From a virus: a stretch of 31,802 bases of DNA. Both the position numbers and the translations under genes were made by a program. Numbering within the stretch: the stretch's first letter is position 1; every line of letters starts with the position of its first letter. Positions 1 to 31,802 of this stretch are shown piece after piece. The stretch is taken from the IMG/VR virus record IMGVR_UViG_3300000325_000268, positions 1 through 31,802 of that record; one strand, 5' to 3'. Below the pieces are notes generated by a model, which was given only the letters and a program-made list of their open reading frames with translations, did not search any database and had not been told where the DNA came from.

Positions 1-599
1 GGCAGGCTTAGGTCTCGCACCTTAAAATTAGCACTGGCTGGGTCTGCCCCAAGGCCAAATCCAGAATATGAACTACTCAAATAACCAGTTCCAGAATATT
101 CATTAGGGGGATTGGGGATACAAACATAGGGCGGTAGGTTGTTTCGTGGGCCAAATTCATGCGACACCACAGAGCCTATGCTTGGATACTGAAGTGCTGG
201 GCTGGGACGATAGCCAGTGAACATGTTATGAGTTCCACGTTCGTGAGCCGCTTCACCATGAGTCATGGATCGACAAATGGCAATCTTATCAGCTATCTTT
301 GCTGTATGTATCATTGTCTCATTAAGTCTGACTCCGGCAACATTAGTTTGAATACTACTCATCGGCCCACGATATTCAAGTGGAGCGAAGGGTTTCGGGT
401 CCCAAGTCTCTTGGTGAGCAGATCCTCCGGGAAGGTAAATAAATATAACGCTTTTAGCCTTCCCTTCTTTGCTCTCATAGAACTTCTGGTCTCCACGAGC
501 TTCTTGTATGCGGAAGTAGTCCGATAGAGAAAGTCCTAGCCCACCTAAGAATCCAACCTGCATAAACGATCTGCGACTTTGCATCTTTTTCCAGTCCAT
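1..599 (-). CDS. DUF1501 family protein with Tat-type leader, C-terminus cut by window edge
   Basis: About 199 residues are present; the rest lies beyond the window. The start has an AAGG ribosome site 7 nt upstream, built into the end of the preceding gene. Residues 8-20 contain a twin-arginine motif (SRRSFMQVG) followed by a Gly/Leu-rich hydrophobic stretch, so Tat export to the periplasm is likely. The body has DUF1501 hallmarks: a hydrophobic strand ending in YLPGGSAHQETWDPKP, a conserved region HERGTHNMFTGYRPS, and SIGSVVSHE. DUF1501 proteins have a sulfatase/alkaline-phosphatase-like fold; their reaction is not firmly known and they are very common in planctomycetes. It is a paralogue of the gene at 1985-3232, and both are odd cargo for a phage. 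The family call is confident; the biochemical role is not known. Confidence 0.88.
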   Translation of the reverse strand, partial: MDWKKMQSRRSFMQVGFLGGLGLSLSDYFRIQEARGDQKFYESKEGKAKSVIFIYLPGGSAHQETWDPKPFAPLEYRGPMSSIQTNVAGVRLNETMIHTAKIADKIAICRSMTHGEAAHERGTHNMFTGYRPSPALQYPSIGSVVSHEFGPRNNLPPYVCIPNPPNEYSGTGYLSSSYSGFGLGADPASANFKVRDLSL

Positions 600-603
600 T
601 ATC

Positions 604-1113
604 TTACCTTCTTATAAATCTGTTTCTATCTTCTAACGTTATTATCTCTCTATTGTTTAGTTCTGAGTCATAGAGTGTGTGAGTAGTAATTATCCACTTA
701 AATGACACATGTCTCATTATTTCGCTTGTAAAGTCATAGTATATACATGCCCATCCTTTTTTGGCTTTTGAAATGGCGGTCTTAATGATTCGTGTTTTTT
801 CAAGGTGGTTGTTTTCAACGACCACATAGTCTCTTACTACAAATCCAGAGCTTCTCCTGCTCGATCCTGTTCTTTGTCTCGTGTTAGGGTCTAGCACTGG
901 AGTAAGAATAGAATCTCTCCATTCCCACCAAACATACTGAATCATTCTTAACTTAGTTTCCCCCGTCGTGTCGTCTATTTTATATACATGATTTATCTCA
1001 AGGTAGTCACAAGACTCATACACTACAAGTCTTTCAGGTTTTCCCGATGAAACCAAGGCAATAGATAAGATTGCTAAAGCAATCGCACACAGCCTCTTTG
1101 TAACGCCTTTCAT
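604..1113 (-). CDS. Small secreted protein of unknown function
   Basis: 169 residues. The N-terminus is basic (MKGVTKRL) and followed by a hydrophobic segment at about residues 9-24 ending in SSG, a plausible Sec signal peptide. The mature part is rich in aromatic and basic residues (YVWWEWRDS, RQRTGSSRR), with no domain that I recognise. Its start overlaps the stop of the upstream gene by 4 nt (ATGA), and its own stop supplies the ribosome site for the DUF1501 gene 4 nt further on. The three genes are therefore probably one translationally coupled unit, and an exported protein next to a Tat-exported DUF1501 protein suggests a shared envelope location. That is inference from context. Confidence 0.7.
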   Translation of the reverse strand: MKGVTKRLCAIALAILSIALVSSGKPERLVVYESCDYLEINHVYKIDDTTGETKLRMIQYVWWEWRDSILTPVLDPNTRQRTGSSRRSSGFVVRDYVVVENNHLEKTRIIKTAISKAKKGWACIYYDFTSEIMRHVSFKWIITTHTLYDSELNNREIITLEDRNRFIRR

Positions 1114-1493
1114 TTTTTCCCCACTGGAATTAAAGTTCTACCGTTCTTTTTGTAGATACCTTTAAATTCATATTCATAAACCTCTCCGGTCTTGGGGTCT
1201 TTGTACTTAAAGGATGCGACGTCCTTCTCGGTGGGGACGCATTTTCCATCTTTTTCTACATACCCTTCGTTACAGTTGGGTGGGTATCCTGCTTTGTCGT
1301 CTGACTTCGACTTGTACTGCATAAGAAGAAAATCCGCCGCCTCGATAAGACTAATGTATTCTGTAGCCTTGCTCGTGCAAATAGCAGACCTTTGGGGTTG
1401 GTCTGGATATTCATTCTTCATAACGTCGTCGCTCATACAGCGAGACATGAATGTCTTAGGGTCTTCGCCCTTTTTCTTGGATGGCATTGGCAT
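1110..1493 (-). CDS. Phage protein with SRCMSD...QRSAIC motif
   Basis: 127 residues with a strong AGGAG ribosome site 8 nt before the start. The N-terminal motif (PMPSKKKGEDPKTFMSRCMS, then YPDQPQRSAIC) recurs in tailed-phage proteins, often in or near head-maturation proteins; I know it as a motif, not as a defined function. Residues 70-90 hold a second cysteine-containing segment (GYPPNCNEGYVEKDGKC), and the C-terminus is a charged KDPKTGEVYEYEF stretch. No signal peptide. It lies between two genes for exported proteins and overlaps both, so it belongs to the same transcript. It may be virion-associated, but nothing here proves it. Confidence 0.7.
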   Translation of the reverse strand: MPMPSKKKGEDPKTFMSRCMSDDVMKNEYPDQPQRSAICTSKATEYISLIEAADFLLMQYKSKSDDKAGYPPNCNEGYVEKDGKCVPTEKDVASFKYKDPKTGEVYEYEFKGIYKKNGRTLIPVGKK

Positions 1494-1653
1494 TGTTTTT
1501 GCTCCTTTCGTGTCTTAAATTTCTTTTCTCTATTTTTTCTAACTTACGGCTCTCACGCTTCATAAATCTATCTAGTTTATCAAACCCTGACACAGTGCCA
1601 GAACCGGCGATAGTAATAACTAGAATAAGTAACATCCTTGTAAGCTTATTCAT
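1456..1653 (-). CDS. Small exported or membrane-anchored basic protein
   Basis: 65 residues. AAGGAG lies 7 nt before the ATG. Residues 5-23 (TRMLLILVITIAGSGTVSG) form a hydrophobic signal or anchor segment. The remainder is a highly charged helix (KLDRFMKRESRKLEKIEKRN). The end overlaps the next gene by 38 nt in another frame. No family recognised. The shape (one hydrophobic helix, then a basic tail) is common among small phage membrane proteins such as spanin or accessory lysis parts, but there is no lipobox or other decisive feature. Confidence 0.6.
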   Translation of the reverse strand: MNKLTRMLLILVITIAGSGTVSGFDKLDRFMKRESRKLEKIEKRNLRHERSKNNANAIQEKGRRP

Positions 1654-1681
1654 AACAACTCCTTAATTATATTTCTGTCAT

Positions 1682-1798
1682 TTATCCAAATATCCATCCC
1701 AGTTTCCACCAAGCCAACAAAAAGATAGCTGATGCAACTAAAAAAAATAATATACCTGAAAGATGAAAGGCAGCCATTAGTGGTTTTAAAAATTTCAC
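1682..1798 (-). CDS. Tiny single-TM ORF
   Basis: A 38-codon frame opening with GTG at 1798 (an in-frame ATG follows at 1777, giving 31 residues). The product is almost entirely one hydrophobic helix (HLSGILFFLVASAIFLLAWW) with a short tail. The GTG sits 1 nt after the stop of the 57-residue ORF upstream, and a GGGA lies about 11 nt before it, so coupled translation is possible. It fills what would otherwise be a gap of about 330 nt. The support is hydrophobicity and position only. Confidence 0.35.
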   Translation of the reverse strand: MKFLKPLMAAFHLSGILFFLVASAIFLLAWWKLGWIFG

Positions 1799-1799
1799 T

Positions 1800-1973
1800 T
1801 TAGTTATAGTCCCGTTCAATTGCTTGAAGCCATTGGAGTTGTAAAAACTCTATAAATAACCCTTCGTCCATTTCAAACTCGACTTCACCGTTTTCATCTA
1901 TAGTGACTGATATATCTTTATTTTCAGATGCTAACTTTTGTAATTCCAATATAAAGTCAGGTTTATCTTTCAT
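1800..1973 (-). CDS. Small acidic hypothetical protein
   Basis: 57 residues, running from ATG at 1973 to TAA. An AAAGAGA ribosome-site-like run lies just upstream, and the start is 12 nt from the end of the DUF1501 gene at 1985-3232. The protein is acidic and looks like a small alpha/beta domain (a helix KPDFILELQKLAS, a strand pair ISVTIDENGEVEFEMDE, then a helix). No family recognised. The balanced composition and good position favour a real gene. Confidence 0.5.
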   Translation of the reverse strand: MKDKPDFILELQKLASENKDISVTIDENGEVEFEMDEGLFIEFLQLQWLQAIERDYN

Positions 1974-1984
1974 GCCAATCTCTT

Positions 1985-3232
1985 TTATAGTATGACCTTA
2001 GCTTCACCTTCTAACAAATATCTTGGACGGCCACCATTATCTGTTCTCATAGTTTGTTTGTCTATTCCAAAGTGATCAAACAGAGTCGCTTGAAGATCAA
2101 GTGGGCCAACAGGATTTTCTATCGGGCTATATGACCTGTCTGCTACCCCAATGGTTCTGCCAGACTGGTATTCCCCACCAGCCATAAGCATTGGGGTAAT
2201 TGAAGGCCAGTGATCCCTGCCTGAATTGGCATTGATTTTAGTTCTTCCAAACTCACCAGTAACAACAAGAATAATTTTCTCATTTAGCCCACGATCCCAA
2301 ACGTCTTGTAGGAATCCAGCTATAGCCTTGTCAACTGGGGGAGCTTTAGTTTTCATGGCTGTAGAGATAGTGCTATGCATATCCCACCCACCATAAGTAA
2401 GGGTTATGAAACGGGTTCCGTGTTCTGCAAGTCTTCTAGCAAGAAGCAGTTGTGTTCCTATGGCGTCGGAACCATAAAGAGCCTTTGTTTTTTCATCTTC
2501 TTTATCTAGATCAAAGGCGTCTTTAGCAGACCCAAGAATTACATCATAGGCTTGGCCCTTATAGAACTCTGAGGACTCTGCCCCATTGCCAGAAATTCTA
2601 GTTGCGTCCAGAGCATTTAACAAGCCCTTTCTGCTGGTGAACCTGTTCATTTCTATTCGGGGTGTAAGATTGTCTTTATTGGATGGGTCAAAAGGTTTAT
2701 ATGCCCCTCCAAGCCAAGACCCCTCGTCTCCTTCTATCTTTCCTTGTTTGACATAGGTGGGCATGCCGTTTTCTGAATGATTAGTTCCATAGACAGCAGA
2801 CACGATAGACCCAAAAGAAGGGTGCTTTGTCATAGACGTAGTAGTTCTATCTGCGTTATAATGTCCAGTCATCATAAAGTGAGTTCCCTGCCTGTGGGAA
2901 GAGTCTTTATGGCTGAAAGAGTTTATTACGTTTAGCTTGCTCGTATGTTTGGAAAGCTCTTTCCAATCAGCACCAAGAGAGATGTTAGTTTTTGAATCAT
3001 ATATCCTACCATTTACCGGTTGCCATTCTGAAGGAACATTATCTAACGGGGCGTGAAATGTTTCAAACTGAGTCGGGCCTCCACCAAGCCATAGCCAGAC
3101 AACTGTTTTGTCTTTATACGCGACGGCTCCATCTTGCGAGAAAGCCTTGTCAGAAAGACCAACAGCTGACATCCCTGCCCCAATTCCGCCGACCCGTAAA
3201 AAATCTCGCCTATTGTAGAAAAAATCTAACAT
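1985..3232 (-). CDS. DUF1501 family protein with Tat-type leader (complete)
   Basis: 415 residues, which looks complete for a DUF1501 protein. AGAGAGG lies 7 nt before the ATG. Residues 7-30 form a twin-arginine leader (NRRDFLRVGG, then GIGAGMSAVG). Family landmarks follow in order: VVWLWLGGGPTQFETF near residue 45, SHRQGTHFMMTGHY near residue 112, HPSFGSIVSAVYG, a central GTRFITLTYGGWDMH, and VVTGEFGRTKINANSGRDHW near residue 325, which resembles the conserved late DUF1501 motif. The family is alkaline-phosphatase/sulfatase-like and mostly planctomycetal; substrate unknown. It is clearly related to the truncated gene at 1-599, so the phage carries two divergent copies. It probably acts in the host periplasm after Tat export. 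Confidence 0.92.
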   Translation of the reverse strand: MLDFFYNRRDFLRVGGIGAGMSAVGLSDKAFSQDGAVAYKDKTVVWLWLGGGPTQFETFHAPLDNVPSEWQPVNGRIYDSKTNISLGADWKELSKHTSKLNVINSFSHKDSSHRQGTHFMMTGHYNADRTTTSMTKHPSFGSIVSAVYGTNHSENGMPTYVKQGKIEGDEGSWLGGAYKPFDPSNKDNLTPRIEMNRFTSRKGLLNALDATRISGNGAESSEFYKGQAYDVILGSAKDAFDLDKEDEKTKALYGSDAIGTQLLLARRLAEHGTRFITLTYGGWDMHSTISTAMKTKAPPVDKAIAGFLQDVWDRGLNEKIILVVTGEFGRTKINANSGRDHWPSITPMLMAGGEYQSGRTIGVADRSYSPIENPVGPLDLQATLFDHFGIDKQTMRTDNGGRPRYLLEGEAKVIL

Positions 3233-3252
3233 TTTACGCCTCTCTGTGCTTG

Positions 3253-4293
3253 TTAACCGGGTGCTTCGTAATAGCCTATATTGAATCCTTCTCTAGTGCA
3301 CTCTTCTAAGGTCTTCTGCATACCGTGTTTTTTAAGGTGCTCCTCTATATATATACACATTTTTTGGTCAGTTTCGGGCCAATCATTTTTACAAAAATGG
3401 CACAGGGACTTACATTTCCAGTGAGTTCTATTCTGAGATAATAGTTTTGGGGCGTGGTTTTGCTTAATTTCCTCAAATCTAACCCGTAGCATCTCCAAAA
3501 ATCTCGCTTCGTCACTCTTGTCGAAGGGCATACTAAAAGGCTGAGGGTCTATCTTGCCGTCTGTATCTTTGCAAAAGAAGATACTCATAATTCTGTTTGG
3601 AAAATCTGGATAGAGCTTGGAGATGGCATAATAATAGAGAAGGAGTTGTGGATCATTCATTAGTTTTTCAAAGTTCTTTTCTTCACCAGTAGCCCAATCA
3701 AGTCGCCGCCCTGTTTTCCAGTCAATCACCTCTATTGTATCGTCTGAAACTTTAGTAACTAGGTCTATAGTTCCTTTTATTGCCAGTTGCCCTTCAAGAA
3801 CTTCACCATTTGGCATTTCATACTCAAATTTAGCCCAATCTTCTTCAATTGCAATGTCAAAGTGAGGTTCTGGGTGGTGGATATCTCTATTACGAGGGTC
3901 AAATTGGCCATCGTTATGCTTGAGCATAAGCCAAGTTATCTTAGATACCTCTTTTCTGTCTGCGGGTCTCCACGTATGCTTAGAATTTTTACCATACGAT
4001 TCAAAGCTTAAATCAGCTATAGCCTCTACACAATCATCCGTATAGAGATCGTCTTTTGAAAACTTCACCGCACCAATTGCATCATCATTCACTTTTAAGT
4101 ACTTAACGCGAGGCTTATCTTGCTGATACTTTTTAAGACCAGCAAGAACCTCCATCACTTTGTGCACAATTGTGCCCAGTTCAGCCTTTTTACCACTATC
4201 AGACTGATGCCCAAGTACATATGTAATAAAATATTGCATCTGACAATAGGCGTAGTTGTTATAGCTTGAACTTCTAACGTAGGTAATTAACAT
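3253..4293 (-). CDS. RecB/Cas4-like PD-(D/E)XK nuclease with Fe-S cysteines
   Basis: 346 residues. The N-terminal SSSYNNYAYCQMQYF places a cysteine at residue 17, as in Cas4 and AddB nucleases. GTIVHKVME gives the conserved histidine. GTIDLV followed by IEVIDWKTG forms the D...(E)xK catalytic core near residues 175-195, and QLLLYYYAI is the usual following helix. Near the C-terminus, cysteines 294, 298, 301 and 313 (KCKSLCHFC, then KMC) complete a likely 4Fe-4S site together with Cys17. Such nucleases process DNA ends in recombination or replication. An AGAGGG ribosome site lies in the tail of the dNMP kinase gene, which it overlaps by 7 nt. The family is clear; the exact phage role is inferred. 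Confidence 0.85.
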   Translation of the reverse strand: MLITYVRSSSYNNYAYCQMQYFITYVLGHQSDSGKKAELGTIVHKVMEVLAGLKKYQQDKPRVKYLKVNDDAIGAVKFSKDDLYTDDCVEAIADLSFESYGKNSKHTWRPADRKEVSKITWLMLKHNDGQFDPRNRDIHHPEPHFDIAIEEDWAKFEYEMPNGEVLEGQLAIKGTIDLVTKVSDDTIEVIDWKTGRRLDWATGEEKNFEKLMNDPQLLLYYYAISKLYPDFPNRIMSIFFCKDTDGKIDPQPFSMPFDKSDEARFLEMLRVRFEEIKQNHAPKLLSQNRTHWKCKSLCHFCKNDWPETDQKMCIYIEEHLKKHGMQKTLEECTREGFNIGYYEAPG

Positions 4294-5078
4294 GTTTCCC
4301 TCTGCATCTTTGTATAAAGAGACTTGACCTTACTCACAAGAGCGTCAATATTACCCTCTTTATTATCAATATAGTGTTTGAAATTATAATTATCTAGAGC
4401 AATTTCGCTGGGGTGGTTATCTTCTTTGATTACTCTAGTGAGCCTAATAACAGTTCCTCCTGCGTCCTCTATTGCTTTTGCCTCGTTTGGAAATCTTACA
4501 TCGGCAATAATGGCTAATTCAGATTGTTCCTGTGTCATTTTTTTGATCGTGCTATTTACCCAAACTGAGCCGTATATCTTACGCATTATATCTGTACCAA
4601 GGACTTGCATAAATTCGCGGGCGGTCATTGGGCCTTCTTTCCAACCCCTGCTTTTTTTAGCATCGACCGGTAAAAGCTTTTTCATGAAGCTAGAATTAAT
4701 TGCCTTTGGCATGTTTTCCCATAGTAAGTGTTTTTGCTTCTTGTTTTTTTGATTGTCTGTACCCCACAGTGACTCAGTAGGGATATCGAACAACTCTTGA
4801 CATATGGATTTTAAATTATCTGCAAAGCTATAAAGCTTAACAAAAGGCCACATGTTGTATTCCGCGTAATCAACAAACGCTTCATCCCGTCTGGCTATAT
4901 CGAATTCTCCCCACCCTTCGTTGCCTCCTTCGTCACTAGTCAAAACGGTTAGTTGGCCGTTTGCACCAATGTCGAATTCCTTGAGAGCCTTTTGTTCTTT
5001 AAGCACTATCCCGTGTAGTATGTTGGCAGCGGTGTTTTTCCCGCTTTGTTTTCTTCCCGAAATACCAATAATTTTCAT
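4287..5078 (-). CDS. Deoxynucleoside monophosphate kinase
   Basis: 263 residues. The ATG at 5078 overlaps the primase stop (TAATG) and has AGGA 8 nt upstream; an ATG three codons earlier is less well placed. The P-loop GRKQSGKN is at residues 8-15. YSFADNLKSIC, then TAREFMQVLGTDIMRKIY, then IIADVRFPNEAKAI, match the T4 gp1-type dNMP kinase family, which phosphorylates dNMPs (in T4 dGMP, dTMP and hm-dCMP) to diphosphates. Its position between the primase and the RecB-like nuclease, together with NrdAB and dCMP deaminase elsewhere, fits a phage nucleotide-supply pathway. Confidence 0.85.
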   Translation of the reverse strand: MKIIGISGRKQSGKNTAANILHGIVLKEQKALKEFDIGANGQLTVLTSDEGGNEGWGEFDIARRDEAFVDYAEYNMWPFVKLYSFADNLKSICQELFDIPTESLWGTDNQKNKKQKHLLWENMPKAINSSFMKKLLPVDAKKSRGWKEGPMTAREFMQVLGTDIMRKIYGSVWVNSTIKKMTQEQSELAIIADVRFPNEAKAIEDAGGTVIRLTRVIKEDNHPSEIALDNYNFKHYIDNKEGNIDALVSKVKSLYTKMQRETC

Positions 5079-6121
5079 TAGTAACATCCTCGCAAATCTA
5101 TTAAAATTTCACTCTTTATTTTTTCTGTCTTCATGTCTCCCAGATCCTTGGTATGCATCTGGGGGAAGGTTAGGTTAAATAACCTGCTCATGCCCCTGTT
5201 TATCTTTATCTTTGATTCTCTACCAGCCTGATCGTTGTCCGTTAAAATTACCAGTGCGGTGATTCCGCTTTTTATTAAAAGGGATTTTTGGGTTTCAGAG
5301 ATGTCTTTTCCAAACAAGCCAACCGCGTTTTTGACACCAGCTTCGTGTAGCTTCCAGACGTCTCCCTGCCCCTCTACTAAAAACATGCACGACTTTTGCT
5401 TAGCTGCTTCAATTGCATTGTCATAATTGTAGAGGTAATCAGTTTTTCTTAAACCTTCGGAAAATAAATATTTCGGTATCATCCAGTTTTTTGTTGACCT
5501 TGCTATATATCCAACCTGATCATTTTTGAAATGAATGGGAATAATTGATCGATTACGCATGGGGGAAAGCCTATCTAAACAATCTTCTACCATGAAATGC
5601 TGAAGGGTTTTAGGCCTGAAACCTCGTATCTCAAAGTATGGCGAGCTGCCACAGGTAACAACTGGCACAAACCGGCTGGCAGAGTCCTCTCTTTTTCTTT
5701 TCTTTTTAAAAATTTTAACAACGTTGCTAAAGGCATCACCTTCCGTAGCTTTTGGTTTAACGTTAGCATGGGTTTTTGCACCGTCTACATTATAAAGGTT
5801 ACAAATATATCTTAGTACATCTGAAAACGTGGATGGTTGATCGCTTGACGACAACACTCCTCCGACAAAACCGAAGATGTCAGTGTTGTACTCTTCATGA
5901 CACCCACGCGTCCAGCATCTCCAAGCTTGCTTTGTGAGTGATATGGACAATCCCTGCTTATTATCGCTACCCTCATGGATCGGGCAGCACATAAATATAT
6001 TATCCGCAACCTGCTCATACTCCAAGCTAAAATTGTCTAAAAGTATCTCTGGGTTGTCGAAAATTATTTGTTTGACCTTCTGGAGGTCAAGGGTTTTAGC
6101 TCTTGCTTTTGGTGAACTCAT
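5078..6121 (-). CDS. DnaG-like primase (CHC2 zinc finger plus TOPRIM)
   Basis: 347 residues from ATG 6121. I prefer this start because a small membrane-protein gene occupies the upstream frame to 6096; an in-frame ATG at 6151 has no ribosome site. The zinc site is C46-x2-H49 (CCPIHEG) with C69 and C74 (RCWTRGC), the CHC2 pattern. The TOPRIM signatures are FLVEGQGDVWKL (acidic Glu), VILTDNDQAGRE (DxD-like) and KDLGDM. A primase lays RNA primers for lagging-strand synthesis together with the DnaB helicase encoded just upstream. It is shorter than cellular DnaG and lacks an obvious helicase-binding C-terminal domain, as is usual for phage primases. Confidence 0.9.
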   Translation of the reverse strand: MSSPKARAKTLDLQKVKQIIFDNPEILLDNFSLEYEQVADNIFMCCPIHEGSDNKQGLSISLTKQAWRCWTRGCHEEYNTDIFGFVGGVLSSSDQPSTFSDVLRYICNLYNVDGAKTHANVKPKATEGDAFSNVVKIFKKKRKREDSASRFVPVVTCGSSPYFEIRGFRPKTLQHFMVEDCLDRLSPMRNRSIIPIHFKNDQVGYIARSTKNWMIPKYLFSEGLRKTDYLYNYDNAIEAAKQKSCMFLVEGQGDVWKLHEAGVKNAVGLFGKDISETQKSLLIKSGITALVILTDNDQAGRESKIKINRGMSRLFNLTFPQMHTKDLGDMKTEKIKSEILIDLRGCY

Positions 6122-6257
6122 ACCATAAAAATCCCATATTGGCTGTTGCATATGCTAGCCATATTAGTGCGTGGGGAAAATCTTTTTGCCTTATGTTATC
6201 CACAGCACAGGCTATATAACAAAGGGTGGAAATCGTTATTGCGTATGTTACTAACAT
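6096..6257 (-). CDS. Small membrane protein between helicase and primase
   Basis: 53 residues, ATG 6257 to TAA 6096, with AGGCGG about 9 nt before the start. It has two hydrophobic helices (LVTYAITISTLCYIACAV and ALIWLAYATANMGFLWYEF) joined by DNIRQKDFPH. The pattern (helix, short charged turn, then ALxWxxYAxANxGxxW) matches a small membrane protein I recall from several tailed phages, always without a known function. It overlaps the primase start by 26 nt. The intact frame, ribosome site and two-helix layout make it a good gene despite its size. Confidence 0.65.
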   Translation of the reverse strand: MLVTYAITISTLCYIACAVDNIRQKDFPHALIWLAYATANMGFLWYEFTKSKS

Positions 6258-6285
6258 GTTTTAATACCGCCTTTAAACTTCATAT

Positions 6286-7731
6286 TTAATCCTCCTCTTC
6301 TGCGTCAAATGGTAAATCTGACCCCTCGATAACGCCCCCTTCGGGAGACGAGCGAATTTCATCTCTGGTTCTTAGTTCGTATAATTGTGCATGAGAACCA
6401 ACCATGTTCATATTAATGTAATTGCCATCCAATAAACCGGCTCCATGTCTAGCTTTTAATGTTACTAGCTTTCTATTGCCTGCACTTGGGCCGTCCTCAG
6501 CCAGCTCCTCTGCTGATTTTAATTTAAATATGGAGAATGACGTGCACAACCAAATAAGCCTGTCAGAGCCGCTTACGGCGTCCGTAGACTCCTTTGTGAT
6601 TCCGTCTCGGTTCAACTGAACGAAAGATAGACATGGGAAATCAAACTTAACCGCTAAGTTGTGAAGGTTAGTGATTTGAAACCCGAGAGCCTGATATTCT
6701 TGAATGTTGTGGCTAATAGAACCAGATGACATAAGTTTAAGATAGTCGTAAACAACTAAGCAATCGTTTGTTCGACCGTACTCATCTTGCCCCACATTTT
6801 GAATAACCCATCGTTTAATTATATTTATGATAGATTCAAACGGTGCTCCAGATACGCTTACGTAGGTGTACGGAATGTCCCTGATTTCTTCCATAGCCTT
6901 TTTGACCCTGATTAGTTTTTCATCGTCTTCGGAAAACTTTCCAGTAGCAACTTCTTCGATTGGTACACCGCTAATATTAGAAACGATTCTATTTAAATGG
7001 TCTTCTTTACACATCTCGGTATCCAGCATTAAAACTGGTATACCCTTACGAGCGTTGCTCAACGCGACGTTGTCGGCAAAAACAGATTTTCCAATTCCCG
7101 GTCGTGCAGATACAAGATCAACGCACTTTCTGCGTAACCCTCCTCCTATCACAGTATCAAAACGAGGGAAACCGCTAGATATACCGATTTGGTCACACTT
7201 GTTTTCGATTAGAAATTCTAGATACTCATCAATGTCATCGCCAAGCTTTTCTGGTTTTTGCCCAGCGTCGTCTTCACGCAGAAACTCCATGATTGGATTC
7301 TCCACGAGACCGATAATTTCATCAATACTTTCATCACCTTTAATTGAGCCTACATCTTTTCCAATCTTACTGGCGATGCGTCTCGCTTTTCTAGCAAATT
7401 CAAACTTCTTTATTTGTGCGGCAAAATGTACTACGTTCTCTTTCTTGATTGGGAATTCCATCAAGGAGTCGATATACTCTAGCTCGCTTTTAGTTTGAAT
7501 TGTTTCTGATAAACTCAGCTGTTCGGCAGCAGATAAAATTGCTGGAAGATCAACCTGTGCCTCACTTTTTAGTATCTTCTCGACACACTTGTAAATCACT
7601 TGATTATTTTGATGCGTAAAACTACTATGACTTAAGAAGTCAGATATTTCAACATATGATTCAAGGCCATAGGCAAACAGGCCTGCCAAAACAGCACGCT
7701 CCGCACCTACATCCGCTAACTTAGAGTCCAT
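6286..7731 (-). CDS. Replicative DNA helicase, DnaB family
   Basis: 481 residues from ATG 7731, which has AGGA 8 nt upstream and follows the previous stop directly; an earlier ATG at 7773 lacks a ribosome site. The N-terminal domain (AERAVLAGLF, then a helical bundle to about residue 120) is DnaB-like. The RecA-type motor has Walker A ARPGIGKS at 209-216, Walker B CLVVYDYLKL near 325-333, FVQLNRDG (H3-like) and the arginine-finger region KARHGAG. The C-terminus is acidic (FDAEEED). It unwinds DNA at the fork and works with the primase downstream. Its place between recombinase and primase genes is typical of phage replication clusters. Confidence 0.93.
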   Translation of the reverse strand: MDSKLADVGAERAVLAGLFAYGLESYVEISDFLSHSSFTHQNNQVIYKCVEKILKSEAQVDLPAILSAAEQLSLSETIQTKSELEYIDSLMEFPIKKENVVHFAAQIKKFEFARKARRIASKIGKDVGSIKGDESIDEIIGLVENPIMEFLREDDAGQKPEKLGDDIDEYLEFLIENKCDQIGISSGFPRFDTVIGGGLRRKCVDLVSARPGIGKSVFADNVALSNARKGIPVLMLDTEMCKEDHLNRIVSNISGVPIEEVATGKFSEDDEKLIRVKKAMEEIRDIPYTYVSVSGAPFESIINIIKRWVIQNVGQDEYGRTNDCLVVYDYLKLMSSGSISHNIQEYQALGFQITNLHNLAVKFDFPCLSFVQLNRDGITKESTDAVSGSDRLIWLCTSFSIFKLKSAEELAEDGPSAGNRKLVTLKARHGAGLLDGNYINMNMVGSHAQLYELRTRDEIRSSPEGGVIEGSDLPFDAEEED

Positions 7732-7732
7732 T

Positions 7733-8137
7733 TTATCTTCCTGTGCAACGGTTACATCTTGTAAATTCGCCATATATTAGGCTTTGATTGATGTGGAAAC
7801 TTTTACCACAAACGTGACACTCAACCATAACCTTGTTGGGTTTGCCTCGCTGTCGGGGTGTTTTCATTCCCTCAAATTTTTGATAGTCAAAATCAGTATC
7901 TTTCTCTTCGCCCTGATCTGTCCATTGATTCTTTTGGAACTTTACTGGGCTTTTTCTACTTTTACCCTTTTGTTTTCTGTTAACCGAAAAGTCTTCTTTG
8001 ACCTTCGGGTGAGGAGGGGGCTTCGACGAACCTGTGTCAGATGCCTCTTCTTCTTGTGACGACAAGAGATCGTCTGTAAGTTTTTGTTTTTGCTCTGGGG
8101 TTAATGCCTCAAGCAGGTTCTTTAAAATATCATTCAT
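7733..8137 (-). CDS. Zinc-ribbon protein upstream of helicase, possible loader
   Basis: 134 residues, coupled to the gene before by an ATGA overlap and ending 1 nt before the helicase start. The N-terminus is a short helix (LLEALTPEQKQKLTDDLL), the middle is a long Ser/Pro/Lys-rich linker likely to be disordered, and the C-terminus has a four-cysteine zinc ribbon (CHVCGKSFHINQ, then RCNRCTGR). I do not recognise a named family. A linker protein with a zinc knuckle directly before DnaB could be a helicase-loading or fork-associated factor, but this is inferred from position only. Confidence 0.65.
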   Translation of the reverse strand: MNDILKNLLEALTPEQKQKLTDDLLSSQEEEASDTGSSKPPPHPKVKEDFSVNRKQKGKSRKSPVKFQKNQWTDQGEEKDTDFDYQKFEGMKTPRQRGKPNKVMVECHVCGKSFHINQSLIYGEFTRCNRCTGR

Positions 8138-8595
8138 CTTTTTCTACCTTTTTCCATTAGGATGTCTGCCTTTCTTCTTATATTATATTCTCTACTTACT
8201 ATTTTTGCAAGTCTAGCCTTTGCTACGTCCTGCCATTCTTTAATCTTCCTTGCTAAGTCGTGACTTCTTAATATATTAGCAACCTTAATGTCGTGCTTTA
8301 AATATTCTCCAGCCATGTCTTGTATTTCACTTGAAATTATAATGTTGAGGTTGCCCTCACACCAGTTCACCACCGTTTCTTGACTAGCTTTCTCTGACGC
8401 TACGTGGTCAGCATACTGATACAACATATAAGCAAAATTAAAGCAGTCGTCTCTGGTTAGTCCGTCCATCTGTTTAAGGGACAGTGTGTCTGCTAAAGCA
8501 AATTCCTCGGAGAACTTTGTGGGTGCTAAATTCTTACAGGATATATAGGTATCTATTTTATCTAAGAATTCCTTTAATCTATCAGCGGCGTTCAA
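8134..8595 (-). CDS. Helical hypothetical protein in recombination cluster
   Basis: 153 residues from a TTG at 8595, chosen because GGAGG sits 7 nt upstream and no in-frame ATG precedes residue 39. It overlaps the upstream stop by 14 nt. It appears all-helical with scattered charges and a basic C-terminus (KIVSREYNIRRKADILMEKG). No motif recognised. In T4-like phages a small helical mediator (UvsY) accompanies the UvsX recombinase; the size and setting here are similar, yet I see no sequence match, so that remains a hypothesis. Confidence 0.6.
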   Translation of the reverse strand: MNAADRLKEFLDKIDTYISCKNLAPTKFSEEFALADTLSLKQMDGLTRDDCFNFAYMLYQYADHVASEKASQETVVNWCEGNLNIIISSEIQDMAGEYLKHDIKVANILRSHDLARKIKEWQDVAKARLAKIVSREYNIRRKADILMEKGRKR

Positions 8596-8998
8596 GTTGT
8601 TCCCTCCAATATTTTTCGGTGCTATCGTATTTTAAAACTATCAATTCAATACTATTAAGTTCGCACCACTCCGCCTTGATTCTATCTCTGGTTTGTGCTT
8701 GTAAAAACCCTGCCTTGCTTTTGTGAAAAAACGGTACGTACTTATAGTGCTGTTCTCCATGAACCTCTACGCCTATTTTAATATTAGGGATGAAGAAGTC
8801 GAGGTATAAGACAGATTTTTTTGCCGGATCTCTAGACCCAGGAAGTTTGACCTCTTCTAAAATGTTATAACCATTAAACACCTCGCTTATAATCTCTCTA
8901 GCAAGGACGTGATAACGGGATCTTTTGCTTCTGTGGTTCCTGATGTATTTTTTAAGATCGAGGTTATACTCCCGACCGTTAAAGCCTACCACTTTCAT
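8582..8998 (-). CDS. Small Vsr/DUF559-like PD-(D/E)XK endonuclease
   Basis: 138 residues; its ATG overlaps the recombinase stop (ATGA). The core reads VLYLDFFIPNIKIGVEVHGE followed by QHYKYVPFF: an aspartate on one strand and Glu-Val-His-Gly-Glu-Gln-His on the next. This is the layout of Vsr- or DUF559-type PD-(D/E)XK enzymes. A helix with QTRDRIKAEWCE and a strand ELIVLKYD follow, as in that fold. It probably nicks or cleaves structured DNA during recombination or repair. The usual lysine is replaced by the Glu-x-Gln-His arrangement, as in very-short-patch-like enzymes. Fold likely; specificity unknown. Confidence 0.68.
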   Translation of the reverse strand: MKVVGFNGREYNLDLKKYIRNHRSKRSRYHVLAREIISEVFNGYNILEEVKLPGSRDPAKKSVLYLDFFIPNIKIGVEVHGEQHYKYVPFFHKSKAGFLQAQTRDRIKAEWCELNSIELIVLKYDSTEKYWREQLERR

Positions 8999-10092
8999 AG
9001 TAAGACTTCTTTGATTTGCTCATAAAGAAAATCACAGATGGTGGGGTTCTCTTCTAAAAAGGTTGTAACCCTTTCCATCCCCTGAAATTTAAATGCCTTT
9101 TCCACATCTTCCGCTTTATTGTCAAGCATCCAGCTTTTAATTACAGGGTCTTCTTGGTTTTCAATACAGCTGGTCATAGCATACCAAGCACCACTACGCT
9201 TTATTAGACTAAAGTCACAGCAGATTTGTGCAATCTCTTGGGCTTCATCAATTCCTACGCCGTAGCGAATCCAGCTTGCTGCTGTAGAATTTGGTATACC
9301 TCCAGCGGCAGATGTTTTAATGACCCAGTTTGCAACTTGGCCAATGTGATTACCACTATCTTTTGGGACTTCCCATTTGCCACGATGAGTAATTACCATA
9401 TTCGTTCCGGCTTGATACTGGAGCATGTTTCCGCAGTCGGCCATCTTTGCGGGCGACCACCTACTTCCCCCCGTGTTGGCTATATTGTGGGTAACAAAAA
9501 TAACGATTGCCTTCATTCTAGACACGTCACCGCTAATACGTTTAAAAAACATGGAGAGCAAGCGTGGCAGAGCGTTGCGAACTCCAGTACGAATTTCACC
9601 ATCTAACTCGTCTTGTGGAACCATGCTGGATGTAGAGTCTACTATAGCAACAAGGTCTGGAGTATTTTTGATATATGTTTCTAGAATATTTAGATAATCT
9701 TCAGCTGACACTAGAGGTTTTGAGTCTGTGGCCTGAACAATCTTTATGGCATCAACGTCGAGATTTTTAATTCCCTTAAAGTTCTCTTTGGTTAGCCTTC
9801 CTTCGGTGTTGAAATAAAAGATGTTTTTCCCAAGACCCTGTGCCTTGGCTGCAAAATAGAGAGCTGTGGTTGTTTTGCCCGTCTTTGGGTCGCCTGTCAT
9901 TACTACGCAAGTACCCTCCCTAATCCCGCCTCCCAAAGCGACGTCTAAAGCAGGAGAAATACCAAGAGTTTCAAAGCTCTCAAGCGTTGCAAGGACTCGA
10001 CTTCCAGACTCAATTATATCTCCATACTTCTTGTTGATCTGGTTGCTGATTGGATCGTCTTCAAATTCTTCTTTAATCTTCTTCTTTGCCAT
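8995..10092 (-). CDS. UvsX/RecA-like recombinase
   Basis: 365 residues from ATG 10092 (GAGAG 9 nt upstream; the TTG two codons earlier is less likely). Walker A is GDPKTGKT at 67-74, the catalytic glutamate lies in NTEGRL near 95-100, and Walker B VAIVDST is near 148-154. An L2-like DNA-binding segment follows VTHNIAN (GGSRWSPAKMADCGNML). The C-terminal domain is shorter than in bacterial RecA, as in phage UvsX. It coats ssDNA and drives strand exchange for recombination-dependent replication. The downstream genes (nuclease, helical protein, helicase) form a replication and recombination block coupled by overlaps. Confidence 0.9.
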   Translation of the reverse strand: MAKKKIKEEFEDDPISNQINKKYGDIIESGSRVLATLESFETLGISPALDVALGGGIREGTCVVMTGDPKTGKTTTALYFAAKAQGLGKNIFYFNTEGRLTKENFKGIKNLDVDAIKIVQATDSKPLVSAEDYLNILETYIKNTPDLVAIVDSTSSMVPQDELDGEIRTGVRNALPRLLSMFFKRISGDVSRMKAIVIFVTHNIANTGGSRWSPAKMADCGNMLQYQAGTNMVITHRGKWEVPKDSGNHIGQVANWVIKTSAAGGIPNSTAASWIRYGVGIDEAQEIAQICCDFSLIKRSGAWYAMTSCIENQEDPVIKSWMLDNKAEDVEKAFKFQGMERVTTFLEENPTICDFLYEQIKEVLL

Positions 10093-10525
10093 GTTCAATA
10101 TCTCTCAATGTTTTAAAAATATTTTTCTTGCCGTACTTCTTGTTTTGATGTTTTGCGTTTTTCTGGACTTTGATATCTTGCTTCTTGGTTACCTGCTCAT
10201 CTAATAATAGCTGGTACTTCTTTATTACACCAACAACTTTCGGATGATTAAGAGAAAAAATACCTCGGAACTCGGAAGAGTGGATGGCTTTCACTAGTGC
10301 CGTCTCGCTGTATTCCTTAAGAATTTTATTCGCTGAGATTAATTGTCTCTGAAAAGTCCAGTCCCAAGGCTTTCGGTTCCAAAACTTGTAAGGCAAAGAG
10401 CCCTCGTTTTTCTTTTCGGAATTTCTGATGCACATAATCTCTGCAACGTAAGCGGCACAAGTGCAATGGTCTCCAGTCGTTTCATGTTTGTACCTGCTTT
10501 TTTCGGTTCGTTTTCTTTTTTTCAT
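10073..10525 (-). CDS. Conserved-looking phage protein of unknown function
   Basis: 150 residues. The start overlaps the previous gene by 44 nt; GGAGG lies about 12 nt upstream, a rather long spacing, so the start is not certain. The N-terminal third is cysteine-containing and conserved in appearance (GDHCTCAAYVAEIMCIRN), followed by LPYKFWNRKPWDWTFQRQL, a Trp-rich segment. The C-terminal half is helical and very basic (KKQDIKVQKNAKHQNKKYGK). It may bind DNA or a replication partner, given its place directly before the recombinase. I cannot assign a family. Confidence 0.62.
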   Translation of the reverse strand: MKKRKRTEKSRYKHETTGDHCTCAAYVAEIMCIRNSEKKNEGSLPYKFWNRKPWDWTFQRQLISANKILKEYSETALVKAIHSSEFRGIFSLNHPKVVGVIKKYQLLLDEQVTKKQDIKVQKNAKHQNKKYGKKNIFKTLRDIEHGKEED

Positions 10526-10922
10526 TGAATATCATAGCCTCCTCAAAGCATTGGCTTGGGTCGTCTACCATTTCTTTTTCCATTATTAGTTCTGGGACAA
10601 GCCACATTTGTTTATGCACCTCCTTGCCCTTAAGAACCCCCACTGTGTAATAGTTTGATGATGGGCCACCCATAGTGCCCATAACAGACCTTACCAGATA
10701 CAAACCTTCGGCGTTCCTAACATCCATTATACACTTGTGTGATCTAAATTGCAAGTGCAAATCTTCAATAAAAACAAAATTTTTTTCGCAATGGCTCTTT
10801 ACCTCTTGCCACACCTTGTAATCCGAAAAGAAAAAATGTTTCCCGTCTGATGTCATCACCTTGACCCACACAGCGTTAATGTCGCAGGTTTGGTAATGAT
10901 TACTCCACTTTCCTTCGTCCAT
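10482..10922 (-). CDS. Hypothetical protein
   Basis: 146 residues from ATG 10922, which follows AGGTGA at 5 nt spacing; a GTG three codons earlier is the alternative. Predicted alpha/beta with segments such as VWVKVMTSDGKHFFFSD, NFVFIEDLHLQFR and YYTVGVLKGKEVHKQMWLVP, and a basic tail (KKKTNRKKQVQT). No known motif. It sits in the run of small genes between phoH and the recombinase, each overlapping or touching the next, so it is probably co-expressed with the replication genes. Confidence 0.6.
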   Translation of the reverse strand: MDEGKWSNHYQTCDINAVWVKVMTSDGKHFFFSDYKVWQEVKSHCEKNFVFIEDLHLQFRSHKCIMDVRNAEGLYLVRSVMGTMGGPSSNYYTVGVLKGKEVHKQMWLVPELIMEKEMVDDPSQCFEEAMIFNEKKKTNRKKQVQT

Positions 10923-10931
10923 TGTTGTCAC

Positions 10932-11219
10932 CTACTTTTTGATAGAGGTTACGCAGCTCGGTCGTTGCTTGTTTGGAGTAGATCTTTTGTCGTCAGCCAT
11001 TGAAGATGCCCCCTCGGTCATCACGGTAGCACCCTTGTCATTCCTCGCAAACTGCTTATACAAAGGTGTCTCCTTTTGTTGTTCGGGCAGGCTGTTAACA
11101 AATGTTTTAATAATAGACTGTGCCCTGTCTAGGTCTCTGCACAAATTCTTGATATCAAAATCTCGGTGGTTTTCTATATAAAATTTTTCTGCTTTGCTTA
11201 GTGGTCCTTTTTTAGTCAT
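10932..11219 (-). CDS. Small HTH-like phage protein
   Basis: 95 residues; its ATG overlaps the stop of the gene before by 8 nt. The N-terminal half (GPLSKAEKFYIENHRDFD, then IKNLCRDLDRAQSIIKTFV) has the spacing of a helix-turn-helix, like 'do not skip' terminase-small or sigma-like HTH segments. The C-terminal half has FARNDKGATVMTEGASSMAD, a motif I recall from small proteins of other large phages. The combination suggests a regulatory DNA-binding protein, but the function is unproven. Confidence 0.62.
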   Translation of the reverse strand: MTKKGPLSKAEKFYIENHRDFDIKNLCRDLDRAQSIIKTFVNSLPEQQKETPLYKQFARNDKGATVMTEGASSMADDKRSTPNKQRPSCVTSIKK

Positions 11220-11544
11220 TTAAAAATCCCCTTTGTGCCTTTGTTAAATAGATAGAGTTATTAGTTTTTAGGTATGTCATGTAGAAATCAAACGTGTTTC
11301 TAGAAGCCTTTCTTATCTTGGTTTCTATAAACCTTTCCCTCTTGCCGTAAGGGCCGTTGGGGTCAAGAGGGCCACTCTGATGCGTTCTTATGTAGCAGGT
11401 TTCAGAGCCTCCGGGGTTTGTCACCACCTTGGCGTAATGCGTTAGCATGTACTTCTTATCATTACTTATAATATTACCCGTCTTGTCATATAGCTCGACA
11501 ATACTCTCGTTCTTCTCGACATAACCCCTGTTTACATATTTCAT
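11212..11544 (-). CDS. Hypothetical protein
   Basis: 110 residues. GGAGGGCGG precedes the ATG, which overlaps the FmdB-like gene's stop (ATGA). Beta-rich beginning (SIVELYDKTGNIISNDKKY), a short Gly/Pro segment (SGPLDPNGPYGKRERF) and a helical end (TYLKTNNSIYLTKAQRGF). The middle 'GPLDPNGPYGKR' segment looks conserved-type but I do not know the family. Part of the coupled gene row downstream of phoH. Confidence 0.6.
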   Translation of the reverse strand: MKYVNRGYVEKNESIVELYDKTGNIISNDKKYMLTHYAKVVTNPGGSETCYIRTHQSGPLDPNGPYGKRERFIETKIRKASRNTFDFYMTYLKTNNSIYLTKAQRGFLND

Positions 11545-11897
11545 TTTCCGCCCTCCAGTATGTAGTTAGCTTTTTGTTTGCTTGTCATAGCGTTGATCTC
11601 TTTGTTTGTAGCCGCGGCATTAGAATGGTGCCAAGGCTTGCTGACGCTTGGTTTTCCTTCGTTCTTTTTGTGTTGCATTTCTTGGATCTTATTCTTATTA
11701 GCTTTAGTGTTACGATCTGCTAGATTCCCTATGGTGCTAGCATTTTTTACGCTAACATGAATTCCCCCGTTAAGCACTCGTCGTAATTTATTTTTTCCAC
11801 ATTCCGAACACTTTTTTAGGGGTGCGTCATGAAATTTTTGAAGCACGTCCTCAAAAACACAGCCACACCCATCACATTCATAGTCGTGTAATGGCAT
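11541..11897 (-). CDS. FmdB-type zinc-ribbon protein
   Basis: 118 residues, start TAAATG overlapping the phoH stop, with GGAGG in the phoH tail. Residues 1-45 form the FmdB zinc ribbon: MPLHDYECDGCGCVFEDV, then KKCSECGKNKLRRVLNGG, with two CxxC pairs. The rest is a Lys/Asn/Ala-rich tail that is probably disordered. FmdB ribbons occur in small putative regulators in bacteria and in many phages; the targets are unknown. Confidence in the domain is high, and in any specific role low. Confidence 0.8.
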   Translation of the reverse strand: MPLHDYECDGCGCVFEDVLQKFHDAPLKKCSECGKNKLRRVLNGGIHVSVKNASTIGNLADRNTKANKNKIQEMQHKKNEGKPSVSKPWHHSNAAATNKEINAMTSKQKANYILEGGK

Positions 11898-12566
11898 TTA
11901 AACCTCCAATGCATTTAATACGTTACCTATAATTCCGTTTCGTTGTATGTCTTCGTTTTCCAGCCTGCAAATACCAACGCCTTGCACGTCTTCTAGTCTG
12001 TTCATACAATAGTCTAAGCCGCTTCTACCCCGAAGGTCGTCTTGTTTAACGTCCCCATTAATTAGTACTTTTGAGTCTGTTCCCATTCTAGTGATAAACA
12101 TCTTTATTTGATCTATTGTGCAGTTTTGTGCTTCGTCTAATATCATATAGCTGTTGTGAAAAGTTAACCCTCTCATGATTTCTAATGGCTTATATTGTAT
12201 GTGCCCCCCGTTTGAATAGAGGCCATAAAAAGACTGAGTTAAAAAGTACTTTAAGTTTTCTTGCATTGGTAACAAATAGGGTGCTATTTTCTCGTCGAGT
12301 TCCCCCGGTAAAGAGCCGATATCTTTTCCGGCACAAACCAAAGGTCTAGTAATAATTACTTGATCTACCATTCCTCCGTGGAGGTGGCTTGCGGCAATTC
12401 CCGCCGCAATAAAGGACTTGCCCGAACCAGATGGCCCAGAGCAAAAAATGATATCATTCTTGATAATAGATTTTATATATTCTTTTTGGTTTGGCGTTTT
12501 TGCCTCTACCGAGATAACCCTTCGTTTGTTTTTTTTGTTGTCTTTTCTAGCTCTCTTATGGTTCAT
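11898..12566 (-). CDS. phoH: PhoH-like ATPase
   Basis: 222 residues. AAGGT is 8 nt before the ATG. The N-terminus is basic (RARKDNKKNKRR), then KTPNQKEYIKSI leads into Walker A GPSGSGKS at 44-51. ITRPLVCAGKDIGSLPGEL is the diagnostic PhoH motif, Walker B is YMILDEAQN, and FITRMGTDSKVLINGD closes the core. PhoH proteins are P-loop ATPases with proposed RNA-helicase roles; they are very common in marine and other large phages, where their benefit is unresolved. It sits directly after nrdB in one transcript. Confidence 0.9.
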   Translation of the reverse strand: MNHKRARKDNKKNKRRVISVEAKTPNQKEYIKSIIKNDIIFCSGPSGSGKSFIAAGIAASHLHGGMVDQVIITRPLVCAGKDIGSLPGELDEKIAPYLLPMQENLKYFLTQSFYGLYSNGGHIQYKPLEIMRGLTFHNSYMILDEAQNCTIDQIKMFITRMGTDSKVLINGDVKQDDLRGRSGLDYCMNRLEDVQGVGICRLENEDIQRNGIIGNVLNALEV

Positions 12567-12600
12567 ACGGTTTACCTTTGGATAGAAATTTATTATGTTG

Positions 12601-13644
12601 TTATAGTTTTACGTCTCCAAAATCCATATCCTCTAAGTCGTTTTTGCTTGCACCAATTTTATAGCTGGTTATTTCGTGCTCTTGTGGTGCTACCTGAACC
12701 GACTCAGAACTCATCCATGGTTCTGTCCATCCGGCAACAGGGTTTTTACCCGCGTTTTTGTAAGGCAGGCCAATGGTTTTACGACGAGACATACATAGCC
12801 AATCGATATATTGATGTAACACAGTCTCGTTTAATCCAATGATAGATCCATCCTTAAACAGATAGGACGCCCACTTTTTTTCCTCATCGGCAGCCCTTTC
12901 AAACATTTCTACGGCATTTTCTTGGCACTGTTCTGCCGTTTTAACGAATCCTTCGTCTTCTTCTCTATGAAGAATCTTTAGTATTTCCTGAGTATTTGCC
13001 AAGTGTAAGGCTTCGTCACGCTTAATCAACTTTACGATGTCTGCGTTTCCGGCCATCTTTTTGTTTTCAGCAAAAGCAAACGAACAGATAAAACTCACGT
13101 AAAACCTGATTGCTTCTAAAATGTTGATACTAATGAGGGTCATGTAAATTTGTTTTTTTAATTCCGGCAATCTTGCTGAGTCACAATCCCTCCCCATTCC
13201 CATTAAATTGTTGTAGTCTTGGATGGCACTTTTCGCACGTTTCATAATCTCCTTATCTTCGTAGATGCCTTCAAAGATTTCTTTGCTGTCTGCATAAACA
13301 TTTTGGATGATATATGAATAAGACTGACTGTGAATTTTTTCAAAGAACTGCCAAGTCATCAAACACGCCTCAAGCTCCGTATTTGTAACATATTCTAGCA
13401 GGGTTGGAACACCACGACAGATGACGCTATCCAACATGGTTTGGTACTTGAGGTTTGACGTGAAGATAAACCTCTCGTTGTCTGATAACAACTTGAAGTC
13501 ACCACGGTCTTTTTTAAGCTCAATCTCTTCTGGTCTCCAGAAGTTCATCATCTGCTTGCTATCCAGCTCTTTAAAAATCGGATACTTAATCACGTCGTAT
13601 CTCTGAACACCCAAGTCTTTTCCCAAGAAAAGAGGTTGAGACAT
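12601..13644 (-). CDS. nrdB: Ribonucleotide reductase class I, beta subunit
   Basis: 347 residues. AGGAG lies about 11 nt before the ATG. The di-iron and radical site is readable: FFEKIHSQSYSY gives Glu, His and the radical Tyr in the E-x2-H-x3-Y spacing of class Ia enzymes, and KRDEALHLANT gives the later E-x2-H ligands. The C-terminal tail DLEDMDFGDVKL resembles the peptide that docks onto the alpha subunit. It generates the tyrosyl radical used by NrdA to reduce ribonucleotides. The gene is separated from nrdA by an HNH endonuclease gene. Confidence 0.93.
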   Translation of the reverse strand: MSQPLFLGKDLGVQRYDVIKYPIFKELDSKQMMNFWRPEEIELKKDRGDFKLLSDNERFIFTSNLKYQTMLDSVICRGVPTLLEYVTNTELEACLMTWQFFEKIHSQSYSYIIQNVYADSKEIFEGIYEDKEIMKRAKSAIQDYNNLMGMGRDCDSARLPELKKQIYMTLISINILEAIRFYVSFICSFAFAENKKMAGNADIVKLIKRDEALHLANTQEILKILHREEDEGFVKTAEQCQENAVEMFERAADEEKKWASYLFKDGSIIGLNETVLHQYIDWLCMSRRKTIGLPYKNAGKNPVAGWTEPWMSSESVQVAPQEHEITSYKIGASKNDLEDMDFGDVKL

Positions 13645-13675
13645 AGGATCTACGCTCCTAGTGTTAAATATGGTT

Positions 13676-14284
13676 TTAATTTCTTTTCTCCTTGGTTTTA
13701 TATGCAGTTACGTGTTCGCCGAAGTATAAGCTCGACCCCTTCTTCCAGTTCTCTTTTGCCCAAAGGGGTTGCAAATTGGTATAATGGAAGCATTCTCGTT
13801 GCTGCTGCTCATTCGTCAGGTCAAATGCTGCACAGGGTATGATATGATCTATGTGCCAGCCATGCGTTGTCCAATTGTCCCAACTCATACCCTTTTGAAA
13901 CTGATCCTCAAGATATTCCATGAAAAACTCGATGCTACACCCCAAAAGGTCAAAAGCACTCGTTGATCTCTTGCCTTCGCAATTCTTGATTTCGAAATAG
14001 AGACGATTACGAAGATTAGCTGCTATTTTATGGTGAGGGATTTTCCTTCTATCGCGAGTGTATTTGTTCCACCGCTCCTTGTTTTGCAGTTTCCAACCTT
14101 TAGCATATTTGGCTTTTCTGATTTTCCTGCAATCATCACATTCGTGCCTTCGATAGCCATCCAAGACTACAAATTCAAACATTGGTCGAAACTCGTAACA
14201 AGTTTTACATTCTCGCAAGGGTACTTTGAAGGGGTCCATACCCCTTTTTTTCCAAGCTTGAAAGGCAGACTCAGCATCAATCAT
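13676..14284 (-). CDS. Free-standing HNH endonuclease between nrdA and nrdB
   Basis: 202 residues, start coupled to the nrdA stop (ATGA). The N-terminal part has a zinc ribbon (RECKTCYEFRPMFEF, then HECDDCRKIRKAKYAKG). The C-terminal part carries the HNH core: GWHIDHIIPCAAFDL (His-Ile-Asp-His), QQQRECFHYTNLQPLWAKEN (the Asn and final His/Asn). HNH enzymes cut DNA and, when free-standing inside phage operons, often act as homing endonucleases. T4 carries mobE at the same spot, between nrdA and nrdB. Whether this one is still an active homing enzyme cannot be told from sequence alone. Confidence 0.87.
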   Translation of the reverse strand: MIDAESAFQAWKKRGMDPFKVPLRECKTCYEFRPMFEFVVLDGYRRHECDDCRKIRKAKYAKGWKLQNKERWNKYTRDRRKIPHHKIAANLRNRLYFEIKNCEGKRSTSAFDLLGCSIEFFMEYLEDQFQKGMSWDNWTTHGWHIDHIIPCAAFDLTNEQQQRECFHYTNLQPLWAKENWKKGSSLYFGEHVTAYKTKEKRN

Positions 14285-16506
14285 ATTGCACAGGCTCCCG
14301 ATTCACAACCCATATCTTTTTCTGTCTCGCCGTCTCCATCTGGAGTGTTGGCGTAGTAGAAATTCTTTAACCCGTGTTTATAGCCATATACTTGATCTTT
14401 AATTAGTTCGCTAAGGGGGATGTTGCCATCCTCGTGATGTGCGTAGTTATAGTATAAATTTGTGCTCATGCTCATGTCGGTAAACTTTTGGATAACCGCC
14501 GCGATATCTATAATAGCTTTATTACTTGTCATTTCCCACGCTAAAGTATAATAATTTTTACGGGTACGATAATTTGGTACAATTTGCTTCAAAATTCCAT
14601 TTTTAGCTTTTTTATACAAGAGCAAACTGCGTACTGGTTCTATTCCGTTTGTGCTATTTTGAATAACGCTAGAGGATTCGCAAGGCATGATGGCAGACAG
14701 CGTTGAGTGTCTAAGGCCGTGCTCTGCTATTCTTTCTCTTAGGCTTTCCCAGTCCATGTTATAAGACGGTGACACGAGTTCATCAACCGTTTTTTTATAC
14801 CAGTCTATGGGCAATAAGCCTTTAGCATATTTGGTATCACTAAATTTATTGCACGGGCCTTTTTCCTCGGCTAGTTCGCACGAAGCACTAAGGAGGTGCC
14901 ACTGAATTTGTTCCATTGTTTCGTGAACCAGCTCTAACGCCTCTTGATCGCCATATTGAAGCTTGCTTTTTGCTAGAAACCCAGCTAGATTAGTTATCCC
15001 AACACCTAAAGACCTACGGTTTTTGGTAAAATTTTCAGCAGCTAAAACTGGATATTCTTGGTAATCGATTATGGCCTCTAGAGTTCTAACGGCCATTCTG
15101 CATGAGTCTTGGATATCGGTCTCACCGCCTACTTCTAAAAGGTTTAATGCCGATAGTATGCAAATACCAATTTCGCCTTCTGGGTCTTCTATAGACTGTA
15201 TTGGCTTTGTGGGGTGAACAATTTCTTGACACAGGTTAGACATATGAACAGGAATGTCCCAAGAGCCGTTTTCATTAGCTGTGTCTAGATTCATGGAATA
15301 GATGCGGCCAGTTTCCAGTCTTTCTCTGGCAAATATTTCTGCAAGCTTACGAGCAGGAATTTTCTTTTTAAATTTCAATGATCGAGCGTTCTCATATTTT
15401 TGGTATAGAGCGTCAAAACTTTCATTGTCCCCAAAAGCATCATAAAGCCCCTCTGCCTCGTGTGGGCTGAACAGTGTTATGTCCTCATTGTTTATTAGTC
15501 TGTCATAGAACAGTTTAGAAAATTGAACGGAGTAGTCAAGCTTGCGAACCCTGTTGTCGTCGGTTCCAGCATTATTTTTTAGAACTAGAACATCTTCAAT
15601 TTCATAATGCCAGAACGGGATGTGGACAGTTGCTGACCCCCCTCTAAGGCCGTTTTGGCTGGTGGACTTAACAGTAGATTCAAAATTTTTAAGATACGGA
15701 ATGAGCCCTGTATGAAGAACCTCTCCACCTCTGATTGGAGAGTTAAGAGGGCGAAGCCTGCCAATGTTTAAACCGATTCCTGCACGCCTAGCGGTGTATT
15801 TTCCCACGGCGTGTATCGAGGAGAATATTCCATCTAAATCATCGCTAACATCAACCAGTACACAACTAGCAAATTGCTTTATGTTTGTCCTAACCCCAGC
15901 CATGATTGGTGTCGGCAGATTAATCTTAAAGGTAGAGTAGCAATCGTAAGCCCCTTTAACGTCATCTATGTTGTCAAACAAGCACATAGCAATGGCCATG
16001 TAGGCAAACTGTGGGGTTTCGTAAATATTTCCAGAGCTTCTGTTTTTAACCAAGTATTTATCAATTAGCTGTTGCAATCCAGCATACGTAAAAGAGTTGT
16101 CACGATTATGGTTTATGTAATTTCCAAACGCCCCTATGGTTTTGTTGTCCCACTTGTCTAGGATGTATGGGTCGTAGATCCCATTGTCTACATTCCTTTC
16201 CAGAAATATTAAAAAATCTGTAGGCTTGTCACACCCCCAAACGTCCTTTCGCAATTGCATGTTCAGTAATCTTGCTGCGGCATATTGGTAGTTTGGTGCA
16301 GACTTAGAAATCAAATCGTTAGCCGACTTAATCAAAATTTGGTGTATTTCAGCGGTGCTGATGCCGTCGTACAGGGAAAGGTTAGCGTTCATCTCAATGT
16401 CTGAGAAGGAGACACCGGTTAGCCCGCCAGTAGCCCACAAAACAGCTTTGTGTATTTTCTCGACGGAGAAATCTTCTGTCTCTCCATTGCGTTTAGTGAC
16501 TTGCAT
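14281..16506 (-). CDS. nrdA: Ribonucleotide reductase class I, alpha subunit
   Basis: 741 residues, near the usual length. The N-terminal ATP-cone (VTKRNGETEDFSVEKIHKAV) suggests allosteric control by ATP/dATP. Active-site elements: FASCVLVDVSDDLDG (first redox Cys), MSNLCQEIVHP (Asn, radical Cys, Glu), GICILSALNL (second redox Cys), MSTNLYYNYAH (tyrosine pair of the radical path). The tail CESGACAI has the C-terminal cysteine pair that accepts electrons from thioredoxin or glutaredoxin. It reduces NDPs to dNDPs with NrdB. It is first in the block 16506-3253 and is preceded by a structured leader. Confidence 0.95.
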   Translation of the reverse strand: MQVTKRNGETEDFSVEKIHKAVLWATGGLTGVSFSDIEMNANLSLYDGISTAEIHQILIKSANDLISKSAPNYQYAAARLLNMQLRKDVWGCDKPTDFLIFLERNVDNGIYDPYILDKWDNKTIGAFGNYINHNRDNSFTYAGLQQLIDKYLVKNRSSGNIYETPQFAYMAIAMCLFDNIDDVKGAYDCYSTFKINLPTPIMAGVRTNIKQFASCVLVDVSDDLDGIFSSIHAVGKYTARRAGIGLNIGRLRPLNSPIRGGEVLHTGLIPYLKNFESTVKSTSQNGLRGGSATVHIPFWHYEIEDVLVLKNNAGTDDNRVRKLDYSVQFSKLFYDRLINNEDITLFSPHEAEGLYDAFGDNESFDALYQKYENARSLKFKKKIPARKLAEIFARERLETGRIYSMNLDTANENGSWDIPVHMSNLCQEIVHPTKPIQSIEDPEGEIGICILSALNLLEVGGETDIQDSCRMAVRTLEAIIDYQEYPVLAAENFTKNRRSLGVGITNLAGFLAKSKLQYGDQEALELVHETMEQIQWHLLSASCELAEEKGPCNKFSDTKYAKGLLPIDWYKKTVDELVSPSYNMDWESLRERIAEHGLRHSTLSAIMPCESSSVIQNSTNGIEPVRSLLLYKKAKNGILKQIVPNYRTRKNYYTLAWEMTSNKAIIDIAAVIQKFTDMSMSTNLYYNYAHHEDGNIPLSELIKDQVYGYKHGLKNFYYANTPDGDGETEKDMGCESGACAI

Positions 16507-16535
16507 TTAATCGTATTTTCCTTTTCAACTATTAT

Positions 16536-16580
16536 AAAAAAATCCCTGCACGGCTAGGCTCTGTCGCTTCCGCACAAGGA
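16536..16580 (-). terminator. Terminator-like hairpin in the nrdA leader
   Basis: Read on the minus strand, an 11-bp stem (TCCTTGTGCGG pairing with CCGTGCAGGGA, three G-U pairs) closes a 16-nt loop and is followed at once by seven T. It lies 30 nt before the nrdA start. Because the stem contains G-U pairs it forms well only as minus-strand RNA. It could end a short leader RNA or act as an attenuator for nrdA; see findings. Confidence 0.65.
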
Positions 16581-16713
16581 TCTGTATGTCTTATTTTATG
16601 GTCTTCACTTCGCTTGCTGTTTCCTTCTTTTTCCTGTTCTGGAGGTTGCTATATATAATAGCTTGTACTAGGCCATTTGGCCATCTAGTTCTTTAGAAAT
16701 AGTACCAAAAATT
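16581..16713 (-). other. nrdA leader, no gene seen
   Basis: Non-coding stretch between two minus-strand terminator hairpins. It contains a short inverted repeat (GCTATTATATATAGC) that could be a -10-like element or operator, a GGCCAAATGGCC palindrome, and a purine-rich run. No TTGACA-like -35 is positioned before the AT-rich element. A small RNA or a regulated promoter is possible. Confidence 0.4.
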
Positions 16714-16752
16714 AAAAAACGGTAGGGAGAAGAGTGTCCTCTCCGCTACCGT
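16714..16752 (-). terminator. Rho-independent terminator after the two-TM protein gene
   Basis: On the minus strand, ACGGTAGCGGAGAGG...CTCCCTACCGT forms a 12-bp stem with one bulged G, and it is followed by six T. It lies 26 nt past the stop at 16778 and closes that transcription unit. Confidence 0.85.
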
Positions 16753-16777
16753 ATAAGTATAAGCCATTAAACATTCT

Positions 16778-16987
16778 CTACTTGGTGTTGTCTTTGAGCC
16801 ATTTAATAGCCGTTTCTAAAGCTACTGCAACGATAGGAACAAACAGTATCCCCATCGTTCCGAGGTCAAGGGTGTCTAAGTTTTCGACGGCGTATGTTAA
16901 ACTGGCCGCAGCACCGATAAGAAGGGCGTTTTTCCCTAACGCGGAAACGTCTGACTGATTTAATTGAAATTTCTTGGAATCGTTCAT
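16778..16987 (-). CDS. Small two-TM (holin-like) protein
   Basis: 69 residues with AAGGAG 8 nt before the ATG. A polar start (MNDSKKFQLNQSDVSALGKN) precedes two hydrophobic helices at about 20-34 and 44-62 (GTMGILFVPIVAVALETAI), ending in a basic tail KWLKDNTK. This size and layout suit a class II holin or an accessory membrane protein, but many unrelated phage membrane proteins look alike. It follows a PAS-domain membrane protein by 12 nt and is closed by a strong terminator. Confidence 0.65.
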   Translation of the reverse strand: MNDSKKFQLNQSDVSALGKNALLIGAAASLTYAVENLDTLDLGTMGILFVPIVAVALETAIKWLKDNTK

Positions 16988-16998
16988 ACTGATTCTCC

Positions 16999-17574
16999 TT
17001 ATGCTTGTTTATGAAGACGTATTAAAAATCCTTCGTGAATCCCTTCTTTTATCTTGTAAGGGAAACCAATAAAGTGAATTTTGTTCCCATTCACAGATGT
17101 GGTTTCGATGTCTACTTTCCTGCACATATCAAGACAGGACTGAAACTCCTTCAGAAATTCCTCTCTGTACTTTTCGTCTATTACTGCTATCCAGTCGTAT
17201 CCTTCAGACCAGTCACCGTTTTCTTTTATTAAGCTTTGAAATGCCTCGTTAGACCAGATTGCTCTTCCTTTTTTATCTGTTTCAAATAATGGCTGATCTG
17301 AATAGTGTAGCGATGCTTTCGATCTCTGGTCGAGAACCTTTTGTCTTATTTCTATTCTGTCACAACTACTTTTTAGTGAGTTTACAATATCTTTTAAAGA
17401 CCCCCCACCGTTTGGAGTTACTTCGTTTTTAATAGTTTCAATTGATTTTTTGATACATTCTTGTTCCCGTAAAAAGACTCTACTAACCTTGAAGAGCTTC
17501 CATAGAACAACGACTGCGGCACTAGCTGCACCAATCAGGGTTACGATTGCTGTTGCTTCTTCTGGTGTAACCAT
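16999..17574 (-). CDS. Membrane-anchored PAS-domain protein
   Basis: 191 residues. One transmembrane helix at about residues 8-28 (ATAIVTLIGAASAAVVVLW), then a helical linker with coiled-coil character (residues 35-85, including a Gly-rich break NGGGSL), then a PAS-like domain. Its signatures are QPLFETDKKGRAIWSNEAF ('LFxxDxxGxxxxxN'), WIAVIDEKYREEFLKEF and GNKIHFIGFPYKI, the usual PAS start, helix and end strands. PAS domains sense ligands or mediate dimerisation; no kinase or cyclase output domain follows. An unusual G-rich site (GGGGGGG) precedes the start. It probably faces the host cytoplasm. Confidence 0.7.
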   Translation of the reverse strand: MVTPEEATAIVTLIGAASAAVVVLWKLFKVSRVFLREQECIKKSIETIKNEVTPNGGGSLKDIVNSLKSSCDRIEIRQKVLDQRSKASLHYSDQPLFETDKKGRAIWSNEAFQSLIKENGDWSEGYDWIAVIDEKYREEFLKEFQSCLDMCRKVDIETTSVNGNKIHFIGFPYKIKEGIHEGFLIRLHKQA

Positions 17575-17588
17575 TAGCGAACCCCCCC

Positions 17589-17627
17589 GAAAAAGATCCT
17601 CCGACCCCCCAATTGGGAGGTCAGAGG
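17589..17627 (-). terminator. Strong rho-independent terminator after 17680-18342
   Basis: On the minus strand, CCTCTGACCTCCC pairs with GGGGGGTCGGAGG (13 bp, two G-U pairs) around an AATT loop, followed by ATCTTTTTC. It lies between the Ala/Gly/Ser/Thr-rich gene and the PAS protein gene. A dedicated terminator suggests the upstream gene is strongly expressed. Confidence 0.85.
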
Positions 17628-17679
17628 TAAAAAACTAAAATCTGTTTAAAAGATTATATAATAATATACGATTTAGTTT

Positions 17680-18342
17680 TTAGCTTTCAGGAGCTTCCTT
17701 GGATTTGTAATCCTTGTTCTCAGGATTTTTACCGCCAAACATGTAGGTAAGTTCACCCGGAATTGCTCTAGTGGGATTAGCAGCAGAGTCGGCAGAGTTT
17801 GTGACACCTCCAGCCGTGGCGGGGTCAATAAAGTTTCTGGAAGATCCAGCATCTCCACCTTTGGTAAGGTATCCATTGATTGTCGTCGAGGGTGCTTTGT
17901 AGGGATCAATGCTAGTCGTTGCACCCGATCCTACCACTCGATGACTTGAAGTTTGACTGATACCGTCTCTTGTGGCGTTTGCACCATTGCTATCAGCAGC
18001 GGCACTTGTCAAGGCAGTGTTAGCTGCACCACTTAGAGTGCTAGTAACGTTACCACCCTGCATAACCCACTTAGTAGCACCTGCCTCATAGGCAAGGGTT
18101 CCACCAGCCAAAGCCTTGCGGACACCAACTCTGTCCGTTGTTGCTGCACCGGTTCCGTCATTAGCAAGAACCTTTGAGCCAATAACTCCACCAAAATCGT
18201 CAGCTACATCAGCGAGGCTCATGCTTTTTGTCATAGGACTGTTAGAAGCAACAGCTCCACCTTTAATAATTGATCCACCATCTCTTTTTTCGCCAGTGCC
18301 AACAGCTTCGTCGCCAGCACCAGAAGGTCGTACAGTACTCAT
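17680..18342 (-). CDS. Low-complexity Ala/Gly/Ser/Thr-rich protein, possible virion protein
   Basis: 220 residues with an excellent ribosome site (AAAGGAG 8 nt before the ATG). The composition differs sharply from all neighbours: rich in Ala, Gly, Ser, Thr, with few aromatics or hydrophobic cores, and repeated phrases like GSGATTSIDPYKAPS and GGDAGSSRNFIDPATAGG. There is no signal peptide or TM segment. The segment LADVADDFGGVIGSKV near residue 43 is the only compact-looking part. Its own palindromic promoter-like region, strong ribosome site and strong terminator fit an abundantly made protein such as a head-associated or tail-fibre component. No family recognised, so the structural role is inferred. 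Confidence 0.7.
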   Translation of the reverse strand: MSTVRPSGAGDEAVGTGEKRDGGSIIKGGAVASNSPMTKSMSLADVADDFGGVIGSKVLANDGTGAATTDRVGVRKALAGGTLAYEAGATKWVMQGGNVTSTLSGAANTALTSAAADSNGANATRDGISQTSSHRVVGSGATTSIDPYKAPSTTINGYLTKGGDAGSSRNFIDPATAGGVTNSADSAANPTRAIPGELTYMFGGKNPENKDYKSKEAPES

Positions 18343-18414
18343 AGGAAATCTCCTTTAGTAAAATGATATAAAATTTTTAGATCCCCTATATCCAGTAATC
18401 GTAGTTCCAGTTCC

Positions 18415-18431
18415 TAGTGTATTATACACTA
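18415..18431 (-). promoter_or_regulatory. Palindrome around a TATAAT box upstream of 17680-18342
   Basis: TAGTGTATAATACACTA on the minus strand: 7-nt arms around a 3-nt centre, containing a perfect -10 box. No TTGACA lies 16-18 nt upstream, unlike the other promoters in this window, so it might be a late promoter read by the phage sigma factor encoded just before it, or an operator. About 70 nt of leader follow, ending in a strong ribosome site. Confidence 0.45.
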
Positions 18432-18902
18432 ATTTGCCATAGAATGTCGTAGCTTTTTTAGATTTTTTTTCAATCTTATCCTTATAGTTTCGCCACAAAC
18501 CCCTCTGCTCTCTGCGATCTCTTTAATGGTCATGTTTTTATAGAACCTGTCATAGATAAGCTCTGGGTCATCACATTGCTGTATCTCGTCCAGCATATCT
18601 ATCCTCTCTAGGTCGTTTTTTCTGTCTGGGACATTGAAATTTAGCTGGTTTGTTTTTGCCAGATTAAACTTCCTTTGCGTAAGACATTCAAACACTACCC
18701 CTCTATGAAGGTATGAAGTAAATTTACACTTAGAGCCTTCAATGTACTTATTCTTGGCCTTCCATAAGGCAGATAAAATACAGGTTTGTATTTCGTCTCT
18801 AGATAAAACATTGGAAAATGAGGAGGCCGCTTTGTTGGCAACTCTAACAACATCCTCGTTTTTTAAACAATCATCAATACCCTTATTCAATTTTTTATTC
18901 AA
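18429..18902 (-). CDS. Sigma-70-family factor, T4 gp55-like (late transcription)
   Basis: 157 residues from a TTG at 18902, supported by AAGGG 8 nt upstream; no in-frame ATG exists near. Residues 20-75 resemble a reduced sigma region 2 (SRDEIQTCILSALWKAKNKY, then KFTSYLHRGVVFECL). Residues 120-150 form a region-4-like helix-turn-helix (YKNMTIKEIAESRGVCGETI, RIRLKKNLKKLR). The size and the loss of other regions match phage-encoded late sigma factors such as T4 gp55, which direct host RNA polymerase to late promoters. The palindromic TATAAT element lies right at its stop codon. Family call good; 'late' is by analogy. Confidence 0.8.
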   Translation of the reverse strand: MNKKLNKGIDDCLKNEDVVRVANKAASSFSNVLSRDEIQTCILSALWKAKNKYIEGSKCKFTSYLHRGVVFECLTQRKFNLAKTNQLNFNVPDRKNDLERIDMLDEIQQCDDPELIYDRFYKNMTIKEIAESRGVCGETIRIRLKKNLKKLRHSMAN

Positions 18903-19371
18903 TTTTTTTTCCCTTATTTATAATAGTTTGTTCTATTTTTCTTCTAACGTCTTTGAAATCAAACATTCTTCCTACCCCAACGAAGAACCTGTACCTACTA
19001 AGAACTTTCAGCACTTCAACACCCTCCGTTGAGTCTAGTTTGTCTTTTACATCCTCCGTTATATTAAAATTAGTGTAGCCCATCCAGCAGTCAAAGCTGG
19101 CTATTAAGTTGACATTTTTTACAAGTTCGTCATCTACTGGAATCATTACGTCTTGAGTGTTGGCAGACGTTTGGTTTGTCTGCGGGTATTGTTCTCGCTG
19201 AGACTCCATTAGCTCTTCAATCTCCTCCTCTGTGAAGTTGCTTGTAATATCTTCCTCTTCATACATGTTTTCGTAGAAGGTTTTGTACAGGGAGGCTAGT
19301 AATGGAGATTGCATTTGTTGTTCTAGCATGTCTTCGTATTTTTGCCAGCCTATTTTTTGTTTAATATTCAT
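18895..19371 (-). CDS. Hypothetical protein upstream of the sigma factor
   Basis: 158 residues, GGGGAG 6 nt before the ATG, ending 8 nt inside the sigma gene. The N-terminal half is acidic and helical (MYEEEDITSNFTEEEIEELM), with a Gln/Thr-rich linker. The C-terminal half is compact (VNLIASFDCWMGYTNFNITE, then VLKVLSRYRFFVGVGRMFDF). I recall such C-terminal segments from hypothetical proteins of T4-like phages, without a known function. Its coupling with the sigma gene suggests a role in transcription or late gene control. Confidence 0.6.
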   Translation of the reverse strand: MNIKQKIGWQKYEDMLEQQMQSPLLASLYKTFYENMYEEEDITSNFTEEEIEELMESQREQYPQTNQTSANTQDVMIPVDDELVKNVNLIASFDCWMGYTNFNITEDVKDKLDSTEGVEVLKVLSRYRFFVGVGRMFDFKDVRRKIEQTIINKGKKIE

Positions 19372-19383
19372 GATAACTCCCCT

Positions 19384-19749
19384 TTATAGCATGTCTGAAG
19401 GTTTAATACACGGCTCGTTTCCTCTACCCTCTTCCTCTTCCTCGCATTGTTTTTCCAGACGATCTAGGAACTTTTCCGACTTTACTATGACAGTAGCTAT
19501 TAGTTGTTCAAGTTCCTCCGTTTTTCCGTCTTCCATAAAGGCTCTTTTGACTATATCCATGGTTTGTACCTGAAACGTTATTGTTGGTATAGATGCTATT
19601 AAATACCCAAGTTTCTGGACTGTATCGTTAGCGTAGTCTTCTAGGTCTATGTCTACATAAAACTCTCCATCCCTAGCTACGCGATAGGTAATGGTTGCTA
19701 TATCTCTTGCTGGCTCCTCTTTGGAGTCGTCTTGTTCTTCAAATATCAT
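19384..19749 (-). CDS. Small acidic hypothetical protein
   Basis: 121 residues from ATG 19749, which overlaps the glycosyltransferase stop (ATGA); a TTG twelve codons earlier would be a poorer start. The protein begins acidic (IFEEQDDSKEEPARD), has an alpha/beta core (ITYRVARDGEFYVDIDLEDY, then YLIASIPTITFQVQTMDIV) and a strongly acidic segment CEEEEEGRGNEP near the end. No recognised family. Its place between a glycosyltransferase and the sigma-linked gene gives no direct clue. Confidence 0.6.
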   Translation of the reverse strand: MIFEEQDDSKEEPARDIATITYRVARDGEFYVDIDLEDYANDTVQKLGYLIASIPTITFQVQTMDIVKRAFMEDGKTEELEQLIATVIVKSEKFLDRLEKQCEEEEEGRGNEPCIKPSDML

Positions 19750-20792
19750 AGATTTTCCAAAATAATAGTTGCTGTGTTTTCCCAAGACAATTTCAACGCG
19801 GTTTCTACACCAGCGTGGTTAACCTGTTCACGCAAAAGGGGATCGCTTTCATGAAACGCTTCCATGTATTGTTGTAGTTGCAGTATTTGTGCTTCTTCAA
19901 TTTTTGCCCAGTTACCCTGACCAAAAAACCACTTCCCGTCAAAAGCTGGTTCTTTATCTGTTATCGTCACCAAGTCGCAGTTTTCTTGAGTACAAAATTC
20001 AGTATGTGCAGAATAGTTGGTAGCTATAACGTGTTTCCCGATAGACATCATTTCCAGCAGTTCTAGGTTCCACCCCTCTCCTCTAGACGGAAAAACTCCG
20101 CAATCAGCTTTGCACATTATATTATACACCTCTGCTTGTGTCTCAGCCCTTGGAATAAGCCTGACCTTGGGGTGGTTGTATAAATTAGCCCATTTGTGCT
20201 CTTCTTCAGGGGAGTTAAAGGGGTTTTCACACATCATCCATAGTTCAACGTTTTCATGGTTTTTAGCAACATTTTTGAACGCCTCTATGAGGATGTCATG
20301 CCCCTTCCTAATCTCCCATTTTCCGCAATTAAAGAAGATTGTTTTGTTGTCCTCTTTGAGGTTTTTATGGAGAGGAAAAACACTTCCATCTACCCCTAGC
20401 GGAACCACGCGGGTGGGCACGTTTAGATGTTTTGTAACGCTTTTTGCCCAGCTTGAGCAAACAAATAGCTCGTCTACCGATTTTAAATGATGCGTTTCTA
20501 GCTCGTTAAAAGTGTCTAGCTCGAAGATTGGAAAACCAATGTGTTTCCCGCCACCTACGAACTGGGCCATGTCATGCTGATGCCATATTTTAATACACGG
20601 AGCATTTCTGTCAAACGCATGTGAGTTATCTATTCCAATTTTAACTGCCTCAGCATCACCCTGAGTTGTTACTTGAGGTTGACCAATGGGGAATAATGAA
20701 ACATTAGCAACACTAGACAACGCTCTAAAAACGTTTAACCCCACCACTCCGTATCCCAACTGATTAATTGGTGCCATTAAGTTAATGTTCAT
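19746..20792 (-). CDS. Glycosyltransferase, GT4-like (GT-B fold)
   Basis: 348 residues; AAGGAG 10 nt before the ATG. The C-terminal half shows GT4 hallmarks: FFNCGKWEIRKGHDILIEAF (start of the nucleotide-sugar domain), VRLIPRAETQAEVYNIMCKAD, and PSRGEGWNLELLEMMSIGKH, the E-x7-E motif that binds the donor sugar. The N-terminal half has GYGVVGLNVFRAL for the acceptor domain. It probably transfers a sugar from a nucleotide donor to DNA, protein or a surface glycan; the acceptor cannot be read. No membrane segment. The phosphomannomutase, PMI-type cupin and nucleotidyltransferase encoded elsewhere in the window could supply its donor. Confidence 0.85.
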   Translation of the reverse strand: MNINLMAPINQLGYGVVGLNVFRALSSVANVSLFPIGQPQVTTQGDAEAVKIGIDNSHAFDRNAPCIKIWHQHDMAQFVGGGKHIGFPIFELDTFNELETHHLKSVDELFVCSSWAKSVTKHLNVPTRVVPLGVDGSVFPLHKNLKEDNKTIFFNCGKWEIRKGHDILIEAFKNVAKNHENVELWMMCENPFNSPEEEHKWANLYNHPKVRLIPRAETQAEVYNIMCKADCGVFPSRGEGWNLELLEMMSIGKHVIATNYSAHTEFCTQENCDLVTITDKEPAFDGKWFFGQGNWAKIEEAQILQLQQYMEAFHESDPLLREQVNHAGVETALKLSWENTATIILENL

Positions 20793-21171
20793 TTTTAAAA
20801 TACTCCTTAATGAATTGTTCTACCGTCTCTACTTCTGGATGACGCTGAAACAAATCTGTAGCGACCGCTATGGACTCCCTCTTTTTTAAGCCAAAGGAGG
20901 CAAGAACGGCGATGCAGTCTTGAAACAATCCGTCGTCGGGCTTGTTCTGTTTGACCTCTTGAACTATAAGAGGTGGTGGCTCATCAGCACAGCCAACGTC
21001 AAACCCCCTAAGAAGGTCAACGTTATCCTCGTTGAATTTCTGGAAGAGGGGTTTTACATTCTGACTTAAAGCTCCATAAAGAAAACACCCACAACAATAC
21101 ATAACAAACGCAAGTGCTATCAAAAAGGCTACCAGCTCTTGCGGGTCTGCATAGTGAGTACTTGTTTCCAT
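20782..21171 (-). CDS. Membrane protein with RuvA-C/UBA-like C-terminal domain
   Basis: 129 residues, first gene after a consensus promoter, with GGAG 9 nt before the ATG. A transmembrane helix at about 13-35 (LVAFLIALAFVMYCCGCFLY) is followed by a linker (DEPPPLIVQEVKQNKPDD). Residues 80-125 (LFQDCIAVLASFGLKKRESI, then TVEQFIKEYFK) resemble the three-helix RuvA C-terminal/UBA fold. In RuvA this domain touches the RuvB motor. Here it is tethered to the membrane, which is unusual. The domain assignment is tentative. Confidence 0.6.
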   Translation of the reverse strand: METSTHYADPQELVAFLIALAFVMYCCGCFLYGALSQNVKPLFQKFNEDNVDLLRGFDVGCADEPPPLIVQEVKQNKPDDGLFQDCIAVLASFGLKKRESIAVATDLFQRHPEVETVEQFIKEYFKNEH

Positions 21172-21226
21172 GAATATACGCTCCGTAAAAAAATTAGTTA
21201 GTTCGTCTCTTCGTCACACCCTTGTA

Positions 21227-21255
21227 ATTATACTATACATCGTCCTGTTTGTCAA
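21227..21255 (-). promoter_or_regulatory. Consensus sigma-70 promoter (P1)
   Basis: On the minus strand: TTGACA, 17 nt, TATAAT, a perfect match. Transcription would start near 21220, 50 nt before the gene at 21171, and run through the glycosyltransferase to the sigma factor. It lies about 60 nt downstream of the SSB terminator, so it begins a new unit. Confidence 0.9.
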
Positions 21256-21317
21256 CCCCTCTTGAGGAAATTATCCAAAATTTTCCTGAAATGTGACAAA
21301 AATATCGTTCTTATACA

Positions 21318-21354
21318 CAAAAAGCCCCGCCAAGAATCTTTTCCTGACGGGGCT
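21318..21354 (-). terminator. Rho-independent terminator after ssb
   Basis: On the minus strand: AGCCCCGTCAGGAA pairs with TTCTTGGCGGGGCT (14 bp, two G-U pairs) around an AAGA loop, then a run of T. It lies 32 nt past the ssb stop. This is the strongest hairpin in the window. Confidence 0.92.
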
Positions 21355-21385
21355 GTATGTAAAATGGGGCGACAGTTCAGCCACG

Positions 21386-21739
21386 TTACGCAGTTAATGC
21401 GGCTTCTACAGCCTCGCGTTTTACAATTGTTGATGGATCAGGGCCAAGTGAAATTTCATCTGCCATAACGCAAATGGAAGTCTTTTTGACCTGATTTTCA
21501 TCTTCATAGTTATCAATCTTTAGCTTACCTGTAATCGAGACTAATCGACCCTTGGTAAGCATAACGTTCAGATTTTCCGCCATCTTGCCAAAGCAAAGAA
21601 CATTGATAAACAACGTGTCATCATTTCGACGGTCGTTTACTGCTATTCTAAACTTAGACATAGAAGTTCCCTTCTTGGTGGTAGTAAACTCTGCGTCCTT
21701 AGTAAGCCTTCCGGCTCCATTCCAACAATTCTGATTCAT
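21386..21739 (-). CDS. ssb: Single-stranded DNA-binding protein (OB fold)
   Basis: 117 residues from ATG 21739 (GGAG 7 nt upstream; the frame is open further but starts there in every known SSB layout). MNQNCWNGAGRLTKDAEFTT, then SKFRIAVNDRR, then TLFINVLCFGKMAENL and GRLVSITGKLKIDNYED are the bacterial SSB OB-fold landmarks. It coats ssDNA at forks and in recombination. It lacks the acidic DDDIPF-type tip that bacterial SSBs use to recruit partners, ending instead in VKREAVEAALTA. It is last in the P2 unit, before a strong terminator. Confidence 0.9.
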   Translation of the reverse strand: MNQNCWNGAGRLTKDAEFTTTKKGTSMSKFRIAVNDRRNDDTLFINVLCFGKMAENLNVMLTKGRLVSITGKLKIDNYEDENQVKKTSICVMADEISLGPDPSTIVKREAVEAALTA

Positions 21740-21740
21740 C

Positions 21741-22058
21741 TTAAATCTCCAGTGCTGATCTAATTTTTCCACGTACAACCTGTGTGTTACCGCGATTGGA
21801 AACACCACCAGCTGCATTATAAACATGACTCGTAAACTCTTTTGTCAAACCCAATGCTCTACCAGCCTTCAGGGTTTCACGTTTGTTTGTACCGTAAACG
21901 GTTTTGGTCAATCGGTATGCAACAGCAGTTACCGGATTGAATACAAGCCCACGGTAGGCACCTCGCGTGCCTTGGCCTGTGATAGCCCTTTTACTTACTT
22001 CCCAAGAGTAAGACGACGGCAATTCTGCCAACGTAGTATAAAACTCATTACTTTTCAT
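21741..22058 (-). CDS. Conserved phage protein, function unknown
   Basis: 105 residues, AGGAG 7 nt before the ATG, ending 1 nt before the ssb start. The sequence is compact and basic: SSYSWEVSKRAITGQGTRGA, FNPVTAVAYRLTKTVYGT, KAGRALGLTKEF, NRGNTQVVRGKIRSAL. I recall near-identical layouts in small proteins of many tailed phages, but no function is attached. The basic Gly/Arg segments and the pairing with ssb suggest nucleic-acid binding. This is inference. Confidence 0.7.
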   Translation of the reverse strand: MKSNEFYTTLAELPSSYSWEVSKRAITGQGTRGAYRGLVFNPVTAVAYRLTKTVYGTNKRETLKAGRALGLTKEFTSHVYNAAGGVSNRGNTQVVRGKIRSALEI

Positions 22059-22067
22059 TTTTTTCTC

Positions 22068-22286
22068 CTAAAATTCTTTCGGAACTTCTTCTGGGTTAAC
22101 CGAAGATGTGGTGTTTTCACCACCGTCTTCGACGACAACTTCTTTGAGGGTGTCCACACCCTCGTTTAAATAGCTTTGTAGTTTTTCAATCTCTTGGTCT
22201 ATGGCAACCTTTCTCTCTTCTAGTGTCTTTATTTCTCTTTCGACATTTAGAAGGTGTGCTTGAACCATGTCTTCCATCGATGGCAT
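22068..22286 (-). CDS. Small coiled-coil protein
   Basis: 72 residues from ATG 22286, with AGGAG 7 nt upstream; a GTG 19 codons earlier lies inside the promoter and is rejected. Residues 10-45 (LLNVEREIKTLEERKVAIDQ, EIEKLQSYLNEG) form a clear heptad coiled coil. The tail is acidic and Ser/Pro-rich. First gene after promoter P2, in a short operon with ssb. No known family. Confidence 0.65.
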   Translation of the reverse strand: MPSMEDMVQAHLLNVEREIKTLEERKVAIDQEIEKLQSYLNEGVDTLKEVVVEDGGENTTSSVNPEEVPKEF

Positions 22287-22331
22287 TTTGTTTCTCCTGT
22301 GATTCGGTTTTCGGTTTCGGGTATGATAACT

Positions 22332-22360
22332 ATTATAGCCCACGGTAATGAAAAAGTCAA
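22332..22360 (-). promoter_or_regulatory. Near-consensus sigma-70 promoter (P2)
   Basis: On the minus strand: TTGACT, 17 nt, TATAAT. Its spacer begins TTTTCAT and ends GGGC, like that of P4 at 31184-31212 (TTTTCAT...ATGC). It should drive 22286 to ssb. It starts 12 nt past the dCMP deaminase stop, with no clear terminator between. Confidence 0.88.
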
Positions 22361-22372
22361 GTGCTTTATGGT

Positions 22373-22885
22373 TTATTTTTCAAATTTTTTGGCACTTGAT
22401 AAAAGCATGCTGTTGTCGAGGTTGCTCTTTGGGGTGAATTTAAATTTGATTTCGTCTTTTACGAGTTCTAATATTTTTTCGTACCTGCTCCACGGTTCCC
22501 TTTTTGGAGAGGAAATGTCAGAAAAGCAGACCTCTGATATACCACACTGATGAAGCATCTGTAGGCACTGTAAACATGGCATTGCTGTTATGTAAGCCGT
22601 TGCGTCGAGCGTAGATTGCCCGTTTCTAACCGCGTTGTAAACAGCGTTTGCCTCCGCGTGGATCATGAAGGGGTATTTTTCTGGCCTAGTGGTGGGTAGT
22701 GCGTGGTCATCGATTCCTCTGATAAACCCATTGTAGCCGGAAGAGATGTTTGTCTTGTTTTTTACAAGCACGCACCCACACTGAGTTTGCGTATCGTGAC
22801 TTCTTCTCGACCATAGGGTCGCTTCAAGGAAAAAGATGTTATCCCAGCTCGTTGGGTGATAATGCTGCTGGATTAGGTGATACAT
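22373..22885 (-). CDS. dCMP deaminase
   Basis: 170 residues. The zinc site is complete: H76-A-E78 (MIHAEANAVYNA), and PCLQCL with C104 and C107. The proton-shuttling Glu is in HAE. TQTQCGCVLVKNKTNISSGY and GYNGFIRG are typical of ComEB/dCMP-deaminase family N-termini. The enzyme converts dCMP to dUMP, the precursor of dTMP. With NrdAB and dNMP kinase it completes a phage nucleotide pathway. Its C-terminal end lies 12 nt before promoter P2. Confidence 0.9.
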   Translation of the reverse strand: MYHLIQQHYHPTSWDNIFFLEATLWSRRSHDTQTQCGCVLVKNKTNISSGYNGFIRGIDDHALPTTRPEKYPFMIHAEANAVYNAVRNGQSTLDATAYITAMPCLQCLQMLHQCGISEVCFSDISSPKREPWSRYEKILELVKDEIKFKFTPKSNLDNSMLLSSAKKFEK

Positions 22886-22896
22886 TTGAATGCCCC

Positions 22897-23301
22897 CTAC
22901 TTGTGTTTTTTTCTAAAATACTTCTTTATGTCCTTGGGGAGGCTGTCACTTAGCTTCTCACCCCTCTCGGTTAAAACGTAATAAAAATGCCCGTCCTCTC
23001 CCACCAACTGGTCTATCAACCCTCTTTTCATTAGAGTGATGAGGGATTTGGATAAATTATCCTCTAGGCGAGTTTTTGATTTTTCTAAAAAGGTCAGCAT
23101 TGGTGGCTTGTCGTCTAGCGAGAACTCTAAGACATCAAACATTGTTTGTGAGGATTCGGCGTTTGGTAATAGCTTCTGACACTTGGTTGAATACTCCACG
23201 GCTTCATGGAGATCGGTATACACCCCCATGGGTTCAACCGAAAGGGTGTCCATCGCGGTCAGCTCTACTATCACTAAAACGTATATTTTTCCAGCAGTCA
23301 T
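22897..23301 (-). CDS. Hypothetical protein with winged-helix-like C-terminus
   Basis: 134 residues. The N-terminal half is alpha/beta (KIYVLVIVELTAMDTLSVEP, then YTDLHEAVEYSTKCQKLLPN), like small phage domains that report time or position. The C-terminal half (NLSKSLITLMKRGLIDQLVG, then GHFYYVLTERGEKLSDSLP) has the helix-helix-wing pattern of a winged helix ('YVLTERGEKL'). This would bind DNA or protein. The gene lies between an unknown small gene and dCMP deaminase with short gaps. Not assigned to a family. Confidence 0.62.
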   Translation of the reverse strand: MTAGKIYVLVIVELTAMDTLSVEPMGVYTDLHEAVEYSTKCQKLLPNAESSQTMFDVLEFSLDDKPPMLTFLEKSKTRLEDNLSKSLITLMKRGLIDQLVGEDGHFYYVLTERGEKLSDSLPKDIKKYFRKKHK

Positions 23302-23321
23302 TTATATTTTCATTTCCTTTT

Positions 23322-23537
23322 TTATGGAAAAAATTTCCTCAACGTTTCTAATCTATCTTCTGCGTCAGCCAGTTTAGCAAGAGCTTCGTTTAGGTTGCTG
23401 TGTAGGTCTGATGTGCTATGATCCCCAATGCCAGCGGGGTGATCCAGCATAATTGCTAGGCTAGTCAATGCCTCGGAACGATCTTTCTTTGCATTCAACA
23501 TTAATGCGTTCAATGCTTCTTCCTTAAAAGTACTCAT
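23322..23537 (-). CDS. Small helical hypothetical protein
   Basis: 71 residues with AAAGGAG 7 nt before the ATG. Mostly helical: KEEALNALMLNAKKDRSEAL, TSLAIMLDHPAGIGDHSTSD, then a C-terminal coiled-coil-like NEALAKLADAEDRLETLRKF. Soluble, without signal peptide. No family recognised. Confidence 0.58.
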   Translation of the reverse strand: MSTFKEEALNALMLNAKKDRSEALTSLAIMLDHPAGIGDHSTSDLHSNLNEALAKLADAEDRLETLRKFFP

Positions 23538-23567
23538 ACCATCTCCTTTAAATTTTTCCTAGTAAAC

Positions 23568-23882
23568 TTATCTTTCATAAGGCCATATTCTTGCTAACTC
23601 GTCGGTTACACCCTGAATCTCTACGATCCAGCGTCCATATTTACCCGTCTTGTTTGTTTTGATTATTACCTTTCCCTCGTAAGGAAAACTACCTTTAGCT
23701 TGATCGAGTAAGTCTCTACACTTCTTGGTTGCCAACTTAAAGTCTGCGTGTCCTCGTTCTGGTGTGTCAACACCCGCAAGCCTGCCACGTATCTTCATTT
23801 GGACACTAAAGCCTAAGTCTACAATAAAATCAACGGTATCACCATCAACTACTCTATCAACTACTGCTTTGTATTCGTACAT
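23568..23882 (-). CDS. Staphylococcal-nuclease-like (SNase) endonuclease, short
   Basis: 104 residues, start 3 nt after the previous stop with AAGGAA as ribosome site. The active-site set is readable: DGDTVDF (residues 13-19), RLAGVDTPER with R34 and E42, and GKYGRW with R84, matching the Arg35/Glu43/Arg87 set of staphylococcal nuclease. The C-terminus ends at DELARIWPYER, about 25 residues short of usual SNases, so the last helices are reduced. No signal peptide, so it acts inside the cell, perhaps in host-DNA breakdown or repair. Confidence 0.85.
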   Translation of the reverse strand: MYEYKAVVDRVVDGDTVDFIVDLGFSVQMKIRGRLAGVDTPERGHADFKLATKKCRDLLDQAKGSFPYEGKVIIKTNKTGKYGRWIVEIQGVTDELARIWPYER

Positions 23883-23885
23883 CTA

Positions 23886-24101
23886 TTATTCCTTATACAT
23901 CTGTCTGTGCTTACGATAAAGATTTTTATTGGCATAATACTCTTTCGTCAATAGCTCTGAAAGTATGCCTTTTAATTCTTCGTCTTGAGCAGAGTTTATC
24001 GCTTTCACGGCTATGTCTTTCGCTTCCGCACGAACCACAAGTAAATGGTCTTCTTTGTTTTGGGGTTTTCTTTGTCTGTAGTCTCGCCAGTTACGTTCCA
24101 C
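23886..24101 (-). CDS. Small charged hypothetical protein
   Basis: 71 residues from a GTG at 24101 that overlaps the previous stop (TAGTG), with GGGGAT 8 nt upstream. Highly basic at both ends (ERNWRDYRQRKPQNK and YRKHRQMYKE), with a central acidic helix (DEELKGILSELLTKEYY). No family recognised. The translational coupling and clean ends support it being real. Confidence 0.55.
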   Translation of the reverse strand: MERNWRDYRQRKPQNKEDHLLVVRAEAKDIAVKAINSAQDEELKGILSELLTKEYYANKNLYRKHRQMYKE

Positions 24102-24535
24102 TATTGAACATCCCCTATCAACGAGCTAGAAGATTGTGTTTTGCCACCCCCTACCGAAAAAATTGTGTGAATGCTGTTGGCTTGGCAGTATTCTTCTTCT
24201 GGGATGCGTCCCTCTTTTTGATCGCCGCCATTCATGAATGTAATCGATTCTACGAACGGGTCGTATTGGTTACTTTGATATATCTTCTCTATACTTTTTA
24301 CCACTGTCCCGTCTTCGTCTATTGCTATTAAGGTGTGGTCAACCGCCGCTAGAGCCTTGACAATTCGCTCTCGGGATTTTTCGTCCATAAATGCAACGCT
24401 ACCTTTAAGCCCCACTTGGGTGTCACTATTTACAATTGCGTACAGCATGTTACAGCGACTTTTAGCGTCCTCAATGTAATCTAGGTGGCCTGTGTGAAGC
24501 GGGTTAAAGTAGCCAGAAATTATACCTATTCTCAC
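24101..24535 (-). CDS. Cytidylyltransferase-fold nucleotidyltransferase
   Basis: 144 residues from a GTG at 24535 (GTGA overlap with the cupin gene, GGAGA 7 nt upstream). GYFNPLHTGHLDYIEDAKSR holds the HxGH motif at residues 14-17, and the end GGGKTQSSSSLI matches the ISSTxL-type second motif. This family transfers CMP or AMP to phosphorylated small molecules (glycerol-3-phosphate cytidylyltransferase, HldE C-terminal domain). The substrate cannot be read. Being coupled to a sugar-isomerase-type cupin suggests a role in making a nucleotide sugar or alditol. Confidence 0.85.
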   Translation of the reverse strand: MRIGIISGYFNPLHTGHLDYIEDAKSRCNMLYAIVNSDTQVGLKGSVAFMDEKSRERIVKALAAVDHTLIAIDEDGTVVKSIEKIYQSNQYDPFVESITFMNGGDQKEGRIPEEEYCQANSIHTIFSVGGGKTQSSSSLIGDVQ

Positions 24536-25047
24536 GAGTCTTCTCCTATTCTATTGTAATCATCCTTAATTCTTATTATGTCGCCTTCTTTGCAAACCCC
24601 AGTTTGAATCTCAACAAAAACTAAATCGGAATCGCCGATATTTTCTACTCTATGCACTTGGTATTTTTCTATTTCTACCGTGTCCCACACTGATATTTTA
24701 AACTTAGAGTTTCCCACTTGCATTTCGCCGCTACCTTTTATAACCTTCCACCATTCATCTCTGTGTTCGTGTAGCTGTAGGCTTAGTCTTTGTTTTGGTT
24801 TTACGGTTATCTTTTTAACTTTTACGTTAGGCTCGTCAAGCACAACCCTGAAAGAACCCCAAGGTCGCGTTTCATGCTCTTTGTCTCCAGAATAACCACC
24901 AACGTTAAGAAATACTTGGTCTTCTTTATCGACCTCTTCTAGTACTGGATTAACTGTCCCACAGAAGTGACAACGCTCTTCAGGTAGCTTGTCCTTGTCA
25001 ATTATACTGACCACATGGCCACAGCATCTATATTTGTATTGTCTCAC
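24532..25047 (-). CDS. Zinc-ribbon plus mannose-6-phosphate-isomerase-type cupin
   Basis: 171 residues from a GTG at 25047, chosen for AGGAG 8 nt upstream and the GTGA overlap; an ATG eight codons earlier is the alternative. Residues 6-40 hold a zinc ribbon (YRCCGHVVS, then RCHFCGTVNP). Residues 60-165 match the C-terminal cupin of type II PMI/GDP-mannose pyrophosphorylase: RPWGSFRVVLDEP, LSLQLHEHRDEWWKVIKGSG, YQVHRVENIGD, VFVEIQTGVCKEGDIIRIKD, YNRIG. This domain isomerises fructose-6-phosphate and mannose-6-phosphate. The ribbon-plus-cupin architecture is unusual to me. Confidence 0.85.
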   Translation of the reverse strand: MRQYKYRCCGHVVSIIDKDKLPEERCHFCGTVNPVLEEVDKEDQVFLNVGGYSGDKEHETRPWGSFRVVLDEPNVKVKKITVKPKQRLSLQLHEHRDEWWKVIKGSGEMQVGNSKFKISVWDTVEIEKYQVHRVENIGDSDLVFVEIQTGVCKEGDIIRIKDDYNRIGEDS

Positions 25048-25649
25048 GCCCAGTTCTCCTGCGTGAACCATTTATCAAAGTCTTCCTGCTTGAGAACAAC
25101 GCCCTGTTTCCCACCCATATAATATATCGGTTGTATTAGGTTGTTTTCCTTAGCATGACTATAGAAGTCTTTGACCTTTTGCGACCACATAATACCCCAC
25201 TTAATTTGATCCGCTTTAGATTCTATTAACCGGACGTGCTTTTCGAGATCATAATCTTTTGGCTTACGCATGTCTGTGCCACATCGCACAGAGTTATAAA
25301 TAAAAAGTATACTTGCACCTTCTCTTATGTAGGCTTTTAAGTCATTTTCTTTCAGGGTAAATTTACCAGCGGTTGGAACCCATTTGATTTCTAGTGGGTG
25401 ATCCTTTTTCATGGTGCGTTTTGGGTGGTTCTGAATATCCACCATATAGTCAGCTCCGGCTGTATTCCCCTTGGCAATAAATTCTCCGTCATTACCACAG
25501 CCGTTATCTCTCGGGTTTTCTAGGAGGACGGTCTTCTTTTTCCGGAATATACCCACCCACTTGTCAAAGAAATATTTTTCTAGCTTAGTGGAGAAGTATA
25601 TGTCTTTTTTAAAAGTGTTTTTGCTTCTATTATCAAATCTAGTGTTCAT
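25044..25649 (-). CDS. PD-(D/E)XK nuclease-like protein
   Basis: 201 residues, GGAG 5 nt before the ATG. The segment NTAGADYMVDIQNHPKR supplies an Asp, and HPLEIKWVPTAGKFTLKEND supplies the ExK pair, the PD-(D/E)XK core, followed by an Arg-containing helix and strand ASILFIYNSV. Layout and length resemble phage recombination or restriction-like endonucleases. The C-terminal region (IQPIYYMGGKQGVVLKQEDF) may be a DNA-binding addition. It is the third PD-(D/E)XK-type protein in the window. Confidence 0.7.
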   Translation of the reverse strand: MNTRFDNRSKNTFKKDIYFSTKLEKYFFDKWVGIFRKKKTVLLENPRDNGCGNDGEFIAKGNTAGADYMVDIQNHPKRTMKKDHPLEIKWVPTAGKFTLKENDLKAYIREGASILFIYNSVRCGTDMRKPKDYDLEKHVRLIESKADQIKWGIMWSQKVKDFYSHAKENNLIQPIYYMGGKQGVVLKQEDFDKWFTQENWA

Positions 25650-25830
25650 TATTACTCCGGTGGAAAAATGATTTAATTCTTGTCCATAAAGATTGTTGGG
25701 TTTTTCTTTTTTTGTTTTGCCTGTCTGCCCTTTTGTACACTCGCTTTATCTGATGTGCCGATTTATTTTTTAGTAATTTCGCAACCCTGAAGTATGCTGA
25801 ATCTGTCATGTTGTCTGTTTCGGTTTTCAT
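25639..25830 (-). CDS. Small basic protein
   Basis: 63 residues from ATG 25830, which overlaps the previous stop (ATGA); upstream codons in frame lie inside that gene. Strongly basic with LLKNKSAHQIKRVYKRADRQ and KKRKTQQSLWTRIKSFF. It looks helical and nucleic-acid binding. No family known. Confidence 0.58.
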   Translation of the reverse strand: MKTETDNMTDSAYFRVAKLLKNKSAHQIKRVYKRADRQNKKRKTQQSLWTRIKSFFHRSNNEH

Positions 25831-26087
25831 TTTTGCTCTTTCATAAACACGTATAGTGGGGTGTGTTCTCCAACGTATGCACAAAATGTATTGAACTCAA
25901 GCCACTCATTGGCTTCGTCATGGGTCATCCCGTCGTCCTTCACGCAGATTTCGACCATCTTTTGAGCATCGTAAGCCACCCTTCCTGAATCGCAGCCGCC
26001 ACAAACGCCAATAATAGCACCGTCATAACCATCGGCAAACAAAAGGTCATCATCATAACGGTCAGACAACTCCTCACGAATCCCCAT
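25827..26087 (-). CDS. Conserved phage protein (DGYDGAIIGV family), unknown function
   Basis: 86 residues, AAGGAG 8 nt before the ATG. LLFADGYDGAIIGV, then GRVAYDAQKMVEICVKDDGM, then EFNTFCAYVGEHTPLYVF match a small domain found in very many tailed phages. It is an alpha/beta protein with conserved acidic residues. Its function is unknown to me. It overlaps its neighbours on both sides. Confidence 0.78.
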   Translation of the reverse strand: MGIREELSDRYDDDLLFADGYDGAIIGVCGGCDSGRVAYDAQKMVEICVKDDGMTHDEANEWLEFNTFCAYVGEHTPLYVFMKEQK

Positions 26088-26256
26088 TTTCTAGCTCCTT
26101 TTCTTTTTTCCATTGGTCTTTCTTTTTGTTCCACGCCTCTTGATGTTTTATCTTCAGTAGTTTTTCTTTGTCGTCGATTATATTGTTATGTGCCCTAATC
26201 TCTTCAAGCTCTTTCTCGTCTATCTTGTGGGATTTGTATGCTTTTTTTTTAGCCAT
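26074..26256 (-). CDS. Small charged protein directly after tmRNA
   Basis: 60 residues from ATG 26256. An in-frame upstream extension exists but lies within the tmRNA, so I reject it. The start is 11 nt beyond the tmRNA 3' end and has no clear ribosome site. The product is very charged and helical (KAYKSHKIDEKELEEIRAHN, LKIKHQEAWNKKKDQWKKEK). It may be translated from a transcript trimmed by tmRNA 3' processing. Confidence 0.5.
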   Translation of the reverse strand: MAKKKAYKSHKIDEKELEEIRAHNNIIDDKEKLLKIKHQEAWNKKKDQWKKEKELENGDS

Positions 26257-26267
26257 TTTTTTATAAG

Positions 26268-26610
26268 TGGAGGCGGCGGGAATCGAACCCGCGTCCTGTC
26301 TGGTTTCCATAGCAGTATCTACATTGTTAGTACGTTGTATTCACACAGCGAACAAAGTTATCCGACTTATCGGAGTCAGATGGGTGTACCATCATTTCAC
26401 TTTTAGCTCAAGGAGTGAACCCTCTATCTAAGCTCGACTTAGCCCGTTACCATTTGGGTGATAAGGCATGGCAAAAGCCCCAGCAGCTAGGCTGCAATCG
26501 CGAAACTAGGTTCAGCAATTAAAATTATAATCGGTTTTTATACTGACCATCCGATCAACCAGTCAATGCAACTAATACTTTCACCATCAGTCGATGCCTG
26601 TGTCACCCCC
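26268..26610 (-). ncRNA. ssrA: Transfer-messenger RNA (tmRNA)
   Basis: 343 nt. The 5' end GGGGGTG pairs with the 3' CGCCTCC (7 bp) followed by discriminator A; CCA is not encoded. The 3' end has the T-arm GCGGG-TTCGATT-CCCGC preceded by GGAC, as in bacterial tmRNAs, and the 5' part holds GCATCGACTGATGG, close to the conserved start region. The tag reading frame starts at GCT 26516 and ends at TAG 26487: tag AEPSFAIAA, a classic ClpXP-type proteolysis tag. The stop sits in the loop of a small GCAG/CTGC hairpin. The first 8 nt overlap the upstream gene's end. tmRNA with SmpB rescues stalled ribosomes; SmpB is not in this window. Phage-borne copies are known but uncommon. Confidence 0.96.
26487..26516 (-). 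other. tmRNA tag reading frame (AEPSFAIAA)
   Basis: Resume codon GCT, then nine sense codons in total (Ala-Glu-Pro-Ser-Phe-Ala-Ile-Ala-Ala) and TAG. The C-terminal Ala-Ile-Ala-Ala resembles the Leu-Ala-Ala end recognised by ClpX. A GCAG...CTGC hairpin encloses the stop. Confidence 0.9.
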
Positions 26611-26812
26611 ATTTTTTGTTAAATAGTTTCTTCTTGATTATCCACCATGTGGATTTTAATATGCTTGTATAGTTTGCTTTGCCGCCGTCTTCATATAAAC
26701 CGAAGTGTTCTAATGAACATTTGTTGCAGTAAAAATCATGACATATCCTACAGCGATAAGCGTCCTTGTATCTTATCTCTTCTTTGCACTCTTGACAATT
26801 AGTATTAACCAT
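26603..26812 (-). CDS. Small zinc-finger protein before tmRNA
   Basis: 69 residues; ATG overlaps the phosphomannomutase stop by 8 nt. Six or more cysteines in CxxC pairs (NTNCQECKEE, YRCRICHDFYCNKCSLEHFG) suggest a cross-brace or B-box/treble-clef zinc finger of about 40 residues. The C-terminus is basic with Trp (STWWIIKKKLFNKKWG). Its stop codon lies in the first 8 nt of the tmRNA, so intact tmRNA processing would cut its message. No family assigned. Confidence 0.65.
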   Translation of the reverse strand: MVNTNCQECKEEIRYKDAYRCRICHDFYCNKCSLEHFGLYEDGGKANYTSILKSTWWIIKKKLFNKKWG

Positions 26813-27506
26813 AATGTGTCTCTAGTATGCTTTTGGTTTCTTTCCAGCCCGTTACACAGTAGTGCTTGTCGGCCTTGTTTGCAATATGATAGTCGTTGCC
26901 ATCTTGATGACAACTATCTCCAAAGAAAACGGTTCTTCCAGCCATATCTGACAAGATTTGCGACTTGTCTTTACCTTTGGGGTAAATATCTATGCTAATC
27001 TCGCCCCCAATGGAAAATTCTAGCTCTGGATATTTGACAGAAAGTTGTCCTACTATTCTTTCTCTTTCTTTGTTTTGCTTATCCCACGTAAAATATTCTT
27101 TTCGTAGTTCGTTATCAGCATCTCGACCCACTGTAGATATGTTCATCATACCGACGCGATCCTCTATATTATTCGCCGCCCGCCCACACCACTGACTCTC
27201 GTTTACTAAGTCCATGATGTCGATTGTCAAAATAAGTGGTGTGTTCCACGGCGATTGCTTTACCAGACTATTTCTTTCATAAAGTTGATTTCCACAGTTC
27301 TGGTAACAGCCATTCACAAGCCTATATAAAGGAAGGCCAATTTGTTGGACTGTTTTTTGTTTATTCGATCCGGTTACTAGGAATACGCTATTGCCAATTC
27401 CTTTTTGAGTATTTATCCAGCTCCCGAAAAAGTTTTTAAACTCTTTGGACATCACGCCCCTTGGCGGGGTAAGGGTTCCGTCTACATCGAATAAAAAAGC
27501 AGTCAT
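26805..27506 (-). CDS. Phosphomannomutase, eukaryotic type (HAD superfamily)
   Basis: 233 residues, near the 245 of human PMM enzymes. The motifs are those of PMM, not of bacterial phosphoglucomutase-type enzymes: FDVDGTLTPPRGVMS (catalytic Asp at the start), SVFLVTGSNKQK, NRVGMMNISTVGRDAD-like (here VGMMNISTVGRDADN), GGEISIDIYPKGKDKSQ and VFFGDSCHQDGNDYHIANKA. PMM converts mannose-6-phosphate to mannose-1-phosphate for GDP-mannose. A PMI-type cupin and a glycosyltransferase are encoded in the same window. A eukaryotic-type PMM in a phage is notable; host bacteria with this type exist, so a transfer is likely. Confidence 0.86.
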   Translation of the reverse strand: MTAFLFDVDGTLTPPRGVMSKEFKNFFGSWINTQKGIGNSVFLVTGSNKQKTVQQIGLPLYRLVNGCYQNCGNQLYERNSLVKQSPWNTPLILTIDIMDLVNESQWCGRAANNIEDRVGMMNISTVGRDADNELRKEYFTWDKQNKERERIVGQLSVKYPELEFSIGGEISIDIYPKGKDKSQILSDMAGRTVFFGDSCHQDGNDYHIANKADKHYCVTGWKETKSILETHYG

Positions 27507-27529
27507 TTCTTTTTAAGATAAAATCCGTT

Positions 27530-27712
27530 TTAATCCGTTACTCTGAGTGAGTCGCCAACAATCCATGCAGCAGCTACTAGAGTTACGTTAGTCACCGTCT
27601 CGGGATTAACAGTTCCTTCGCCGAACACCGCGTCGGCAAAAACCACAGCAAGACCGGCAACGCCGACCCAAAACCGTCTAGACTTAACCATAGTCTTAAG
27701 TTTATTAACCAT
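27530..27712 (-). CDS. Small holin-like membrane protein
   Basis: 60 residues, AAGGAG 8 nt before the ATG, first gene after promoter P3. Basic start (VNKLKTMVKSRR), two hydrophobic segments (WVGVAGLAVVFADAVF and VTNVTLVAAAWIVG) and a short polar tail. The phrase SRRFWVGVAGL...AAWIVGDSL is typical of small holin-like proteins I know from other tailed phages. It may permeabilise the inner membrane, but the type cannot be confirmed. Confidence 0.65.
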   Translation of the reverse strand: MVNKLKTMVKSRRFWVGVAGLAVVFADAVFGEGTVNPETVTNVTLVAAAWIVGDSLRVTD

Positions 27713-27762
27713 CTGTACTTCTCCTTCTTGATATTAAAAAAGTTACTTCTAATTACACATTC

Positions 27763-27791
27763 ATTATATGTTATATATCGGCGTTTGTCAA
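27763..27791 (-). promoter_or_regulatory. Consensus sigma-70 promoter (P3)
   Basis: On the minus strand: TTGACA, 17 nt, TATAAT, a perfect match. It drives the holin-like gene and, by the gene spacing, the whole unit through the tmRNA to dCMP deaminase. Confidence 0.9.
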
Positions 27792-27815
27792 GAGGAATCT
27801 TGAATAAAACGCATT

Positions 27816-27846
27816 AAAGAGGGGAAATGTTTTTAGAACATCCCTC
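27816..27846 (-). terminator. Possible weak terminator
   Basis: On the minus strand: GAGGG-ATGTT pairs with AACAT-(TTC)-CCCTC, with a short T run (TTTAAT). It overlaps the stop of the gene at 27833-28135. The interrupted stem and few T make it uncertain. Confidence 0.3.
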
Positions 27847-28135
27847 CAACTCCTCCCTTAAATATGATAAGGTATGCGGCAATAGCGGCTACTATCATAA
27901 AAACCAGCCATTTTCTCTTAGTGCCTACCGCAAGAGCCTTAGCTGTGAGAGCTTTGATTTTTTCGATTCGGAAGTCTCGCCTTTCTTTAGCTTTGTCAGC
28001 TTTTTCTTGTTTTTTTGCTTCACGGTCTGCTATCCGCTGCTCCCGTTTTGTTTTTTCTTCTTCGGTTTCGTCAACGGGAGCTACTTCATTTTGCTCGCCG
28101 TTCCACAATTCCGACATCCAGTTCAACATTCCCAT
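27833..28135 (-). CDS. Coiled-coil protein with C-terminal membrane anchor
   Basis: 100 residues, AGGAG 6 nt before the ATG. Residues 22-65 are a long charged helix, probably coiled coil (EEEKTKREQRIADREAKKQE, DKAKERRDFRIEKI). Residues 75-93 (KWLVFMIVAAIAAYLIIF) form one TM helix, then a Gly-rich tail. It looks like a tail-anchored phage protein; an i-spanin-like or membrane-tethering role is possible. No family recognised. Confidence 0.62.
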   Translation of the reverse strand: MGMLNWMSELWNGEQNEVAPVDETEEEKTKREQRIADREAKKQEKADKAKERRDFRIEKIKALTAKALAVGTKRKWLVFMIVAAIAAYLIIFKGGVGGMF

Positions 28136-28162
28136 CTTAAACTCCTATTTCTAATATAATAG

Positions 28163-29380
28163 TTATTGTCTCCAACCCTTCATCAGTAGTCTGATAGCGT
28201 TTCCTCCAAGAATCTTCTGAATCTCATCGTCACTATATCTTCTTAATGAAGTTAAGTATCTTGTCAGTCTTGGTAGTTCCGATATGTCAACCATCTCGTC
28301 TGGAGGGTCTGTAAATCCGTCATAGTCTGTACCTAAACCGATCACATCGACTCCTGCGACATCTCTCATGTGACTTATGGTTTGTTCTATGTATCTCATG
28401 CCTAAAGGGGTGTCTGTGGGGCTTAACCAGTAGTTCATGAATATAATTCCGGCAACACCTCCGTTGTCAGCTATCCATTTAAGCTCCCAGTCCTCTAGGT
28501 TGTATGGGTCACGGTTTATTTCAAAACATCCAGTGTGACTGGAGAGTACACGGTTTTTTCTTTTTCCAACTATCTCGTAAATCTCAGACCTAGCTTTCGG
28601 TGTGCAGTGAGCTATATCAATTAGCATACCTAGTTCGCACATTCTCTCCACTACAGATTTGCCTAGTTTGGATAGTCCAACATTCATGTCCCAGCCAGCC
28701 ATTAGACTTTTCCAATTGCTTTTTTTGATTCCATAGTTAGGGTAGGGAAACACTGGGTGTGCTATCTTGTTAGGGTAGAAATGTGCAAGTGTTAGATAGG
28801 CAACTCCTCTGTCTGCCAAATTCTCTAAGTTTTGCAAAACTTCTTCATCCACAACCTTCATATCTGACGAGGTTTCGCACTCAAGCCCCTGTAGGCTGTG
28901 ACCACCTTCAACCGAGTGTATCATGGAGATATGCCCATTTTCAAGAGACGCTTCTAACTCGACTGGGTTTTTGACAAACTCTATCGTCTTAACGTCTTGA
29001 TCTAGGTTTTTTTTATTGTAGAGGTCTACTTCTTTTTCCATAGCATCCATCATGGAAATTGTTGCGTCGTAGTAGAAGGGGTCAAAGACCCGTTTTTTTG
29101 TTGATGGCGATAACGCTAGAGCAAGGCTTATGAGTGACTGATCTTCCAGCCACTCTCGTTCTGGGATGTAGCAAGTAGAAAGAACAATGTCAACGCCGCC
29201 CTTCTCAATAAGAGGAAACGTGCTTCGCTGACTCAAAGGCCAAAACGCTCTTTTAAAAAGGGTAGATAAAAATTTAGTCTTACCTCCTGTTAAATCTCTG
29301 TCTAACAGAAACTTCTTTAGTACAGCGTGGTTATGTAGATCAACTACAACCGAATCATTGTGAATATTTTGCCAAGACAT
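28163..29380 (-). CDS. Peptidase M19 / membrane dipeptidase homologue
   Basis: 405 residues, near the usual length. AGGGGG 8 nt before the ATG. Motifs in order: VVDLHNHAVL (metal His16 and His18, HxH rather than the HxD of renal dipeptidase), ISMIHSVEGGHSLQG (bridging Glu), LTLAHFYPN, LGMLIDIAHCTPKARSE, VLSSHTGCFEINRDPYN (metal His), and VIGLGTDYDGFTDPP (Asp). This is the amidohydrolase-related dipeptidase family, usually acting on dipeptides. No signal peptide. It is not a usual phage gene: a role in peptidoglycan-fragment or peptide recycling is possible. The first ligand differs, so the substrate may too. Confidence 0.87.
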   Translation of the reverse strand: MSWQNIHNDSVVVDLHNHAVLKKFLLDRDLTGGKTKFLSTLFKRAFWPLSQRSTFPLIEKGGVDIVLSTCYIPEREWLEDQSLISLALALSPSTKKRVFDPFYYDATISMMDAMEKEVDLYNKKNLDQDVKTIEFVKNPVELEASLENGHISMIHSVEGGHSLQGLECETSSDMKVVDEEVLQNLENLADRGVAYLTLAHFYPNKIAHPVFPYPNYGIKKSNWKSLMAGWDMNVGLSKLGKSVVERMCELGMLIDIAHCTPKARSEIYEIVGKRKNRVLSSHTGCFEINRDPYNLEDWELKWIADNGGVAGIIFMNYWLSPTDTPLGMRYIEQTISHMRDVAGVDVIGLGTDYDGFTDPPDEMVDISELPRLTRYLTSLRRYSDDEIQKILGGNAIRLLMKGWRQ

Positions 29381-29381
29381 T

Positions 29382-29894
29382 TTAAATGTCCCCCTTAACT
29401 AAATAGGATTTCACGCCGATTTCTTGAGCAAGCTCGACGTTCTTTTTATTGTCGTCATAAAAATATATTTTATCGTAAGCGTCCGTTATTGCGAGTAATG
29501 CTTTTCTTTTACTTTCCGCTATAAGATTGCCCTCGTCCTTGTCTCCTAAGCAGATTATTTGTTTTGCTGTGATTCCATGTGGCTTTAGAAATTTTGCAAT
29601 AGCATCAGCCATATCACTACTTCGTGCTGTCAGGATATAAACAGCATGTTCTTCGCTGCATACATCACTAGCTAACTTTATTAAATCTGTTGGATTACCG
29701 TTTTCTATAAGGTGGGGACATCTAAAATCAGCGAAGTCAAACTGCTCCTCTTTTTTTAGTTGGTAGCTATTAAACTCGGCTGGCGTCAACGTAAAAGATG
29801 TTCCAACGCAAGAATTGTCCGACCCTTGAACGCGAACAACCGCTTTTGTTGTTGCTAGAGTGTCGTCAAAATCAAACACAAATGCTTTTCTCAT
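29382..29894 (-). CDS. HAD-superfamily phosphatase
   Basis: 170 residues, GGAG 5 nt before the ATG. HAD motif I is FVFDFDDTLATT (D8, D10), motif II VYILTARSSDMADAI, motif III lysine in the ESKRKALL region, and motif IV YFYDDNKKNVELAQ. Short cap domain. Such enzymes in phages include polynucleotide 3'-phosphatases and nucleotidases; the substrate is not readable here. Coupled to the GNAT and M19 genes. Confidence 0.8.
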   Translation of the reverse strand: MRKAFVFDFDDTLATTKAVVRVQGSDNSCVGTSFTLTPAEFNSYQLKKEEQFDFADFRCPHLIENGNPTDLIKLASDVCSEEHAVYILTARSSDMADAIAKFLKPHGITAKQIICLGDKDEGNLIAESKRKALLAITDAYDKIYFYDDNKKNVELAQEIGVKSYLVKGDI

Positions 29895-30389
29895 TTAATC
29901 TCCGATGTACTCATGTGAATAACAAACCCTCATAGACAAAGACTCCTTGACCATGTTATTATAGTTAGTTTTCCTACTGAGGTTGTCCGGTCTTGCCTTG
30001 CCATTTTTACTCGTCGGTCGCCATAGCTCGTTCTTGTTTCTGTATTCCCCCAGCTTGATATTAGCGGTTTTTGAAAAGAACCGTTTGTCCTCTAGTCTCA
30101 ATATCTTGCCAATACATTCAGACATTCTATTTCCTATACCCATCCCCTGATAGTCAGATAGAACGACCAACCTATGTTCACGCCAAGCCCTTTTTAGTGA
30201 CCCACTTGGCATAGCCAAGACAGAATTGAAAGCCACGGGATTCTCCCACAAGTAGGCTACCCAACATCGTGCCGCCTTGTTCATCGACTCTGCTAAATAG
30301 TGGTGCTTCTTAAAGATTTTCCAATAGGTTTCTTTAAGCTCTTTTGGGACTTCGTATACTTCTAGTTCTATGGTTGGTCTTTTGAACAT
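29895..30389 (-). CDS. GNAT-fold protein paired with an ABC ATPase
   Basis: 164 residues; ATG overlaps the ATPase stop (TAATG). HRLVVLSDYQGMGIGNRMSE is the acetyl-CoA-binding GNAT motif (QxxGxG), preceded by a strand AFNSVLAMPSG. The early part KKHHYLAESMNKAARCWVAY and the later ELWRPTSKNGKARPD are unlike ordinary acetyltransferases. They recall the acetyltransferase half of the ABC-ATPase-plus-acetyltransferase proteins (COG2401-type) and Mom-like DNA-modifying GNAT folds. What it modifies is unknown; the paired ATPase argues for a dedicated two-part machine. Confidence 0.7.
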   Translation of the reverse strand: MFKRPTIELEVYEVPKELKETYWKIFKKHHYLAESMNKAARCWVAYLWENPVAFNSVLAMPSGSLKRAWREHRLVVLSDYQGMGIGNRMSECIGKILRLEDKRFFSKTANIKLGEYRNKNELWRPTSKNGKARPDNLSRKTNYNNMVKESLSMRVCYSHEYIGD

Positions 30390-31027
30390 TAGTAAATCTC
30401 TATTCTCGCCGCTTTTTTCATCAGTATCCTTGGGTCGGTATTGTCGAAACGCTGACCGCTATCGCAGTCAAACACCCAGTCGGGTTCTACCCAGTCAATA
30501 ATGTCTTTGTGACAAGAGGCCAGAACCACGTTCTTTATGTCTTTTCTTCTTATGTATTTACTGAGTGCCACAGATAAGCTCTTTGCTGTTTCCCTGTTTA
30601 CTTCAGAGGTGAACTCGTCTAGCACCATGTGGTCGTCGAGGAGTCTGGCTATCGCTGCACGATATTTTTCTCCATTGCTGAGAACATGGTACGGTTTGCA
30701 CATGGTAGGAACCGAAGCCACACCACAAGCAAACAGTCTCTCTACAGCTTCCGCTGGACTACTAAAATGTGAAACTATAGCCTTGTCTGCACTCCACTCA
30801 GGACTCGGTCTGCAAACGTGACCGTCTGTTGTGGAAAAATAACTCTTTAGAATTTGGCTTTTACCGCTTCCACTAGCACCGACAATCATCCCTATGTTAT
30901 ACGAATCTGATTCTGGTTGCTCAAACTCTGGAATGTCGGTGGTGATCGTTCCATCGAACTCTAAATCAAATGCTTGAGCGACAAAGTCGGTAAACTCATC
31001 TGGCTCTACGCTAGTGCTTATTTTCAT
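30389..31027 (-). CDS. Soluble ABC-type ATPase
   Basis: 212 residues. Walker A MIVGASGSGKSQ, ABC signature VLSNGEKYRAAIARLL, Walker B HMVLDEFTSEVN, and H-loop ASCHKDI give a complete nucleotide-binding domain. No membrane segment and no transporter gene nearby, so it is not a transporter. ABC ATPases of this kind are paired with or fused to a GNAT domain in some phages and prokaryotes. Here the partner gene overlaps its stop. Its job is presumably to power or gate the GNAT partner on nucleic acid. Confidence 0.82.
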   Translation of the reverse strand: MKISTSVEPDEFTDFVAQAFDLEFDGTITTDIPEFEQPESDSYNIGMIVGASGSGKSQILKSYFSTTDGHVCRPSPEWSADKAIVSHFSSPAEAVERLFACGVASVPTMCKPYHVLSNGEKYRAAIARLLDDHMVLDEFTSEVNRETAKSLSVALSKYIRRKDIKNVVLASCHKDIIDWVEPDWVFDCDSGQRFDNTDPRILMKKAARIEIY

Positions 31028-31044
31028 AACAACGCTTCCTATGA

Positions 31045-31140
31045 CTAACTAAAATTTCCAATGTAAAGACCCATAAGCAAACTAATCCCAAGAAGAAATC
31101 CCAACAGGAAATCTTTCACCACTAAGTTCATGTTCTTCAT
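31045..31140 (-). CDS. Tiny single-TM ORF
   Basis: 31 residues, ATG 31140 with GGGGG about 9 nt upstream. Basic start (MKNMNLVVKD), then one hydrophobic helix FLLGFLLGISLLMGLYIG. It lies 44 nt downstream of promoter P4, at the front of the ABC/GNAT unit. Small size, but the spacing to the promoter is good. Confidence 0.45.
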   Translation of the reverse strand: MKNMNLVVKDFLLGFLLGISLLMGLYIGNFS

Positions 31141-31183
31141 ACCCAACTACCCCCTATTAATATTGTTTTATTTGTCCTACTAT

Positions 31184-31212
31184 ATTATAGCATACCGAGA
31201 TGAAAATGTCAA
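31184..31212 (-). promoter_or_regulatory. Consensus sigma-70 promoter (P4)
   Basis: On the minus strand: TTGACA, 17 nt, TATAAT. The spacer begins TTTTCAT and ends ATGC, like P2. It drives the tiny ORF and the ABC ATPase, GNAT, HAD, M19 unit. Confidence 0.9.
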
Positions 31213-31601
31213 GCTAAAAATCCAAATTTATTTTAGGCGTACCGACCCCATTTATACCTGTATAGAACTCTTTATTTCCCCCCGAGTCATCATTATTTTT
31301 GGGAAGGATTTAATTCTTTTTGGTATATGGTAGCGGTTGTAGGCAGTATGGTCTTTAGTGCTAACAGATTCTCTTGGGCTAGTTTCGTTATTCGACCTAT
31401 ACAGGACTCGGTTGAAATGGTTGTTCAGAGCCGAGGTTTTTATTTTTTGCCATACTCTGGAGTGGTCGTACACTCTCTCATAACCTACAAACTGCAATGG
31501 ACTAAGGTGAGGCTTCAGCCCAATTATTCACTTTATACAATTATTTGTGCAGCCTTGAATACTATGCTACTATTATTCAATATTTTTAGTGTAATGTTCA
31601 G
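31213..31601 (-). other. Stretch without a convincing gene
   Basis: About 390 nt between the tRNA-Arg 3' end and promoter P4. The longest minus-strand frame, 31252-31497 (81 codons), begins only with TTG and has no ribosome site. The RNA could fold locally: CTCGG...CCGAG and GGCTGAAGCC hairpins. No T-run terminator follows the tRNA. It may be a decayed gene, a leader, or an uncharacterised RNA. Confidence 0.4.
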
Positions 31602-31673
31602 TAGCTCCACGAGGAATCGAACCCCGAACTAGGGTTTAGAAGACCCTTGTTATATCCTTTTAACTATGAAGCC
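31602..31673 (-). tRNA. tRNA-Arg (anticodon UCU)
   Basis: 72 nt cloverleaf on the minus strand. Acceptor GGCTTCA/TGGAGCT, D-arm GTTA/TAAC, anticodon stem AGGGT/ACCCT with loop CTTCTAA (anticodon TCT), variable loop AGTT, T-arm CGGGG/CCTCG with loop TTCGATT, and discriminator A. CCA is not encoded. It reads AGA codons, which the AT-leaning genes here use. It starts only a few nt after the predicted start of promoter P5. Confidence 0.92.
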
Positions 31674-31683
31674 ATACGTTTAT

Positions 31684-31711
31684 ATTATAGCACTGGTATC
31701 GTCATTGTCAA
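31684..31711 (-). promoter_or_regulatory. Sigma-70 promoter (P5) for tRNA-Arg
   Basis: On the minus strand: TTGACA, 16 nt, TATAAT. The predicted start lies about 4 nt before the tRNA, so the tRNA is transcribed with almost no leader. Confidence 0.85.
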
Positions 31712-31802
31712 TGAGAAAACTTTAGAAATACCAAAAAAATATAAGATGGTGTTTTTATAGATCGGCGTGATTTGGGTGAGACAACCCCTGTGTGCCTTTA
31801 TT

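Follow-up and report, generated by a model that had tools for sequence, protein, structure and literature searches.

The stretch of DNA analysed here, which we call the window, is a 31,802-base virus record of the IMG/VR type that codes for the large and small subunits of a class Ia ribonucleotide reductase, a UvsX-like recombinase, a DnaB-like helicase, a primase, an endonuclease VII and a deoxynucleoside monophosphate kinase. Its NrdA protein is about 55% identical to those of cyanomyophages and pelagimyophages, Pelagibacter phage Mosig among them, and 75-84% identical to those of many uncultured viral contigs. The window is from an uncultured T4-like phage related to the marine cyano- and pelagimyophages, and its own lineage is probably marine as well. 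The features that we discuss are given in Table 1. Two of them lie away from the main locus. The DUF1501 protein belongs to a family that is mostly cellular and is here found in a T4-like phage; it has homologs in relatives at 28-78% identity, one relative (G008) having two side by side. The TCT anticodon of the tRNA-Arg gene is also found near the tmRNA genes of several relatives.

The main locus is a one-piece tmRNA gene. ARAGORN finds it with the tag AEPSFAIAA and places the coding part at gene positions 95-124, and Rfam cmscan gives an untruncated match to the whole of RF00023 (model positions 1-374 of 374) at 26265-26610 on the minus strand, with 89.9 bits and an E value of 6.4e-34. The score is moderate yet far above chance level, the gathering score of RF00023 being 47 bits. 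An earlier note made from the letters of this DNA had claimed a complete tmRNA, with a covariance model as the means of checking it, and the claim is borne out by both programs. The 3' limit of 26268 that it gave is consistent with that of ARAGORN, 26268 being the discriminator base. It had further described the acceptor pairing, the T-arm and the tag frame as intact, and the sequence, the Rfam alignment and ARAGORN agree on this. The acceptor stem includes G3-U70, the alanine identity pair, the T-arm is canonical (GCGGG-TTCGATT-CCCGC), and sequence and alignment include the closing helix H2 between the 5' and 3' parts. For the PK2-PK4 region the alignment to the bacterial RF00023 consensus has low posterior probability. 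The gene ends in A-CTT and does not encode CCA, so addition by the host nucleotidyltransferase would be required. The model for permuted tmRNA, RF04321, has no match in the window at its gathering score, and the two halves of the gene are in the standard order.

Table 1. Positions of the features of the window that are discussed in the text
Feature	Position	Strand	Evidence or remark
DUF1501 protein	1985-3232	-	PF07394, 227 bits
dCMP/cytidine deaminase	22373-22885	-	PF00383, 73 bits; in relatives directly after the tmRNA slot
60-aa ORF downstream of the tmRNA	26074-26256	-	ATG (26256) 10 nt after 26267 and 11 nt after the discriminator
One-piece tmRNA gene (ssrA-like)	26267-26610	-	ARAGORN; Rfam RF00023; covariation with relatives
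Acceptor stem, 3' strand CGCCTCC	26269-26275	-	sequence, Rfam alignment; discriminator A at 26268
Tag frame AEPSFAIAA with TAG stop, resume codon GCT	26487-26516	-	ARAGORN
Pseudoknot PK1, S1 ACTGG/TCAGT (5 bp), S2 TGATCGG/CCGATTA (7 bp)	26526-26564	-	upstream of the tag
Acceptor stem, 5' strand GGGGGTG	26604-26610	-	sequence, Rfam alignment; includes G3 of G3-U70
69-aa cysteine-rich zinc-finger-like protein, upstream ORF	26603-26812	-	PF01363 (FYVE), 25.1 bits, just below cut-off
HAD/phosphomannomutase-like protein	26805-27506	-	near the tmRNA; conserved in relatives
M19 dipeptidase-like protein	28163-29380	-	180 bits; near the tmRNA; conserved in relatives
tRNA-Arg (TCT)	31601-31673	-	near the window edge

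Comparison with relatives indicates that both the reading frame and the structure of this RNA are under selection as those of a tmRNA. Additional one-piece genes came from a scan for the PK1 motif. For an alignment of ten of the related phage genes RNAalifold gives 77 pairs, of which 26 show two-sided compensation, and neither the acceptor G-U nor the T-arm varies across the ten. The hairpins that follow the tag have compensatory changes in this pseudoknot-free model, and several helices of the PK2-PK4 region covary among the relatives. PK1, as a pseudoknot, was given a test of its own on 23 phage tmRNAs, both one-piece and permuted. Its cells are paired in 95.6% of cases as against 71.4% after shuffling, 9 of its 12 pairs have two-sided changes, and the covariation score is 0.70 as against 0.25 in shuffles, with none of 500 shuffles attaining the observed score. 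When the partners are slid by one to three columns, pairing falls to 15-41%. We infer from this conservation that the window tmRNA is active.

We consider it very likely that the gene encodes a functional one-piece phage tmRNA, processed by the host and engaged in trans-translation, and that it belongs to a pool that moves between T4-like phages. It would be transcribed within the run of small same-strand genes and excised by host tRNA-processing enzymes, with RNase P forming the 5' end and a 3' endonuclease followed by CCA addition forming the 3' end. The host AlaRS would charge it with alanine by way of G3-U70, and host SmpB would bind it. It would then act on ribosomes stalled on non-stop messages that arise from phage or host mRNA decay, appending AEPSFAIAA for proteolysis. 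Each of these steps, from transcription to a benefit for the phage, is a prediction, and the roles in rescue and degradation are plausible. The check for smpB that the earlier note proposed was run on relatives, and we found no SmpB in 50 related records (one of 173 kb); the window, at 31.8 kb, is only part of the phage genome, and an SmpB gene may be in the missing part. The absence from the 50 relatives suggests that host SmpB is presumably used.

The presumed use of host SmpB also bears on another possible function for the RNA, that of a competitive inhibitor or decoy which titrates host SmpB or AlaRS, or swaps the host tag, and so alters host protein turnover. There is a precedent in mycobacteriophage DS6A, whose tmRNA consists of the tRNA-like domain only and inhibits the host tmRNA (PMC4131195, PMC11915505), and if there is no SmpB in the relatives the phage RNA must compete for that of the host. 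However, the full tag frame with its stop and a covarying PK1 are maintained in these genes, as is the A-[LIM]-A-A ending of the tag, which a pure decoy would not need, and we regard this function as improbable. The gene could also be a non-functional passenger, a remnant of a host ssrA integration site acquired by imprecise excision, host ssrA being a common site of phage integration (literature cited in PMC9004378). Against this, the gene is complete, is in the middle of an operon in a T4-like genome of virulent type, recurs, with compensatory changes, in ten or more related phage contigs, and in tmRNA trees is without a clearly close cellular relative, and a passenger of this kind is very improbable.

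With regard to its setting, the tmRNA gene is tightly embedded among its neighbours, much as had been claimed. The TGA stop of the upstream ORF is at positions 6-8 of the tmRNA, the first 8 nt of which are overlapped, and the ATG of the downstream ORF is 11 nt past the discriminator. We looked for a dedicated tmRNA promoter, and promoter-like sites just upstream are no more frequent than expected by chance. Homologs of the upstream ORF are found a short way upstream of the tmRNA in five relatives (G002, G006, G009, G046 and L362), and a homolog of the downstream ORF is near the permuted tmRNA of G013 (L275). The upstream stop is at +8 relative to the tmRNA in the window and L368, at 0 in G048 and at -2 or -3 in L371, G008 and G035, and in most one-piece relatives the downstream start is 9-42 nt after the tmRNA, the neighbour genes differing. 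In cultured phages the next CDS begins 22 nt (Cellulophaga phage Calle_2) and 14 nt (Streptomyces phage Annadreamy) past the tmRNA. Given such compact embedding in most relatives and in cultured phages, it is ordinary for phage tmRNAs. The earlier proposal of a functional tmRNA within an operon holds in that the gene is complete, very probably functional and in a same-strand run, but the embedding is not special.

In the window and in L368 processing at the 5' end would excise the stop codon of the upstream ORF. We considered whether the message so stripped would itself become a substrate of the tmRNA; the arrangement holds in these two only. As the upstream ORF, where it is close and convincing, stops short of the tmRNA in the other relatives, the stop loss is taken as coincidence, and we read the overlap as a by-product of compaction.

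The tag AEPSFAIAA is also found in the phage contigs L362, L365, L368 and L371. Other tags in the related phages are AEKNFALAA, AEHSFAMAA, ADKQFALAA and VEENFALAA, the A-[LIM]-A-A ending being kept and the middle varying. A scan of about 85,000 species genomes gave no exact AEPSFAIAA; tags of this shape are mainly in Acidobacteriaceae and Planctomycetota (Phycisphaerales and Gemmataceae), with further matches in Aquificota, Dadabacteria, Thermodesulfobacteriota, Chlamydiae and Actinomycetes, and at least five phyla have AEP-type tags. The suggestion of a planctomycete host, made from the Ala-Glu start of the tag, was not upheld, as the tag shape is found in several phyla and the same RNA body occurs with VEENFALAA or ADKQFALAA. 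Tags vary freely within one phage RNA lineage, and the tag is no guide to the identity of the host. A planctomycete origin of the gene was also considered and is unsupported by the genome-wide tag scan and by the tmRNA trees, in which the phage genes group with one another, with weak support and with alternatives unrejected by the AU test.

Phage tmRNAs are already known, compactly embedded ones included, and the window tmRNA joins that class. Phages carrying ssrA are listed in PMC4131195; tmRNA has been reported in 402 of 18,146 phage genomes, with 53 of 133 unique structures being two-piece and the cases of Melnitz and Mosig described (PMC9004378); and PMC11915505, the source of RF04321, has 79 unique phage tmRNA sequences. 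With the bacterial one-piece tmRNA the window gene shares the full-length model match, G3-U70, the T-arm, PK1, a 9-residue tag ending in A-I-A-A and the tag stop. It differs in being phage-encoded, in being without CCA, in being embedded among protein genes and in its score, which is below the 117-198 bits of the 54 matching genomes of the planctomycete phylum. Like the tmRNAs of the mycobacteriophage Bxz1 group, Bacillus phage G, Streptomyces phages and Calle_2, it is complete, and these too are often compactly placed between same-strand genes; however, nucleotide similarity to them is undetectable outside the tRNA-like end, and the window is of a marine T4-like lineage. The window tmRNA had no nucleotide match in 50,697 phage records, and a query with its relative G008 matched only in the T-arm and acceptor end. 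Pelagibacter phage Mosig is a T4-like marine relative that likewise has its own tmRNA (RF04321, 93.6 bits), but the Mosig gene is permuted whereas that of the window is in standard order. A glutamine riboswitch is reported to accompany the Mosig tmRNA, whereas Rfam cmscan found no riboswitch family in the window.

We also came across two permuted genes in other phages. Tunturiibacter phage Tunturi_4 (L380, PP885687.1) has an unannotated one (RF04321, 79 bits) right after a gene for a release factor with an RF-1 domain. Genomes of Edaphobacter lichenicola, apparently the same kind of host, have a one-piece tmRNA with the tag AEPQFALAA, and phage and host seem not to share the same form. In Stenotrophomonas phage vB_SmaM_Bhz51 (L379, OR797040.1) the annotated ssrA is permuted, and within the clan the betaproteobacterial model fits it best (92 bits).

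Among phages with related NrdA both forms occur. A one-piece tmRNA exceeds the RF00023 cut-off in 6 of 50 records and a permuted one the RF04321 cut-off in 19 of 50, all of them other records, and none has both; the two sets of 50 differ slightly, and the remainder of the 80 records was scanned with RF00023. By our own arithmetic the chance of zero overlap is about 0.05 if the forms are independent, and because of this value and the fragmentary nature of the records mutual exclusion within a genome is only suggestive. The favoured site in the relatives is immediately upstream of a dCMP deaminase homologous to that of the window. This slot holds a permuted gene in G002, G005, G009, G015, G016, G017, G024, G026, G033, G073 and G074, and a one-piece gene in G008, G035 and L362. 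The order ORF22897, ORF26603, tmRNA, deaminase is found with a permuted gene in G009 (L278) and with a one-piece gene, tag AEPSFAIAA, in L362. Thus one-piece and permuted tmRNA genes exchange at one locus. In the literature that we searched, the coverage of which was partial, we found no description of such alternation at one locus within one phage clade. In the window itself the deaminase slot is without tmRNA; ORF22897 and the deaminase are adjacent and ORF26603 and the tmRNA are together about 3.3 kb upstream, and the latter two seem to have moved together. In the permuted genes at L269, L274, L276 and L278 the coding piece ends in a PK2-like hairpin, beyond which come a T run and the start of the deaminase gene, and the hairpin could double as an attenuator.

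The NrdA tree, with 27 tips, has 6 changes of tmRNA form as against 6.3 with shuffled labels, so the form is not inherited along with NrdA. On this tree the nearest relative of the window for which the form is known, G002, has the permuted form. All this would fit a pool of tmRNA genes circulating among related T4-like phages, with the two forms swapping in the same slot.

How the two forms came to share a slot is a separate question. Phages may have repeatedly taken one-piece or permuted genes from different bacterial hosts, the alternation then being due to host switching and not to conversion of form, and we put the chances of this at about even. A tree that splits all one-piece genes, bacterial and phage, from all permuted genes is unrejected by the AU test on an alignment of 228 columns (p 0.40). 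However, the phage permuted genes have a PK1 of the one-piece type: a strict search with a score of at least 30 finds it in 17 of 18, as in 6 of 7 phage and 17 of 32 bacterial one-piece genes, but in none of 20 alphaproteobacterial permuted genes (9 of 385 shuffles). Their T-loops are mostly canonical TTCRA, whereas the alphaproteobacterial permuted genes have GGC[AG]GT in 20 of 20. An exclusive clade of phage and alphaproteobacterial permuted genes is rejected (p 0.028), although the same clade with one beta-type and one Stenotrophomonas-phage gene added is not (p 0.35); the betaproteobacterial permuted comparison is with one gene only. The tag region DNA (VEENFALAA) is also near-identical between the one-piece gene of G008 and the permuted genes of G002 and G011, which suggests exchange between the forms or common descent.

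The alternative is that at one locus a single phage tmRNA gene has gone from one order to the other, standard or circularly permuted, which we hold to be possible but rather unlikely. In trees of joined halves the window, G035 and G008 cluster at 100% and are placed among the phage permuted genes. The maximum likelihood trees hint in this way at one-piece genes nested inside the permuted ones, which we do not claim, as the AU test spares both the split tree above and one joining 'set A' with the bacterial one-piece genes (p 0.60). No tandem or intermediate gene was found up- or downstream of 18 permuted loci, where there are only ordinary tRNA T-loops. If such a switch did occur, both forms would descend from one phage gene and not from repeated host imports, and the locus would preserve a natural instance of a tmRNA being permuted, or of the reverse change.

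The window tmRNA is a well-supported uncultured marine addition to a known class, and the comparison around it carries more weight. The phages with NrdA 75-84% identical to that of the window have two tmRNA architectures in the same slot, free variation of the tag and no smpB, which makes this a good lineage in which to ask how two-piece tmRNA arises. It is also well suited to asking whether the tags of phages are matched to the proteases of their hosts, and for what reason T4-like phages retain a rescue RNA of their own.
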